DNA from: Pseudoalteromonas shioyasakiensis
Lineage (GTDB): Bacteria > Pseudomonadota > Gammaproteobacteria > Enterobacterales > Alteromonadaceae
Reading direction: 5' to 3'
DNA: 64,000 nt
Assembly (NCBI RefSeq): GCF_019134595.1
Contig: NZ_CP077770.1
Location: 2,414,501-2,478,500, forward strand
The notes beneath the pieces were generated by a model, which had not been told where the DNA came from, made no database searches, and saw only the letters and a list, made by a program, of their open reading frames with translations. The position numbers and the translations under genes were made by a program. This document shows positions 1 to 64,000 of this stretch, piece by piece (the first letter of the stretch is position 1; every line of letters begins with the position of its first letter).

Positions 1-546
1 GATAAAGCGTTCAGCGACCACTTGGCTGAGCAATTACCTAAGTTCCTTGATGATAAAAAAGCAAATTTAGTGTTGTTTGCTTCTTATTGGCAAATGGATC
101 ATGTCGTTAAAGCGCTGCGTAGCAAAGGAATTGAGGTCTTAGTGCAAGGTGAAATGTCCCGTGAAGCTCTGCTTAAAAAGCATAAAGCCAATGTAGATTT
201 AGGCCGTGCTAGCTATTTATTTGGCACTCAAAGTTTGTCAGAGGGCCTTGATTTACCAGGTAAGTACTTAGAAAACCTGGTAATAACAAAGATTCCATTC
301 GCGGTACCCACCTCACCAATAGAAGAAGCGCAGGCTGAGTTTGTGCAAAGTAAAGGTGGCAACCCGTTTCTTTCGATAACCGTACCTGATGCGGCAAAGA
401 AATTAGTACAAAGCTGTGGTAGACTGCTGCGCAAAGAAAATGATCAGGGTCGCATTACTATCCTTGATCGCCGTTTAGTGACCAAGCGATATGGCAAAGC
501 CATGCTCGATACCTTGCCACCTTTTAAAAGACAAATTGATTATTAA
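1..546 (+). CDS. dinG: ATP-dependent DNA helicase DinG, C-terminal part
   Basis: The reading frame is open from base 1, so this is the 3' end of a gene starting upstream of the window; about 181 residues are visible. They form the second RecA-like domain of an XPD/DinG-type superfamily 2 helicase. The segment LVLFASYWQMD is the usual start of that domain, and QSCGRLLR is helicase motif VI (QxxGRxxR) with its arginine finger. DinG is a 5'-3' DNA helicase that unwinds R-loops and D-loops; its FeS domain would lie in the missing part. The stop overlaps the next start (TAATG), so it is probably co-transcribed with the TSUP gene. Confidence 0.85.
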   Translation, partial: DKAFSDHLAEQLPKFLDDKKANLVLFASYWQMDHVVKALRSKGIEVLVQGEMSREALLKKHKANVDLGRASYLFGTQSLSEGLDLPGKYLENLVITKIPFAVPTSPIEEAQAEFVQSKGGNPFLSITVPDAAKKLVQSCGRLLRKENDQGRITILDRRLVTKRYGKAMLDTLPPFKRQIDY

Positions 547-1322
547 TGTTTGAATTAGCTTTAGACCCAGCAACCTGGGCACTATTATGCGCAGTCGCAC
601 TGGCAGCGGGCTTTATTGATGCAATTGCAGGCGGTGGCGGGATGTTAACTGTGCCAGCGCTATTAACTGCAGGCTTGCCGCCCCACCTCACCTTAGGCAC
701 CAATAAACTTGCAGCGAGTTTTGGCTCATTGACGGCCAGCGTGACTTATTTTCGTAAAAAGTTGTTCAACCCACGGTTTTGGGCTGCATCTATTTTAGCG
801 ACAGCCATTGGGGCACTCGTAGGTACTTTAGTGGTTGATTACTTAAGTATTGAATTTTTAAATAAATTACTACCGGTAGTGATTATTTTAGTCGCTTGTT
901 ACAGCTTATTTGGCAGTTTGAGTACAACTGAGCATAACGAGTTACCAGAGCTTGATAGCAAAACTAAAATTAAACAATGGCTACAAGGTCTTGGGCTTGG
1001 TTTTTTTGATGGTTTAGCTGGCCCAGGTACTGGTACATTTTGGACCGCATCAAATAGCCTATTATATAAAATGAGCTTATTGCTTAACTGTGGCCTTGCC
1101 CGCTCGATGAACTTTGTTTCAAACTTTATTTCGTTGATCACCTTCGTGGCGCTTGGCCATGTGAACTTTTTACTTGGTATCACAATGGGCTTTTTCTTGA
1201 TGCTTGGAGCATGGTTAGGAGCACATTCAGCAATTAAGTTTGGTAGTAAAATGATCCGCCCAGTGTTTAACACTGTGGTTATAGTGTTAGCATTAAAGTT
1301 AATCTATGAGGCTTACTTATAA
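546..1322 (+). CDS. TSUP family inner-membrane transporter (YfcA-like)
   Basis: A 258-residue hydrophobic protein with about eight predicted membrane segments. The N-terminal motif DAIAGGGGMLTVPALL, followed by GLPPHLTLGTNKLAAS, is the hallmark of the TauE/SafE (TSUP) permease family, and a related second half (GFFDGLAGPGTGTF) reflects the family's internal duplication. Members export or import small sulfur- or carbon-containing anions; the substrate here cannot be read from sequence. The start codon overlaps the dinG stop by one base and priC follows directly at its stop, so translation is likely coupled through the string. Confidence 0.85.
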   Translation: MFELALDPATWALLCAVALAAGFIDAIAGGGGMLTVPALLTAGLPPHLTLGTNKLAASFGSLTASVTYFRKKLFNPRFWAASILATAIGALVGTLVVDYLSIEFLNKLLPVVIILVACYSLFGSLSTTEHNELPELDSKTKIKQWLQGLGLGFFDGLAGPGTGTFWTASNSLLYKMSLLLNCGLARSMNFVSNFISLITFVALGHVNFLLGITMGFFLMLGAWLGAHSAIKFGSKMIRPVFNTVVIVLALKLIYEAYL

Positions 1323-1931
1323 ATGCAATCAACTGCTTTTGATAAACTACGTTCACAAATTGAAAGGCTCAAACAATTAGCCACACAATTTGATAAGGGT
1401 AATTTATTTGCTAAAAATCGCTATATGCAAGCTCAGCCAAGCTTGTTTGATAAAGCCGTGTTTAGTACAAAAAGTATGAAACTTGCCGACTATGTAAGCG
1501 AAATCGAAGATGAACTAAGCAGCCTACCGCCTGCTGAGCATCGCCATGCCTACCAATATGCACTTGAGCGCATTACCCTTCAGGTGCAAGCGGTATTTAA
1601 TGTGATCAAATCAACCCCGGTTTGGGCCAAAGAAAATAAGTACAGCTTTAAGCCAAAAGCTAAGCCACAGGTTTATAAGCAAGCAGTTAAAAAAATCATG
1701 CAGTCATCCCATGAACTGTATGACGAGCTAAAGCAAAACCATGAGTTTGAGCGCCGCTTAGTTTTAATGATCGAAGAGCGAAAACTAAAACTTGATGAAG
1801 CTAGCCCAGCAAAAGCCAGCGAAATTAACAAAGAAATACTCGCATTACACGCAAGACTTGGCCGTTGTCGTAAGGCAATTTCTGCCACTGAAGACAAAAT
1901 TCAACAAGTAGAAAAACAGCAGCTGAGATAA
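1323..1931 (+). CDS. priC: Primosomal replication protein PriC (N'')
   Basis: A 202-residue, highly charged, mostly alpha-helical protein with no membrane segment. The N-terminal pattern (LRSQIERLKQLATQFD..NLF) and the later helices with regularly spaced basic residues fit the PriC family, which reloads the DnaB helicase on stalled forks by binding SSB and single-stranded DNA. An rsmS/ybaM gene lies close downstream; in E. coli ybaM and priC are neighbours, which supports the call. It begins immediately after the TSUP stop and overlaps the next gene by one base. PriC diverges fast, so the name rests on overall pattern plus context. Confidence 0.7.
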   Translation: MQSTAFDKLRSQIERLKQLATQFDKGNLFAKNRYMQAQPSLFDKAVFSTKSMKLADYVSEIEDELSSLPPAEHRHAYQYALERITLQVQAVFNVIKSTPVWAKENKYSFKPKAKPQVYKQAVKKIMQSSHELYDELKQNHEFERRLVLMIEERKLKLDEASPAKASEINKEILALHARLGRCRKAISATEDKIQQVEKQQLR

Positions 1932-2821
1932 TGTTTTACTATCATCCAAGTTATTCAGCGTTAGCTTTACCTGAGCGTCACCGCTTTCCCATTGATAAAT
2001 ATCGCTTGTTAAAACAGCTTGTCAGCAACTTTATTGATGAACAATATTTCATTACCCCACAACAAGCCACTAAAGCTCAGCTTACTCTGTGCCATAACCC
2101 CGCGTATGTCGACGCATTTTTAGCTGGTAGTCTTGATAGCAAAGCCATTAAAAAAATGGGCTTTCCTTGGTCCACTGAATTGGTTGAACGAACACTTTAC
2201 TCTGTTGGCGCAAGTATTCAAGGTGCTGAGTTTGCCTTACAACAGGGTGCTGCTTTTAACCTAAGTGGTGGTTATCATCATGCTTTTACGGGCTATGGTA
2301 GTGGTTTTTGTATTTTTAATGACTTAGCGATAGCTGCTGCACACTTAATTGATACTGATCAAGCCGACACCGTATTAATCTTTGACTGTGACGTTCACCA
2401 AGGCGACGGCACAGCTGAAGTTACGCAAGTACATCCTCAAATAATTAGCTGCTCAATTCATTGTCAGCAAAACTTCCCGCGTATTAAGCAGCAATCAAAC
2501 TACGATTTTGCACTTGAGCATGGCACTACAGATGCTGAATACCTAGAGACCGTCAAACAAGCTTTAGCCCTAACAACTAGACTCCACCAGCCAGATATCA
2601 TTTTGTATAACGCCGGCGCAGACATCGCAACAGATGACGAGTTAGGACACTTTCAAGTGAGTTTAGAGGGAGTGTATCAACGTGACTATTTTGTATTAAA
2701 TCAAGCTAAGAAAGCTAAAATCCCAGTGTTTGCAGCTATGGGCGGTGGCTATCAACGAAATGTAAGCCGTTTGGTTGATGTTCATGGTCAGCTTTTTAGG
2801 GCTGCTGTCGATTTATTTTAA
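1931..2821 (+). CDS. Histone deacetylase-family hydrolase (AcuC/HDAC-like)
   Basis: A 296-residue zinc-dependent deacetylase of the arginase/deacetylase fold. Visible signatures are GGYHHA (catalytic histidine pair), GSGFCIFNDLAIAA, the metal-binding DCDVHQGDGT, the late NAGAD loop and GGGYQRN near the C-terminus. Bacterial members deacetylate acetyl-lysine in proteins, acetylpolyamines or acetyl-CoA synthetase; the substrate is not predictable here. The length is typical for a stand-alone enzyme. The start overlaps the priC stop (TAATG), suggesting one mRNA with dinG, the TSUP gene and priC, although no functional link is evident. Confidence 0.88.
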   Translation: MFYYHPSYSALALPERHRFPIDKYRLLKQLVSNFIDEQYFITPQQATKAQLTLCHNPAYVDAFLAGSLDSKAIKKMGFPWSTELVERTLYSVGASIQGAEFALQQGAAFNLSGGYHHAFTGYGSGFCIFNDLAIAAAHLIDTDQADTVLIFDCDVHQGDGTAEVTQVHPQIISCSIHCQQNFPRIKQQSNYDFALEHGTTDAEYLETVKQALALTTRLHQPDIILYNAGADIATDDELGHFQVSLEGVYQRDYFVLNQAKKAKIPVFAAMGGGYQRNVSRLVDVHGQLFRAAVDLF

Positions 2822-2867
2822 AGCTTGGTATACACTTAAATAGACTTTTTAATTAGGCTCACTCTGT

Positions 2868-3140
2868 ATGAAATTGCATGACGACATTCACAACTACTAT
2901 GAAAAATTAGTTGTCGAAGACATCACTAAGCGCAACTTAGAATCAACCTATAGTGATGATGTTATGGCAGATTTATGCTGCACCGTATTAAATCAACTGC
3001 CAGCCCGCTACATTCGCTATGATGTTGATATGGAATTTTATTTGCCGCAAACAGAGCGCATTAAAATGGAGCAGCAAGTGCAAACTGCTATCGATGTGGC
3101 CATCAGTCAAGTTGCTAAGAAAAAGGAACTAAAAGCATGA
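2868..3140 (+). CDS. ComFB-family small protein
   Basis: A 90-residue acidic, helical protein. The pattern NYYEKLVVEDI at the N-terminus, a central cysteine pair in DLCCTVLNQLPARYIRYD, and the helix ending in IDVAISQV match the late competence development ComFB family. ComFB is named from the Bacillus comF operon; some family members have been reported as cyclic-dinucleotide receptors, but a function here is inference. Its stop overlaps the next start (ATGA), so it is coupled to rsmS. No strong Shine-Dalgarno sequence is seen. Confidence 0.8.
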   Translation: MKLHDDIHNYYEKLVVEDITKRNLESTYSDDVMADLCCTVLNQLPARYIRYDVDMEFYLPQTERIKMEQQVQTAIDVAISQVAKKKELKA

Positions 3141-3295
3141 GCAGTGAGTTAGAAAGCGCACCTAACTATATAAAGATCGCTGTTGATCTCATTATGCTCT
3201 TAGAACAAAACGACGTTCCCGCCGAAGATGTATTAGCAGCTTTAGAAATCGTAAAGTCTGATTTCGAAAAGAAACTCCCACAATCAACTGATTAA
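3137..3295 (+). CDS. rsmS: RsmS/YbaM-family small regulatory protein
   Basis: A 52-residue protein starting at the ATG that overlaps the comFB stop. It reads as a small conserved domain, APNYIKIAVDLIMLLEQN, followed by VLAALEIVKSDFEKKL, closely resembling E. coli YbaM (DUF2496), known as the pleiotropic regulator RsmS in Pectobacterium, where it influences Rsm-dependent secondary metabolism. In E. coli ybaM lies beside priC; here priC is two genes upstream. If the RsmS role holds, it adds a further Csr/Rsm-linked gene to this window. The identity is clear despite the size because nearly every conserved position is present. Confidence 0.83.
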   Translation: MSSELESAPNYIKIAVDLIMLLEQNDVPAEDVLAALEIVKSDFEKKLPQSTD

Positions 3296-3367
3296 TAGTC
3301 CGAAAATGGCGAGTATTGGGGCACAAATTTGGTATGCTCAGGTTTTATAATTTAAGAATGTAAAACC

Positions 3368-4255
3368 ATGTCATTGCCAAGTTTATTACGCTTATTCATC
3401 CTTGCTGCTATTTGGGGCGCTTCCTTCTTATTTATGCGCATGGCAGCTAATAGCTTAGGCCCTGCGGTATTAATTGAGTTAAGAGTTGGCTTTGCAGCAA
3501 TAACACTGTTTATTTTTGCGCTTTACTTACGAAAGAAACTTGCGTTCGCGACCCACAAAAAGCATTTTTTCATTATTGGCGCACTTAATTCCGCCATTCC
3601 TTTCTTATTGTTTGCCTATGCAGCACAAACAATTAATGCATCTACCTTATCCATATTAAACTCAACAACGCCAATTTGGGGTGCCATCGTAGGTATTATT
3701 TGGAGTAAAACAAAACCCACTAAAAGTATGCTGCTTGGCTTGCTATTAGGCTTAACAGGCGTAGCCATTTTAGTGGGACAAAATAGCCTGACGATCGACA
3801 GCCAAGCTATCACAGCAATTGTTGCGGCACTGTGTGCCTCGCTTAGTTACGCCATCGCATCCCATTACACTAAACACGCACCTAAGTTATCTGCTTTTAA
3901 TAATGCCCATGGCAGTATGTGGGCGGCGAGTATCATGGTACTGCCGCTTATTTTTGTTATTCCTGCCAGAGAAATACCAAGCAATGAAGTTATGCTTGGT
4001 GTAGTGGCACTCGGCGTGCTATGTACTGCAGTAGCATACATCTTGTTCTTCCGTTTGATTGATGACATTGGCCCAACTTCTGCGTTGACTGTTACCTTTT
4101 TGATTCCACTTTTTGGCATAGTGTGGGGAAATTTAATTCTAGATGAGCAAATTGGCCCAAATACCTTAGTTGGCGCACTGTGTGTTATCGCAGGCACCAT
4201 GCTAGTCACAGGCTTTATTCGTATCAAGCCATTTTTAAGACGAAATACCTTGTAA
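3368..4255 (+). CDS. EamA-family drug/metabolite transporter (DMT superfamily)
   Basis: A 295-residue integral membrane protein with about ten hydrophobic segments in two repeated EamA halves. The first half opens with AAIWGASFLFMRMAANSLGP, the usual EamA signature, and the second half ends with GPTSALTVTFLIPLFGIVWG followed by a short basic tail. Family members export amino acids, metabolites or toxic compounds; this one's substrate is unknown. It stands alone, with 72 bp to rsmS and 69 bp to the next gene, and probably has its own promoter. Confidence 0.88.
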   Translation: MSLPSLLRLFILAAIWGASFLFMRMAANSLGPAVLIELRVGFAAITLFIFALYLRKKLAFATHKKHFFIIGALNSAIPFLLFAYAAQTINASTLSILNSTTPIWGAIVGIIWSKTKPTKSMLLGLLLGLTGVAILVGQNSLTIDSQAITAIVAALCASLSYAIASHYTKHAPKLSAFNNAHGSMWAASIMVLPLIFVIPAREIPSNEVMLGVVALGVLCTAVAYILFFRLIDDIGPTSALTVTFLIPLFGIVWGNLILDEQIGPNTLVGALCVIAGTMLVTGFIRIKPFLRRNTL

Positions 4256-4324
4256 CAGAATGGGAATTGCATTTTTAAATACAATCTATATTCTATTAGG
4301 TACTAAAAAAGGAAGGAGAATAGT

Positions 4325-4567
4325 ATGTCAGGTACTACCATGGTGGTGTTAATTGTGCTGATATCGGTCGGCTCTGGGGTAATTTATGATATGTATAAAA
4401 AACACCTTGAGTTTAAATCACGAACTTTAAAAAATTCAAAAGAAGCAAACGAACACGTAGCAGAAGTGACAAAAGAGCTGCAAGAGCTAAGAGAGCGTGT
4501 ACAAACCCTCGAAGCCATTGTTACTGACTCTAGCTACAACGTAAAACAAGAGATTAATAGACTTTAA
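4325..4567 (+). CDS. PspB-like membrane-anchored coiled-coil protein
   Basis: An 80-residue protein with one N-terminal membrane segment (about residues 5-21), then a charged heptad-rich helix ending in LQELRERVQTLEAIVTDSS. The layout and the RVQTLEAIV segment resemble PspB of the phage-shock envelope stress system, which together with PspC senses membrane damage and binds PspA. No pspA, pspC or pspF lies nearby, so it is probably a stand-alone paralogue of unknown role. A strong Shine-Dalgarno sequence (GGAAGGAG) precedes the ATG. Confidence 0.6.
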   Translation: MSGTTMVVLIVLISVGSGVIYDMYKKHLEFKSRTLKNSKEANEHVAEVTKELQELRERVQTLEAIVTDSSYNVKQEINRL

Positions 4568-4582
4568 TTAAGTTAACTCAAA

Positions 4583-5239
4583 TCAAGTTAATAAGGCACT
4601 GTATTGTTCAAGCACTGGCTGATAATAATCGGCGTCTTGATTTAACATACGTTGGTAATGAGCACATAACTGCTTTAAATACGTTTGGTGCTCTTTACTT
4701 GTTAGCTGCCACATTGAGTGCCCTACTCGAGTGATCGGCTGCGAAGATGACGCACTCATAGCAATAATTTCATAAAAGCGTTTGTTTTCACACACCAACT
4801 GCTCAGAGACGAGCCCCAATGGCAGTTTTTGTAAACAGCTGCGAACTTGATAACTGTGATGTACTGGGCAAACAATAAAGTCGATATGCGTATTTGGGTT
4901 TTGACAAACTATCTTCGCTAAGAACTGCACTAACAACTCACCACCCACTCCCGCAATAATAACAAGATGGCGTTTTTTAGTGTCTAGTGAAATCATTACT
5001 ACATCTTGGCAATGTACCTGCCAACGGCCGCGTTGCTCTCTTGTAGCAAAACGTTCGAGTTTATCACTTAGTGCCTGCATTAACTCAGGCACAATATCAA
5101 CAAAATGTATAAGCGGTGCTTTATCTTGCAGTAGCAGCTCAATGCCTAACAAACCGTGATCACAGCAACAATCCCAGATTTCGTCATAACCTGGATCTAC
5201 CACATCAATGATGGCTGATAGTCGTTTACTCAGTGCCAT
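4583..5239 (-). CDS. trmK: tRNA (adenine(22)-N1)-methyltransferase family protein (TrmK)
   Basis: A 218-residue class I SAM-dependent methyltransferase. The motif I region DCCCDHGLLGIELL takes the place of the usual TrmK DxGxDH pattern, and IIAGVGGELLVQFL corresponds to the TrmK motif IV area. TrmK methylates N1 of adenine-22 in the D-loop of certain tRNAs in Bacillus; the gammaproteobacterial relatives are less studied, so the exact target is uncertain. The start overlaps the stop of the upstream methyltransferase gene by one base, indicating an operon with it and uvrB. Confidence 0.75.
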   Translation of the reverse strand: MALSKRLSAIIDVVDPGYDEIWDCCCDHGLLGIELLLQDKAPLIHFVDIVPELMQALSDKLERFATREQRGRWQVHCQDVVMISLDTKKRHLVIIAGVGGELLVQFLAKIVCQNPNTHIDFIVCPVHHSYQVRSCLQKLPLGLVSEQLVCENKRFYEIIAMSASSSQPITRVGHSMWQLTSKEHQTYLKQLCAHYQRMLNQDADYYQPVLEQYSALLT

Positions 5240-6171
5240 TAGTTTACTGTTTTATAAACTAACGCTTTTAAGCTGCGATCACTGTCTACTTCAATAAAGC
5301 CATCGGTAGGAGCTAATCGCTCAACAAAACTAATTGCTCCTTGTGTATGATCGCTAATGAGATCTTTAAACGCCTGCTCTGAAAGCTCAGGGCTATTAGC
5401 ACACAGTAATAATTGGGTGTTTTCATTTAACAGCTCAGGTAAACGACGCAAGATTTTTTGATAATCCTTGGTCAATATAAAGCTGCCCTTTTGAAAGCTC
5501 GGTGGATCAACAATGATTAATTCATACGGCGCTGATTTTTTTAGTTTACCGAATGATTTTAAAATATCGTGCGGAAAATAACTAACCCCTTGAGCAAAAC
5601 CATTTAACTGATGGTTTTGTTTACCAGTTCGCAGCACCCCTTTATTCATATCCATATTAATAACTTGGTCAGCACCGCCTTGCATTGCTGCAACAGAGAA
5701 GCCACACGTGTACGAAAATAAGTTAAGCACTTTTGCATTTTTACTATTGGCTTGAACAAACTCTCGGCCACGGCGCATATCAGGGAAAATCCCAGTATTT
5801 TGGCGACTCAATAAATCGACTTTAAACTTAATACCATTTTCACTGACATGGTGCTCTTGGGGTAATTCACCAAACATCAGGGCATTACGAGTGTTAATGC
5901 CGCTACGTTGTTGGTAAACCAATGCACTTACAAGCTCTGGCGCATTCTGTTGCGCCCATTGCCACAGGGTATCAGTTAATTGCACAAGCACTTGTTCATC
6001 TATTTCTTCATATGAAACTAAAAAAAGTGCGGGCGGATAAAAGTCTAAGTTTATGTGGCTCAGCTCAGCGACTGAGTGACCACGGCCATGGAATACACGA
6101 CATAATTCATTAGCAGCAAGTGGAGCCTCTGCTAAGGCATTTAAAATGGCAGAAAAATCGTTTGTCATCAT
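5239..6171 (-). CDS. Class I SAM-dependent methyltransferase (RlmI/RlmK-like)
   Basis: A 310-residue enzyme. The C-terminal two-thirds carries a Rossmann methyltransferase: FSYTCGFSVAAMQGGADQV is motif I, INMDMN the ribose-binding acidic loop, and IIVDPPSF the catalytic DPPS/NPPY-like motif. The FPDMRRGREFV segment is shared with large-ribosomal-subunit cytosine methyltransferases such as RlmI and RlmK. The N-terminal 120 residues lack a clear PUA domain, so this is a shorter relative. The likely substrate is rRNA, but the position cannot be assigned. It sits two bases after uvrB and overlaps trmK, so all three are probably co-transcribed. Confidence 0.72.
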   Translation of the reverse strand: MMTNDFSAILNALAEAPLAANELCRVFHGRGHSVAELSHINLDFYPPALFLVSYEEIDEQVLVQLTDTLWQWAQQNAPELVSALVYQQRSGINTRNALMFGELPQEHHVSENGIKFKVDLLSRQNTGIFPDMRRGREFVQANSKNAKVLNLFSYTCGFSVAAMQGGADQVINMDMNKGVLRTGKQNHQLNGFAQGVSYFPHDILKSFGKLKKSAPYELIIVDPPSFQKGSFILTKDYQKILRRLPELLNENTQLLLCANSPELSEQAFKDLISDHTQGAISFVERLAPTDGFIEVDSDRSLKALVYKTVN

Positions 6172-6173
6172 CT

Positions 6174-8168
6174 TTAGTTAATTAACTGTTGTTGTAATTC
6201 GTGAATTTCATCACGCACAGACGCCGCTTTTTCAAACTCAAGATCGCTAGCATAAGCATGCATTTTCGCTTCAAGGGTTTTGATTTGGCTAGCAATATCT
6301 TTCGCGCTGAGCACTTGTTTAGACTCTTTACGCACCAACTTAAGGTTATCTTTCGGACTTGCCTCTTCACCCACATCCATAATATCGGTGATACTTTTAA
6401 CCAGTGCTTGCGGCTCTATACCATGCTCAAGGTTATAAGCTTGTTGTTTTTCACGGCGACGGTCTGTTTCATCAATGGCTTGTCGCATCGAGTTAGTTAT
6501 GCGGTCGCCATAAAGAATCGCTTTACCATTTAAGTGACGTGCAGCACGACCAATGGTTTGAATAAGCGAGCGAGTCGAACGTAAGAAGCCCTCTTTATCA
6601 GCATCAAGTATCGCAACCAGTGAAACCTCTGGCATATCGAGGCCTTCTCGCAACAAGTTAATGCCCACTAACACATCAAACACACCGGCACGTAAATCAC
6701 GAATAATTTCGACTCGTTCAACGGTGTCGATGTCTGAGTGCAAGTAGCGAACTTTTACATCATGGTCGTTGAGATAGTCGGTTAAATCTTCTGCCATGCG
6801 CTTAGTTAAAGTAGTAACAAGTACCCGCTCGTTCACTTCAACTCGTTTATAGATCTCAGATAGTAAATCATCGACTTGGGTGCCCACTGGGCGCACTTCA
6901 ATTTCAGGATCAATAAGGCCGGTTGGACGAATAACCTGCTCAGCGACCTCCCCTGACGAACGCTCAAGCTCAAAATTACCAGGTGTTGCCGACACATAAA
7001 TAGTTTGCGGCGCGATGGCTTCAAATTCTTCAAAGCGTAATGGGCGATTATCTAATGCCGATGGCAAGCGAAAGCCATACTCAACAAGATTTTCTTTACG
7101 ACTTCTATCGCCTTTATACATGGCACCAATTTGCGACACAGTAACGTGTGATTCATCAATAATCATCAATGCATCATCAGGTAAGTAATCTAATAATGTC
7201 GGAGGTGGATCGCCCGGTGTTCTACCAGATAAGTAACGCGAGTAGTTTTCGATGCCTGAGCAATAACCAAGCTCGGTCATCATTTCAATATCGTACTGGG
7301 TGCGCTGCGCAATACGTTGCTCTTCGACAAGTTTGTTGGCACTGAGTAATTGAGCTCGGCGGTCTTTCAACTCATCTTTAATTTTATCTATGGCATCGAG
7401 AATTTTTTCACGGGGTGTTACATAGTGGGTTTTCGGATATATAGTTGCGCGCACTATGTGCTTTTCAACAGCCCCCGTAAGTGGATCAAAAATACTTAAA
7501 CGTTCAATTTCATCGTCAAACATTTCCACACGAACGGCATAAGTATCCGATTCAGCAGGAAATATATCGACCACTTCACCACGTACACGGTATGTACCGC
7601 GACTAAATTCAATGTCATTGCGTGTATATTGCAGTTCAGCAAGACGACGCAGCATATCGCGCTGATCGACGGTTTCACCCACTTTCAGTAAAAGCATCAT
7701 CTTCATATATGAGTCTGGGTCACCCAAACCATAAATAGCAGACACCGAAGCCACAATAATGGTATCGCGTCGTTCAAGCAGCGCTTTGGTGGCACTCAAA
7801 CGCATTTGTTCAATGTGCTCATTGATAGACGCATCTTTTTCAATAAAGGTATCGCTGGCAACAACGTAGGCTTCTGGCTGGTAATAATCGTAATAAGATA
7901 CAAAATACTCAACCGCATTATGGGGAAAAAACTCTTTCATTTCGCCATAAAGCTGTGCAGCGAGCGTTTTGTTATGCGCCATGATGATAGTTGGACGATT
8001 CAAATCATTAATAATATTGGCCATGGTGAAGGTTTTACCCGTTCCCGTAGCCCCTAGTAATGTTTGATGCGCAAGCCCTGCTTCTAGGCCATCTTTTAAC
8101 TGTGCTATTGCCGTTGGTTGGTCACCACTTGGCTGAAACTTAGAAACTAGTTGGAAATGGTCGCTCAT
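6174..8168 (-). CDS. uvrB: Excinuclease ABC subunit B
   Basis: UvrB loads with UvrA on DNA lesions and positions UvrC for dual incision in nucleotide excision repair. The protein shows Walker A GATGTGKT, the beta-hairpin region [12 protein letters not shown], the DESH Walker B box, motif VI in QTIGRAARH, and a C-terminal UVR motif ([18 protein letters not shown]) that contacts UvrC. The ATG at 8168 was chosen because AAGGAG lies 8 bases upstream; a GTG three codons earlier lacks spacing. At 664 residues it matches the family. The start overlaps the MATE stop as ATGA. No convincing LexA box was seen upstream of the MATE gene. Confidence 0.97.
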
Positions 8169-9544
8169 GAATGACACTCCTTCATATATGACTCACTTAA
8201 CCCATCAACTTCTTTAATAAACCATTTATAAGCAACCATTGCAGTGAATAAGTTACCAATCGCCGCACCAATAAATAAACCGGTTAAGCCTGCAATTTCG
8301 CTGCCTATATAAGCAAAAGGGACATAAAAAACAAACAGGCGTACCACACTTAAAATCAGTGCATTCATTGGTTTATGCAGGGCATTAAATGAAGAGTTAG
8401 ATAAAATAATCACCCCTTGCAGGCCATAACTCAGTGGCAAGATATAAATGAATAACTTAATCACATCCATTACCGCTTGCTCTTTACCAAATACATCCGC
8501 AATAAAGCCAGAGGTTAACAGCAGTACAATATAAATAGCGAACTGCCAAATCATCACGAATTTCAAGGTTTTTGAGTAGGCTTCTTTGACACGTTCAAAG
8601 TTACCTGCCCCAAAGTTTTGACTAACAAACGGTGGCAAGGTCATCGACAATGCAAGCACCACAAGGCTTGCGATAGACTCAATGCGACTGCCTACACCAA
8701 ACGCCGCAACCGCTTCAGGGCCATGTTTAGCCACTAATGCAGTCATAACCGCCATGGCAATAGGTGTCAGCATGTTTGCGCCAGCCGCAGGCAAACCAAT
8801 TTTAAGAATTTTGCGAATCGAACTAAGCGGCGTTTGCACACCAGCGTGCAAACTCAATAAGCCATTTTTTACCGCTAGTATATATAAAATGATGACGACA
8901 GCAACTGACCAAGCTATCACGCTAGCAATTGCAGCACCTTGAATACCTAATGCCGGAATAGGTCCAAAGCCAAAAATAAGCATAGGGTCTAAAATAGCGT
9001 TAATCAGCCCTGCTCCACCCATAACAATGCTCGGTGTTTTGGTATCGCCACTGGCTCTAAGCACAGAGTTGCCAACCATAGGGGTAATTAGAAATACGCT
9101 ACCTAAGAACCACACACTCATATAGTCATGAATAAGCGGTAAGACTAATTCGCCAGCACCCAGTAACTTAAAGATAGGATCTATTAGTAAATAACCTACT
9201 ACAGATAAGCAAAATACCATTACCACCGCTACCAACAACGACATACTGGCATCAAAACGGGCTTCATCTAACTTATCACTACCAAGTGCTTTAGCTATAA
9301 CCGCAGAGGTACCTATCCCTAAACCAATTGCAAGACTAATAACAGTAAAGGTAACAGGAAAGGTGAAACTAACAGCGGCGAGAGGCTCTGTACCTAACAA
9401 ACTAATGAAGAAGGTATCAACCAAATTAAACATCATTAGAGTGATCATGCCAAAGATCATTGGGATGGTCATTTTTTTCAAGGTTGGCAGAATGGGTGAG
9501 TTTAAAAGATCAGGTTTAGTTTTGCTCTGCGGTTTCACGCTCAT
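8165..9544 (-). CDS. MATE-family multidrug/cation efflux transporter
   Basis: A 459-residue protein with about twelve membrane segments. The N-terminal [20 protein letters not shown] and the [10 protein letters not shown] loop in the first half are typical of the multi-antimicrobial extrusion family, which expels cationic drugs in exchange for Na+ or H+. The ATG at 9544 is preferred over an upstream TTG because an AGAGG sequence lies about 10 bases before it. The gene overlaps uvrB, so the repair gene may depend on a promoter in the long intergenic region upstream. Confidence 0.88.
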
Positions 9545-9934
9545 GGGAATACTTTGCCTCTTTTTCTGAACCTGTAAGTTTAAAGCATCCTTCTCCTGCA
9601 AGCTATGCTTTATTAACAGAATCAAAATTCATACACAAAACTATTACTTTTGACGCTTTGACATAAAAATAACCACTAACCCTCATAAAAAACAATATAA
9701 AAACAAGTTTAATAGCTTTGTTACAATTAAAAGGCAGTATTCGCTGTTTTTTTACACAATAAATAGCGTCATTTCATCGTCACGAATAAATTTACTTATC
9801 AATTCAGTAAGGCTTCAGATAAAAACACTAACACATTGATTTAAAATGAGTTAAAAAAAATGAATTAAATACTTGAAATTGCTGTAGCCCTCGAAAATCC
9901 TAGCACTATAGCTGTTCTTAAAGTTTAATGAACA

Positions 9935-9963
9935 GAGTTATCCACAGAAACCGTGGATAACTC
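9935..9963. repeat. Perfect inverted repeat made of two facing DnaA-box-like 9-mers
   Basis: Two 11-bp arms (GAGTTATCCAC and its complement) flank a 7-base loop. The left arm with its loop edge contains TTATCCACA, an exact consensus DnaA box; the right arm contains TTATCCACG on the other strand. There is no T-tract, so it is not a typical terminator. It could be a DnaA-binding regulatory or titration site; this is inference. Confidence 0.6.
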
Positions 9964-10552
9964 ACTAGAAGCCGCAAATATAAAGGCTTTTGAGGTGGGT
10001 GTTCAGCTCTTTATACTGAAAATAACAAAGCCTATTGTTTTAACCCTTTTGTAAGTTTCTAGAAAAGAAAGCGTAAAAATTGTTCTGCCGCAACGCGAAC
10101 TTAAGTATGACAATTAAAATACAAGGAAAGATTACAAGCTAACCATCTGATATAAAGAAGTAAAGTAAAGTGGTGTATAATTGAAGCCAACTGATTTTTG
10201 AATTTCCCATCAAAAATCAAGGAAGCTTCCCTTTACCCTAAAAAGGAAATACACGAAGAAATAACAGGAGTGGGAACTGCCACGAAAAGAATTAGATCTA
10301 TTTTTTGCCATCCGAAGAAAACATTATATAAGTAGCGATTTCCTCGATTTGGTAAAGAATGACTTAGCAAAGAAACCTTTTTTATTTTTTTAAAGAAATG
10401 ACTCAGCTCAAAAAGCATGCAAAAAAGTGATCTATTCAACATAGATCTCCCGCTGCTAAGCAAAAAAAGTTGCGCTTTTCAGCTATATTTTGCCCAGATC
10501 GAACATAAAAACATCGAATAAGCTTCTTTTTTGAATTTATGAAGTTTTTATG

Positions 10553-10581
10553 TTGACACTTTGCAATGCTGTCATTAATAT
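10553..10581 (+). promoter_or_regulatory. Sigma-70 promoter of the tRNA-Asn array
   Basis: TTGACA (-35) and TAATAT (-10) are separated by exactly 17 bp and followed by the GC-rich discriminator TTCGCCCCG. Such discriminators are typical of stable-RNA promoters under stringent (ppGpp/DksA) control. The first tRNA begins 26 bases after the -10 box. Confidence 0.85.
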
Positions 10582-10607
10582 TTCGCCCCGTTGAAAGGCA
10601 TGACGCT

Positions 10608-10684
10608 TCCCCCTTAGCTCAGTTGGTTAGAGCGACGGACTGTTAATCCGCAGGTCCCCCGTTCGAGTCGGGGAGGGGGAGCCA
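10608..10684 (+). tRNA. tRNA-Asn (GTT), copy 1
   Basis: 77-nt tRNA with encoded CCA. The acceptor stem pairs TCCCCCT with AGGGGGA, the anticodon loop is CTGTTAA with anticodon GTT, and the T loop is TTCGAGT. Confidence 0.97.
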
Positions 10685-10705
10685 AGTTTTTCAATCATAA
10701 ACGAT

Positions 10706-10782
10706 TCCCCCTTAGCTCAGTTGGTTAGAGCGACGGACTGTTAATCCGCAGGTCCCCCGTTCGAGTCGGGGAGGGGGAGCCA
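10706..10782 (+). tRNA. tRNA-Asn (GTT), copy 2
   Basis: Identical in sequence to copy 1, including the encoded CCA; separated from it by a 21-bp spacer with no promoter of its own. Confidence 0.97.
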
Positions 10783-10801
10783 AGTTTATGAATATGATTG
10801 T

Positions 10802-10878
10802 TCCCCCTTAGCTCAGTTGGTTAGAGCGACGGACTGTTAATCCGCAGGTCCCCCGTTCGAGTCGGGGAGGGGGAGCCA
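10802..10878 (+). tRNA. tRNA-Asn (GTT), copy 3
   Basis: Identical to copies 1 and 2, with a 19-bp spacer. The spacers differ from each other, so the array is older than the Glu and Val arrays, or its genes are homogenised by gene conversion. Confidence 0.97.
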
Positions 10879-10907
10879 AATCATAGCACCACACTACTCT
10901 ATTTAGT

Positions 10908-10984
10908 TCCCCCTTAGCTCAGTTGGTTAGAGCGACGGACTGTTAATCCGCAGGTCCCCCGTTCGAGTCGGGGAGGGGGAGCCA
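10908..10984 (+). tRNA. tRNA-Asn (GTT), copy 4
   Basis: Identical fourth copy ending the array. No strong terminator hairpin is evident immediately downstream. Confidence 0.97.
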
Positions 10985-11179
10985 ACTCACAGAAAATAAT
11001 CAAGTTTATCTACTACTATTCTTCGATTGTATTAGACTTTAAAGCACTTATAATCTACCCTACATTAAAGTTATTTCTAAAGTTATTTCTATTTCTTACG
11101 ATAGATTACAATAACTTTAATAAAAGCGATCAATCATGGAATTGATTCCTTCCTTTCAGGCTTTTAAAAGAAAATAAAC

Positions 11180-13123
11180 ATGGCTGGCTTTAAAAAACTT
11201 ATATTTATACAACTGATATCTTGGCTGCTGTTTGCTTTATTAGGTGGTTATTTTATTGCACTTAGTTTTGATAGTGCAGTCAGTGATGCTCAGCATAAAG
11301 CACAACGCGTCGTTAACACATACATTAATTTACAAACTATAGAAGATCTCTCACCTGATAAAATTAAACAAACTCTTGCCGATGGCGACACTTTTTCAAA
11401 GTTTGTTTTACGTAATAAATCTGGTGAAGTAGTTACCATGGTTGAGTCAAGCCGCCCTCTTCCCTTGTTTGCTGAAATTGTAAATAACAGTTTAAATTCA
11501 ATCCGTCCTCAATTTGCTGTTAATCAAGCATCCGATATAAAAGTTGAATTTACGATCAATGCGCATGACTTAGCCGAACTTTTACAACAATCTTTATTTG
11601 TAGTCATTTTAATTTCAGGCTTGATTGCCCTACTTCCTATTATTTATATGAAGAGTATGTTCAGCCGCCTTAATCGTAAAATTAGTACTACCGTTGCAGA
11701 TATTGTAGATATTTATATTAATCAAAACCAAATTGATGATGGTCTAGAGCAAGCAATGGATACTTCTCGTTTAAAAAGACTAAGCAAAGATTTAATTCCA
11801 TCATTCAATCGCCTGTCTCATTTCTTACAAACTAAGCATGATGATATTCAAAATAATGCTCTAAGCATTAAAAAAGAAGCGTATAAAGATGTAGTCACAA
11901 ACCTTGGCAATCGAAATATGTTTGTTGAGTACTACGAAAAACACATTGAAAACGCAGAAAAGAGCACGTTTGGCTCGCTTGCAATGGTTCGTTGTAGCGA
12001 ACTGCAAGCGATTAACCAAACTAGAGGCTACCAAAAAGGTGATGAATACGTAAAAGCTGTTGCAGATATTATTAAACATATCAGTGGCACTTACACAGGA
12101 AGCCAAGTTTTCCGTTTAAATAGCTCTGACTTTGCTGTGGTATTGCCTAACACTCCTCTTAAAGAAGCGGAACGCTTTGGCGATAACTTACAGTCTCGCT
12201 TTACTCAGTATCAACAAAATCAAGAATTAAGCTCAGTTGCCAACACAGGTATTGTCGGTTACGAAAAAGGTAAGCCGCTTGGTGAGTTATTATCAATTGT
12301 TGATAATGCTATGAGTATGGCGCAATCAAAACAAGCGAATGCATGGCATGTGCAGCGCGAAACTGACTTAGTTAATAATGCTAGCGCAGGTTTTGGTAAT
12401 CAAAACTGGCGCAAAGTAATTAATGAAGTGATCGAAACAAAACGTGTGCACTTGGTTATGCAAAACATTATGCCAATAGGTAAAAGTGTTAAGGCCTATG
12501 CAGAGATCCAAGTTCGTTTTAAAACCGCAGAAAACCAAATGCTGCCTACCGCCTCTTTCCTTGCTATGGCAGAGAAGCTTGATATGGCGATGGAAATTGA
12601 TCGCTTAATTATCGACACCACTTTAGAAAAAATTAAAACCCGTAATTTCTCTGAAAAATTCTTTGGTATTAATGTTACTGCATCAAGCGCTCACAATGAT
12701 CAATTTGTGATCTGGTTAGAGCGCCGATTACTTAAAGACAGCAATATCGCCTCTAAGCTTATATTTGAAGTCAGCGAGTTTGGATTACAACAAAACATTA
12801 AAGCAAGTAAACGCTTTATCGATATGGTGCATCGCGTGGGTGCACGTATTACCGTAGAGCGCTTTGGTGTGGGTTTAACTTCATTTAAATTCTTTAGAGA
12901 CTTAAAACCAGACTTTATCAAAATGGACGCAAGCTACACCCGCGGCCTTGAAGAAGATAAAAACAACCAATACTTTATGCGTTTAATGGTTGATCTTGCT
13001 CATCGTATTGGTGTGAGTGTATTTGCTGAAGGCGTAGAAAGCCAAGAAGAAAAACATATCATCGAAACACTGTGTTTAGATGGTGTGCAAGGCTATTACA
13101 TCGAAAAGCCAAAAGATATCTAA
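11180..13123 (+). CDS. Degenerate GGDEF-EAL membrane protein (CsrD/LapD-like)
   Basis: A 647-residue protein: N-terminal membrane helix (about 8-28), a periplasmic domain of about 110 residues, a second helix (about 138-158), a linker, then GGDEF-like and EAL-like domains. Both catalytic motifs are lost. The GGDEF position reads NSSDF, like the HRSDF of E. coli CsrD, and the EAL position reads AEIQVRF. The length matches CsrD (646 aa), and segments such as LPNTPLKEAERF and NAWHVQRE also recall CsrD. CsrD controls RNase E turnover of CsrB-type RNAs; LapD is a c-di-GMP-binding receptor of similar architecture. An enzymatic cyclase or phosphodiesterase role is unlikely. Confidence 0.75.
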   Translation: MAGFKKLIFIQLISWLLFALLGGYFIALSFDSAVSDAQHKAQRVVNTYINLQTIEDLSPDKIKQTLADGDTFSKFVLRNKSGEVVTMVESSRPLPLFAEIVNNSLNSIRPQFAVNQASDIKVEFTINAHDLAELLQQSLFVVILISGLIALLPIIYMKSMFSRLNRKISTTVADIVDIYINQNQIDDGLEQAMDTSRLKRLSKDLIPSFNRLSHFLQTKHDDIQNNALSIKKEAYKDVVTNLGNRNMFVEYYEKHIENAEKSTFGSLAMVRCSELQAINQTRGYQKGDEYVKAVADIIKHISGTYTGSQVFRLNSSDFAVVLPNTPLKEAERFGDNLQSRFTQYQQNQELSSVANTGIVGYEKGKPLGELLSIVDNAMSMAQSKQANAWHVQRETDLVNNASAGFGNQNWRKVINEVIETKRVHLVMQNIMPIGKSVKAYAEIQVRFKTAENQMLPTASFLAMAEKLDMAMEIDRLIIDTTLEKIKTRNFSEKFFGINVTASSAHNDQFVIWLERRLLKDSNIASKLIFEVSEFGLQQNIKASKRFIDMVHRVGARITVERFGVGLTSFKFFRDLKPDFIKMDASYTRGLEEDKNNQYFMRLMVDLAHRIGVSVFAEGVESQEEKHIIETLCLDGVQGYYIEKPKDI

Positions 13124-13134
13124 TCCTCTCTTTA

Positions 13135-13165
13135 AGGCCCAAAAAACCTTACAGTTTTTGGGCCT
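13135..13165 (+). terminator. Hairpin terminator after the GGDEF-EAL gene
   Basis: Arms AGGCCCAAAAA and TTTTTGGGCCT flank an 8-9-base loop beginning 12 bases after the stop codon. The T-run lies within the stem arm, as in many rho-independent terminators. Confidence 0.75.
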
Positions 13166-13299
13166 ATTCCATCTGTTAACTTAGCTTTAACACTTTAATC
13201 GTAAACAGCTTTGTTAATTTTAGCTATTCGTCCCTCATGTGTTGTGTCAGCCCCCATAAAAAAGGATAATAGAGCCGTTTTTATTCTCGTGAGGCACGC

Positions 13300-13881
13300 A
13301 TGACAGAGTATGTCTTGTTATTGATTGGCACTGTACTAGTCAACAACTTTGTTTTAGTTCAATTCTTAGGTTTATGCCCGTTTATGGGTGTATCGGGTAA
13401 GTTAGATACCGCGATTGGTATGTCTTTAGCCACAACCTTTGTACTTACACTTGCCTCCGTGACCAGTTATCTGGTGAATCATTATATTTTGATCCCGCTG
13501 GATATCGAATTTTTGCGTACCATGAGCTTTATTTTGGTTATCGCTGTTGTCGTGCAATTTACCGAAATGGTGGTGAGAAAGACCAGCCCAACACTTTATC
13601 GCTTATTAGGGATTTTCTTACCGCTTATCACCACTAACTGTGCTGTATTAGGTGTTGCCCTACTTAATATCAAAGAAGACCACTCATTCTTACAATCCGC
13701 TGTGTACGGCTTTGGTGCTGCAGTGGGCTTCTCTATGGTGTTAATACTTTTTGCCGCATTACGTGAGCGTTTAGCTGCGGCTGATGTCCCTGCTCCTTTT
13801 AAGGGTGCTTCAATTGCGATGATCACCGCAGGCCTTATGTCGATGGCCTTTATGGGTTTTACAGGATTAGTGAAGTTTTAA
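13300..13881 (+). CDS. rnfA: Rnf/Rsx electron transport complex subunit A
   Basis: A 193-residue protein with six membrane helices. [20 protein letters not shown] and [13 protein letters not shown] are diagnostic of RnfA; its cysteines help hold an intramembrane FeS centre shared with RnfE. Rnf couples NADH and ferredoxin redox chemistry to Na+ or H+ movement across the inner membrane, and in E. coli (Rsx) it keeps SoxR reduced. It is the first gene of the complete rnfABCDGE-nth operon and starts one base before rnfB in spacing terms. The promoter should lie at 13170-13290. Confidence 0.96.
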
Positions 13882-13882
13882 T

Positions 13883-14437
13883 ATGACCTTGTTTTATGCT
13901 TTGATAGCGTTAGGTTCATTAGCGCTAATATTTGGTTTAATTTTAGGTTTTGCCGCCGTGCGTTTTCGCGTTGAGAGCAACCCTATTGTTGATCAAATTG
14001 ATACCATTTTACCGCAAACACAATGTGGCCAATGTGGCTACCCAGGCTGTCGCCCCTATGCAGAAGCAATTGCCAATGGTGACGAAATCAATAAATGCCC
14101 ACCAGGCGGTGAAGCCACGGTAAAAAAACTCGCTGATTTAATGGGTGTTGAAGCAAAACCGCTGGCAGGCGGTGAGCAAGCAGATCCTGTTAAAACCGTT
14201 GCCTATATTCGTGAAGATGAATGTATTGGCTGTACCAAATGTATTCAAGCCTGCCCTGTTGATGCCATCGTTGGCGCAACCCGCCAAATGCATACTGTAT
14301 TAATTGATGAATGTACCGGTTGTGACTTATGTGTTGAACCATGCCCTGTAGACTGTATTGATATGCTGCCTGTAAAAGAAACCAAACAAACTTGGAAGTG
14401 GCAGTTAAACGCAATCCCTGTGACTCAGGTAGATTAG
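13883..14437 (+). CDS. rnfB: Rnf electron transport complex subunit B (FeS protein)
   Basis: A 184-residue protein with an N-terminal membrane helix (about 5-25). After it comes a 4Fe-4S motif in [15 protein letters not shown] with a further cysteine near KCPPGG, then two ferredoxin-type CxxCxxCxxxCP clusters ([12 protein letters not shown] and [12 protein letters not shown]). RnfB is the ferredoxin-docking electron entry/exit subunit. The TAG stop is embedded in the TAGGAG Shine-Dalgarno sequence of rnfC, so translation of the two is likely coupled. Confidence 0.96.
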
Positions 14438-14445
14438 GAGCACAG

Positions 14446-17127
14446 ATGGAAAAGTTAATAGATCAAATTAAACAAGGCAAAGTGTGGTCTATACCTGGGG
14501 GCATTCACCCACCTGGTCAAAAGCTGCAATCAACAACACAAGCCATTGCAAGACTGCCACTACCAGACAAGCTCGTTGTATCTCTAAAACAACACATTGG
14601 TGCTAACGGTAAACTTATTGTTGAAAAAGGCCAGCAGGTTCTAAAAGGCCAAGCATTAACTAAACCAAGCGGCAATTGGTCAGTGCCTGTGCACGCGCCA
14701 ACATCTGGACTTATCAGCGATATTTGCCCAATGCCATCTGCTCATCCTTCAGCATTGCCTGAGCTTAGCGTTATTATTGAACCTGATGGTGAAGATAAAT
14801 GGTGCGAGCTTAACCCTGTGCCTGATGCCAAAGTACTGTCGCATGATGAGCTTGTTGATATTATTCATCAAAGTGGTATCGCAGGTATGGGCGGCGCAGG
14901 TTTCCCAACCTATGTAAAAGCAGATACCCGTAAAGCCATCGAGTTTTTAATTGTTAATGCCGTTGAGTGTGAACCTTATATCACTGCTGATGATATGCTA
15001 ATGCGCGAACATGCCGATGGCATAATTGCCGGTATTGAATTAATGCAGCAGCTGTTAAGCCCACAGCTGACAATTATTGGTATTGAAGATAATAAACCCG
15101 ATGCTATTGCTGCCATGAAACAAGCAGCACAACATAACGACAGCATCATAGTGCAAACAGTGCCAACGGTTTACCCTTCTGGCGGTGAAAAACAGCTAAT
15201 TAAACTGCTAACGGGCAAAGAAGTCCCAAGTGGTAGTATTCCTGCCGATATTGGTATGTTGGTGCAAAATGTCGGTACTTTGTTTGCGGTAAATCAAGCC
15301 GTACATGAAGGTAAACCTCTTATAGAGCGTGTAGTAACGGTAACCGGTAACACCATTCATAAACAAGGTAATGTGTGGGCTTTACTAGGCACTGAAATTA
15401 AACATTTATTAGACTGCCAAGGCTTTTCTCCGGTTCCACAGCAACGTGTGGTTATGGGCGGTCCAATGATGGGCTTTACTCTGCCAACTGTTCGCATTGG
15501 TGTCGTTAAAACGACGAACTGTATTTTAGCGCCAGATCACCAAGAGCTTGCTGAGCCGGGTGATGAAAAAGCCTGTATTCGTTGTAGTGCCTGTGCTGAC
15601 GCCTGCCCTGCTTCTTTGTTACCTCAGCAATTACAATGGTTTGCTAAGTCTAAAGAATACGACAAACTCAACGAGCACAATTTATTCGATTGTATTGAAT
15701 GTGGCGCCTGTGCTTATGTTTGCCCAAGCGAAATCCCCTTGGTGCAGTACTATCGTGTTGCTAAAGCTGAAATCAAAGAGCAGCAAGCAGAGCAAATTAA
15801 AGCAGAGCGAGCAAAAGAACGTTTTGAAGCACGTAAAGAGCGCTTAGAGCGCGAACAAGAAGAGCGTCAAAACCGCCATAAACGTAAGCCGGCTGCTAAG
15901 TCAGATGGCGAAAAACAAAAAGTGGCCGATGCACTCGCGCGTGTTAAATCTAAATCTGATGATAAAGACAGTAAATCAGCTGTCGCTGCAGCTATTGCCC
16001 GTGCGAAAGCGAAAAAGCAAGGTGCAGAGATTGAGCCTGATAACTCTGAAGTGGCTAAAGAACGTGCAGCACGTAAAGAACAAGCACGTAAATACAAAGA
16101 GCAAAAAGCACTAGAGCAAGGTGAAGAAGGCGTCGATAAAGACGATAAAAAGTCTGCTGTTGCTGCCGCTATTGCCCGCGCAAAAGCGAAAAAAGCCGCA
16201 CAAGCTACAGAGGAAAACGCTTCTACTGAAACTGACGCTGCGCCAAAAGATGACAAAAAAGCTGCTGTTGCAGCTGCAATCGCTCGTGCCAAAGCGAAAA
16301 AAGCGGCGCAAGCTGCTGAAAATCAAACTGAAGCTGAAGCAGAAAGTACACCAGTTGATGACAAAAAAGCTGCTGTTGCTGCTGCAATCGCTCGTGCTAA
16401 AGCGAAAAAAGCAGCGCAAGCTGCTGAGAATCAAACTGAAGCAGAAAGTGCACCAGTTGATGACAAAAAGGCTGCTGTTGCTGCTGCAATCGCTCGTGCT
16501 AAAGCGAAAAAAGCAGCGCAAGCTGCTGAGAATCAAACTGAAGCTGAAGAAGATAGCGCGCCAGTTGATGACAAGAAAGCTGCTGTTGCAGCTGCTATCG
16601 CCCGTGCTAAAGCGAAAAAAGCAGCTAAAGAGCAAGCGCAGAGTGACGACTCTTCACAGCAAACTAATGATTCAAGTGCTGAGGCAGATGCCCAGCCAAA
16701 ACCTGACGCTCCTGAATCTAACGAAGATAAGAAAAAAGCCGCCGTTGCTGCCGCTATCGCTCGCGCCAAAGCGAAAAAAGCCGCTAAAGAGCAAGCACAG
16801 AGTAACGATTCTTCAGAGCAAATAAATGATTCAAATGATGAGGCTGATGCCAAGCCGCAGTCTGATGAACCTGAGTCTAGCGAAGATAAGAAAAAAGCCG
16901 CTGTTGCAGCTGCCATAGCTCGAGCCAAAGCGAAAAAAGCCGCTAAAGAGCAAGTACAGAGTGACGAATCATCAGAACAACTTGATGATTCAAGCAATAC
17001 GGATAATTCAAAACCGCAGGTTGATGAACCTGAGTCTAGCGAAGATAAGAAAAAAGCAGCGGTCGCGCGTGCCATTGCAAGAGCTAAAGCGAAAAAGTTA
17101 CAACAAGAAGGAAACGATAAGTCATGA
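14446..17127 (+). CDS. rnfC: Rnf electron transport complex subunit C, with long repetitive tail
   Basis: An 893-residue NADH-binding subunit. The ATG at 14446 is used because TAGGAG precedes it by 5 bases. The core (about residues 1-440) contains the GMGGAGFPTYVK nucleotide/FMN-binding loop and two 4Fe-4S motifs, CIRCSACADACP (from about residue 377) and CIECGACAYVCP (from about 416). From about residue 480 the chain is a Lys/Ala/Glu-rich tail with nine copies of an AVAAAIARAKAKK block. Such repeats occur in E. coli RsxC but usually fewer. The tail is predicted helical and basic-acidic alternating; its role is unknown. The stop overlaps the rnfD start (ATGA). Confidence 0.96.
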   Translation: MEKLIDQIKQGKVWSIPGGIHPPGQKLQSTTQAIARLPLPDKLVVSLKQHIGANGKLIVEKGQQVLKGQALTKPSGNWSVPVHAPTSGLISDICPMPSAHPSALPELSVIIEPDGEDKWCELNPVPDAKVLSHDELVDIIHQSGIAGMGGAGFPTYVKADTRKAIEFLIVNAVECEPYITADDMLMREHADGIIAGIELMQQLLSPQLTIIGIEDNKPDAIAAMKQAAQHNDSIIVQTVPTVYPSGGEKQLIKLLTGKEVPSGSIPADIGMLVQNVGTLFAVNQAVHEGKPLIERVVTVTGNTIHKQGNVWALLGTEIKHLLDCQGFSPVPQQRVVMGGPMMGFTLPTVRIGVVKTTNCILAPDHQELAEPGDEKACIRCSACADACPASLLPQQLQWFAKSKEYDKLNEHNLFDCIECGACAYVCPSEIPLVQYYRVAKAEIKEQQAEQIKAERAKERFEARKERLEREQEERQNRHKRKPAAKSDGEKQKVADALARVKSKSDDKDSKSAVAAAIARAKAKKQGAEIEPDNSEVAKERAARKEQARKYKEQKALEQGEEGVDKDDKKSAVAAAIARAKAKKAAQATEENASTETDAAPKDDKKAAVAAAIARAKAKKAAQAAENQTEAEAESTPVDDKKAAVAAAIARAKAKKAAQAAENQTEAESAPVDDKKAAVAAAIARAKAKKAAQAAENQTEAEEDSAPVDDKKAAVAAAIARAKAKKAAKEQAQSDDSSQQTNDSSAEADAQPKPDAPESNEDKKKAAVAAAIARAKAKKAAKEQAQSNDSSEQINDSNDEADAKPQSDEPESSEDKKKAAVAAAIARAKAKKAAKEQVQSDESSEQLDDSSNTDNSKPQVDEPESSEDKKKAAVARAIARAKAKKLQQEGNDKS
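15979..17097 (+). repeat. Nine AVAAAIARAKAKK-type repeats in the RnfC tail
   Basis: Nine coding repeats share a core of about 13 residues (AVAAAIARAKAKK; the last reads AVARAIARAKAKK), separated by variable linkers. Copies 3-5 have near-identical QAAENQTEAE linkers of about 34 residues per unit; copies 6-8 have longer KEQAQS...ESSED linkers of about 50 residues per unit. A weaker ancestral copy (VADALARVKSKS) precedes them. The two linker classes suggest two separate rounds of tandem duplication. Confidence 0.92.
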
Positions 17128-18179
17128 AACTAACCATGGCGAGTTCGCCGCATAATCATAGCCATAAATCATTAAGCCGATTAATGATGACAGTGATTGC
17201 TGCGTGTATTCCAGGCTTAATCGCGCAAGTTTTCTTTTTTGGTAGCGCTGTTTTAATTCAGCTTGTTCTCGCGCTTATTACAGTAAGCGCTTGTGAAGCT
17301 GCTGTATTGATGCTTCGTAAACGCAAAGTTTGGCCAACACTCAGTGATGGTGGTGCGTGGTTAACAGGCGTATTACTGGCGTTGAGTATTCCGCCTTTAG
17401 CGCCTTGGTGGATTATCGTAATTGGCTGTATGTTTGCAATTGTTATTGTAAAGCAGCTTTATGGCGGCCTTGGCTTTAATTTATTTAACCCTGCTATGGC
17501 AGCTTATGTATTACTACTTGTATCGTTTCCGGTGCAAATGACAAGCTGGTTACCTGTTAGTGATTTACTTGCATCTCCGATAAGCTTCTCACAGCAGCTG
17601 TCTGTTATTTTCAATGGCTTTACCAGCGCTGGATTTAGTGTCGATCAGTTACGTGTAGCGATTGATGGCACAACCATGGCAACACCGCTTGATACCGTTA
17701 AAACAGATGTAGCCCATCACCTAACGGTGGCTGAGAGTATGAGTAAACCTCTTTTTAATGACTGGTTTGGTCTTGGCTGGGGCTGGGTTAACCTCGGCTT
17801 TTTAATCGGGGGGCTTTATTTATTAAAAGCTAACATCATTAATTGGCATATCCCTGTTAGCTTTTTAGCCTCATTGGCCGTGTGCAGTGGTATTGGTTAT
17901 ATTGCAGCTCCTGGCACAGAGCCGGGCGTGGTATTTCATTTATTCAGTGGTGCAACAATGCTAGGGGCATTCTTTATTGCTACCGATCCAGTTTCTGCAT
18001 CAACAACGAATAGAGGCCGTTTAATTTACGGTGCGTTAATTGGTCTACTTGTTTACTTAATTCGTACTTTCGGTGGTTACCCTGATGCTGTGGCATTTAG
18101 TGTATTGCTGTTAAATATGGCGGTGCCTTTAATTGATTACTACACGCAACCACGTACTTACGGCCATGGGGTGAAATAA
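17124..18179 (+). CDS. rnfD: Rnf electron transport complex subunit D
   Basis: A 351-residue integral membrane protein with about nine hydrophobic segments. The late motif SGATMLGAFFIATDPVSAS holds the threonine that in the family carries covalently bound FMN (S-[T]-A-T type site), and GGLGFNLFNPAMAAYVLLL is the conserved NqrB/RnfD core. RnfD is homologous to NqrB and is part of the ion-translocating path. The start overlaps rnfC and the stop overlaps rnfG by one base, as expected for a tightly coupled operon. Confidence 0.96.
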   Translation: MKLTMASSPHNHSHKSLSRLMMTVIAACIPGLIAQVFFFGSAVLIQLVLALITVSACEAAVLMLRKRKVWPTLSDGGAWLTGVLLALSIPPLAPWWIIVIGCMFAIVIVKQLYGGLGFNLFNPAMAAYVLLLVSFPVQMTSWLPVSDLLASPISFSQQLSVIFNGFTSAGFSVDQLRVAIDGTTMATPLDTVKTDVAHHLTVAESMSKPLFNDWFGLGWGWVNLGFLIGGLYLLKANIINWHIPVSFLASLAVCSGIGYIAAPGTEPGVVFHLFSGATMLGAFFIATDPVSASTTNRGRLIYGALIGLLVYLIRTFGGYPDAVAFSVLLLNMAVPLIDYYTQPRTYGHGVK

Positions 18180-18814
18180 TGATTCTTTCCTCAATGACTA
18201 AAAACGGCGCTATTCTTACAGCATTTGCGCTTATTACCACAGGCACTGTAGCCCTGACTCATAGCCTGACCGCTGAGCGTATTGAAGAGCAAGAAAAGCA
18301 ACAACTTGCAGAGCAACTTCAACAAGTACTTGATGCCCATCATTATGACAATCAACTGTACAAAGATTGTGTTGTGATAACCGATGAGCGCCTTGGCCCA
18401 CGTCCAGAGCAAGTTATTTACCGCGCCTACAAAGACAATAAACCGTATGCTTTAGTGATGCGCCATGTAACACCAAGTGGTTATAGTGGTGATATCAACT
18501 TATTAACGGCGGTTTTTGCTAATGGTGAAATAGCGGGTGTTCGTGTCACTAAGCACGAAGAAACACCGGGCCTTGGCGATAAAGTTGAGGTCAAAAAATC
18601 AGACTGGATCACCCTTTTCAAAGGGCAAAATGTACTGGGTGAAGATGATAGCCGCTGGGCTGTTAAAAAAGATGGTGGCCAATTTGATCAATTTACTGGC
18701 GCAACCATTACACCGCGTGCCGTTGTCGGCTCAGTTAAACAAGCGGTGCTGTTTGCTCAAGTTGAATTTGATAATCTGTTTGCTGCACCAAACATCTGTC
18801 AAGGAGCCAAGTAA
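18179..18814 (+). CDS. rnfG: Rnf electron transport complex subunit G
   Basis: A 211-residue protein with one N-terminal membrane helix (about residues 9-27) and a periplasmic flavin domain. The motif [11 protein letters not shown] matches the SGAT[I/L]TS site where FMN is attached to threonine through a phosphoester bond by ApbE. The conserved [12 protein letters not shown] segment also marks the NqrC/RnfG family. It passes electrons between RnfD and the rest of the complex on the periplasmic side. It overlaps rnfD and rnfE by single bases. Confidence 0.95.
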
Positions 18815-19512
18815 TGAGCCAAGTTGAAACTTTATTTAAAGATGGCATGTGGGCCAATAACCCTGCCCTTGTGCAGTTATTAGGCTTATGCCCGCTACTT
18901 GCCGTTACCTCTACGATTACCAATGCTCTTGGCCTTGGTTTAGCGACTTTATTGGTACTGGTTGGTTCTAACGTCACCGTATCGATTGTGCGTAACTGGG
19001 TGCCTAAAGATATTCGTATTCCTGTTTTTGTGATGATCATCGCAGGCTTTGTAACCATCGTGCAGCTAATGATGAATGCCTATACATTTGGGCTTTATCA
19101 ATCACTTGGGATTTTTATTCCACTGATTGTTACCAACTGTGCCATTATCGGCCGCGCAGAAGCATTCGCTTCTAAAAATACAGTGCCACTTTCAGCCTTT
19201 GACGGACTGATGATGGGACTTGGCTTTATGTTAGTTTTAGTGGTGCTAGGGGCAATGCGAGAGCTTATTGGTCAAGGTACGCTATTTGATGGCGCCGATT
19301 TATTATTAGGGCCATGGGCTGCTGCACTTCGAATTGAAGTATTCAGTTTTGATAACCAATTTTTATTGGCAATTTTACCACCGGGTGCCTTTTTAGGGCT
19401 TGGTTTATTGATTGCTGCAAAAAATGTCATTGATACACAAATAAAATCTAAGCAAGTTGTTACTCCAGAAGCAGAAAAAGGCCCAAGAGCCCGAGTAACA
19501 AGTTTAACTTAA
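18814..19512 (+). CDS. rnfE: Rnf electron transport complex subunit E
   Basis: A 232-residue membrane protein homologous to RnfA, with the paired signatures [17 protein letters not shown] and [17 protein letters not shown]. The cysteines in LGLCPL and TNCAI are those expected to share the membrane-embedded FeS centre with RnfA. A hydrophilic tail ends in [10 protein letters not shown]. It overlaps rnfG by one base (TAATG-type junction) and is followed by a small hairpin and nth. Confidence 0.95.
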
Positions 19513-19517
19513 AGGAG

Positions 19518-19540
19518 AGCACGCACCGTCACTGCGTGCT
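19518..19540 (+). other. Small inverted repeat between rnfE and nth
   Basis: AGCACGCA and TGCGTGCT flank a 7-base loop just before the nth start, followed by only TTT. It could attenuate read-through or protect the rnf mRNA 3' end; it is too weak to call a firm terminator. Confidence 0.5.
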
Positions 19541-19550
19541 TTACGCAACC

Positions 19551-20183
19551 ATGAATAAAGAAAAACGCTATGAGATCTTATCTCGTCTACGTGAGCAAAA
19601 CCCACACCCAGAAACAGAGCTTGAATACTCAAGCCCGTTTGAATTATTAGTTGCGGTTACCTTATCAGCACAAGCTACAGATGTGGGTGTTAATAAAGCA
19701 ACCCGTAAGCTATTCCCTGTTGCTAACACGCCTCAAGCGATTCTTGATTTAGGCCTTGAAGGCCTTCGTGATTACATTAAGACCATTGGCTTGTTTAATT
19801 CTAAAGCCAATAATGTCTATAAAATGTGTGAGATTCTGGTCAATAAACATAACTCAGAAGTACCAGAGAATCGTGAAGCGCTCGAAGCATTACCCGGTGT
19901 TGGCAGAAAGACCGCGAATGTTGTTTTAAACTGTGCCTTTGGCTGGCCAACAATTGCTGTTGATACGCATATTTTCCGCGTATCTAACCGCACTAAGTTT
20001 GCCATGGGCAAAGATGTAGTTGCTGTAGAACAAAAATTAGAAAAAGTGGTACCTAAAGAATTTAAGGTCGATGTACACCACTGGTTAATCCTGCACGGTC
20101 GCTATGTGTGCACGGCTCGTAAACCTAAGTGCGGCAGCTGTATTATCGAAGACTTGTGTGAGTTTAAAGAAAAGACTGAGTAG
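19551..20183 (+). CDS. nth: Endonuclease III (DNA glycosylase/AP lyase)
   Basis: A 210-residue base-excision repair enzyme for oxidised pyrimidines. The helix-hairpin-helix LPGVGRKTANVVL contains the catalytic lysine; the aspartate follows in VDTHIFRVSNR. The C-terminal 4Fe-4S loop is CTARKPKCGSCIIEDLC, the C-x6-C-x2-C-x5-C pattern. The ATG at 19551 gives the family's usual N-terminus (MNKEKRYEIL). nth as the last gene of the rnf operon is the usual arrangement in gammaproteobacteria. Confidence 0.97.
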   Translation: MNKEKRYEILSRLREQNPHPETELEYSSPFELLVAVTLSAQATDVGVNKATRKLFPVANTPQAILDLGLEGLRDYIKTIGLFNSKANNVYKMCEILVNKHNSEVPENREALEALPGVGRKTANVVLNCAFGWPTIAVDTHIFRVSNRTKFAMGKDVVAVEQKLEKVVPKEFKVDVHHWLILHGRYVCTARKPKCGSCIIEDLCEFKEKTE

Positions 20184-20257
20184 TTAAAGTCTACTCTAAG
20201 CAAACAATTTAAAGGTGATGCTCTTCACTTTCCACCATTACTCCATAAGCTCATTTT

Positions 20258-20294
20258 GCTAAATGTGCCAAACATATAGTGTGGCACATTTAGC
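20258..20294. terminator. Palindrome between convergent nth and peptidase genes
   Basis: Thirteen-base arms (GCTAAATGTGCCA and its complement) flank an 11-base loop in the gap between two converging genes. The position suggests a bidirectional terminator, although neither side has a long T-run. Confidence 0.6.
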
Positions 20295-20301
20295 CTAGTC
20301 A

Positions 20302-21837
20302 TTATCGTGGGTTTTGGCTCACCTGCTTTTTAATAAACTCTCGCGTATCTCTTAACAGCGCCACTCTTGCTGGTTCGTGAACATACATCATGTGACCACC
20401 GTGATAATAGTGATAGTCAATTTTATCAGCGTATATACCGTGTCTGTTTAAGGTGTATTCAGCATCAAAAAATGGCGTGACAATATCGTAATACCCTGAG
20501 GCGACCATCACTTTCATTTGTGGATTACTGCGAAGCACATAAGATAAATCTGGCGCTGTATTAACGTATCTTGGCTCCCATCCTTGTCCATCAGGAGCTG
20601 TGCGCCAGCGCCAGTTATCTGATAACTCAGGGTCGCCAGGGTTTAAGTATTTTCTTTTCCACTGTACGTTTAAATCTGTACGCATGTATTTCATCAGTGC
20701 CGCTTTATATGCTGGCCCTATCACTTTTGACGCATCTTGCTTTGGAGCCGCCGTTAAATCGTCTCGTTCATCAAGCTTATAACGTCCATCAAGAAAACCT
20801 ACTGCGACGCCCTCATCACGCAATAACTCTTTAGCGAATCTAAAGGCGTTAATGCGTAAATCAACCTGCTCAATATATTGTTTGCTAAGCCCTGTATAAC
20901 GGTGAAGGCCGTCAACAATTCGCTTTCTGTCAGCTTTACTAAGGGCATTACCCTTGAATAATGCTGGAAGTAATTCATCAACTGCAAATTTTCGGCTCGC
21001 ATCTATAAATGCTTCAAAATCTCCAGATGTGTCTACTTTTTTATGATACCAAGCGGTTGCAGCAAGTGTGGGTATGTAAGTGATGTAAGATATGATGTTA
21101 TCGTCTACATAAGGGCTTGAACCTTGATAGTCTAAAGCTTGTGACACAAAAATAATGCCATTTACATTAATCAGGTGTTTATCCATCAGTACTTTAGAAA
21201 CCGCTGCTGCTCGAGTTGTCCCATAGCTCTCCCCCAATAAAAATATTGGCGCATTCCAGCGATTTTCTTTTGTTAGCCACTGGGCAATAAAATCAGCAAT
21301 AGAAGATGCATCTTGATTTAAGCCCCAAAAGGCTTTGCTGTCAGTGTTACCTAAGGCGCGCGAGTAACCTGTACCAACAGGGTCCACAAACACCATATCA
21401 GTCACATCAAGTATCGTCTCAGGCGCATCTTTTAATTCGTAAGGCGCCATTCCGGGATGTGAAGCATCGCTTGGTACAACAACTCGTTTAGGACCATAGG
21501 CCCCCATATGTAACCAGTTAGACGATGAACCAGGGCCACCATTCCAGATAAATGTAACGGGTCTGTTTTTGTTATCGCTTGCGGCTATGTAATCAAACGA
21601 AAAGATAGCAGCTGTAGGCTCTTCGTTTTTGTTTAATAAATAAGTTTCACCGGCTACAGCTTTGTATTTCAGCCTTTTGCCATTGAATGTGCCTTTATGC
21701 TGGGTCACAAATTTAGTGGCTTCGGGTATCGACTTTTTATTGTTTGAATCTGAGACTTCATCTGCATTAACTGCGTTCGTACAAAACGCAAACAATGTAG
21801 AGATGACTACAATTTTGAAATTGGCAACATACGCCAT
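20302..21837 (-). CDS. Secreted peptidase S10 (serine carboxypeptidase) family protein
   Basis: A 511-residue alpha/beta-hydrolase with an N-terminal signal peptide (hydrophobic residues about 8-24, cleavage near VNA). It shows the oxyanion region WNGGPGSSSNWLHMGAYGP, nucleophile motif GESYGT, the aspartate in GYYDIVTPFFD and the histidine in YYHGGHMMY. Bacterial S10 proteins are periplasmic or secreted carboxypeptidases releasing C-terminal residues from peptides, a plausible nutrient-scavenging role in a marine heterotroph. It is monocistronic, with its promoter in the 240-bp divergent gap before the decarboxylase gene. Confidence 0.88.
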   Translation of the reverse strand: MAYVANFKIVVISTLFAFCTNAVNADEVSDSNNKKSIPEATKFVTQHKGTFNGKRLKYKAVAGETYLLNKNEEPTAAIFSFDYIAASDNKNRPVTFIWNGGPGSSSNWLHMGAYGPKRVVVPSDASHPGMAPYELKDAPETILDVTDMVFVDPVGTGYSRALGNTDSKAFWGLNQDASSIADFIAQWLTKENRWNAPIFLLGESYGTTRAAAVSKVLMDKHLINVNGIIFVSQALDYQGSSPYVDDNIISYITYIPTLAATAWYHKKVDTSGDFEAFIDASRKFAVDELLPALFKGNALSKADRKRIVDGLHRYTGLSKQYIEQVDLRINAFRFAKELLRDEGVAVGFLDGRYKLDERDDLTAAPKQDASKVIGPAYKAALMKYMRTDLNVQWKRKYLNPGDPELSDNWRWRTAPDGQGWEPRYVNTAPDLSYVLRSNPQMKVMVASGYYDIVTPFFDAEYTLNRHGIYADKIDYHYYHGGHMMYVHEPARVALLRDTREFIKKQVSQNPR

Positions 21838-22080
21838 GTTTTATTCTCCCTAGCAGGCTTATCTGTATCTGGCTTGAGTGGCTTTATCACTCAGTGTGCA
21901 ATTAACCTTTTACTTAAGCGATTACTTTTACAGCAAGCACATGTAATTTCAACTATCTGCGATTAACACGCAAAAAAGCCTAATCAGTATCAGAACAAAG
22001 AATATCAAAGTATTAATTTCACAAGCTTCCATCCTTTCGTTATGCTGTTGAGTAATGTGAAATTTTTTATGAGAGTTGCT

Positions 22081-23988
22081 ATGTTACCTTTACTTCGTAT
22101 CTTGTTAATTGAGCAAGATCCTGCCACCTTAAAAGAGCTTTCAACGAACCTAGCAAAAACAATCCCTAATTTTGAGCGCAGTGATGTTGATATCGACATT
22201 ATTGAGTGCATTGAGCTCAAGCAGGCGTTGAAATATGTAGAGGAAGATGGCGATATTCAAGCTGTGGTACTTAGTTGGGATGTATTGAACAATGGCGAGC
22301 GCACCTATAGCCGTTTTATCGAGCAATTAAAGGGCATACGCCTAGAACTGCCTGTTTATGTTATTGGTGATGATACGAAAGGCTTGGAGATAGTTAACGA
22401 GTCAGAAGAAATTGAATCTTTCTTTTTTAAAGACGAAGTCATTTCAGACCCTGAAGCAATCTTGGGCTATATGATCAATGACTTTGATGACCGTTCAGAA
22501 ACCCCGTTTTGGACCGCCTATCGTCGTTATGTGGGTGAATCGAACGATTCATGGCACACACCTGGCCACAGCGGTGGTGCTAGCTTTAGAAATTCTCCGT
22601 ATATTAAAGACTTTTATCAGTTTTATGGCCGTAACGTATTTGTTGGCGACCTGTCGGTTTCTGTCGACTCGCTTGGCTCATTATCAGACAGCACCAACAC
22701 CATAGGCCGCTCTCAAGAATCAGCTGCAGCGACATTTGAAGTAAAACATACCTACTTTGTTACCAATGGATCATCCACTTCAAATAAGATTATTTTGCAA
22801 ACTTTACTGCGTAAAGGCGATAAGGTGATCATCGACCGAAACTGCCATAAATCAGTACATTACGGCATTTTGCAATCGGCTAGTTTACCTATTTATTTAT
22901 CGAGTATTTTAAATCCTAAATATGGTATCTTCGCGCCCCCTTCACTGGCTGACATAAAGCAAGCGATTGAACAAAATAGCGATGCAAAATTACTGGTTTT
23001 AACTGGCTGTACTTACGATGGTCTACTTAGCGATTTAAAACAAGTGGTTGAATTTGCACATCAGCACGGTATTAAAGTGTTTATCGACGAAGCGTGGTTT
23101 GCTTACTCGCTTTTCCATCCAAGTTTACGCCACTACTCAGCTATAAATGCTGGCGCAGACTATGTTACCCATTCAGCACATAAAGTGGTTTCAGCGTTCT
23201 CTCAGGCGTCTTATATTCATGTGAACGACCCTGATTTCGATGCTGATTTCTTCCGTGAGATCTACAGTATTTACGCCAGTACCTCGCCAAAATATCAACT
23301 TATTGCCTCGCTGGATGTATGCCAAAAGCAATTAGAAATGGAAGGTTATAAATTACTGAATGCCCTGCTGAATCACGTTGCAGAGTTTAAACAGCAAATG
23401 GCTTCACTGAAACATATTAAAGTGCTCGACAAACAAGATTTCATGGATATATTCCCACATTTTAGTGGCGATAACATGGGCCACGACCCATTGAAGATCC
23501 TTATCGATATTAGCGAGTTACCGTATTCATTAAAGGATATTCATAAATTTCTGTTAGATGAAATTGGCCTTGAAATAGAAAAATACACACACAGCACCAT
23601 TTTAGTTTTACTGACTCTTGGCGGAACACGCTCAAAGATCATACGTCTTTACAATGCACTGAAGAAACTCGATAGCGGTAAAGTAAAACTTGCCACTTCA
23701 ATGAGACGCACACGCCTACCAGAGAATTTACCCGATATAGACTTAGCCTGTATTCCTAGTGATGCATTCTATGGCGAACGTGAATCTGTGCCCATTAGCA
23801 AAAGTAACAACCGAATTTGTGCTGGATTAGTCACTCCTTATCCTCCTGGTATCCCTCTTTTAGTGCCGGGGCAACATATCACTAATGAGCATATCGAATA
23901 TCTTAAAGAGTTGGCAGGTCAGGGCCTGACAATTCAAGGGAGCTTTGATGGCGAAATTTATGTTCTTAAAGGTAAAGTGAAAAGCTAA
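22081..23988 (+). CDS. Orn/Lys/Arg decarboxylase-family PLP enzyme with wing domain
   Basis: A 635-residue fold-type I PLP enzyme. The first 130 residues form a CheY-like wing domain (ILLIEQDPATLKEL...), as in the inducible CadA/AdiA/SpeF group; the PLP domain contains SWHTPGHSGGASF, FVTNGSSTSNK for the phosphate contact, DEAWFAYS with the PLP aspartate, and SAHKVV with the Schiff-base lysine at about residue 368. The C-terminal domain carries CAGLVTPYPPGIPLLVPGQ. The amino acid used (ornithine, lysine or arginine) cannot be chosen from sequence. The ATG at 22081 is preferred because GAGAG lies 5 bases upstream. Confidence 0.85.
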   Translation: MLPLLRILLIEQDPATLKELSTNLAKTIPNFERSDVDIDIIECIELKQALKYVEEDGDIQAVVLSWDVLNNGERTYSRFIEQLKGIRLELPVYVIGDDTKGLEIVNESEEIESFFFKDEVISDPEAILGYMINDFDDRSETPFWTAYRRYVGESNDSWHTPGHSGGASFRNSPYIKDFYQFYGRNVFVGDLSVSVDSLGSLSDSTNTIGRSQESAAATFEVKHTYFVTNGSSTSNKIILQTLLRKGDKVIIDRNCHKSVHYGILQSASLPIYLSSILNPKYGIFAPPSLADIKQAIEQNSDAKLLVLTGCTYDGLLSDLKQVVEFAHQHGIKVFIDEAWFAYSLFHPSLRHYSAINAGADYVTHSAHKVVSAFSQASYIHVNDPDFDADFFREIYSIYASTSPKYQLIASLDVCQKQLEMEGYKLLNALLNHVAEFKQQMASLKHIKVLDKQDFMDIFPHFSGDNMGHDPLKILIDISELPYSLKDIHKFLLDEIGLEIEKYTHSTILVLLTLGGTRSKIIRLYNALKKLDSGKVKLATSMRRTRLPENLPDIDLACIPSDAFYGERESVPISKSNNRICAGLVTPYPPGIPLLVPGQHITNEHIEYLKELAGQGLTIQGSFDGEIYVLKGKVKS

Positions 23989-24017
23989 GCTTTCGCTTAT
24001 ACCGCAAAAACCTCATT

Positions 24018-24051
24018 GTTATGCAGCAGTCCCTATTCATTGCTGCATAAC
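24018..24051. terminator. Hairpin after the decarboxylase gene
   Basis: Eleven-base perfect arms (GTTATGCAGCA and its complement) flank a 12-base loop about 30 bases after the stop codon. There is no clean T-run, so it is a terminator-like or mRNA-stabilising hairpin. Confidence 0.55.
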
Positions 24052-24240
24052 ATCCCCCTTTTCATATCAGAAGCGTAGCTATTAATTTAGAAGCATAGTC
24101 TTTACGCTTTGTCTCAATGCTACTGTGCATGCAATCGAAATAACTTATAATCCATTTTTGATAATTCTAATGCGCAGCTTTAAACCATGCTGCGTTATTG
24201 AAATTGTACGAATTTAAAGACAAGAAAGAGGATGCTTAAA

Positions 24241-24639
24241 ATGCGCTTATTACACACAATGCTTCGCGTTGCTGATTTAGATAAATCAATTGAATTTTAT
24301 ACGCAGGTATTAGGTATGAAAGAGCTGCGCCGTGCAGACAACGAAGAGTACCGCTACACCCTTGCTTTTGTCGGTTATGGTGACGAAAAAGATTCGACCG
24401 TGCTTGAGCTTACTTATAACTGGGATACAGACAGCTATGATTTGGGTAATGCATACGGCCATATCGCTATCGAGTTTGATGATATTTATAAAGCCTGCGA
24501 AGACATTAAAGCTGCTGGCGGCAATGTCAGTCGTGAGCCGGGTCCTGTAAAAGGCGGTACAACTGAGATCGCATTTGTTAAAGACCCTGATGGTTATGCG
24601 ATTGAGTTAATTCAGAAAAAAGATAACAACACTTTTTGA
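24241..24639 (+). CDS. gloA: Lactoylglutathione lyase (glyoxalase I)
   Basis: A 132-residue metalloenzyme that isomerises the hemithioacetal of methylglyoxal and glutathione. The ATG at 24241 gives the usual start [16 protein letters not shown], and AGAGG lies about 10 bases upstream; the ATG three codons earlier is too close to that site. Metal ligands are visible as His in RLLHTML, Glu in VLELTYN, His in YGHIAIE and Glu in YAIELIQ. The length equals that of the E. coli enzyme. It is monocistronic and converges on the hybrid kinase gene. Confidence 0.95.
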
Positions 24640-24649
24640 TTCATACTGG

Positions 24650-26887
24650 CTATTTCAGCGATTGCTGAGATAGCCACTTTGCGAGTGCTTTTTCAAGTTC
24701 AGCAAAATTAATTGGCTTTGCGATATGGTCACTGATACCAATTTTTGCGCTTTTTTCGATGTCGTCTTTCATAGCATTAGCACTGATGGCAATAATCGGC
24801 GTATCAAAATCTGGCCTTGCGAGTAAGTTTTCACTGGCAGTTAATCCATCCATCACCGGCATTTGGATATCCATTAAAATCAGTGCGTAATCTTGTGTTA
24901 GAGTTTTCTCACAGGCAATTTGACCATTTTCTGCCAATTCATAATTTAGACCTAATTGAGTTAAATACTTAGTGATAACAATTTGGTTAATCGGGTTATC
25001 TTCAACAATCAATATTGGCTTGTCGACGGCTTTAAAATCGAATTGAGTGTCTTCATCAGGTTGATGTTCTTTTGCGCTAGCACCCTGTGGGTTTAGTGAT
25101 TTAAAATTAACATTAATCGTAAACTCGGCACCTTTCCCAAGCTCACTGTCGATAGCAATATTGCCTCCCATCAAATCAATCATCCCCTTACTGATGGCAA
25201 GCCCAAGACCGGTCCCTCCATATTCACGAGTGGTGCTACTTTGCGCTTGAACAAAGGGATTAAACAGAGCCGTTAATTTATCTTCAGCGATACCTATGCC
25301 TGTATCTTTTACCGATAACTCGACAGCTGTCTGGTGTTCATCACGGCTTTGCAGAGTAAGCGAAAGAATAATCTCTCCTTGATTGGTAAACTTAACGGCA
25401 TTAGAGAGCAAGTTAATCAGCACTTGTTTAACACGTATTTCATCACATTCTACATTCAGCGATTGTAATGAGGAGACCTCAAGCCGGCAGTCAACCCCTT
25501 TGGCATCACAGCTCGGTTTAAATAGTAAAATAAGGTCATGGCAAAGCGCGACTAAATCACATTGTCGTGACTCGAGCTCTATTTTATTGGCCTCTATTTT
25601 TGAAAAGTCGAGAATATCGTTAATCACGGTTAATAACACATCACTACAGTTATTAATTTGCCTTACAAACTCTGCTTGCTCTTGTGTTAGCGTGCTTTTA
25701 TTGAGTAGCTGCAAAAAGCCCACAATACCATTCATCGGAGTGCGTATCTCATGGCTCATATTGGCTAAGAATTGGCTTTTAACTTGCTCAGAGCGCTCAG
25801 CGCGAAGTTTTTCTAATTGCAATGAAGTAATTTGTATATCAATGGTATCAGCCATGCTGCTAAGCGAATCTGCAATATCTTTAAACTCTTGATAATGAAA
25901 ATCATCGGTATCTTGTTTGTAATTACCTAATGCATATTCTCGGCTAAGAGCAGTAATACGATTTAGTGGGTTATGAAGACGTGCCGTCAACCAACGCACT
26001 GAGATAAATGAAATAATAGAGAGTCCTACAATTAACAACCCTGCCAATATAGCCGTTTGCTTTACAGCGCTGGTGTAGGTGGTTTTTGCTTCATTAATTT
26101 GGAACTGTAAACTGGTTGGCTTACCTGCAAAAAAAACATTACTGATTGAGGCCTGCCCCATTAATTTGCCGTTATCGCCAGCATCGCCCACGCTATATAA
26201 AATGTTATCTTGTGCTGTAATTTGTACCTGCTTATCCGCTTGATAAACCGGTTGCTCATTGTGTATTGCAAGCCACTTTAACGCCTCTGATAAAGGCACA
26301 AAAGACACTAACACGCCCGTTTTAATTATTGGCTCACTGAGAGAATCTTGCTCATGTAGCAATGTAGATGTAATTGCCAGTAAGGCATTTTGTTTTGCCT
26401 CGGCAGGCGCAAATAATTCACTAACTTGGGGGTTATCGATAATTTGAACTGTGTTTTGCTCTGTTGATGCTCGAGCGCTGTCGAGAATGCTTTTTGTGAG
26501 TTTATAGTTCAAATTTAAAGAGGTAATAGGGTAACCTTCAACTATAAACCCTTGATTATCAATTACAATCGAGGCTTTTATCTGTGGGTTTTGGGCAACA
26601 AACTCCTGCAGTTGCACAAGCGCGAACTGTGAATACACCACTTTATTTGGCAGCTCAGTAATCGCTTTAGTGCTACTTAGTAATTGGCTGTTTTTCTCAA
26701 GCTTAAATAATAGTTGTTCAAGACTGGCCGCATTATTTCTAGCTTGCCATTGCAAACTCGTATTTGCTTGGTCAATTGAGCTTAAATAGAATCGCCCTAT
26801 CATCAAACCTGCAAGGATCAGTAGGGGAATAATAACCAGTAGTAATACACTGATAAATAAGGCGCGACTAAAGCGTGGACTTCTCAT
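24650..26887 (-). CDS. Hybrid sensor histidine kinase (Cache-like sensor, HisKA, HATPase, REC)
   Basis: A 745-residue inner-membrane kinase. Two membrane helices (about 9-31 and 278-298) bracket a periplasmic sensor of about 245 residues, then a HAMP-like linker, HisKA with phospho-His379 (MSHEIRTPMNG), a HATPase domain with N, G1 and G2 boxes (ISNA-like LLSNAVKF, KDTGIGIA, GTGLGLAIS), and a C-terminal receiver with phospho-aspartate in LMDIQMPVMDG. The gene starts inside the stop of an upstream solute-binding protein gene (ATGA overlap), so the two are co-translated and the binding protein is the likely ligand-sensing partner. No separate response regulator lies beside it. Confidence 0.9.
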   Translation of the reverse strand: MRSPRFSRALFISVLLLVIIPLLILAGLMIGRFYLSSIDQANTSLQWQARNNAASLEQLLFKLEKNSQLLSSTKAITELPNKVVYSQFALVQLQEFVAQNPQIKASIVIDNQGFIVEGYPITSLNLNYKLTKSILDSARASTEQNTVQIIDNPQVSELFAPAEAKQNALLAITSTLLHEQDSLSEPIIKTGVLVSFVPLSEALKWLAIHNEQPVYQADKQVQITAQDNILYSVGDAGDNGKLMGQASISNVFFAGKPTSLQFQINEAKTTYTSAVKQTAILAGLLIVGLSIISFISVRWLTARLHNPLNRITALSREYALGNYKQDTDDFHYQEFKDIADSLSSMADTIDIQITSLQLEKLRAERSEQVKSQFLANMSHEIRTPMNGIVGFLQLLNKSTLTQEQAEFVRQINNCSDVLLTVINDILDFSKIEANKIELESRQCDLVALCHDLILLFKPSCDAKGVDCRLEVSSLQSLNVECDEIRVKQVLINLLSNAVKFTNQGEIILSLTLQSRDEHQTAVELSVKDTGIGIAEDKLTALFNPFVQAQSSTTREYGGTGLGLAISKGMIDLMGGNIAIDSELGKGAEFTINVNFKSLNPQGASAKEHQPDEDTQFDFKAVDKPILIVEDNPINQIVITKYLTQLGLNYELAENGQIACEKTLTQDYALILMDIQMPVMDGLTASENLLARPDFDTPIIAISANAMKDDIEKSAKIGISDHIAKPINFAELEKALAKWLSQQSLK

Positions 26888-28047
26888 TCATCCCCTTCAT
26901 TGGCAATCGAACGTTCTGCCAACCCTTGCATAAAAAGCCCCGCTTGCTCAGCAGTTAAGGCACCACTGCCATAGCGAATAAATCCTTTATTTAATACTTC
27001 CCATACGATGATCATCGATGCGGTTGAAGGCATCGCTTTTGTAAATTGCATAGCATCAATTAAGGTTGCTAACTCTGTACCTTGTTGTGCTTTTAGATTA
27101 TTTAAAACCTTAGTATTAACGGGGATATCTTGAAGCTTTTGCCAAACCAGGGTTTGAAATTTTTCTGCTTGAACTAATTTAGCAAATTGGATCAAATTGT
27201 CTTTATTAACGCCATTTAAAGCATCGTTTGGAAATGCTAGCACAAAGGTTGAGTAATAAGGCTGCATATACTCACCATTGAGTTTCGGTAATTGCTGTAC
27301 CCCTAAATTATTACCCAATGCCTCTTCATACGTCTTTAATGCCCAAGCACCATCAATGGTGAAGGCGGCTTGCTGCGCTTTAAATGCATTACTTGAGCAA
27401 GTGTAATCGCATTGTCTATCAACCAGGTTTTCTTTATTTAAGTCCCAAACAAATTTGAGAGCTGATTTCATTGCTGGTGTATTTAGCTGAACATGATTAT
27501 CTACAAGTAGATCGCCATTAAAAGCCGATAAGAACGGGATAAACCAATACATTTCCATAAAACTCCATGTAACGAGTTTCACTTTTTCAGGCAATGATGG
27601 TTGAATTTGGTATATATCCTGCCAATTTTCTATTGGTTGTTTAACAAACTGCTTATTATAAAAAAGTAACAGGTGATTCCCTTGAATGATGGGTATACCT
27701 AAGAGCTTGTTGTTTAGCTTTGCAGTTTCTAAGGTTCGTTTGTCTGTGGTATCAGCTATGAGTGAGTCCGGGATAACGCTGTAGTTGGCATATTTATCAA
27801 GGCCTAGGTGATCAGCGGGTACAATAATTACGTCTGTTGAGTTGCTGGCACTAGTATTTTGTACCAACCTTACCTTAAGCGCCTTTTGGTCAACCAATAC
27901 AGAGTTAACCGTTAAACCGCTTTGCTCTGCAAACTCACCAAGCAATTGGTTAAAGTGTTCATGCTTCATGGTATGGGCTAGGTTTATCGTTGCTGCATAG
28001 CCATCAAACGTAACTAATAGCACCGCCAGCCAAAATACTCGCCACAC
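26884..28047 (-). CDS. Periplasmic solute-binding protein (ABC family 1 type), kinase-linked
   Basis: A 387-residue secreted protein with a signal peptide (about 1-18, ending DGYA). The fold markers of family 1 binding proteins are visible: VDVIIVPADHLG-type N-terminal loop, LLGIPIIQGNHLLLFYNKQF at the hinge, and FTIDGAWALKTYEEALGNNLGVQQLP in the second lobe. No ABC permease or ATPase of an importer is nearby; instead the stop overlaps the hybrid kinase start. The best reading is a ligand-sensing partner of that kinase rather than a transporter component. The ligand is unknown, possibly a sugar or oligosaccharide. Confidence 0.8.
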   Translation of the reverse strand: MWRVFWLAVLLVTFDGYAATINLAHTMKHEHFNQLLGEFAEQSGLTVNSVLVDQKALKVRLVQNTSASNSTDVIIVPADHLGLDKYANYSVIPDSLIADTTDKRTLETAKLNNKLLGIPIIQGNHLLLFYNKQFVKQPIENWQDIYQIQPSLPEKVKLVTWSFMEMYWFIPFLSAFNGDLLVDNHVQLNTPAMKSALKFVWDLNKENLVDRQCDYTCSSNAFKAQQAAFTIDGAWALKTYEEALGNNLGVQQLPKLNGEYMQPYYSTFVLAFPNDALNGVNKDNLIQFAKLVQAEKFQTLVWQKLQDIPVNTKVLNNLKAQQGTELATLIDAMQFTKAMPSTASMIIVWEVLNKGFIRYGSGALTAEQAGLFMQGLAERSIANEGDE

Positions 28048-28115
28048 GCTAATGTCTACTCAAAATGAATTAAAATTACTTTTTAGTTAAGCACATATGC
28101 CTTAAATTGCCCAGC

Positions 28116-29270
28116 CTAATCAAGGGTTTTCTTAAACCTAAATGCAGCCACAGCCAAGCCCAAAATAGTAAAGGCTAACAGCCAAAGTAAGTCACTGCTC
28201 ATACTTATTAGATTGACATCTTTTAGCACTACTCCACGTATTAACCTTAGGTAATGCGTTGCGGGTAGACACTCAGCAAGCCATTGCGCTGCCTTTGGCA
28301 TACCTTCATAGGGAAATACAAAACCTGACAATAAAATAGAGGGTAATAGAATAAAAATTGTCATTTGCATTGCTTGAAGCTGGTTTTTAGCTATGGTCGA
28401 AAGTACTAAGCCAAGCACTAAACTGGCACATATAAACGCAAAGGTTGCGACAACCAATGCGACTAAACCGCCACCAAAAGGAATGTGAAACAAGAGCTTA
28501 CCCATGCCTAATATAATAAATAACTGAATAAAACCAATGAAGATATAAGGCACCACTTTACCAATCATTAATTCCAGTGAGCTTAACGGTAAGGTGATTA
28601 AAAGCTCCATATTACCTCGCTCTTGCTCTTTAACAATGGCAGCAGAAGTAAACATAATCATCGTCATGGTTAAAATAACAGCAGCTAAACCTGGCACAAT
28701 ATTCACCGCAGAGCGTTGCTCTGGGTTATAAAATAAGGTCGTTTCAAAGGTTGGGGACGTTCTATTCGCAGGCTTATCGAGAAGTTCTGCAAGGGGCATA
28801 TTACGTAGCGATTTTATGCTCGACGCTACCATTGTATCTGAGCCATCAACTAACCAATGCGCAATTGGCCTGACTAACGACTCATTACTGCCATCAGGCA
28901 ATCCAAAGCCAACGGTTGGGTGTTGAGCTAGTCGGTTTGCCACATCGTGGGGTATAAACAGCACAGCACGCACTTTCGCACTTGCGATTGCTGTTTGTGC
29001 CTGCTCAATACTGTCGTAATAATCCGTCACTTTAACCACATTTGTCGCCGATACTGTTTGTACTAAAATACGACTGAGCGCAGTTTGACTATGATCGACA
29101 ACAGCAACAGGGATATCTTTAACGTTGGTGTTAATAGCGTAACCAAAAAGAATCAGTTGGATCAGAGGGATCATCACCACCATCGCAAAGGTCATTCTAT
29201 CGCGGCGTAATTGTAATAATTCTTTGTTTACAATTGCTTTTATCCGGCTTAATGAAGTCATAATACTCAT
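28116..29270 (-). CDS. ABC-2 type export permease
   Basis: A 384-residue permease with one N-terminal membrane helix (about 29-47), a long periplasmic domain of about 130 residues (VAVVDHSQTALSR start), then five helices (about 185-380). The last block GFVFPYEGMPKAAQWLAECLPATHYL is the ABC2-membrane signature. The topology is that of YbhS/YbhR/YhhJ proteins working with an HlyD-like adaptor. Its start overlaps the ATPase stop by 4 bases, placing it third in a tripartite efflux operon. The substrate is unknown, plausibly drugs or bile-like amphiphiles. Confidence 0.87.
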   Translation of the reverse strand: MSIMTSLSRIKAIVNKELLQLRRDRMTFAMVVMIPLIQLILFGYAINTNVKDIPVAVVDHSQTALSRILVQTVSATNVVKVTDYYDSIEQAQTAIASAKVRAVLFIPHDVANRLAQHPTVGFGLPDGSNESLVRPIAHWLVDGSDTMVASSIKSLRNMPLAELLDKPANRTSPTFETTLFYNPEQRSAVNIVPGLAAVILTMTMIMFTSAAIVKEQERGNMELLITLPLSSLELMIGKVVPYIFIGFIQLFIILGMGKLLFHIPFGGGLVALVVATFAFICASLVLGLVLSTIAKNQLQAMQMTIFILLPSILLSGFVFPYEGMPKAAQWLAECLPATHYLRLIRGVVLKDVNLISMSSDLLWLLAFTILGLAVAAFRFKKTLD

Positions 29271-30193
29271 TGTCTGCCCTGCCCTGTGCAGGTGACAAAC
29301 ACGTCTTCAAGGCTTGGGCGCACACTATTTACTTGCCACGTATCCTGACAAAATGATTGCTGTTTTATGAACTCAACGGGGTCTTGAACATCTTTTTTTA
29401 CTAATACTCGCAGCTGTGCACCTAATTGAGTGGCTGAGATAACATGGTCGATTGTTGCGAGCTGTTTTTTTAATTCCCTGGTTTGCGCCCCTGCGATTTC
29501 TACAACATGAGCGTGCATGTCTGTCATTAATTGCTTTGGAGAGCCATCCGCGCGTTTAATACCAGATTCTAAAATGGCTAAACGATGACAACGCTCAGCT
29601 TCATCCATGTAATGGGTGGTGACTAATATCGTGGTACCGGCATTACTTAAATCAAACAGTGTTTCCCAAAAATCACGGCGATTTTGTGGATCGACTGCCG
29701 ATGTTGGTTCATCAAGAAATAAAATTTTCGGTTTATTAATCACTGCAGCAGCCAATGCTAAGCGCTGCCGTTGGCCCCCACTCATACTTCCGGCCATTTG
29801 ATCTACTCTTTGATCAAGACCATAGGTATGGAGCAATTCGTCAATTCTTTGTTGTTTTTGCAGCTTTTTAAAAGGGTAAAGCGCCGCCATGAACTTTAGG
29901 TTTTCAAGTACGGTCAAGTCACTATAAAGTGAAAACTTTTGCGTCATATAACCAAGTTGCGTTCTGAGCTTTTCAGCATCTTTTGGCAGACTCAAGCCAA
30001 GCACATTGATATCACCAGAGGTTGGCTTCAATAACCCTGTAAGCATACGGATTGCGGTGGTTTTACCACAGCCATTAGGGCCCAAAAAACCATAAATTTG
30101 CCCTTGCTCAACGTCTAGATCAAGGTTATCAATCGCTTTCAAGTCGCCAAATTGTTTTACCAAACCTTTGGCATGGATCACCGATTCAGTCAT
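29267..30193 (-). CDS. ABC transporter ATP-binding protein (export)
   Basis: A 308-residue single-domain ATPase. Walker A is GPNGCGKTT, the Q-loop lies in YMTQKFSLYSDLTV, the signature is SGGQRQRLALAAAV, Walker B is KILFLDEPTSAVDP, and the H-loop is VTTHYMDEAERC. The DrrA/CcmA-type C-terminal extension ends in SVRPSLEDVFVTCTG, typical for partners of ABC-2 permeases. It overlaps the HlyD gene and the permease gene by 4 bases each (ATGA junctions). Confidence 0.92.
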   Translation of the reverse strand: MTESVIHAKGLVKQFGDLKAIDNLDLDVEQGQIYGFLGPNGCGKTTAIRMLTGLLKPTSGDINVLGLSLPKDAEKLRTQLGYMTQKFSLYSDLTVLENLKFMAALYPFKKLQKQQRIDELLHTYGLDQRVDQMAGSMSGGQRQRLALAAAVINKPKILFLDEPTSAVDPQNRRDFWETLFDLSNAGTTILVTTHYMDEAERCHRLAILESGIKRADGSPKQLMTDMHAHVVEIAGAQTRELKKQLATIDHVISATQLGAQLRVLVKKDVQDPVEFIKQQSFCQDTWQVNSVRPSLEDVFVTCTGQGRQ

Positions 30194-31137
30194 GGCATAA
30201 TCACTTGAGCAGGTACGCCTGTCGGTAAATTATTTTCACTTACCGGTAGTGTTACCTCAGCAAGATACATTAATCTCGCACGCTCTTCCTGATTAAGGGC
30301 ATAAAAAGGCGTGAACGCAGGCTCTGAGGCAATCCAGGTCAATTCACCCTGTATATCTTTATCTATGCCATCGACACGAACTGTCAGTGTCATGCCCTGA
30401 TTGAGCTTGGCACGATATGGTTCAGGGATATATACGCGAGCGTAAGGTGCGCTGTTTGCTTGAATAATAACGACTGGGCTGCCTTTAGTAACTCGCTCAC
30501 CTACGTGCCAAGGTAAATTATCGACCCTGCCAGCACGCATCGCTTTAATTGTCAGGTCTGAGAGGTATTTTTGCTGTACTTTTAGTTCTGCTTCTGCCGC
30601 CTGAACTTGCGCTTTCGCACTATTAATATCTTCAACGCGAGAACCATTTGTTAATTCATTTAAGTTCTGCTTTGCTGATTCTAAATTAGCGAAAGTCTCA
30701 TCACGTGCAGCGGTTGCACTATCTAAGGTTTCTTGGCTTGCGAGTTTATCCTTAACTAAGGTTTTTGCACGGCGAAAATTAGCTTCGCTTTGCGTATATG
30801 CAGCATTAGCTGCTGCTACTTTGGCTGATGCGGCAGCAACTTCTTCGGGGCGAGCACCATTCAAGGTTTTTTCAAGAAATGCAGTGGCTTGAGCTAGTTG
30901 AGCTTGTGCTTTAGCAACAATCGCTTGTTGTAGTTCGGCATCGAACTTTGCAATCACCTGCCCTTTTTCGACCAACTGGCCTGCTGAAACGGGTAAATCG
31001 ATCAGTATTTCGTTAGTCGTTGCAGGATGGATCACACGCTCACGCTCAAGCGTTCCTAGCGCTACTCCCTCATTTGAGTCTGAACAAGCAGTAATGACTA
31101 AAGAAATTAGTATGAGTACAACACGTTTAGCTAACAT
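30190..31137 (-). CDS. HlyD-family membrane-fusion lipoprotein
   Basis: A 315-residue periplasmic adaptor with a lipoprotein signal (LVITAC lipobox, cysteine at about residue 18). The biotinyl-lipoyl-like half (VSAGQLVEKGQVIAKFD) is followed by a long coiled-coil hairpin with two heptad arms (about 80-200), the returning lipoyl half (LTIKAMRAGRVDNLPWHVGERV) and a beta-barrel. It would bridge the ABC-2 permease to an outer-membrane channel such as TolC, encoded elsewhere. It is first in the three-gene operon; its promoter should lie between 31138 and the tRNA-Glu array. Confidence 0.87.
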   Translation of the reverse strand: MLAKRVVLILISLVITACSDSNEGVALGTLERERVIHPATTNEILIDLPVSAGQLVEKGQVIAKFDAELQQAIVAKAQAQLAQATAFLEKTLNGARPEEVAAASAKVAAANAAYTQSEANFRRAKTLVKDKLASQETLDSATAARDETFANLESAKQNLNELTNGSRVEDINSAKAQVQAAEAELKVQQKYLSDLTIKAMRAGRVDNLPWHVGERVTKGSPVVIIQANSAPYARVYIPEPYRAKLNQGMTLTVRVDGIDKDIQGELTWIASEPAFTPFYALNQEERARLMYLAEVTLPVSENNLPTGVPAQVIMP

Positions 31138-31353
31138 TTTAATTTCCTTATGGTTAGCTGATGAGTTGCTAGATACTATAAAGTATTAAAATGATCTGTA
31201 AAAGTGATCTATAGGAATTAAAGTTTTAGAAATATATGGAGTCTATATCGTAAAGATATATGGAGAATAAGGAATATTAAGCTGAAAAATCTTAGTTCTA
31301 TTTGAAATGATATATAGATAGTCTTTCCAACACATCAACTTACTTAAAGTAAG

Positions 31354-31429
31354 TGGCGTCCCCAAGGGGATTCGAACCCCTGTTACCGCCGTGAAAGGGC
31401 GGTGTCCTAGGCCTCTAGACGATGGGGAC
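31354..31429 (-). tRNA. tRNA-Glu (TTC), copy at the distal end of the array
   Basis: 76-nt tRNA with encoded CCA, acceptor GTCCCCA/TGGGGAC-type pairing, anticodon loop CTTTCAC with anticodon TTC, T loop TTCGAAT. It is last in transcription order. Confidence 0.97.
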
Positions 31430-31507
31430 ACATAATGTGTCACTAGGACAACTGAATAGTTAAACTCGATTCAGACGAGCTCTTAATAACACAACACTTA
31501 AAGTAAG

Positions 31508-31583
31508 TGGCGTCCCCAAGGGGATTCGAACCCCTGTTACCGCCGTGAAAGGGCGGTGTCCTAGGCCTCTAGACGATGGGGAC
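31508..31583 (-). tRNA. tRNA-Glu (TTC)
   Basis: Identical to its neighbours, lying exactly 154 bp from the preceding and following copies with near-identical 78-bp spacers. Confidence 0.97.
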
Positions 31584-31661
31584 ACATAATGTGTCACTAG
31601 GACAACTGAATAGTTAAACTCGATTCAGACGAGCTCTTAATAACACAACACTTAAAGTAAG

Positions 31662-31737
31662 TGGCGTCCCCAAGGGGATTCGAACCCCTGTTACCGCCGT
31701 GAAAGGGCGGTGTCCTAGGCCTCTAGACGATGGGGAC
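31662..31737 (-). tRNA. tRNA-Glu (TTC)
   Basis: Identical copy in the same 154-bp register; its counterpart 399 bp away is the copy at 32061. Confidence 0.97.
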
Positions 31738-31815
31738 ACATAATGTGTCACTAGGACAACTGAATAATTAGACTCGATTCAGACGAGCTTTTAATAACAC
31801 ATCACTTAAAGTAAG

Positions 31816-31886
31816 TGGCGTCCCCAAGAGATTCGTACTCTTGATAACGTCGTGCATAGATTGCGCGGTGTTCACCGCCCCACTAC
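31816..31886 (-). pseudogene. tRNA-Glu-like relic 1
   Basis: This sits in the 154-bp register but is degraded. The 3' end (GGGGACGCCA) and the ACACCGC block of tRNA-Glu remain; the 5' acceptor strand and D arm are lost. The T stem reads AAGAG/CTCTT around TACGAAT, that is, both strands changed together relative to the intact gene. It is unlikely to be a functional tRNA because the acceptor stem cannot form. Confidence 0.8.
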
Positions 31887-31906
31887 ACATAACCTACTTA
31901 AATAAG

Positions 31907-31982
31907 TGGCGTCCCCAAGGGGATTCGAACCCCTGTTACCGCCGTGAAAGGGCGGTGTCCTAGGCCTCTAGACGATGGGGAC
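31907..31982 (-). tRNA. tRNA-Glu (TTC)
   Basis: Intact copy only 21 bp from relic 1; identical in sequence to the others. Confidence 0.97.
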
Positions 31983-32060
31983 ACATAATGTGTCACTAGG
32001 ACAACTGAATAGTTAGACTCGATTCAGACGAGCTTTTAATAACACAACACTTTTAGAAAG

Positions 32061-32136
32061 TGGCGTCCCCAAGGGGATTCGAACCCCTGTTACCGCCGTG
32101 AAAGGGCGGTGTCCTAGGCCTCTAGACGATGGGGAC
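32061..32136 (-). tRNA. tRNA-Glu (TTC)
   Basis: Intact identical copy, 154 bp from the copies on either side of the register. Confidence 0.97.
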
Positions 32137-32214
32137 ACATAATGTGTCACTAGGACAACTGAATAGTTAGACTCGATTCAGACGAGCTCTTAATAACACA
32201 ACACTTTTAGTAAG

Positions 32215-32285
32215 TGGCGTCCCCAAGAGATTCGTACTCTTGATAACGTCGTGCATAGATTGCGCGGTGTTCACCGCCCCACTAC
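32215..32285 (-). pseudogene. tRNA-Glu-like relic 2
   Basis: Same 71-nt degraded sequence as relic 1, exactly 399 bp away, showing that a block of intact tRNA plus relic was duplicated as a unit after the relic had decayed. Confidence 0.8.
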
Positions 32286-32305
32286 ACATAACCTACTTAA
32301 ATAAG

Positions 32306-32381
32306 TGGCGTCCCCAAGGGGATTCGAACCCCTGTTACCGCCGTGAAAGGGCGGTGTCCTAGGCCTCTAGACGATGGGGAC
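32306..32381 (-). tRNA. tRNA-Glu (TTC)
   Basis: Intact identical copy, 399 bp from the copy at 31907. Confidence 0.97.
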
Positions 32382-32511
32382 ACATAATGTGTCACTAGGA
32401 CATTAAATGATAGTTTGACTCATATCGGAGTTAAGGTTACTAAAATAACATGTAAGTACTCGAGACCAACATATTTATTCTCTTGGCAATTGCTCACTTA
32501 CTAAGAGTAAG

Positions 32512-32587
32512 TGGCGTCCCCAAGGGGATTCGAACCCCTGTTACCGCCGTGAAAGGGCGGTGTCCTAGGCCTCTAGACGATGGGGAC
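32512..32587 (-). tRNA. tRNA-Glu (TTC), first Glu copy in the array
   Basis: Intact copy next to tRNA-Ala, with a different upstream spacer from the others, so it is probably the ancestral copy. Confidence 0.97.
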
Positions 32588-32626
32588 GCAGAAAACTGCA
32601 ACCCTAGGACAAACACTATGCAAATC

Positions 32627-32702
32627 TGGTGGAGCTATGCGGGATCGAACCGCAGACCTCTTCGCTGCCAGCGAAGCGCTCTCCCAGCTGAGCTATAGCC
32701 CC
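32627..32702 (-). tRNA. tRNA-Ala (GGC)
   Basis: 76-nt tRNA with encoded CCA. Acceptor GGGGCTA pairs with TAGCTCC (one G-T), anticodon loop CTGGCAG with anticodon GGC, T loop TTCGATC. It is the first gene of the Ala-Glu operon. Confidence 0.96.
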
Positions 32703-32758
32703 GACTTGCATACACACCGCCAATTAATGTTGGTTGTGTATCGCTGAGTGCGGGGCGC

Positions 32759-32787
32759 ATTCTATGCAGCCCCCCAAATAAAGTCAA
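32759..32787 (-). promoter_or_regulatory. Sigma-70 promoter of the tRNA-Ala/tRNA-Glu array
   Basis: On the - strand TTGACT (-35, at 32782-32787) and TAGAAT (-10, at 32759-32764) are 17 bp apart and followed by the GC-rich discriminator GCGCCCCGC, the stable-RNA pattern also seen before the Asn and Val arrays. Confidence 0.82.
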
Positions 32788-33278
32788 CAGTTTTTTATCT
32801 AAGTTTATTTAAATGATTTAAATTTCAACAAGCTGACTAAATATCAATCCGTTACGGAGGCATTTTATACAAAGTGCTATCAAATTAGCTATTTTGGGCT
32901 TCTTGTATTGCTGGTTTGTTATCAAAGACTCTCTGCATTTGAATTTACTCTCTTAAAAAAGGTATACATTTATATGCAAAACAAAGTTCATTATTTAAAG
33001 CATTGAACAAAACGATTTCGCCCTACCCTTTTTTGTTTTTAATCGTGCTAAGTATAGAGCTTTTAACTGATGCATATTTATTGGTATGAAAAAACTGTTT
33101 TAAAAATTTACTGTATTCATATCATTTTAGAATGACTTGCACAGGTCATAGAGCTAAAGATCAAGCTCTAAATATAAGCTTATGAATATAAATTGCATAT
33201 TTGTTCGCCAAAAAATGCTTAAATGCCATGTCATTGTTTATAAAAGCTGCATCTAACACATTTTTACTCATTCAAGTG
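32788..33278. other. Divergent intergenic region between two tRNA arrays
   Basis: About 490 bp of AT-rich DNA without a credible gene, between the outward-facing tRNA-Ala/Glu and tRNA-Val promoters. No repeat, terminator or known regulatory box was recognised. Confidence 0.6.
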
Positions 33279-33306
33279 TTGACACATTTACAACTCTATC
33301 TATAAT
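33279..33306 (+). promoter_or_regulatory. Sigma-70 promoter of the tRNA-Val array
   Basis: TTGACA and a consensus TATAAT are separated by 16 bp and followed by the GC-rich discriminator AGCGCCCCAC, indicating stringent control. Confidence 0.85.
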
Positions 33307-33346
33307 AGCGCCCCACAACAACGCAGCAATGAGTTGTTTTAGATAT

Positions 33347-33422
33347 GGGTCGTTAGCTCAGTTGGGAGAGCATCGCCCTTACAAGGCGAGGGTCACTGGT
33401 TCAAGTCCAGTACGACCCACCA
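33347..33422 (+). tRNA. tRNA-Val (TAC), copy 1
   Basis: 76-nt tRNA with encoded CCA. Acceptor GGGTCGT pairs with ACGACCC, anticodon loop CTTACAA with anticodon TAC, T loop TTCAAGT. Confidence 0.97.
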
Positions 33423-33458
33423 TTATTCACTAATGGTGTTCATATCTAAATTCTTAAT

Positions 33459-33534
33459 GGGTCGTTAGCTCAGTTGGGAGAGCATCGCCCTTACAAGGCG
33501 AGGGTCACTGGTTCAAGTCCAGTACGACCCACCA
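33459..33534 (+). tRNA. tRNA-Val (TAC), copy 2
   Basis: Identical to copy 1; its downstream spacer equals that of copy 4. Confidence 0.97.
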
Positions 33535-33560
33535 TTAAGAAAATTTGCTGTATGTAATAT

Positions 33561-33636
33561 GGGTCGTTAGCTCAGTTGGGAGAGCATCGCCCTTACAAGG
33601 CGAGGGTCACTGGTTCAAGTCCAGTACGACCCACCA
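33561..33636 (+). tRNA. tRNA-Val (TAC), copy 3
   Basis: Identical copy; 216 bp before copy 5, with the same flanks. Confidence 0.97.
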
Positions 33637-33674
33637 TTTTTTAAAGTGGTGTTTCATATTACAAAAATCTAAAT

Positions 33675-33750
33675 GGGTCGTTAGCTCAGTTGGGAGAGCA
33701 TCGCCCTTACAAGGCGAGGGTCACTGGTTCAAGTCCAGTACGACCCACCA
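33675..33750 (+). tRNA. tRNA-Val (TAC), copy 4
   Basis: Identical copy; 216 bp after copy 2 and before copy 6. Confidence 0.97.
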
Positions 33751-33776
33751 TTAAGAAAATTTGCTGTATGTAATAT

Positions 33777-33852
33777 GGGTCGTTAGCTCAGTTGGGAGAG
33801 CATCGCCCTTACAAGGCGAGGGTCACTGGTTCAAGTCCAGTACGACCCACCA
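33777..33852 (+). tRNA. tRNA-Val (TAC), copy 5
   Basis: Identical copy, part of the second 216-bp repeat unit. Confidence 0.97.
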
Positions 33853-33890
33853 TTTTTTAAAGTGGTGTTTCATATTACAAAAATCTAAAT

Positions 33891-33966
33891 GGGTCGTTAG
33901 CTCAGTTGGGAGAGCATCGCCCTTACAAGGCGAGGGTCACTGGTTCAAGTCCAGTACGACCCACCA
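33891..33966 (+). tRNA. tRNA-Val (TAC), copy 6
   Basis: Identical copy ending the second 216-bp unit; the sequence downstream differs from that of copy 4. Confidence 0.97.
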
Positions 33967-34009
33967 TTAAACAAACTTTGGTGGTGTTTTCATTTAGATT
34001 ATTCTTCGC

Positions 34010-34085
34010 GGGTCGTTAGCTCAGTTGGGAGAGCATCGCCCTTACAAGGCGAGGGTCACTGGTTCAAGTCCAGTACGACCCACCA
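34010..34085 (+). tRNA. tRNA-Val (TAC), copy 7
   Basis: Identical copy with a unique 43-bp upstream spacer. Confidence 0.97.
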
Positions 34086-34124
34086 TTTACTTTTTGAAAA
34101 TGGTAGCGAAGAAAAAGATTATAT

Positions 34125-34200
34125 GGGTCGTTAGCTCAGTTGGGAGAGCATCGCCCTTACAAGGCGAGGGTCACTGGTTCAAGTCCAGTACGACCCACCA
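34125..34200 (+). tRNA. tRNA-Val (TAC), copy 8
   Basis: Identical copy; followed by a decayed tRNA-Val relic. Confidence 0.97.
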
Positions 34201-34216
34201 TTACTTTTTGAAGCAG

Positions 34217-34276
34217 AGAGCATCGCAACTCTTTACAATGAAAAGGCTCGGCGGTTAAGTTCAGTAAGAACAACCA
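34217..34276 (+). pseudogene. tRNA-Val relic 1
   Basis: Starts with AGAGCATCGC and ends with AACAACCA like the tRNA-Val gene, keeping TTTACAA around the anticodon, but with many substitutions and insertions in between; the 5' acceptor strand is missing. Confidence 0.75.
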
Positions 34277-34299
34277 TTTAATCTTAAAAATTTATATGT

Positions 34300-34375
34300 G
34301 GGTCGTTAGCTCAGTTGGGAGAGCATCGCCCTTACAAGGCGAGGGTCACTGGTTCAAGTCCAGTACGACCCACCA
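34300..34375 (+). tRNA. tRNA-Val (TAC), copy 9
   Basis: Identical last intact copy; followed by two tandem relic units. Confidence 0.97.
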
Positions 34376-34567
34376 CATATAAAACCTCCTTATTTTATCT
34401 CTAGTTTTAAAAAGCATCGCCACTCCTTACAAAACACAGGCTCGATGGTTCAAGTCCAGTACGACCCACCACATATAAAACCTCCTTATTTTATCTCTAG
34501 TTTTAAAAAGCATCGCCACTCCTTACAAAACACAGGCTCGATGATTCAAGTCCAGTACGACCCACCA
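34376..34567 (+). repeat. Two tandem 96-bp units, each ending in a tRNA-Val 3' half relic
   Basis: The units differ at a single base. Each has an AT-rich leader, then AGCATCGCC, CCTTACAAAAC (anticodon region) and an intact 3' part of tRNA-Val (T loop, acceptor 3' strand and CCA). The 5' acceptor strand and D stem are absent, so no cloverleaf can form. Confidence 0.88.
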
Positions 34568-34751
34568 CATATAAAAATCAATTCTAATATCTAACTTCTA
34601 ATATCTAACTTCTAAAACCTATTACTCACTGCTCCCTTTATTGATATGACCCAAAGCTAAACTTTAAATCATTGCAAAAGCTGTAATTTGCCTTGTCAGC
34701 AGCTAGACTGTTTATTATAGTCATCGTTAATGTCACTTAGTCGCAAGTCCA

Positions 34752-36386
34752 ATGCCTGCAAAGATTTTTTCGAAAGCCAAAATTTTAATAGTTGAAGAGC
34801 AGCCACTTGCTCAAAGCTATATGAAACAATCCTTAGAGGGGTTGGGGTTTCGTCAGTTGCGTTTTGCGGAGCATGCAATTGCAGCAAAAGAACAATGTCA
34901 AATTGAGCAGTTCGATCTCATCGTTTGTTCATTTAACCTTAGTAAACATCAAGATGGTTATCAGCTTTATGAAGAGCTGAAAATGAAGCGTCTTATAAAA
35001 AACTCTACCGGCTTTATTTTTATTTCGGCTGAAACAAGTGGCTCGTTAGTTCACAGTGTACTCGAGCTACAACCAGATGATTTCTTAGTTAAACCCTTTA
35101 CAATTAACGAATTAAAAAATCGTATTGAAAAAGTGTTATTGCGCAAAAGTAACCTACATCAAATTTATCAACTTATTGATGATGGGAATGACTCCAAAGC
35201 AATTAAACAAATTGATACCTTGCTGCAAAACAAAGGTAATAGTTACAGCGCCATTCTATTAAGATTAAAAGGTGACGCCCTTCTTCGCCTTAAGCGCTTT
35301 GAAGATGCCAAAACATTTTTTAAATCAGTGCTCGATATTCAAAAATTTACTTGGGCAAAAGTTGGTTTAGTCGAAGCGCTTATTGCTAATAATGAACATA
35401 CCCTAGCACACCGCATGCTTAAGACGATGTTGCAGCGCAGTGAAACGAGACTAGTTGCTCTTGATTTACTGGGTCGATTAGAAATAAAACTCAATAAGTT
35501 TGATGAGGCTCAGGACTTTTTTAGTAAAGCTGTTGAGATTGCCCCGCGTAACATTGACCGCCAAAAAGCCTTGAGTCATGTTTCGCTTTTAAATCATGAT
35601 TATGAAAAAAACTATTTAACTCAAAAAGATATTGCCAGTTACGCAAAGCACTCAATTCATGATAACCCAGATGTATATTTAAATGCGGCGCGCGCAGGAA
35701 TTGATTTTGCTTTAACGACGGATCAAACCGATCAAGTTAATCGCATTTCAAGACAGACAAACCAGTACTTAAGTGATTTAAAAAAGCAGTTTCCGAATAG
35801 TAATAATCAAACACAAATTGATGTTCTCAATGCGCGTTTGCATTATTTAAAGGATGAACATCAAAAGGCTAAAGCACTTATCAATCAGCTTGATGAAAGT
35901 GACACTCAAATTCGTTCAGTAGATGGTGCGCTCGATAAAGCGAAAGCGTTTCATGAACTTGGTTTTCACCACAAAGCGCAGATGCTGTTTAACCAAATAA
36001 TAACTCACTGTGAACGCCACCCATCGGTTAGCGATCCGGTGTATTTACGTTATATTCAACAACAACAAACTGAACGACGAGATATTAAACTCGGGCCTAA
36101 AGAGCTCAATAATCACGCTGTAACACAATTCAATAAAGGTCAGCTCAATACGGCGCTTGAAGCCTTCAGCCAAGCATTTAGGATCATGCCTAAAAATGCC
36201 AGCATCGCTTTAAATCTACTGCAATGTTTATTCGATACTAATAACCAAGGCCAATCATTTAATTTAGCGCTGGCGAAAAAATGTTTTGCTTTGCTAGATG
36301 CACAAACATTAGAAGATGAACAAGCAATCCGCTTTGAAAAAATTAAAGCTCTGGCTGCAAAGTTAAAAATTAAGCTTGCTGAGTAA
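34752..36386 (+). CDS. Receiver-like domain protein with TPR repeats, phospho-site lost
   Basis: A 544-residue cytoplasmic protein. Residues 10-130 have the receiver fold (KILIVEEQPLAQSYM, ISAETSG, LVKPFTINEL with the conserved lysine), but the phospho-acceptor aspartate is replaced by serine at residue 60 (DLIVCSFNL). The remainder is helical with several TPR-like units (LLRLKGDALLRLKRFEDA, LLGRLEIKLNKFDEAQDFF, AVTQFNKGQLNTALEAFSQA). It probably acts as a phosphorylation-independent scaffold. It directly precedes a solute-binding protein and a hybrid kinase on the same strand, with 6 bp to the next start, so it likely belongs to that signalling unit. Confidence 0.85.
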   Translation: MPAKIFSKAKILIVEEQPLAQSYMKQSLEGLGFRQLRFAEHAIAAKEQCQIEQFDLIVCSFNLSKHQDGYQLYEELKMKRLIKNSTGFIFISAETSGSLVHSVLELQPDDFLVKPFTINELKNRIEKVLLRKSNLHQIYQLIDDGNDSKAIKQIDTLLQNKGNSYSAILLRLKGDALLRLKRFEDAKTFFKSVLDIQKFTWAKVGLVEALIANNEHTLAHRMLKTMLQRSETRLVALDLLGRLEIKLNKFDEAQDFFSKAVEIAPRNIDRQKALSHVSLLNHDYEKNYLTQKDIASYAKHSIHDNPDVYLNAARAGIDFALTTDQTDQVNRISRQTNQYLSDLKKQFPNSNNQTQIDVLNARLHYLKDEHQKAKALINQLDESDTQIRSVDGALDKAKAFHELGFHHKAQMLFNQIITHCERHPSVSDPVYLRYIQQQQTERRDIKLGPKELNNHAVTQFNKGQLNTALEAFSQAFRIMPKNASIALNLLQCLFDTNNQGQSFNLALAKKCFALLDAQTLEDEQAIRFEKIKALAAKLKIKLAE

Positions 36387-36392
36387 TTGCGT

Positions 36393-37769
36393 ATGGCATC
36401 TTCTTTTTTTAATTTTAAAAAGCCCCTCCTAAGCGTTGCGCTTTTATTCTTTTGCCAATACAGCTTTGCCTCAGCAACATTACAACATTGGCAACAAGCC
36501 AGTATTAATTGGCAAAGTGAAGCAGGTAGCCATATCAATATTTTGGCTGATGAGCAGCCTGCATTTATGGCGTTAAAACCCTACATTCCTTTATTTGAGC
36601 AGCTAACAGGAATTTCTGTTGGCTTTCATGCTTTGGAACAATCACAAATGCGTGTTCGTCGCCATCAAGACTTAACCGAAGCTTCAGGGCTTTACGATGT
36701 ACTGCCGATGGGGATTACCTTTTTAGGCGAAGCGAAAAGCCAAGGCTGGATTGAGCCCTTGCAGCCTTACATTGATAACCCAAAACTGACAGATAAAACT
36801 TGGTATCAGTTAGAAGACATTAGTGAACGTAGCCTAGCGCTTTGTAAAATTGATAACACGCTATATTCATTACCGTTTGATTTTTCTGCGCCGATTTATT
36901 TTTATCGCAAAGATCTTTTCGAACGTTTTAACTTGGCAGTTCCCGATACCTACGAGCAACTACAAGCAACCAAAGTTAAGTTACAACGAGAAATCGACCG
37001 TACCCCTTCTTTAAATGGTATGCATGCATTTGCCTCACGTACGCTGCCGGGGGCAGGATTAAACACTTGGACTGTGTTACCTGTTATGCGTGCTTATGGC
37101 GCTGAAGTTATCGACGCGCAGGGCCAGTCTGTTTTTAATAGCCCTGAAACGGCACAAAGCCTACAAGTGTATCGCGACCTTGTAACAGGGTTCGGCAATC
37201 CAGATAACAGCCGCTTACTGCATTTTTATGAAATTCGTCGCCTGTTTAAAGAAGGCCGCCTTGCCTCGGCCTTTTTGGCCTCTCATTTTTATAATGAGAT
37301 CGATACCGCCGAAGAGTCAGATATTTGGAATAAATGGGAAGCAGCCCCCTTGCCTACTGGTCCAATCGCCAGAGAAACATCTCCTTGGGCATGGGCATTT
37401 GCAATTAATAGCAAATCAACTAACAAAGATGCTGCATGGTTATTTATTCAATGGGCAACCAGTGAGCAGACCGCCGCACTACTTAGTACAGGTGGCTCAC
37501 TGCCTAGACAAAAAGTGTGGCACGAAAAGCTGTTTACTCTCGTAAACAAACCTGGCTTTAATAAAGCCATGTTATGGGTGTTTGAGCATGCAACGCCTGA
37601 TCGCCTTCAGGCTGGCATGGTAGAGTTCCCTGTTATTGGCGAGATTATTTCGCAAACCTTTAGCCAAATTTTCTATGGTGCAGATATAAAACAATCAATC
37701 AAAAGCACTGACGAAAAAATAAACGCTAATATGCAAGCATTAAAAGCACGGAGCAATATTGAGCAATGA
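36393..37769 (+). CDS. Periplasmic solute-binding protein (ABC family 1 type), kinase-linked
   Basis: A 458-residue secreted protein; signal peptide about 1-27 (LLSVALLFFCQYSFA). Family 1 markers include SHINILADEQPAFMALKPYIPLFE, the hinge SLPFDFSAPIYFYRKDLFERF and SPWAWAFAINSKSTNKDAAWLFIQWAT. No importer membrane genes are adjacent; the stop overlaps the hybrid kinase start (ATGA). As with the pair at 24.6-28 kb, the protein is best read as the ligand sensor for the kinase. The ATG at 36393 follows the REC-TPR stop by 6 bases. Confidence 0.85.
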   Translation: MASSFFNFKKPLLSVALLFFCQYSFASATLQHWQQASINWQSEAGSHINILADEQPAFMALKPYIPLFEQLTGISVGFHALEQSQMRVRRHQDLTEASGLYDVLPMGITFLGEAKSQGWIEPLQPYIDNPKLTDKTWYQLEDISERSLALCKIDNTLYSLPFDFSAPIYFYRKDLFERFNLAVPDTYEQLQATKVKLQREIDRTPSLNGMHAFASRTLPGAGLNTWTVLPVMRAYGAEVIDAQGQSVFNSPETAQSLQVYRDLVTGFGNPDNSRLLHFYEIRRLFKEGRLASAFLASHFYNEIDTAEESDIWNKWEAAPLPTGPIARETSPWAWAFAINSKSTNKDAAWLFIQWATSEQTAALLSTGGSLPRQKVWHEKLFTLVNKPGFNKAMLWVFEHATPDRLQAGMVEFPVIGEIISQTFSQIFYGADIKQSIKSTDEKINANMQALKARSNIEQ

Positions 37770-39715
37770 GAATTAGTATTGCCCACAAAATTTTAATGAT
37801 CATTGGCTTTACCATTACTCTTATTTTAGGGGCAAGTACGTCGTTGCATGTAATGGAGCTAAAAGAGCAAACACTTTTGAACATGAGTGAAAAAGCCGAT
37901 GCGATTGTCTCGCCCATGTTGTCAGAAATAAACAGCCTCACAAAAGACAATACCGTGGGGAGTTGGGTGCTTAAAATTCAGGGTATTACATTAAAAAATA
38001 TTTTAAAAAATAATACCTTTGATGATTTAAAAACGATTTACTTTATCGACCAAAATAATTTTATCGCTGCACACCCAGATAACAGTAAAGTAGATACCCT
38101 AGAAACTAACCAAGTGCTGCTAAAACAGCTCAACCCTAAGCAAAATGCCATTGTAGCCATGGATCAGCAATATGCTGTTGCTGTGCCAATTAGCAATTTT
38201 CAGGGGGAAAACATCGGTTACGTTATCGTAAGCTTTTCAGATAAAGACTTAGCGTTAAAGACTAAATCGATTATTAGTAATGCGGTTTCGCTGTTTGCTA
38301 TTTACTTGTTAACCGCACTTATCATCGCCTATATCATTATTCGCCGTATTATTTTGCAGCCCATTGATCAGCTCGTGGAGTTTTCTCATGCTGTGACCAC
38401 AGGTGATTTAAACTGCCCTATAAATATAAAAAGCCAAGATGAAATAGGTACCCTCGCTAGTGGCTTTAAAATGATGCGTGCTGCGGTTAGGCAGCAGATC
38501 AACAGCATGCATGAACAACATAGCTTGCTTGAAGACACAGTTGCAAAGCGTACTCAAGAGTACCTTGATGCTAAAGAACAAGCTGAACAATCAAATCAGG
38601 CTAAAAGTCGCTTTTTAGCTAATATGTCACATGAATTAAGAACTCCGCTCAATGCAGTGCTAGGTTTTAGCCAATTACTACAAGATAGCGAAACAGATAA
38701 AAATAAGCGTCGTTACTTAGAAGCAATATCAATCTCTGGTAATTCACTGCTTAATGTATTGAATGACATTCTCGATTTATCAAAAATCGATGCTGGTAAA
38801 ATGCAACTCGATATTGAGCGTGTAGAAATCCCTAAAATGTGCCATGAGCTTAATATGATGTTTTTACAACTCAGTGCGCAAAAGGATCTCGATTTACAAA
38901 TAAGCTCTCACCCAGAGTTAACAACCCCAGTGTTACTTGATAGCAATAAAGTTCGCCAAGTACTAACCAACTTAATCAGTAACGCCATTAAGTTCACTGC
39001 ACAAGGCAGTGTTAAGGTGTATTTCGATTTTAAAGTCCACGATGACAACAGCAATATTGATATTAATATTCATGTCACAGACACAGGTAAAGGTATTCCT
39101 AAAGATCAACAAGATCTTATTTTTAATGACTTTGAACAAGTACAAGGTCAACGTAGTTCGGAGTTTGGTGGAACGGGGTTAGGTCTTGCGATTTCATTGC
39201 GTTTTATCAAGTTGATGGGTGGTGAGTTATCGGTGATAAGCGATAAAGATAAAGGCAGTGAGTTTATCGTGTCGTTACCGAACGTTGAATTAGCCGAGTC
39301 TAAAAACGAAGTGGAACATCGTAACTACCCTGCTATTTCAAGCTATCATTTTAATCCTGCTCGCATTTTGATTGTTGATGATATTCCTTATAACCGTGAC
39401 TATTTAGAGTCCTTCTTATCACGTTGGAGCTTTACCGTAGACACGGCTATCAATGGTGAAGATGCCCTTAAAAAAATTGAGCAGCACCAGCCTGATTTAA
39501 TCATTATGGATTTAAAAATGCCGGTAATGGGCGGGTTAGAGGCAAGTCAGTTAATTCGCAGTGATGATCGCTTCAAGCATATTCCGATTATTGCGGTTAC
39601 AGCGTCGGTATTAAAAGATGATAAGGCGCAATCCAGTATTTTGACAGACTATATAATTAGTAAGCCAATTCACCGTGAGCACCTTATTTTCATCATTGCT
39701 CAATACTTAGATTAG
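37766..39715 (+). CDS. Hybrid sensor histidine kinase (HAMP, HisKA, HATPase, REC)
   Basis: A 649-residue kinase. Membrane helices at about 9-26 and 173-193 bracket a periplasmic sensor of about 145 residues containing FIDQNNFIAAHPD, a Cache-type pattern. A HAMP domain, a short coiled coil, HisKA with phospho-His289 (MSHELRTPLNA), a HATPase (NLISNAIKF, TDTGKGIP, FGGTGLGLAIS) and a C-terminal receiver with the aspartate in IIMDLKMPVMGG follow. It overlaps the solute-binding protein gene by four bases. The output regulator is not encoded nearby unless the REC-TPR protein serves that role. Confidence 0.9.
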   Translation: MRISIAHKILMIIGFTITLILGASTSLHVMELKEQTLLNMSEKADAIVSPMLSEINSLTKDNTVGSWVLKIQGITLKNILKNNTFDDLKTIYFIDQNNFIAAHPDNSKVDTLETNQVLLKQLNPKQNAIVAMDQQYAVAVPISNFQGENIGYVIVSFSDKDLALKTKSIISNAVSLFAIYLLTALIIAYIIIRRIILQPIDQLVEFSHAVTTGDLNCPINIKSQDEIGTLASGFKMMRAAVRQQINSMHEQHSLLEDTVAKRTQEYLDAKEQAEQSNQAKSRFLANMSHELRTPLNAVLGFSQLLQDSETDKNKRRYLEAISISGNSLLNVLNDILDLSKIDAGKMQLDIERVEIPKMCHELNMMFLQLSAQKDLDLQISSHPELTTPVLLDSNKVRQVLTNLISNAIKFTAQGSVKVYFDFKVHDDNSNIDINIHVTDTGKGIPKDQQDLIFNDFEQVQGQRSSEFGGTGLGLAISLRFIKLMGGELSVISDKDKGSEFIVSLPNVELAESKNEVEHRNYPAISSYHFNPARILIVDDIPYNRDYLESFLSRWSFTVDTAINGEDALKKIEQHQPDLIIMDLKMPVMGGLEASQLIRSDDRFKHIPIIAVTASVLKDDKAQSSILTDYIISKPIHREHLIFIIAQYLD

Positions 39716-39733
39716 GTAGAGATTAGACACGCA

Positions 39734-40177
39734 TTAGTCGCGTTTTTTCATCGCTATAGCATTCATGCAATAGCGTAAGCCACTTGGCGCTGGACCATCA
39801 GGAAATACATGCCCTAAATGTGCATCGCAAACATTACAGACAGCTTCAATACGCTGCATACCATGGCTAGAGTCCGCGATATAGGCAATGCTTTCAACAC
39901 TGCTAGGCTGAGTAAATGACGGCCAGCCTGTGCCACTATCGAACTTTTCATCGCCATCAAAAAGTAAGTTGTCACAACATACACACGCATATTGACCTGG
40001 TTCAAATATCGTACATGAATCAGAGCTGTGCGGACGTTCAGTACCTTTTAAACGGGTAACATAGAATGTATCTTGTTCGAGCTCAGCTTGCCATTCAGAT
40101 GGCGATTTTTCGACTCGACGTGAAGGTGTTGGGTTACCGTTATGGGCAAACTCTAAAATATCTTGCCAAGTTAACAT
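39734..40177 (-). CDS. msrB: Peptide-methionine (R)-S-oxide reductase
   Basis: A 147-residue repair enzyme that reduces methionine-R-sulfoxide in oxidised proteins. Two zinc CxxC pairs are visible (CVCCDN and CNVCDAHLG), as are GTGWPSFTQP and the C-terminal catalytic cysteine in LRYCMNAIAM. The catalytic segment reads MNAIAM where many homologues have INSAAL, a mild variation. It is monocistronic, converging on the hybrid kinase gene. Confidence 0.95.
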   Translation of the reverse strand: MLTWQDILEFAHNGNPTPSRRVEKSPSEWQAELEQDTFYVTRLKGTERPHSSDSCTIFEPGQYACVCCDNLLFDGDEKFDSGTGWPSFTQPSSVESIAYIADSSHGMQRIEAVCNVCDAHLGHVFPDGPAPSGLRYCMNAIAMKKRD

Positions 40178-40257
40178 AGTGCTCCCTCAGGGTTGAATAC
40201 AACAGTTGCACAGTACATCACAAGCCCTATTAAGGGCAAGCAACGTGCGTCTAGTAA

Positions 40258-40710
40258 TTACTGTGTTTGCAGCCGAATATCTATTTGTGCACGTTCACGC
40301 TCAGAAAGTAGCTGTGCTAAATGGCTATTAATTTGGCTGCTATTAACACTCAATACGGCGGTTATCTGCTGTTCATTGACATCCGTTACATGAATGATCC
40401 CTTCGCCGATTTCAATCTGCTTAATTTGGCCAATTAATACAAACTCAGCTTTGCGTTTAAAATCGAATAAACCAGCCAGACTTATCAGTGCTAGCTGATT
40501 CACATCGCGCTTGAGTAAATCGGCAATGGGATTACGCGCTACAAATAACGGAGTTACCCTATATAAGCTTGATAAAGTAATAAAGCCCCACAACATCACA
40601 AACAACGAAAATGCAGCACTGTGCCAAAGTGGCGTAAACACCCATAAAGCAATTAATACCAGCGCGATAGTGAGTGAAATTTTTGCTAAAAGCTTATTAA
40701 TTGCCAACAT
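40258..40710 (-). CDS. Uncharacterised membrane protein
   Basis: A 150-residue protein that I do not recognise. Two close hydrophobic segments (about 8-27 and 31-49) form a hairpin in the membrane, followed by a soluble 100-residue domain with alternating hydrophobic residues (FVLIGQIKQIEIGEGIIHVTD), probably beta-rich. It lies 9 bp downstream of the DUF2919 gene and is probably the last gene of a ligA-DUF3392-DUF2919 transcript. Confidence 0.6.
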   Translation of the reverse strand: MLAINKLLAKISLTIALVLIALWVFTPLWHSAAFSLFVMLWGFITLSSLYRVTPLFVARNPIADLLKRDVNQLALISLAGLFDFKRKAEFVLIGQIKQIEIGEGIIHVTDVNEQQITAVLSVNSSQINSHLAQLLSERERAQIDIRLQTQ

Positions 40711-40719
40711 AGTGTTGCC

Positions 40720-41204
40720 CTACTTTTTTTCAATTGGATCTGGCCAATCATTAAAAAAGACCGTCAGATATCTGCTTTTTAATAAATATAACAGTACCCA
40801 TAACACCAGTACCATTTGGCACGCTAAGAAAAACGAAAACTGATAGTGACTGTGCGCAGCCTGATAGGTTAACCAACTTAAATCTGTGATTGCACACAAA
40901 ATTAATGGCCAGCGCATAAATCGCCAAATAGACGCGAGACGTTTCGCACTTTCAGCATTTTCTTGAGGTCGGCGTAAACAAAAGATCACCGCCGGTAATA
41001 AGGCGATTGCAGCTATGGCAATGGCTGTAAAGAAATCACTTTTCGATTTAAAAAACAGCGACATGATATCTAAATCAGGGCGACGGCTCAGCGCCGCCAT
41101 AATCCAAATAAAGTAACTGCGTAACAGCACTAATAACGTTAAATGAAACGCTACTGGGGTACGATAAGCACCGTGTTTATCCCAGTATTCTGGACCGTAG
41201 CGAT

Positions 41205-41208
<4 letters not shown>
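40720..41208 (-). CDS. DUF2919 family inner-membrane protein (YfeZ-like)
   Basis: A 162-residue protein with about four membrane helices. The N-terminal YGPEYWDKHGAYRTP and FHLTLLVLLRSYFIWIMAALSRR are the family-defining stretch. The function is unknown; E. coli YfeZ is the best-known relative. The start overlaps the DUF3392 stop by four bases, so the genes are translationally coupled. Confidence 0.7.
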
Positions 41209-43578
<2,370 letters not shown>

Positions 43579-43649
43579 CTACATAAAAAAGCCACTTAGA
43601 CGACTTAACGCCAAGTGGCCAAACACTTATCATTTATACAAACGAACGT

Positions 43650-44384
43650 TTAAGCTGAAAAGCTGCGAACTTTCTCAACATACTCACGAACGCTTTCAAC
43701 CGTCATTTCTTCACGGTTGCTATCTAAAATCGTTGCACCAAATTCATCGGCTAGCTTTTTAGCTGCACTGTGCAACATGTTGAATGCACTTAGACCGTCG
43801 CCATCACATGGTAAGGTCATAAATAAGCTAACACCTGCCGTGCTAAACTGTTCCATATTATCAATATCGAACGTGCCTGGATTGTACATATTCACTAAAC
43901 GGAATAACACCGGGCCTGTACCTGCTGGGTCTAAGTGACGGTTAAAGAAACCTTCTTCAGAATACTTAAAGCCTAACATATTAACGGCTGGCAATAATTG
44001 GCTGCCATCCATTGTTAAACCTTCTGGCATTTGTAAATGCACAATAATGAAATCGGTTGGAGCTTGTGCATCAGCAGGCTCTTCTTCTGCTTCTTGTTGC
44101 TGAGTTTCTGCTTCTGGCTCTTCAACAACCTGTTCTGAAACAGCTGGTTCATCATTACTTTCTGCTGAAAAGCTTAAATCACCAAACTCTGGCTCATCAC
44201 GCTCTTGCGGTTTTGCAGTTGCAGGCTCTTGAACCTCACTGGTTGTTTCGTTCGGTTCAACCCGTTCAACTGAAGGCGTATCTGGGCTGTCCTTTTTACG
44301 CACCGACCATAAGCCGTGAATTAATAAACCACCAATGACAAATACACTGATTACGATTAAAGCCCATCTTAATTCTTCGGCCAT
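43650..44384 (-). CDS. zipA: Cell division protein ZipA
   Basis: A 244-residue bitopic protein tethering FtsZ to the inner membrane. The N-terminal helix (about 6-26) is followed by a charged acidic, Pro/Gln-rich linker (about 30-105) and the C-terminal FtsZ-binding domain (about 108-240; FIIVHLQMPEGLTMDGSQLL start, LFMTLPCDGDGLSAFNMLHS core). The gene sits between smc and ligA as in other gammaproteobacteria. Confidence 0.93.
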   Translation of the reverse strand: MAEELRWALIVISVFVIGGLLIHGLWSVRKKDSPDTPSVERVEPNETTSEVQEPATAKPQERDEPEFGDLSFSAESNDEPAVSEQVVEEPEAETQQQEAEEEPADAQAPTDFIIVHLQMPEGLTMDGSQLLPAVNMLGFKYSEEGFFNRHLDPAGTGPVLFRLVNMYNPGTFDIDNMEQFSTAGVSLFMTLPCDGDGLSAFNMLHSAAKKLADEFGATILDSNREEMTVESVREYVEKVRSFSA

Positions 44385-44417
44385 CCCCTCACCTTTATTA
44401 TTTGATATGCCTAAATT

Positions 44418-47400
44418 TTATGCATGTGCCATTTGCACAGCTTGTTCTATATCTACAGCGACCATACGTGATACACCTGGTTCCGCCATAGTTACACCGG
44501 TCAATCTGCCTGCCATTTCCATGGCAATCTTGTTATGACTGATATAAATAAATTGTACTGATTGTGACATCTCTTCTACCAAACGGCAAAAACGACCCAC
44601 ATTCGCATCATCCAATGGCGCATCCACTTCATCTAGCATACAGAATGGAGCTGGATTGAGCCTGAATATTGAAAACACCAATGATAATGCGGTCAGCGCT
44701 TTTTCTCCACCACTAAGCAGGTGAATTGTCGAATTTTTCTTGCCTGGTGGCCTTGCCATGATGCTCACCCCACTTTCTAGTAGATCATCACTGGTCAATT
44801 CAAGGTAAGCACTACCGCCACCAAACACTTTTGGGAATAACTCCCCAAAGTCTGTATTTACTTGTTCAAAGGTCGCCTTGAAACGGTTTTTTGTTTCACG
44901 GTCGATTTTTTGAATCGCCCCTTCAAGGGTATTTAATGCTTGTGTTAAGTCATCAAGCTGCTGATTTAAATAATCGCTGCGCTGTTTAGCCTGCTCAAAC
45001 TCATCTATTGCCGCTAAGTTCACCGCGCCAAGTTCATTTAAAGCTTGCGTGGTTTTTGTAAGCAAAGTTTGCATGCTATTTAAATTGGCATTGTCAGGCA
45101 GTTCTTCAAGTACTGTTTTTAAATTTTGTTCCAGTTCTTCAAGTGGCTCTAACGCAGCTTGCGCCTTAACGATTAAACTTTGCTCATCCAGTGCCAATGC
45201 TTGCAATTGCTCTTGTAACGTCACCAACTCAGATTGCGATGATTTCAACGCTGTTTGCTTATCAGCAAGCTCCTTTTTAGCTTGACTCAAGGCCGCATGC
45301 AAGTTTTTCAGCTCAACGTCACTTTGTTGATGCTTTTCAAGCAATAGCATAATCTGCTCTGCTACTTCTTCAAGCGGGATCACTAACTCTTCTAGTTGCT
45401 CGTTGAGCTCTAATACTGCTTCACTGGCAGCACTTTGGGCAGCATTAGCATGCTGTAGTTTAGTTTCGCTAAGTTGACACTCACTGCGAGCTTTTTGTTC
45501 AGCCAAATTAGCTTGATGTGCTTGCGTTTTATATTGCTCAAGCTGAGAAGCCACTTGGCGATAGTTGTTATTTGCCTCAGCTTGTTGATGTTTTGCTTGC
45601 TCTAACTCAGTTTCAAGTTCTAATTGCTGCTCTAACAGTTGTTCTAGTAAACACTGCTGAGTTTGTTGCTGTTGGTCGGCATTTTGCTTTTGCTCAGCGA
45701 GTAACGTTTGACGTTGTTGTAACTTAACAAGCTGGTTTTGCCACTGCGTTTGCTGCTCTAATAGCATATCGCGTCGAGTGCTAGCCGATGCAATCTGCTG
45801 AGCCGCTTGGTGAATTCGTTCTCTGTATTGCTCTTTGTCGGCGATGAGCGTTTTCTTGTGAGCTAGATGCTCATTTAGCAATTGTTGCTTGGTTTCTAAT
45901 TGCTCGTTGAGCTCTTCATCTAACTGCTGTGCATCACTTAGCTGAGCATGCTTTAAAAGCAAAGAATTGTCGGCGTCTTTATTAGCATCGGTATGAAAGT
46001 TACGACCATGCATACAGCCCTCTTCATCAATCACTGCCAGCCAATATGGATCCGCTAAAATAGCGTCATCAAAACTAGGTTGAAAAGCAAACCGTGTTAA
46101 TAAATCAGGGTAAGCACCCGATTCGATATAATTGGCTAATGACTCTTTTGGTAACTCAGCATTATTAGTTACAGGCCAAACACTGTTAGGCTCTTTATGT
46201 TGACTGACCTTTAGATGCTCAAGGCCAAGTAGGGCTTGTTCAATTAGCGGCTCAAAGCCAGAAGCCACCTTTAACTGCGCTAATAAAGAGACACTGTCGC
46301 TGTCGGTTTGCTCTGATAACACAGAATTAAGCGCCGCTATGCTGGCTCTGTTTTCATTACTGTGCTGCTGAACCCGCTTTAAATCCTGCTCTAATTGCTG
46401 CTGCTCTTTATCCGCTTGTTCTAGATTTTGAGTGAGCTTATTCAGCGCACTTTGTTGCTGCGCAAGCTCTTTCGTCAGTGATTGAATATGCTGTTGTTGC
46501 TCAGCAATTTGCGCTGCAACTGGAGTCGCTTCAAGTTCACTAATTTCAGCGGCAAGTTGTGTCTGCTGAGTTTCAAGTTGCGCAACAGTCTGGGCAAAGT
46601 GAGCCTGTTGATTCTTTGCAACATTAATATCACTGCTATGAGCTTGGCTTTTCTGTAAGGTGCTTTGATATTGCTCATTGGCGCTTTGCGTTTGTTGCTG
46701 TTGCTGTGCGACTTGTTCTTCAACCTCTGCAACTTGCTCAGCGCACAGTAAACTTTGCTCAATCGCTTCTTGTAGCTGCTCTTGTAAAATGGCGGCTGAG
46801 GCGTGTTGCTCTTCTTGCAGCTCTTTATTTTGTAACTGCAGTTGTTGCTGTTTGATAAGGTTTTGGCTAAGTGTTTGCTGTTGCTGCTTTAAGCTGATCT
46901 GTTGCTGCTCTTTGCGCGTCAAATCAGTGTGTGTTTGATGCTGAGCCTGCTGTGCGTCTTGCAGTTTTTGCTGCTCAAGCTGCACCTGATTTTCAAGGCT
47001 TGCTAAAACATCATCGTGACCAGAATGCGCTTCTTTAAAGAACTGGATTTGCTCTTTAAGTTTATTGATTTGCTCAGCTTTATCGATTTGTTGTTGGTGT
47101 AACTTCTGCCACTTTAAAACCGCAATTTGCCCTTTTAAGGTGCGCTCAGTGGCTTTTAGCTCTCGGTATTTTTTTGCATCGACTGATTGCACTGCAAGTT
47201 TATCGAGCTGTGTTTGCAACTCCTGCCTTACATCAAGCAATCGCTCAAGGTTTTCGCGGGTGCTTTTAATGCGGGTTTGCGTTTCACGACGACGCTCTTT
47301 GTATTTTGAAACCCCCGCTGCTTCTTCTAAAAAAACACGTAAATCAGCCGGTTTACTCTCAATTAAACGCGAGATCATGCCCTGCTCAATAATTGCATAG

Positions 47401-47819
47401 CTGCGCGGGCCAAGACCTGTGCCTAAAAAGATGTCGGTAATATCACGCTTACGGCATTTACTGCCATTTAGAAAATAAATTGACTGGCCATCTCGGGTTA
47501 CTAAGCGTTTTATCGCCACTTGGTTTCGATCAGCAAAGGTATTCGGTAAATGGCCACTGGTGTTATCAAACACCAACTCAACAGAGGCTTGTGAAATTGG
47601 CTTTCGATTAGTTGAGCCGTTAAAAATAACATCGGTCATGGCATCGCCACGTAAGTTTTTAGCTGAGCTTTCACCGAGCACCCAACGCACTGCATCGATG
47701 ACATTTGATTTGCCACAGCCGTTCGGGCCGACAACACAGGTCATCTGATCAGGAAATGGGATCTTAGTGGGTTCAACAAACGATTTGAAACCCGCTAATT
47801 TTATGGTGCTTAAGCGCAT
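44418..47819 (-). CDS. smc: Chromosome segregation protein SMC
   Basis: A 1133-residue condensin ATPase. The N-terminal head contains Walker A (GPNGCGKSN), followed by a Gln-rich coiled coil (about 170-500), a hinge domain (about 500-640) with GFEPLIEQALLGLEHL, a second coil, and the C-terminal head with signature LLSGGEKALTALSL and Walker B FCMLDEVDAPLDD. It organises the chromosome together with ScpA/ScpB, encoded elsewhere. The presence of SMC suggests the ScpAB-type system rather than MukBEF, or in addition to it. It starts 33 bp upstream of zipA. Confidence 0.96.
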   Translation of the reverse strand: MRLSTIKLAGFKSFVEPTKIPFPDQMTCVVGPNGCGKSNVIDAVRWVLGESSAKNLRGDAMTDVIFNGSTNRKPISQASVELVFDNTSGHLPNTFADRNQVAIKRLVTRDGQSIYFLNGSKCRKRDITDIFLGTGLGPRSYAIIEQGMISRLIESKPADLRVFLEEAAGVSKYKERRRETQTRIKSTRENLERLLDVRQELQTQLDKLAVQSVDAKKYRELKATERTLKGQIAVLKWQKLHQQQIDKAEQINKLKEQIQFFKEAHSGHDDVLASLENQVQLEQQKLQDAQQAQHQTHTDLTRKEQQQISLKQQQQTLSQNLIKQQQLQLQNKELQEEQHASAAILQEQLQEAIEQSLLCAEQVAEVEEQVAQQQQQTQSANEQYQSTLQKSQAHSSDINVAKNQQAHFAQTVAQLETQQTQLAAEISELEATPVAAQIAEQQQHIQSLTKELAQQQSALNKLTQNLEQADKEQQQLEQDLKRVQQHSNENRASIAALNSVLSEQTDSDSVSLLAQLKVASGFEPLIEQALLGLEHLKVSQHKEPNSVWPVTNNAELPKESLANYIESGAYPDLLTRFAFQPSFDDAILADPYWLAVIDEEGCMHGRNFHTDANKDADNSLLLKHAQLSDAQQLDEELNEQLETKQQLLNEHLAHKKTLIADKEQYRERIHQAAQQIASASTRRDMLLEQQTQWQNQLVKLQQRQTLLAEQKQNADQQQQTQQCLLEQLLEQQLELETELEQAKHQQAEANNNYRQVASQLEQYKTQAHQANLAEQKARSECQLSETKLQHANAAQSAASEAVLELNEQLEELVIPLEEVAEQIMLLLEKHQQSDVELKNLHAALSQAKKELADKQTALKSSQSELVTLQEQLQALALDEQSLIVKAQAALEPLEELEQNLKTVLEELPDNANLNSMQTLLTKTTQALNELGAVNLAAIDEFEQAKQRSDYLNQQLDDLTQALNTLEGAIQKIDRETKNRFKATFEQVNTDFGELFPKVFGGGSAYLELTSDDLLESGVSIMARPPGKKNSTIHLLSGGEKALTALSLVFSIFRLNPAPFCMLDEVDAPLDDANVGRFCRLVEEMSQSVQFIYISHNKIAMEMAGRLTGVTMAEPGVSRMVAVDIEQAVQMAHA

Positions 47820-47879
47820 CTAATTGTTTTACCGATTTTTATTGTTATTCTTCAATTTAACCCATTTTAGGGTAAAAGG

Positions 47880-48611
47880 TTAAGCGTGGCGCTTAAAATT
47901 ATCTAAAATAATACCCGTTGCCATCGCTACATTAAGCGACTCTGCTTGGCCATAAGCCGGAATAGTGATTTTATCAGTAACTAAGCTTTCGCAATCAGTA
48001 CGTATACCATGAGATTCACTGCCCATTAGTAATACGGCATCTTGTTTAAGAGCAGTTTTGTGGATGTTCTCACCTTCTAAAAATGCACCATACACAGGAA
48101 GATTTAAGTTAGCTAAGTAACTGGTTAAATCAGTTTGTGAGACACACACGCGAGCAAATGAACCCATGGTTGCGCTAATAGTTTTCGGGTTATAAGCATC
48201 CGCACTGTCTGTGCTGGTAACAATATGCTTAATACCATACCAATCAGCAACACGAATAATCGTTCCTAAATTCCCCGGATCCGACACGCCATCAAGAGCT
48301 AAAATAAGCCCCGATGTTGGTAATGCTTGCTCGCTTGGCATATCAACAACAGCAATGGCGGCGTTGTTACTAACAAGCGTACTAGCTTTAGTTAGGCTGT
48401 CTTCGTCTGCTTCAATGACTTGATGGGCTGCAAGTGCTGATTGGTGCGCAGAAATAAATGCAGGAGTCGCAAATATATGAGCAATACTTAAACCACTGTT
48501 TAGTAATTCAAGTACATTTTTTTCGCCTTGAACAAGGTACTGGTTATATTGCTTACGGTATTTCTTTTGACCTAATGCACGAATTAGTTTCAGTTGGTTT
48601 TTTGAAATCAT
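47880..48611 (-). CDS. TrmH/SpoU-family RNA 2'-O-methyltransferase
   Basis: A 243-residue enzyme with a short N-terminal substrate-binding domain (QYLVQGEKNVLELL) and the SPOUT trefoil-knot domain. Motif 1 is LDGVSDPGNLGTIIRVADWYG with the conserved Asn and Arg, motif 2 is VLLMGSESHGI, and motif 3 is IPAYGQAESLNVAMATGI. It would methylate ribose in rRNA or tRNA; the exact nucleotide cannot be assigned. It is monocistronic, 60 bp from smc. Confidence 0.87.
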   Translation of the reverse strand: MISKNQLKLIRALGQKKYRKQYNQYLVQGEKNVLELLNSGLSIAHIFATPAFISAHQSALAAHQVIEADEDSLTKASTLVSNNAAIAVVDMPSEQALPTSGLILALDGVSDPGNLGTIIRVADWYGIKHIVTSTDSADAYNPKTISATMGSFARVCVSQTDLTSYLANLNLPVYGAFLEGENIHKTALKQDAVLLMGSESHGIRTDCESLVTDKITIPAYGQAESLNVAMATGIILDNFKRHA

Positions 48612-48739
48612 AACAGCCTCATAAAATGATGGTCTAGTATATCACCAAGGTCACAGATTCTGTACTCGAAAAACCAAGGGGAAAGTGCCAATTGCTTATT
48701 CAATCAGCACTTTTAAGAGACACTAGCTAATAAGAGGCA

Positions 48740-49186
48740 TTAACTAATTTTCGTCAGCCACTCATTTAACCATGGCTCAGTAACAGGCCAAGGCTCAAAA
48801 TCTTCACAGGCATCAATTTCTAAACGATGACCAACAGGTTTTGCCTGTAAATCGCGAAACAGCTCATCAAAACTGCGACCTGCACCACAAAACGTATCGC
48901 CATAGCTGCGGTCGCCCATAGCAATAATGCCGTATTGCTTACCTGTTAACAGTGGAAATTGATCATTTAATTGGCTATATAAAGCGATTAAATTGTCAGG
49001 AATATCGCCCTGACCCGTCGTTGAAGTGATCACTAAAATATGTGACGCAGCCAGCATGTCATCGACCGTGCCATTTTCAACTAATTGCGCTTGATGCTCA
49101 GACTTTTCAATGACTTCAATAACTTGTTCGCTTAAACGCTCAGCACCGCCGTAAACACTGCCGACAAAAATACTAATGGTTGCCAT
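48740..49186 (-). CDS. Flavodoxin (MioC/YqcA-like)
   Basis: A 148-residue FMN electron carrier. The phosphate loop is FVGSVYGGAERLSEQ, the isoalloxazine loops are STTGQGDIPDNL and MGDRSYGDTFCGAGRSFDEL. The ATG at 49186 is chosen because AAAGGA lies 8 bases before it. It overlaps the end of truC, and with yqcC upstream it reproduces the E. coli yqcC-truC-yqcA cluster, so it is a YqcA orthologue by context. Confidence 0.9.
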   Translation of the reverse strand: MATISIFVGSVYGGAERLSEQVIEVIEKSEHQAQLVENGTVDDMLAASHILVITSTTGQGDIPDNLIALYSQLNDQFPLLTGKQYGIIAMGDRSYGDTFCGAGRSFDELFRDLQAKPVGHRLEIDACEDFEPWPVTEPWLNEWLTKIS

Positions 49187-49955
49187 AATAATCCTTTTCT
49201 TCTGTTGGCCAGCCAAGTTGCTGGCAAATCGTTAACATTGCATCGCCTAAAGGCGCTCTAATTGTTATTGGTTGCTTGCTATAAGGGTGCACAAACTTTA
49301 ATTCAGAGGCAAATAACATTAAACGACGAAGCTGGAAATGCTCTCTAAAAAATTGATTATGCTGATTATCACCATGATTTACATCACCAATAATTGGCAA
49401 TGATAAATGTTTTAAATGACGACGAATTTGATGTTTACGGCCAGTTTTTGGAAAACACTCCACCAGCGAGTACCGAACTGTTGGGTACTTACCTATTGGA
49501 ATAGGTAAGCTTGCTTGGTGCAGGCAATGAAATTGTGTTTGTGCTTCTTGCGGCGCTTTATTTTGATCAGCAAACTTATCGGCAATTTTATCAAGCTCTT
49601 CTTTTAAGGGTTTATCTAAGAAGGTTGATTCGTTTAAAAAGCCTCTTACTAAAGCTAAATAACGCTTTTCAATTTGCCCATCAATAAATAACTGATTCAT
49701 ATCACGGGCTGCTTCTGAACTTAACGCAAACAATAATACGCCTGACGTTGGTCTATCTAAACGATGAACAGGAAACACGTGTTGACCAATTTGGTCACGC
49801 AGCATTTGCATAGCAAATTGGGTTTCGTGTTTGTCTAAAAACGAACGGTGAACCAATAAACCTGATGGTTTATCAATCGCAATGTAATTTTCATCGCGGT
49901 ACAGAATCGTTAACTCATCAAATTGTGGCTTAACACTCTCTTGCATCTTAGTCAT
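49173..49955 (-). CDS. truC: tRNA pseudouridine(65) synthase
   Basis: A 260-residue RluA-family synthase. The catalytic loop HRLDRPTSGVLLFAL holds the active aspartate, preceded by IDKPSGLLVHRS and followed by GRKHQIRRHL. TruC modifies U65 of tRNA-Ile and tRNA-Asp. The ATG at 49955 lies within the end of yqcC, and the gene's 3' end overlaps the flavodoxin start, indicating a tight three-gene operon. Confidence 0.93.
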   Translation of the reverse strand: MTKMQESVKPQFDELTILYRDENYIAIDKPSGLLVHRSFLDKHETQFAMQMLRDQIGQHVFPVHRLDRPTSGVLLFALSSEAARDMNQLFIDGQIEKRYLALVRGFLNESTFLDKPLKEELDKIADKFADQNKAPQEAQTQFHCLHQASLPIPIGKYPTVRYSLVECFPKTGRKHQIRRHLKHLSLPIIGDVNHGDNQHNQFFREHFQLRRLMLFASELKFVHPYSKQPITIRAPLGDAMLTICQQLGWPTEEKDYYGNH

Positions 49956-50262
49956 CACTCAAAAGTTGATCGAGTTTTTGTAAAACGTTAATCACATCAT
50001 TACCGCCGCTGTGTTGTGCCAGCATCATTTCAGTCATAGGCGCAATTGCAAAATTACGAGGTAAAGGCTGGGCATGTGCAATGAGGGAGTGCATTTTTTC
50101 AAGAAAAACAAATTGCAGCCATTGCTCAAAAGCCATGGTGTCATGACAAAACGGCACACTAGAATTGAGTGCACTTGGGTCAATCGGTGTTGTTTGCCAA
50201 AGTGAATGGCGTTGTAATGTGGATTCTAATTCGCGCAGCAGCGCCAAAGTCTGTTGATGCAT
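49948..50262 (-). CDS. yqcC: YqcC-family protein (DUF446)
   Basis: A 104-residue helical protein starting MHQQTLALLRELESTLQ, with FCHDTMAFEQWLQFVFLEKM in the centre and a C-terminal helix VINVLQKLDQLL. This matches the YqcC family of unknown function. The start at 50262 fits the family N-terminus; the long upstream frame is not coding. It is first of the yqcC-truC-flavodoxin operon; E. coli has the same neighbours. Confidence 0.88.
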   Translation of the reverse strand: MHQQTLALLRELESTLQRHSLWQTTPIDPSALNSSVPFCHDTMAFEQWLQFVFLEKMHSLIAHAQPLPRNFAIAPMTEMMLAQHSGGNDVINVLQKLDQLLSDD

Positions 50263-50368
50263 TGTAAAACTCTTAATACCTTTGCGCTTAGTATACCCTG
50301 TTCCAAGGCGCCATGGTATGGCGTATAATTCGCAGCTGATATAGATTAATAATGGTAATTGAGATTTT

Positions 50369-51397
50369 ATGACTGAGCAGATCGCCACTTTAGGGCAACT
50401 TCTGGATGCAGCAGGTACCACTTGGCGTGCCTTCGATATTGGCAGACACATCACTAAATTAGACAAAAAACAATTTCTTGCCATTGAAGAAACAAAAATC
50501 CCTTACCCTTACCCGCTTGCAGGTCATGCTTGGCTTGCTATTCAATTTTGGGATGTAAAAGCGTCTAAAGAACCTTATGTATGGTTTTTAAAATTCCCAC
50601 TAGATGAGCAGAGCCGCCTAGTAAGCGCAAGCCGCGACCATTTCGCAAACATGGTAATTGAAGCACTTGGTACAGAAATTACCGGTGAAAATGCTGAAGG
50701 CAAATTAGACAACAACCCGTATGTATTTACGCCAAACGCCAACAAGCTAGCAGCTTTTAATGCACAGGTTAAATGTTTGCTTAAACAAAGTGCTTCACAG
50801 TATTACGAATATGCGCAGCTGTATTTTTCTGGCAAACTGGGTTTTGATAACTGGCAAAGTGTTGCAGTACAAGGTATTGCAGACTTTGCGATGCGTTTAG
50901 ATAACGACAACAATTTAGCAAATCTACAAGCCGCTTGGGGGCAATTACCAGTCGAAGTATTACAGCCGCTAAGTGCAATGCTTGAACATGTTGCAATCGA
51001 CCCCGTATTTGCAGAACAATTGTTAGCCTACGGTTTAAACGCCATAGAGCATAAAGACGACATCGCCCTTGTTGCAGCCCTTAGAAGCTTATCAAAAACA
51101 CCTGCGCAAGGTTTAACTGCGCAACTGGTTGATGCTGTATTACGCTCTGATATGAACACCCAGTCAGATGTACTATTAACGATTGCGGGGCGTTGTTTTA
51201 GCACACTAGAAGACCCAGAACGCTTACATGTGTTTATGGATTGCTGTGCACACCACACTGAGATTGAGCAACTGTTTGTGAGTATTTTCACCGATTTAGT
51301 TGCAATTCCTAGTATTCGCCCTCACCTACTAGGTTTATTAAGAAAAGAAAATCGTAGCGAAACACTCGCTCGAGCAATTGGAAGGTTATTTTCGTAA
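50369..51397 (+). CDS. DUF3549 family protein
   Basis: A 342-residue soluble protein beginning with a conserved TLGQLLDAAGTTWRAFDIGRH stretch and a WFLKFPLDEQ block, followed by an all-helical C-terminal half resembling HEAT-like repeats. The family is conserved in gammaproteobacteria without a known role. It is divergent from yqcC and its stop abuts the DUF3301 start. Confidence 0.82.
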   Translation: MTEQIATLGQLLDAAGTTWRAFDIGRHITKLDKKQFLAIEETKIPYPYPLAGHAWLAIQFWDVKASKEPYVWFLKFPLDEQSRLVSASRDHFANMVIEALGTEITGENAEGKLDNNPYVFTPNANKLAAFNAQVKCLLKQSASQYYEYAQLYFSGKLGFDNWQSVAVQGIADFAMRLDNDNNLANLQAAWGQLPVEVLQPLSAMLEHVAIDPVFAEQLLAYGLNAIEHKDDIALVAALRSLSKTPAQGLTAQLVDAVLRSDMNTQSDVLLTIAGRCFSTLEDPERLHVFMDCCAHHTEIEQLFVSIFTDLVAIPSIRPHLLGLLRKENRSETLARAIGRLFS

Positions 51398-51697
51398 ATG
51401 GCAGGCTTGTGGACACTCATCATCATTGGCAGCATCATCTACTTTTTTTGGTTAAACAGAAAAGTGGCCGAAGCAGCTAATCTTCATGCACAAAGACAAA
51501 TTGAGCAATTAAATGTGCAATTGATGAGTGTTGCTTGCAATAAACGCCGACTTGGCATTTTAAAAAGCGGCAAACCAGGTATCAAAAGCGAATTTATTTT
51601 TGAGTTTTCAAGTGATGGACAAAACGTGTATCAAGGTGTTTTGATCATGGAAAATGAATTACTTAAAAGTGTAGTTATACCGCCACACAAGATTTAA
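51398..51697 (+). CDS. DUF3301 family membrane-anchored protein
   Basis: A 99-residue protein with one N-terminal membrane helix (about 3-18) followed by a soluble segment that contains QLMSVACNKRRLGILKSGKPGIKSEFIFEF, characteristic of DUF3301. The function is unknown; it is regularly found after DUF3549. Its TAA stop is the first base triplet touching the heptanucleotide repeat downstream. Confidence 0.8.
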   Translation: MAGLWTLIIIGSIIYFFWLNRKVAEAANLHAQRQIEQLNVQLMSVACNKRRLGILKSGKPGIKSEFIFEFSSDGQNVYQGVLIMENELLKSVVIPPHKI

Positions 51698-51812
51698 GTT
51701 GCGAGTTGCGAGTTGCGAGTTGCGAGTTGCGAGTTGCGAGTTGCGAGTTGCGAGTTGCGAGTTGCGAGTTGCGAGTTGCGAGTTGCGAGTTGCGAGTTGC
51801 GAGTTGCGAGTT
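51697..51812. repeat. Heptanucleotide microsatellite (AGTTGCG)16
   Basis: Sixteen complete perfect copies of AGTTGCG plus four further bases. It starts at the last base of the DUF3301 stop codon and ends about 40 bp before the terminator of the predicted CsrB-like RNA. All copies are identical. On the opposite strand it opens a spurious frame reading SQLATRN repeats. Confidence 0.97.
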
Positions 51813-51850
51813 TTACAAGAATAATTGCCTGTTTGAGAAGTGCAACCTCC

Positions 51851-51883
51851 AGAAAGAACTAAGGCGTAGCTAATAGCCACGCC
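51851..51883 (-). terminator. Rho-independent terminator of the CsrB-like RNA
   Basis: On the - strand, stem GGCGTGGCT / AGCTACGCC (nine pairs, one G-U) with loop ATT, followed by the T-rich tail TTAGTTCTTTCT. Confidence 0.85.
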
Positions 51884-52262
51884 CCAATCTTGCTACTTCC
51901 ATGATTAAGTATCCTTACTTATGCCGAAGCTGCCTTTTTATCTTTCCCCTGAACGGGTATACATCCGATACACCCACCATGCTACTTCATGTAACATTTA
52001 ACACATCCTAGTGCCGTCCTCTTGCCGTCAATGGCTATCCACTTCGTTTTCCAAACGCTCCTTTAGCTTCCTGCTAAAATCATCCTTTGGTTAGTCCTTT
52101 TCAATCGCTCCGCGATTGTGCTGCATCCTGGCAGTGTCCTCGTTCTTCCTTGCTTCCCTAGTTCTTGTCCCTTTGCTTCCTGCTAAGCATCTTGCTTTGT
52201 TGCCATAATCCTAATCCTTGGCATCAGTTCAATCATTGAACCTGCGTCTTCTTGACATGATT
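51853..52262 (-). ncRNA. CsrB-family CsrA-sequestering RNA (predicted)
   Basis: About 410 nt with no protein gene. Read on the - strand it holds roughly 20 GGA motifs, against about six expected by chance. Several lie in hairpin loops, as CsrA requires: 7-bp stem with GGA loop (52102-52118), CTGC-CAGGAT-GCAG (52121-52134), TTAGC-AGGAA-GCTAA (52063-52077) and CGTTT-GGA-AAACG (52045-52057). A clear rho-independent terminator ends it. The size and motif density equal E. coli CsrB (369 nt, about 22 motifs). Such RNAs titrate the translational regulator CsrA and so control biofilm, motility and carbon metabolism. The 5' end is approximate; a TAAACT -10-like box lies near 52270. Confidence 0.82.
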
Positions 52263-52409
52263 AAGTTTAGAGAAATGCGGATATCTTGGTAGGCATAAAA
52301 AGTAATTTTTTCTAAGTCACAAAAATGACAAAAACAATAAATCCTTTAAAATCATTAAAATAAGCAATTATAGGTACAGATTTTAAGGCATTAAACTGAT
52401 AAAGCGCAC

Positions 52410-52437
52410 AGCAATGTGAGATTTATCTCACATTGCT
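52410..52437. promoter_or_regulatory. Palindrome resembling a GacA/UvrY binding site
   Basis: A perfect inverted repeat with 12-base arms and a 4-base centre. Its core TGTGAGATTTATCTCACA (52415-52432) has the 18-bp TGTnAG-N6-CTnACA layout of GacA/UvrY sites, which activate csrB-type genes from far upstream. It lies about 150 bp upstream of the predicted RNA. It could alternatively be a hairpin at the 3' end of the GNAT gene, which stops 21 bp away, but no T-run follows. Confidence 0.55.
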
Positions 52438-52457
52438 ATTTCCAAAACGTCCTTTTG

Positions 52458-53105
52458 TCAATTTGCTGCTTTGAACATCAAGTCGCCTTCAACTTGGTTA
52501 AAGCTTAATGCTTTGAACACTTCAAACCCTTCAGAGCTAAAGAATTCGCGCTGTTCAGAACGGGTAACAAATACGGCTAAACCACTTGCTTGATTGCTTG
52601 ATTCAACTAAATAATCAAGACCTCGTAACAGATATCTGCCTAAACCTTGCCCCTGAAAATGTGGGTCAACGGCTATAAAGGCTAAAAACAGATAATGGCC
52701 TTTACTCGAGAGCGCTTCGCGAATAGTGCGTTCTTTTTCTATCAATTGATTGGTTTGCAAGTAACCCGCACTAAGCATCAGTTTTAAGCGCCAATGCCAG
52801 TATCGCTCAGCTTGCAGTTCACTTGCCGAATCAAATACACACGCAATTGCTTTTAATCTACTTTCTGAGTAAAGGCCTATTAGAGGCTGTTTTTCTTGCC
52901 AGAAACTTGCTAGCTCTTCACGCACTAAAGCACGTAATTTAGTTTCATATTTACTTGGATTATCTTGTTGAAAACCTAATACATTCTGAAGAACAGGATC
53001 ATCATGATAGGCTTGATAAATAAGGCTTGCGGCAGTGCTGATATCTTCAGCACTCAGGTATTGCACACTTAAGGTTTCGGGTTCAGCAACTGTCAAAATA
53101 CTCAT
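52458..53105 (-). CDS. GNAT-family N-acetyltransferase
   Basis: A 215-residue acyl-CoA-dependent acetyltransferase. The acetyl-CoA loop is visible as AVDPHFQGQGLGRYLLRGL (Q-x-x-G-x-G/A), preceded by FLAFIAVDP (beta-4) and followed by FVTRSEQREFFSSEGFEVFKAL (beta-5/alpha-4). The N-terminal half is longer than in minimal GNATs. The substrate is unknown. It is monocistronic and transcribed towards the CsrB-like RNA. Confidence 0.85.
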   Translation of the reverse strand: MSILTVAEPETLSVQYLSAEDISTAASLIYQAYHDDPVLQNVLGFQQDNPSKYETKLRALVREELASFWQEKQPLIGLYSESRLKAIACVFDSASELQAERYWHWRLKLMLSAGYLQTNQLIEKERTIREALSSKGHYLFLAFIAVDPHFQGQGLGRYLLRGLDYLVESSNQASGLAVFVTRSEQREFFSSEGFEVFKALSFNQVEGDLMFKAAN

Positions 53106-53252
53106 CCTTTTATTTGTTTTATTATTTTCGTACTAGACTATAAGGTATATACCTAACGGCGATTAAAGACAAATTCAGCGTAAGTTAAACTGCGGTTCAT
53201 CATCATTAAGTTCAAGCAGTAATAATTATCGCCATACACAAGGAGCAGAACT

Positions 53253-53483
53253 ATGGATACGACAAAACATGATATTTCGACCCTATTTGCACAACTTGGT
53301 TTACCGAGCAAAGAAAGTGAAATAGATGCTTTTATAGCATCCCATCAACTGTCTGATACAACCCTATTGCAGGAAGCGCCTTTTTGGGATGAAGCTCAGC
53401 AACACTTTTTAGCAGAATCACTTGCAGAAGATGGTGCTTGGAGCGAGGTGATTGATGAATTAGACGCAAGGTTACGCCAGTAA
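53253..53483 (+). CDS. DUF2789 family small protein
   Basis: A 76-residue acidic protein. The block TLFAQLGLPSKESEIDAFI, followed by APFWDEAQQHFLAESLAEDGAWSEVIDELDARLR, is characteristic of DUF2789, a small helical family of unknown function. An AAGGAGCAG Shine-Dalgarno sequence lies just upstream. It is single and divergent from the GNAT gene. Confidence 0.85.
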   Translation: MDTTKHDISTLFAQLGLPSKESEIDAFIASHQLSDTTLLQEAPFWDEAQQHFLAESLAEDGAWSEVIDELDARLRQ

Positions 53484-53638
53484 CGCCTGCGACCTAATTT
53501 ACGAGCTTAAATAACATTCTTTTAGCTCGTAAATTAGGAAAGTAATTTCACTCCACATCTATTATTGCTACCATACGCGCGCACTGCAGCCCATATACTG
53601 CGGTGCTTTTTAGTCTTTATAAAAGAGTTTATACAAAA

Positions 53639-53905
53639 ATGAATGCCGTTGTATTTGATGCAATTAAAACCCTTCTTGATGAAGGTAAAACCCCAACTGT
53701 TGCCTTAACTAAAAGTAAGCTAACCCAACCTATGCCGATGCCTGTGATCATCGCTGCGGTTAGCCAATATAAAAACAATCCGGATTCAATTAATAATTTC
53801 ATCAATAACCCGTCAAATGAACAACTGAGTACACCAAAAGAAAGTCAATTGGATCGTATTGAAGCTAAATTAGATAGGTTATTAGCACTGCTTGAGAAAA
53901 AATAA
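53639..53905 (+). CDS. Uncharacterised 88-residue protein
   Basis: The ATG at 53639 gives MNAVVFDAIKTLLDEGKTP. The N-terminal half looks like a small helical DNA-binding-like motif (TPTVALTKSKLTQPMPMPVIIAAV) and the C-terminus is a short coiled coil (LDRIEAKLDRLLALLEK), but I do not recognise the family. The stop overlaps the DUF2310 start (TAATG), so the two form an operon and may work together. Confidence 0.65.
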   Translation: MNAVVFDAIKTLLDEGKTPTVALTKSKLTQPMPMPVIIAAVSQYKNNPDSINNFINNPSNEQLSTPKESQLDRIEAKLDRLLALLEKK

Positions 53906-54678
53906 TGTTTGTTGTCGATCTGACTTTTGATTGCTACCAAGATACTACCCTAGAGCTTGCTGAGCAGGCGATTAACCGCCTGGTCAATGCGCTTCGTTTT
54001 AACGGCCAAATTATTGGTGATGAGTTTCCAACGGTTTTAAAAGATGGATTTTTCATTACTCGTGTAATGTGCCCGACCGAAGATGCGATGCATCCGCTCA
54101 ACCATAGTCCGTTTGTAAAACATAGCATTGAGCAATTAAACACTGCAGGCTTACTGGCACCAAAAGTTAAAGTGGTCGGCCAAGACATTCACTCAAATGG
54201 CGCTGACATGTGTCATGATCCGTCGTGCTATATTTTGTATACCACGTACGTGCACACCTGTAGCCCGCTTTATTGTGGTGATGACTTTTTGCCTGTGCCG
54301 TTATTTCGCATTCCAGCAATTGCCAATGGCGATTACAAAACACTCATTAAATGGCAAGAAGACTGGCAAGCGTGCGATCAAATTCAGATCAATGGTGCAA
54401 CCCGTTGTGAATTTCCTGCGCTTGAAGAGCTAACTAGTATCAAGAGTGACTTATACCGCCGTGGTCGTGATATCACTAAACGTATTAGCTTTCTGACCAA
54501 GAAGCCGGTTTATTACTATTTATACCGTGTAGGCGGCGTTGACAAAGAGTCAGAGCTTAAACGTCGCTGCCCAAGCTGCGATGGCGAGTGGAAATTACCA
54601 GAGCCATGGTTTGGCTTATTTGATTTTCGTTGTGAGCCCTGTGGCATTGTTTCGAATATCTCGTGGGATTTTCAGTAA
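53905..54678 (+). CDS. DUF2310 family zinc-ribbon protein
   Basis: A 257-residue soluble protein. The C-terminus contains a zinc ribbon with two pairs (CPSCDG and CEPCGI), preceded by a conserved VYYYLYRVGG segment; the centre contains CHDPSCYILYTTYVHTCSPLYCGDDFLPVPLYR-like residues with further cysteines. The family is annotated as possible nucleic-acid-binding proteins; no experiment-based function is known to me. It is coupled to the preceding small gene. Confidence 0.78.
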   Translation: MFVVDLTFDCYQDTTLELAEQAINRLVNALRFNGQIIGDEFPTVLKDGFFITRVMCPTEDAMHPLNHSPFVKHSIEQLNTAGLLAPKVKVVGQDIHSNGADMCHDPSCYILYTTYVHTCSPLYCGDDFLPVPLFRIPAIANGDYKTLIKWQEDWQACDQIQINGATRCEFPALEELTSIKSDLYRRGRDITKRISFLTKKPVYYYLYRVGGVDKESELKRRCPSCDGEWKLPEPWFGLFDFRCEPCGIVSNISWDFQ

Positions 54679-54705
54679 CTTAATAAAGGCAATAACCAGA
54701 TACAC

Positions 54706-54729
54706 GAAAGGGGCAATCGCCCCTTTTTA
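54706..54729. terminator. Bidirectional terminator between DUF2310 and syd
   Basis: GAAAGGGGC and GCCCCTTTTT flank the loop AATC between two convergent genes, with T-runs usable for + strand transcription and A-runs for the - strand. Confidence 0.85.
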
Positions 54730-54739
54730 CTTATTAAAT

Positions 54740-55279
54740 TTATACCGTTACTTTGTCTAAAAACTCACTGATGCTAGTTGCTAGCACATGATGTGGTTTT
54801 TTACCCACATACTCTAAACAAACCTCACCGCTTTCGACTAATACAGTGATCAGCAGATCATCTTGCTCTGTAAGACCAATAAATACGGTTTCTGGCTGCT
54901 TTAGCTTGCGCTTCATTAACACGTGACCGGTAATATTTTGCTGTAAGCGGCTAAAATCATCTTCATTCCATGCTTGTAGCAGTTCAATGTGATGATCATC
55001 AATACTCAATAACAAATTACCCGCATAGACATGACCAAACAATGGGCTTAAATCTTCAGGAAACGATAACTCGAGTGCCTTGGCTAAGTCTTCTAAACTG
55101 CCAGCAGGTTGTTGTGGAACTGCACACCACTGAATAAGCCCTTGCTCATCGACTTCGCCCTGCTCACATGGACTTGGCCATGCTGTATCATGTTCAATAA
55201 CAGGAAGCTTTCCTGTGCGTTCGAGGCATTTTTCACTAAATGCTTGATGTAACTTATCTAGTTTTGTAGAAACAGACAT
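54740..55279 (-). CDS. syd: SecY-interacting protein Syd
   Basis: A 179-residue cytoplasmic protein that binds free or faulty SecYEG. The ATG at 55279 gives MSVSTKLDKLHQAFSEKCLE; the acidic groove segment AWPSPCEQGEVDEQGLIQW and the C-terminal FIGLTEQDDLLITVLVESGEVCLEYVG-like pattern are typical. The longer upstream frame runs into the divergent queF promoter and is not coding. syd and queF are also divergent neighbours in E. coli. Confidence 0.93.
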   Translation of the reverse strand: MSVSTKLDKLHQAFSEKCLERTGKLPVIEHDTAWPSPCEQGEVDEQGLIQWCAVPQQPAGSLEDLAKALELSFPEDLSPLFGHVYAGNLLLSIDDHHIELLQAWNEDDFSRLQQNITGHVLMKRKLKQPETVFIGLTEQDDLLITVLVESGEVCLEYVGKKPHHVLATSISEFLDKVTV

Positions 55280-55338
55280 ACTGCGAAACTCATTGGCTTT
55301 AGGTATAATGCCTTCATTGTAACTACAAAAGTGTAAAG

Positions 55339-56184
55339 ATGACAGATTACAGCAACTCACCCGAACTGAAAAACAGCGTTCTTGGTAAAAGCACAGAGTA
55401 TGTAGATACCTACACACCAAGTTTACTGTTTCCTATTGCCCGTAAATTAAACCGTGATGCATTAGGTGTTAGCGAAGATAACTTACCGTTTAAAGGCCAA
55501 GATATTTGGACTGGCTATGAATTATCGTGGCTGAATAGCAAGGGTAAGCCAATGGTCGCTGTGGCAACATTTGTATTTCCTTGTCAAAGCAGTCATATCA
55601 TTGAGTCAAAGTCATTCAAACTGTACCTAAATAGCTTTAATCAGACTCGATTTGAGACGCTGGATGACGTACATCAAGCACTTAGCAAAGACTTGTCAGA
55701 TGCGGTAAATGCACAGGTCTTAGTTACTTTATACCAAGCAGATGATTTCAATTGTTTACCATTTTCAGCGTTACCGGGCGAATGTATTGATGATCTGGAT
55801 ATCGAAATCACCAGCTATGATATTGATGCAAGCTCACTTCGCCATAATGGTGATGAGATTGTCTCAGAAACCCTACACAGTCACTTACTAAAATCGAACT
55901 GTTTGATCACCTCACAGCCTGATTGGGCGAGTGTGATTATTCGTTATAAAGGCCAAGCGATTTGCCATGAAGCCTTATTAAAATATTTAATTTCGTTTCG
56001 AACTCACAACGAATTTCATGAGCAATGTGTAGAGCGTATTTACTGCGATTTAATGCAGCAGTTAAATCTCGAAGAGTTAGAAGTGTATGCCCGTTATACA
56101 CGCCGTGGTGGTTTAGATATCAACCCTTATCGCTCAACGAATCAAGATGAAACACCCTTCAAGGTAAAAATTAATCGCCAATAA
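55339..56184 (+). CDS. queF: NADPH-dependent 7-cyano-7-deazaguanine reductase
   Basis: A 281-residue tunnelling-fold enzyme that reduces preQ0 to preQ1 in queuosine synthesis. It is the long two-domain type, as in E. coli (282 aa). The catalytic cysteine lies in [16 protein letters not shown], the QueF motif [11 protein letters not shown] is in the N-terminal half, and [12 protein letters not shown] is in the C-terminal. It is divergent from syd with a shared 59-bp promoter region holding a TATAAT box. No preQ1 riboswitch is apparent in that short gap. Confidence 0.95.
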
Positions 56185-56194
56185 CTTTGGTGAC

Positions 56195-56229
56195 AATAAA
56201 AAACCGAGTTGTGAACTCGGTTTTTTATT
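56195..56229. terminator. Bidirectional terminator between queF and asparaginase genes
   Basis: A 16-base stem (core ACCGAGTT / AACTCGGT extended by A- and T-runs) with loop GTG lies between convergent genes, giving a T-run on both strands. Confidence 0.9.
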
Positions 56230-56252
56230 GTCTGAATATTCGTTACAGATAA

Positions 56253-57287
56253 TTACTCGTCTTTAAAAATACCCACATACGTTGGTGATGTATTTGATTT
56301 ACTCGCACGGTACATGCCAGCGGTGTTAAACGGCAAGCTAATGTTACCTTTAGCATCAATGATGATCACACCGCCTGTGCCCCCTACAGGCATTAATACA
56401 TCGTGGATCACTTCGTTCCCCGCTTCCATAATGGTTTTACCTTGGTACTTTACGCGAGCGCAAATGTCAGCTGCCACATTGTAACGAATAAAGTACTCGC
56501 CATGGCCTGTCGCAGATACTGCACATGATTCATTTTCAGCAAAGGTACCTGCACCAATCACGGGTGCATCACCCACACGACCAAAGCGTTTTGCTGTCAT
56601 GCCACCTGTAGAAGTACCAGCGGCGATATTACCGTTTTTATCAAGTGCAACAGCACCAACAGTGCCCATTTTATAATTAACTGGCAAGGCTTTGTGTGCA
56701 GCTTGGTAGTCTTTGCTAGTGACTTTTTGTTTATCGAGCTTCTCTTTTGCTTTTAATAAGGCTTTGTAGCGATTTTCAGTATCGAATAGATTGTTTTCAA
56801 CCAGTGGCACGCCTTGAGTTTTTGCAAACTCTTCAGCACCTTGACCGCTGAGCATAACATGCACTGATTTTTCCATCACTAAGCGCGCTAGGTTAATTGG
56901 GTTTTCAATATGTTTAACCCCAGCAACAGCTCCTGCTTGGCGTGTACGACCATCCATAATCGATGCGTCAAGCTCATGTGCGCCGTCATAAGTATATACA
57001 GCACCGCGACCAGCGTTGAAATACGGCGAGTTCTCCAGCACATTAATTGCCGCAGTGATGGCATCTAGGCTCTCACCGCCCTTTTCGAGCACGGCATAGC
57101 CTGTTTCAACGGCTTCTTTTAGTTTTGCACGGTAAGCTTTTTCTTGTTCTGGCGTGAAGCGGCTTTTTTCGATCGTTCCTGCACCACCATGAATGGCGAT
57201 AGCAAAAGGTTGATCACTACTGTGGCTTAAAGTACTAAATGATAATGCGCTAATCGCAATGGCTGAGGTGAGTAATGTTTTTAGCAT
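56253..57287 (-). CDS. Isoaspartyl peptidase/L-asparaginase, secreted (Ntn-hydrolase)
   Basis: A 344-residue enzyme with a signal peptide (about 1-22, ALSFSTLSHS). FAIAIHGGAGTI is the N-terminal family signature, and autoprocessing would occur before the threonine of MGTVGAVALD, the nucleophile of the beta chain. TSTGGMTAKRFGRVGDAPVIGAGTFA forms the substrate pocket. The product would release aspartate from asparagine and isoaspartyl dipeptides in the periplasm. The ATG at 57287 was chosen since it gives an intact signal peptide. Confidence 0.9.
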   Translation of the reverse strand: MLKTLLTSAIAISALSFSTLSHSSDQPFAIAIHGGAGTIEKSRFTPEQEKAYRAKLKEAVETGYAVLEKGGESLDAITAAINVLENSPYFNAGRGAVYTYDGAHELDASIMDGRTRQAGAVAGVKHIENPINLARLVMEKSVHVMLSGQGAEEFAKTQGVPLVENNLFDTENRYKALLKAKEKLDKQKVTSKDYQAAHKALPVNYKMGTVGAVALDKNGNIAAGTSTGGMTAKRFGRVGDAPVIGAGTFAENESCAVSATGHGEYFIRYNVAADICARVKYQGKTIMEAGNEVIHDVLMPVGGTGGVIIIDAKGNISLPFNTAGMYRASKSNTSPTYVGIFKDE

Positions 57288-57371
57288 AAGGGCACTTATA
57301 TTTATTTTAGTTTGTAAGCCCAATGTGAATAATTCGGCGCTGCATTTCAAGCTTTAACCGATGAAAGAAAC

Positions 57372-57399
57372 AAAAAAAGCGCCAAATGGCGCTTTTTTT
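57372..57399. terminator. Terminator hairpin downstream of the SapC gene
   Basis: Arms AAAAAAAGCGCC and GGCGCTTTTTTT around AAAT, lying 14 bp beyond the SapC stop on the - strand. Confidence 0.9.
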
Positions 57400-57412
57400 C
57401 AGCAGTTTAAAA

Positions 57413-58117
57413 TTAAGCTTGAGCTGCTTTTAAACGTGCTAAACGTGCTACTTGGTGAGTAGACGTTAAGAAAGAGTAGATAGGTGCTAAGTAGCCACGC
57501 TTGCGAAGCTCTAAGAACTCTTCATCACTTAGTGAGTTAAGTTTTTTCTCATCAACAAGGTAAATACCGTTGATGTCTTTTTTCTCACCTTTGATTTCTA
57601 CAGTTAGCGTTTGCGCTACTAGTAGTTCTTTGTCTGCAAGGAACTTAGTGAATGCTTCAGTTACTTGAGAGAACTCGATGAAAGAAACAAGTGCTTCTTT
57701 ACGACGCTTAAGGTACTCAGTTTCTTCACCGTTTTCGAAAAGTGCATTACCTGTTTCTTCGCTTACAAGTGGGCTTGCTTCATCGATTACGATACCAAAT
57801 TGGTCAGCTTCTGGGTGCTTAACAAGACCAAGTGGGTAACGAGTCATAGACATAGGTGCAAATGCAGCTGTCCATTTGTCGTCTTGAATGAAAAGGTTCT
57901 CGCCTGGCTCTAGACCAAATAAAGCAACTGCTTGGAATTGACCTGATTCGTTGTTTTTAACAAATGCCATTGGGAATTCATTTGCGATGCGTGCAAATTC
58001 GTGTGCAACCACAGGTACTAAGTGCTGAGTTTTCATGAACTCAATGTTGATGCCATTTTGAATTTTAGTGTTGGCATGTTTTTCGTTATGTAAAGGCTGT
58101 ACTTGTTGCTCCGCCAT
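57413..58117 (-). CDS. SapC family protein
   Basis: A 234-residue soluble protein with the SapC (PF07277) pattern: HLVPVVAHEFARIANEFPMAFVKN, ALFGLEPGENLFI and YPLGLVKHPEADQFGIVIDE. The family name comes from Campylobacter S-layer genes, but in Alteromonadales and related groups such proteins accompany TonB receptors and tryptophan-halogenase-like proteins, as here. The role is unknown. It has no signal peptide. It is single, with its promoter in the 240-bp gap towards the DUF6445-like gene. Confidence 0.85.
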   Translation of the reverse strand: MAEQQVQPLHNEKHANTKIQNGINIEFMKTQHLVPVVAHEFARIANEFPMAFVKNNESGQFQAVALFGLEPGENLFIQDDKWTAAFAPMSMTRYPLGLVKHPEADQFGIVIDEASPLVSEETGNALFENGEETEYLKRRKEALVSFIEFSQVTEAFTKFLADKELLVAQTLTVEIKGEKKDINGIYLVDEKKLNSLSDEEFLELRKRGYLAPIYSFLTSTHQVARLARLKAAQA

Positions 58118-58360
58118 GATACTGCTCCATTAATTTTATAATATGTTTTTGCTGTTAGTGCCCAAAGCCTAAAGGTTTTGGCAACAAAAAGGAAGTGAAA
58201 ATTTTGTGGCAGTTTGTACATTATAAATTAACAAATTTACCTACATTACCAATCAACCCCAAATGATGAAAAAACAAGCTCTAAGCAAGTAAATATTATC
58301 ACGCATAAGCCACTATTTTTGTTAGTATATTCAAAAATTATGGGAAGAATGAGGCAAACA

Positions 58361-59071
58361 ATGGAAGGCTATCAATTAAATAAAGACTATAAAGTAAGCC
58401 AAGTGTTTATTGGTGAAATTAATGAATCCGTTATTATTGTTGATAACTTTTTACACAGCCTTGAGCCTATTTATCAATTTGCCACAGATACGGCCTATTT
58501 CCAGCCTTTTGGCAGCGATGGCACACTCTACCCAGGCAAACGAGATGAAATGCCTGCGCCTTACTACCGAGCTTTTGAGCAGCTACTTAATGAACTTTTA
58601 GAGCAAGGAATCATTACAAGCGGCGAAAATAATTTATATCTTCACCGCTGTAAGCTTTCATTAGTTACTCAAAATGCGGATGAATTAAATACCTTGCAGC
58701 GTATACCACATATTGATTCAACGGATGATAAAACATTTGCAGCAGTGCATTATTTGTCAGATAAAGAATGGGGCGGCACAGGCATATACAAATACCTGCC
58801 CGACAACATCATTAAAGTGACAGCTGATAACCAAAATAGCGTGCATAAAATGATTGCTGATACAGAAAAGCACAGCGCAACTCATCAAGGCTATTTAAAT
58901 GAAACAACAGCGCTTTTTGAAAAAGTGGTGGATATTGAAGCGAAGATCAATAGGCTCGTAATTTATAAGAGCAACCTACTACATAGCGCAGCTCTTTTTA
59001 ATCACAAAAAGTACAGCAATGATCTAAATAACAGCCGTTTATCTATCTCTTCGTTTTTTAGAATTAGCTAA
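58361..59071 (+). CDS. DUF6445-like protein (2OG-dioxygenase-like fold)
   Basis: A 236-residue protein. The ATG at 58361 is chosen because GAGG lies 6 bases upstream. Residues such as IPHIDSTDDKTFAAVHYLSD, EWGGTGIYKYLP and RLVIYKSNLLHSAA form an H-x-D ... H layout typical of double-stranded beta-helix 2-oxoglutarate/iron oxygenases. Members of this group are found with SapC and tryptophan halogenases near TonB receptors. The substrate is unknown; I assign the family with moderate confidence. Confidence 0.68.
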   Translation: MEGYQLNKDYKVSQVFIGEINESVIIVDNFLHSLEPIYQFATDTAYFQPFGSDGTLYPGKRDEMPAPYYRAFEQLLNELLEQGIITSGENNLYLHRCKLSLVTQNADELNTLQRIPHIDSTDDKTFAAVHYLSDKEWGGTGIYKYLPDNIIKVTADNQNSVHKMIADTEKHSATHQGYLNETTALFEKVVDIEAKINRLVIYKSNLLHSAALFNHKKYSNDLNNSRLSISSFFRIS

Positions 59072-59096
59072 GCTGGCTAACACTTTTTAGCCAGCT
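59071..59096. terminator. Terminator hairpin between DUF6445-like and halogenase genes
   Basis: AGCTGGCTAA and TTAGCCAGCT flank a 6-base loop rich in T, between convergent genes. Confidence 0.75.
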
Positions 59097-59108
59097 CAGT
59101 TAATAAAA

Positions 59109-60620
59109 TTAGTACTTCTGTAAGCCAAATTTCTTTATTTTATTTAACAACTCTCTGTGCTTAGGTAACTCGCTTAATAACTGCTTAACGCGCTGCTGTT
59201 TAAATTCAGCAACTTGTTGATTGTCGCTCTGCTTAGATTGCTGTTTGGCAGGTAGATAATGCATACCAAACAATACATATAAATAGTTTTCTAAGTCGAA
59301 CAAATCGAACTTACTGGCAAAGTCTTCACGTACTGGTGTAAAGCGCTGCCAGCGTGCTAGGTTATTTTTTAGTTTGTCTGATAACTGGTCGGCTTTTTTG
59401 TTATCACGCCAAAAGGCTGAATCAGTTCTATCCGAAATACAGTAATGCATTTTTATAAAATCGAACGTTTGTTGCCATACATAATTCACCTGCTGATTGT
59501 AATCATCTGCAACTAAGTTAATGTCATCTCGAGTACGCGGAAAACGCTTTGCTAATAACCCCGCAGAAAAGTCTGCAATTAAGATGGCAGTTGCTTCAAG
59601 TGGCTCAACAAATCCTTGCGACAAGCCTATAGCGACACAGTTTTTGTGCCACATCTTTTCTCTGTGCCCTACTTTCATCGGGATCTTTCTTGGCGTTAAG
59701 TGCTCAAATTTATTACCTAAATAATGATGCAATTTAGCGTGTGCTTGCTCATCGCTCATATACTTAGATGAATAAACAAACCCCACTCCTCTTCGCTCTG
59801 TGAGCGCAATATCCCAGATCCAACCGGCTTGGTGTGCCGTAGCAATAGTGTAAGGCGGTATTTCATCATCGCTTTGTGTCGGTACTTGCAATGTGATTGC
59901 AGTATCAGTTAATAAACTAGCTGATTTATCAACAAAACCCACCCCTAGTTTTTGCCCAATAAAGGCAGCCGAAAAACCGGAGCAATCAATAATAAAGTCA
60001 AACTCTAAGGCGTTACCTTCTGAGTCGATTAGGTGTGTAATAAAACCTTGCTCATCACAGCTGACATCTTTAATTTCTGCAAACAGGTGTTTTACAGCAA
60101 AATGTTGCGTGGCATGGCTTCCTAAGAATGCAGCAAACTTTTTAGCATCAAAATGATAGGCATACCCGTTTATACCTGCATATTGAGGTGTCGCAATTGT
60201 TTTCGGTGCTAGGTTATTTTCACAACACGCATGTTGCTTAGAAACAAAGTCTGCGTAATCATTACCGTTACCCTCAGCAAGCCACTGCTGCGTTAACTCC
60301 TCACCGAATATATGTGGGTGATCAAATAAATGATGGTAAAAGTTAGCACCATGTTTGTGTTTATCTAGCCAATTTACAAACTTGATTGACTGTTTAAAAG
60401 TAACATCACATTCATTGATAAAGTCACTTTCACTGATACCAAACTTTTGCAAAGAGTTGCGCATCGAAGGAACAGTACCTTCACCGACACCTATGCTGGC
60501 AATATTAGGAGACTCGATTAACGTTATCTCAATGCCACTTTGCAAAAGCGCATGACCCAAATGGTTAGCGGCTAACCAACCTGCGGTTCCGCCACCAACA
60601 ATTGCGATTTTTTTTATCAT
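59109..60620 (-). CDS. Flavin-dependent tryptophan-halogenase family protein
   Basis: A 503-residue FAD enzyme. IAIVGGGTAGW is the GxGxxG dinucleotide motif, followed by IGVGEGTVPSMR and a conserved lysine in VTFKQSIKFVNW at the position of the chloramine-forming lysine. The WIWDI segment replaces the strict WxWxIP halogenase motif (Trp-x-Trp present, no IP). Such proteins occur as duplicated accessory genes in carbohydrate-uptake clusters of Alteromonadales and Caulobacter without a known halogenated product. The ATG at 60620 gives MIKKIAIVGGG. It lies 19 bp from a repeat element. Confidence 0.85.
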   Translation of the reverse strand: MIKKIAIVGGGTAGWLAANHLGHALLQSGIEITLIESPNIASIGVGEGTVPSMRNSLQKFGISESDFINECDVTFKQSIKFVNWLDKHKHGANFYHHLFDHPHIFGEELTQQWLAEGNGNDYADFVSKQHACCENNLAPKTIATPQYAGINGYAYHFDAKKFAAFLGSHATQHFAVKHLFAEIKDVSCDEQGFITHLIDSEGNALEFDFIIDCSGFSAAFIGQKLGVGFVDKSASLLTDTAITLQVPTQSDDEIPPYTIATAHQAGWIWDIALTERRGVGFVYSSKYMSDEQAHAKLHHYLGNKFEHLTPRKIPMKVGHREKMWHKNCVAIGLSQGFVEPLEATAILIADFSAGLLAKRFPRTRDDINLVADDYNQQVNYVWQQTFDFIKMHYCISDRTDSAFWRDNKKADQLSDKLKNNLARWQRFTPVREDFASKFDLFDLENYLYVLFGMHYLPAKQQSKQSDNQQVAEFKQQRVKQLLSELPKHRELLNKIKKFGLQKY

Positions 60621-60639
60621 TTTTACTCGCCCACTTTTT

Positions 60640-60848
60640 ATACCAATTCGCTTAATTAAATGGTCTATTTTGAGGCAATAAAACCTCGTTGATAACAAAG
60701 CAAAAATTTCGTTATTTAGTTGTTCTCGGCAATTGCTCCTGCATTGCTCTACCTTCTGCATCCATGCAGTCGTAAATCAGAAATTTTTAACGCAGGTAGC
60801 GACAGGTTTAATCCCTCAAAATAACTAAGTATTATTGCGGATTGGTAT
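60640..60848. mobile_element. MITE-like intergenic repeat with imperfect terminal inverted repeats
   Basis: Both ends begin ATACCAAT[T/C]CGC when read inwards, and the similarity continues for about 36 bases to TATTTTGAGG on each side. No open reading frame is inside. Such palindromic elements of about 200 bp, mobilised in trans, are frequent between genes of Pseudoalteromonas-type genomes. It fills nearly all of the space between the halogenase start and the TonB-receptor terminator. Confidence 0.75.
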
Positions 60849-60856
60849 TACTCACA

Positions 60857-60882
60857 AAAAAGCCCAGTGCGAGCTGGGCTTT
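60857..60882 (-). terminator. Rho-independent terminator of the TonB receptor gene
   Basis: On the - strand AAAGCCCAG and CTGGGCTTT flank a six-base loop, followed by a TTTTTT run. It separates the receptor transcript from the halogenase gene. Confidence 0.88.
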
Positions 60883-60906
60883 CTTAATTTCGTTATCTAA
60901 ATAAAC

Positions 60907-63501
60907 TTAGAAACGTAGTGATACACCTAGCTTGTAGCGTGCTTCACCTTCAAAGCTCCATGCTGGGTAGCCGTTACGAAGCTCAGGAACTACTTCTGCA
61001 TCAGAAGGAGCAACACCGATTTGTACGCTGTCTTCTTCAGTTAAGTTAACAGCTTCAAACGTTACGTCAATGTTATCAGTTACGCTGTAGTTAGCACTGA
61101 AATCAAGCGTACCGTATGATTGGTGCTCACGGTTACCGTAGAAACCAGGAAGCTCACGGATCATGTACTCTGAACGCCAGTTATAAGCTAAACGTGCTGA
61201 GTAAGTATCTGTTTCATAGTAACCCACTAAGTTCACAGTATGCTTAGACGAATCTGAGAATAATGGGATCATATCTGGGTAGTTTTCAGCTTCTGATGGT
61301 GCATCTACGAATGTGTAGTTTGCTGAGTAACCAAAGCCACTGTCAAAGCCATCTTGAATTTGTAGCTCGATACCTTCGATTTGGCCACCACTTGCATTAA
61401 GCTTAGTCGATAGCGTCCAGTTATCACCTTGAGTATCTGGGTCTACAACACCGATTTGTTGATTCAAGATTTGGCTTGAAGTAACAAATGATGTGATGTC
61501 TTTGAAGAAGTAAGTTGCACTTACCATACCGTCACCATCAAAGTACCACTCGATACCTAAATCAGCTTGAGTTGCTTTGAATGGGTTAAGGCCTACGTTA
61601 CCTTTAGTTAGTACTTCGTTATTTGCTGTACCATCAGCGTAACCTGCAAAAGATGATGCTGAGAACATATCTGTGTAGTTAGGACGAGCAATAACTTGTG
61701 CTGCAGAGGTACGTAAAATTACATCTTCAGCTAAATCGAAAGCGATATTGATGCTAGGTAATACGTCGTTGTAGCTCGCTTTATCTGTGCTTAGTGAGCT
61801 TTCGTACTCACCATTTGCAAAACCGTAGTAATCTGATTCTGCATCTGTAGAGATATAACGTAAACCGAAGTTACCGCGGATAGATTCTGCAGAGAACTCA
61901 GCCATTGCGTAAACTGCGAAGTTTTCCTCTTCGATTGTACCGTAACCTGAGCGGTATACAGCTGAATCATTATCGAAGCTTGCAATTGCAGCACGTGCAT
62001 CAGCTACCATTTTGTCAAAATCTGGCTCAGGTAAAGTGAAACCTGCACCTGATGACATTGTACCTGAGTAGTAAGTCTCACCATCACCACTTGGTAATGT
62101 ATCAACTAAAGTAGTTGAGTAAGTCTCTTGTTTTACTTCATGGTCAGCCCAGCGGAAACCTGTTTTGATTGCTGTGATAGCACCAAAATCAACAGGGAAT
62201 GAAAGGTCTAACTGTGCGTAAGTTTCTTCATCTGTGTTAGGTTGCTTTTTAAGTGCCCAACCAGCTGGAGATAATGGACCTGCAAAATCTGATGGTTCAA
62301 AGTATTTGTTATTGATATCAATTTTGATCACATCACCAGTCGCATCATAAGTACCTGCATAATCAGATGGAACACCAATGAAGTTACCGTAGTTTGCAGT
62401 TAGGTCTGTACCACCTTCTGATTCAGTTGTACCGAAACGACCTTTTAATGTGAAGTTTTCACCTTCGTATTTAAGGCTGAAATCAGCTGTGTCAGATGAC
62501 ATGCTTGCGATACGCGCCCAAGTTTGAGTCCAACCTGGATTTGCACCTTCACCAGTACGACGGTAGAAAGTACATGTACCTGATGCATTTGTTTGCTCAC
62601 AAGCTGCTTCTTTGTCGTCAGGGAACATTACGAAGTTTGAGGTATTTGCATTGTTTGCATCTAACTCAAGGCTCATAATGTTTAAACCTAGCTCTAGGTT
62701 TTCTGTAGGACGATACTGGAAAGTTGCATTTAATGCTGTACGCTCACGCTCTTGTTGGAACGTAGTAGGAACAATATCACCCCAACCGATCAGTGATTCG
62801 ATACCGTTACGTTGGTAGTTTGTTTCAGCCCAAGATACTGAACCTAATAAACCGAATGTTTCTTCGTCATTTTTCCAGCTAAATAAACCAGAAACTTGAG
62901 GGTCTGTTTCTTCAGAGATTGTGCCGTAATCGCCTTTTACACTTAAGAAAGTCGTACCTGCGTCAAGATCAAGTGGCTTACGAGTGTTAACAATAACAGT
63001 ACCACCAACACCACCTTCTACAACGTCAGCTTGAGAAGATTTATAAACTTGGATTTCACCAACTAGTTCAGGTGGTAAAAGCGTGTAGTTGAAGCTACGG
63101 TCGATTGATTGTTGGTCATACCAACCTGTAGATGCAACAGTTTGACCGTTTAAAAGTGTGCGTGTTAATTGGCTTGATGCACCACGAATAGACACTTGCT
63201 GACCTTGACCGAATTGACGGTTAACGGCAACACCTGAAATACGACCAAGTGCTTCACCTACATCGCCATCAGGAAATTTACCGATGTCTTCTGCAGAAAC
63301 AGCATCGACAACGCTGTCAGAGAAGCGCTTAGTATTCATTGAAGCTTCAAGTGAACGGCGAATACCGCGAACTTCAATTACTTCAACATCTTCTTGAACT
63401 TTAGTTTCTTCTGCTGCGTATGCAGCGCCAGTGAACCCAGCACTCATTACGAGGCCGATATTAACTGCTAATAAGCTTTTCTTAAAATTTTTAGCTAACA
63501 C
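60907..63501 (-). CDS. TonB-dependent outer-membrane receptor
   Basis: An 864-residue receptor. A GTG start is used (AGGGG lies 9 bases before it and no in-frame ATG fits). The signal peptide covers about 1-29 (ending AAYA), followed by the TonB box/plug region with VEVRGIRRSLEASMN, VNRQFGQGQQVSIRGAS and NTRKPLD, then a 22-strand barrel ending in the aromatic YKLGVSLRF. The RRSLEAS...KR start is typical of the carbohydrate-type TonB receptors (SusC-independent, IPR010104 group). Two palindromes upstream suggest control by a LacI-family regulator. The substrate is possibly N-acetylglucosamine oligosaccharides. Confidence 0.92.
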   Translation of the reverse strand: MLAKNFKKSLLAVNIGLVMSAGFTGAAYAAEETKVQEDVEVIEVRGIRRSLEASMNTKRFSDSVVDAVSAEDIGKFPDGDVGEALGRISGVAVNRQFGQGQQVSIRGASSQLTRTLLNGQTVASTGWYDQQSIDRSFNYTLLPPELVGEIQVYKSSQADVVEGGVGGTVIVNTRKPLDLDAGTTFLSVKGDYGTISEETDPQVSGLFSWKNDEETFGLLGSVSWAETNYQRNGIESLIGWGDIVPTTFQQERERTALNATFQYRPTENLELGLNIMSLELDANNANTSNFVMFPDDKEAACEQTNASGTCTFYRRTGEGANPGWTQTWARIASMSSDTADFSLKYEGENFTLKGRFGTTESEGGTDLTANYGNFIGVPSDYAGTYDATGDVIKIDINNKYFEPSDFAGPLSPAGWALKKQPNTDEETYAQLDLSFPVDFGAITAIKTGFRWADHEVKQETYSTTLVDTLPSGDGETYYSGTMSSGAGFTLPEPDFDKMVADARAAIASFDNDSAVYRSGYGTIEEENFAVYAMAEFSAESIRGNFGLRYISTDAESDYYGFANGEYESSLSTDKASYNDVLPSINIAFDLAEDVILRTSAAQVIARPNYTDMFSASSFAGYADGTANNEVLTKGNVGLNPFKATQADLGIEWYFDGDGMVSATYFFKDITSFVTSSQILNQQIGVVDPDTQGDNWTLSTKLNASGGQIEGIELQIQDGFDSGFGYSANYTFVDAPSEAENYPDMIPLFSDSSKHTVNLVGYYETDTYSARLAYNWRSEYMIRELPGFYGNREHQSYGTLDFSANYSVTDNIDVTFEAVNLTEEDSVQIGVAPSDAEVVPELRNGYPAWSFEGEARYKLGVSLRF

Positions 63502-63556
63502 AGGATTCCCCTTGAATCATTTTGTTGGTTTTTTATATCACTTCTGCCCAGTGATG

Positions 63557-63572
63557 ATGACAACGCTGTCAT
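63557..63572. promoter_or_regulatory. NagR-like LacI-family operator, copy 1
   Basis: ATGACAACGCTGTCAT is a palindrome of the form ATGACA-RCGY-TGTCAT, like the operator attributed to NagR in Shewanella and relatives. It lies 55 bp upstream of the TonB-receptor start. Confidence 0.65.
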
Positions 63573-63986
63573 CTAGTAACAAACCATACACTCTAAATTA
63601 CATTTGTGCTACATCTTTTTGGTTAATTTGTGCAAAAAATTTACAACGAAATAATCAAGTAATTGATATAACTAATATTTAATATTGAGTTTTTAAGAAT
63701 TGTTACAAATAAACGGCGCAAATATAGCATGAGTGATATTGCAGATGAAAAGACCAAAAGGATGAGTTTTTGAAATTTGCTAAAAATTACATGTGTTTTT
63801 GTAAGCTTTAGTTTCCATTGGGTGTTTATTAACCATAACTAAAAGTTATATAAAACCTGTTATCTAACAATAAATTAGCTTAGTAAACTAACCTATTTCT
63901 AAAAGCACGCTGTCATGTTCAAATTATTTTTAACTTTTTCTGGGCAGAATGAGTTAAAGGGGGTGTTGCAAATAACAATCAATAAC

Positions 63987-64000
63987 AATGACAGCGTTGT
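63987..64000. promoter_or_regulatory. NagR-like operator, copy 2, truncated by the window end
   Basis: AATGACAGCGTTGT at the very end of the window matches the same palindrome up to the last two or three bases, which lie outside. It is 430 bp from copy 1, suggesting regulation of a divergent gene or looping. A half-site ACGCTGTCAT lies between them at 63907-63916. Confidence 0.6.

Follow-up and report, generated by a model that had tools for sequence, protein, structure and literature searches.

The predicted Csr small RNA of Pseudoalteromonas occupies the chromosomal position of Escherichia coli csrB and is probably its vertically inherited counterpart

Introduction

What is encoded in a gap of some 400 nt, densely packed with GGA on one strand, that separates a GNAT acetyltransferase gene from a DUF3301 gene in a Pseudoalteromonas genome (4.72 Mb, two contigs)—and is it a recent invention of that genus, or an old gene whose sequence has changed beyond easy recognition? 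The gap lies within a 64,000-nt stretch of DNA (G000:C1:2414501-2478500), the whole of which we refer to as ‘the window’ and whose numbering we use throughout. A first-pass annotation had proposed that the minus strand at 51853..52262 encodes a regulatory RNA with the architecture of CsrB; a class whose members titrate the protein CsrA, and one that homology-based annotation could miss.

The class is already described in Pseudoalteromonas, and the small RNA (sRNA) of the window is not new in kind. Two reports describe Pf1, a Csr sRNA of Pseudoalteromonas fuliginea BSW20308 that is reported to influence glycogen synthesis in E. coli and to give mutant phenotypes; CsrA gel shifts are reported for its companions Pf2 and Pf3 (PMC9927453, PMC11882849). 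The printed GGA count for Pf1 is 25 in one (PMC11882849) and 21 in the other (PMC9927453), and a de novo origin is considered for it (PMC9927453).

Results

A GGA-rich stretch with conserved hairpins

The predicted gene and its component parts are as follows, listed in the direction of transcription:

52415..52432, minus strand: UvrY/GacA box TGTGAGATAAATCTCACA, 176 nt upstream of the inferred start
52264..52269, minus strand: likely -10 element TAAACT; start site placed at 52256
51852..52256, minus strand: predicted Csr sRNA gene, judged orthologous to Pf1/CsrB; ~405 nt, 21 GGA
52121..52134, minus strand: CTGC-CAGGAT-GCAG hairpin; a CG/UA compensatory pair, 100% of cells paired in 11 sequences
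52102..52118, minus strand: 7-bp hairpin closing a GGA triloop; two of seven pairs changed on both sides, 100% of cells paired in 11 sequences
51863..51883, minus strand: terminator hairpin GGCGTGGCTATTAGCTACGCC; 92.9% of cells paired

The annotation had counted about 20 GGA in 410 nt; we find 21 on the minus strand of 51853-52262, set against a window mean of 2.1 per 410 nt (both strands, 5-base steps) and a maximum of 12 outside the sRNA. Dinucleotide-preserving shuffles of the same stretch contain 12.3 GGA on average (sd 2.4) and attain 21 in one case out of 2000, mononucleotide shuffles in four out of 2000; a purine-rich composition thus accounts for the count partly, not wholly. As had been claimed, no protein reads through: no open reading frame of at least 60 aa is contained in the stretch, the sole frame of that size to touch it starting at 51880 and leaving into the 7-bp repeat downstream, and the remaining frames there (searched from 20 aa upwards) reach 55 aa at most. 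Lying at 51697-51812, between the DUF3301 3′ end and the terminator of the sRNA, the repeat consists of the unit AGTTGCG in 16.6 perfect copies; among the printed rows of the alignment described below it is identical in L038 and related in L054 and L058.

Relatives of the GNAT protein led to 36 loci, of which 34 were examined, L066 and L067 (unrelated organisms) being omitted; the nearest named relatives at this locus include strains of P. shioyasakiensis, P. gelatinilytica and P. lipolytica, with GNAT proteins 99% identical. Of the 32 Pseudoalteromonas loci, 27 have a cluster of at least 19 GGA per 400 nt no more than 1.1 kb downstream of the GNAT gene; L046, L048, L051, L052 and L057 have none there, and neither do the two Thalassotalea loci. 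Aligning the window with these 27 loci (the printed version shows the 18 rows under 95% identity) reveals conservation of the GacA/UvrY box, the TAAACT element, the 5′ end and the terminator hairpin.

The sRNA strand has a folding energy of -108.8 kcal/mol (z -3.58), a value equalled by none of 100 shuffles. In our hand-drawn local structure nine of the 21 GGA sit in hairpin loops, eleven are otherwise unpaired and one is partly paired, in keeping with the claim of loop-borne motifs; both hairpins singled out by the annotation are present, at 52118-52102 and 52134-52121. For covariation we took 11 of the 28 sequences (window plus 27 loci), chosen for similar length. Here 88% of cells are paired in the drawn structure and 40 cells are changed on both sides, compared with 0-4 when partners are slid and a shuffle mean of 14.5 (none of 500 shuffles matching); the covariation score is 0.204 for the drawn structure versus 0.114. 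Pairs showing both-side changes exceed the shuffles only moderately in number (19 of 500 as high), and ‘further pair types’ are not above chance (425 of 500 as high). Helices 1, 6, 8 and 10 are kept in only 59–76% of cells, the weakest being helix 10 (59%) and helix 6 (71%), and RNAalifold reproduces nine of the twelve drawn helices (those other than 3, 6 and 10), with 13 pairs showing both-side changes. Several of the GGA hairpins are supported by compensatory changes.

Composition alone predicts about 12 GGA per 410 nt, and one might see in the stretch nothing but purine-rich intergenic sequence enriched by chance. Set against the compensatory changes in its hairpins, the conserved UvrY box and the presence of a cluster here in 99 of 108 genomes (see below), such an explanation is scarcely credible.

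UvrY box, promoter and terminator

The box TGTGAGATAAATCTCACA departs from TGTAAG-N6-CTTACA by two mismatches, begins 25 nt past the GNAT stop and sits within an inverted repeat (52410-52437) of two 13-bp arms about a 2-base centre. Of the 28 sequences, 23 had a terminator that our script recognised and could thus be measured; in 22 of these the box and the 5′ end are 176 nt apart, the exception, L063, having 174. TAAACT is found in 17 of the 18 printed alignment rows (all except L056), ahead of a conserved 5′ end, (A/G)TCAAGAxGA(C/T). A simple scan returned no sigma-70 promoter on the minus strand at the expected place, missing TAAACT as well. From these features we infer RNA ends at 52256 and ~51852, so that the stretch proposed by the annotation stands, whilst its start falls ~6 nt early.

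At the other end, the rho-independent terminator that had been predicted is recognisable as the hairpin GGCGTGGCTATTAGCTACGCC (51883-51863), behind which comes an imperfect T tract, TTAGTTCTTTCT, at 51862-51851. The hairpin is absent from the output of a simple terminator scan of the minus strand at the expected place; it is kept in all 23 loci measured, twelve of which have a better tract, TTAGTTTTT.

Could the GGA-rich stretch instead belong to the GNAT mRNA as its 3′ UTR, and serve as a CsrA sponge only within that transcript? The sRNA is on the GNAT strand, ~200 nt past its stop, and a transcript could fold at the inverted repeat (52410-52437); this reading nevertheless leaves unexplained why box-to-start spacing and TAAACT are kept while the sequence between them varies. 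Moreover, the GNAT gene has no cluster behind it in five of 32 Pseudoalteromonas loci, and at least one of those genomes (G057, locus L052) keeps a cluster beside DUF3301; furthermore, the predicted promoters of Pf1 are reported to have driven a GFP reporter on their own (PMC9927453). We regard the UTR explanation as very improbable, and an independently transcribed sRNA as the reading to be preferred.

A GacA-box pattern matches four sites in the whole genome and, when read backwards as a control, six; only the window's site precedes a GGA cluster. The genome has a second Csr sRNA candidate, at G000:C1 ~3112898-3113378 on the plus strand (L076:1242-1722; 481 nt, 26 GGA), with a box TGTAAGACATATCTCACC 176 nt upstream; this was missed by the pattern because its box deviates by one base. 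It is 74% identical over ~400 nt to an element of P. fuliginea (L109) and, going by GGA number, is more likely to be Pf2 (21 GGA printed) than Pf3 (9 printed; PMC11882849). A further GGA-rich stretch, at G000:C1:3288106-3288566 on the minus strand (L077), has 23 GGA and its own terminator; no UvrY box was matched there. It adjoins the 3′ side of genes that by eye are BON-domain- and YqaE-like, includes two tiny related frames, KALWSSAQWQRFM and VALWNKQQWHEFM, kept in five of the five loci translated, and is present in 13 of 108 genomes. It may be an mRNA with a double role, coding as well as titrating CsrA.

Rfam score and relation to Pf1

At Rfam's own cut-offs the window yields tRNAs only. 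These tRNA genes form arrays at 10608-10981 (four), 31357-32702 (eight) and 33347-34372 (nine), with equal scores within the array for 4/4, 7/8 and 9/9 respectively. With relaxed thresholds CsrB (RF00018) becomes the best match of the sRNA stretch, at 27.4 bits (E 1.3e-5), covering 51852-52153 and model positions 1-356 of 356. This is far under the gathering cut-off of 71 bits, and automatic annotation therefore misses the sRNA, just as had been anticipated; saying this, a GGA-rich composition can in itself inflate the scores of CsrB-type models. The P. fuliginea ortholog scores almost the same, 27.3 bits.

The GacA box printed for Pf1 occurs in P. fuliginea KMM 216 (L043), 40 nt past the GNAT stop, and the RNA following it contains 25 GGA, which agrees with the count in PMC11882849. 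On the basis of box, GGA count and place we judge the sRNA of the window to be orthologous to Pf1, the comparison running through this KMM 216 element rather than the printed Pf1 sequence.

Survey of the genus

DUF3301 is present in all 108 Pseudoalteromonas genomes searched, and provides a fixed point from which to search the stretch beyond it (0.4-3 kb, depending on the genome), on the opposite strand, for clusters of at least 14 GGA per 350 nt. Such a positional cluster is found in 99 of the 108, the DUF3301 strand never exceeding 9. In the fetched stretch of the other nine there is no cluster. For G059 that stretch reached ~130 nt past DUF3301, blastn and a model of the RNA's 5′ region (151 5′ positions from 15 Pseudoalteromonas sequences) assigning its two ends to separate contigs; for G018 it amounted to 1.5 kb only; and in G012 a partial blastn match lies ~3.2 kb away, just past it. 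Partial blastn matches lie at other places in G009, G010, G080 and G088; G042 and G107 gave no blastn match with the window RNA. The upstream box is conserved along with the cluster: among the 93 genomes with enough sequence (six cluster-bearing genomes being excluded as too short) it occurs with at most two mismatches in 66 and with at most three in 86, compared with backgrounds of 18 and 184, respectively, in 2019 draws.

Searching by sequence recovers fewer. The window RNA finds matches, many of them partial, in 79 of 108 genomes by blastn, and the 5′ model, under stricter filters, in 52 of 108; a published sequence-based count puts Pf1 in 252 of 672 genomes (37.5%; PMC11882849), a figure to be set beside our 99 of 108 with the proviso that the genome sets differ and that a positional GGA cluster is a looser criterion than sequence identity. 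Together these numbers suggest that sequence searches miss many copies of Pf1.

Position of csrB and of probable counterparts across the order

The genes flanking the sRNA place it within a wider arrangement:

48740..50319, minus strand: yqcA-truC-yqcC block (starts approximate; NCBIfam flavodoxin PRK08105, TruC PRK11112; DUF446/YqcC PF04287)
50369..51397, plus strand: DUF3549 gene (Pfam PF12069)
51398..51697, plus strand: DUF3301 gene, convergent downstream neighbour of the sRNA (Pfam PF11743)
52458..53105, minus strand: GNAT acetyltransferase gene, upstream of the sRNA (Pfam Acetyltransf_7, Acetyltransf_1)
53639-53902, plus strand: 88-aa frame between DUF2789 and DUF2310, no Pfam match
54740..55282, minus strand: syd (Pfam PF07348, NCBIfam PRK04968)
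55339..56184, plus strand: queF (NCBIfam TIGR03138)

The order in the window is thus yqcA-truC-yqcC (minus), DUF3549 and DUF3301 (plus), sRNA and GNAT (minus), DUF2789, the 88-aa frame and DUF2310 (plus), syd (minus) and queF (plus). In E. coli K-12 it is yqcA-truC-yqcC-csrB-syd-queF, the first five genes sharing one strand. The sRNA of the window, lying between yqcA-truC-yqcC and syd-queF and on the strand of syd, therefore has both the position and the strand of E. coli csrB.

To see how far this extends we turned to a sample of 119 genomes of the order, 78 of which have Syd (our own genome included), and within it to 32 Syd-centred loci from 17 families, hand-chosen before their content was seen; clusters of at least 14 GGA per 350 nt were sought on the syd strand, from the yqcC side to syd. 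The yqcC-syd interval holds 24 such clusters, in 13 of the 32 loci and six of the 17 families (f1, that of Pseudoalteromonas, and f6, f10, f15, f18 and f20). Among the cluster-bearing loci, yqcA-truC-yqcC went unseen in L118 and yqcC in L114. Only two clusters were encountered outside the interval in the 32 loci (L128, L134), and 19 of the 32 have no interval cluster, some with the gene block not found nearby and some with a short interval. Eight loci (L115, L118, L120, L123, L135, L139, L140, L141) contain two or three clusters in succession, which suggests local multiplication of csrB.

Applied to all 13 cluster loci, Rfam's CsrB model gave hits above its cut-off in only three: one each in L125 and L133, and two in L120; the interval of L120, like that of the window, contains a DUF3549 gene. 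A UvrY box with at most two mismatches precedes 18 of the 24 clusters by 40-330 nt, equally good boxes occurring at 1-14 (one mismatch) or 7-25 (two mismatches) of 300 random same-strand places. When run on 23 loci, the 5′ model found its best match in E. coli csrB, at an E-value of only 0.027. Up to E 10 the model has 27 matches. A GGA cluster is overlapped by 22 of them, clusters amounting to 1.8% of all strand-bases searched, and the five others have E-values of 1.2 or worse. A shared GGA composition may drive part of these matches, and the main evidence for common descent is for that reason synteny.

These observations bear directly on whether the RNA arose de novo in Pseudoalteromonas, its likeness to CsrB being convergence; an origin considered for Pf1 (PMC9927453), with the reported lack of a significant sequence match outside the genus as its support (PMC9927453, PMC11882849). 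The interval and strand shared with E. coli csrB, the interval clusters in 13 of 32 loci and six of 17 families, the bridging locus L120 with its DUF3549 gene and two CsrB hits above cut-off, and the weak model hits in both directions (E. coli csrB ranking first, although GGA composition may contribute) all stand against it. We consider a de novo origin unlikely; given the position of E. coli csrB and the clusters found in the interval across the order, Pf1 is probably a vertically inherited csrB.

Discussion

The element very probably represents the csrB gene of Pseudoalteromonas, known as Pf1 in P. fuliginea: a UvrY-switched RNA of ~405 nt that titrates CsrA, with transcription, control by UvrY and binding of CsrA predicted for this strain. 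In common with the CsrB/Rsm class, it has many GGA in loops or single strands and a UvrY/GacA box upstream, in a genome with one CsrA gene (PF02599) and a UvrY-like gene, the latter being the best match to E. coli UvrY at 69% identity. The CsrB-type architecture put forward by the annotation thus finds support in the GGA hairpins and their compensatory changes, the spacing of the box, the presence of CsrA and UvrY-like genes, the predicted orthology with Pf1 and the position of csrB; evidence drawn in each case from sequence.

By analogy with Pf1 and CsrB, the classical mechanism is the most likely. UvrY, activated by BarA, would probably bind the box and switch on a promoter with its start ~176 nt downstream; RNA polymerase would then produce an untranslated RNA of ~405 nt, ending behind the hairpin at 51883-51863, whose 21 GGA sites, many of them in hairpin loops, would bind several CsrA dimers, withdrawing the protein from its mRNA targets and so freeing the mRNAs under its control.

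Taking the genus and the order together, we think it likely that csrB has its ancestral home in the yqcC-syd interval and has been inherited there vertically throughout the order to which both E. coli and Pseudoalteromonas belong, that Pf1 is this csrB, near universal in its genus but with a turnover of sequence that hides many copies from BLAST and Rfam, and that the gene has multiplied locally in several families. Its near-universal place in the genus and the csrB position are additions to what is cited here from the Pf1 papers. A literature search at the level of titles and the beginnings of abstracts returned no paper on a csrB position conserved between yqcC and syd; a prediction paper of 2006 may already describe it, and we therefore claim no priority for the conservation of this interval. 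More generally, fast-evolving Csr sRNAs can be found by a fixed gene interval instead of by sequence, and the resulting positional orthologs offer a means of studying how CsrA sponges retain their function as their sequence changes; for Pf1 itself, the evidence argues against a de novo origin.

Comparison with known systems

With Pf1, as represented by KMM 216, the sRNA of the window shares its place beside the GNAT gene, the type of GacA box, the 5′ end and the terminator hairpin. It is the shorter of the two (403 versus 469 nt by the same script, with 21 versus 25 GGA), and blastn of the window RNA against a P. fuliginea genome (G017) aligns two stretches only, one of 132 nt at 77% identity and one of 38 nt at 85%. 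With E. coli CsrB (RF00018) it has in common GGA hairpins, a UvrY box, a terminator, the yqcC-syd interval and the strand; it differs in scoring under the family cut-off, and in an interval that additionally holds DUF3549, DUF3301, GNAT, DUF2789, DUF2310 and the 88-aa frame. Within the Alteromonadales, the respective reports describe CsrB1/CsrB2 of Shewanella and Aln1a-c of Alteromonas as sRNAs with repeated CsrA-binding GGA (PMC3171408, PMC5864184), the Shewanella pair being UvrY dependent and equipped with a GacA box (PMC3171408). Unlike the sRNA of the window, CsrB1 and CsrB2 form a pair split by a transposase gene (PMC3171408), and the three Aln1 RNAs all start within one 404-bp gap (PMC5864184).
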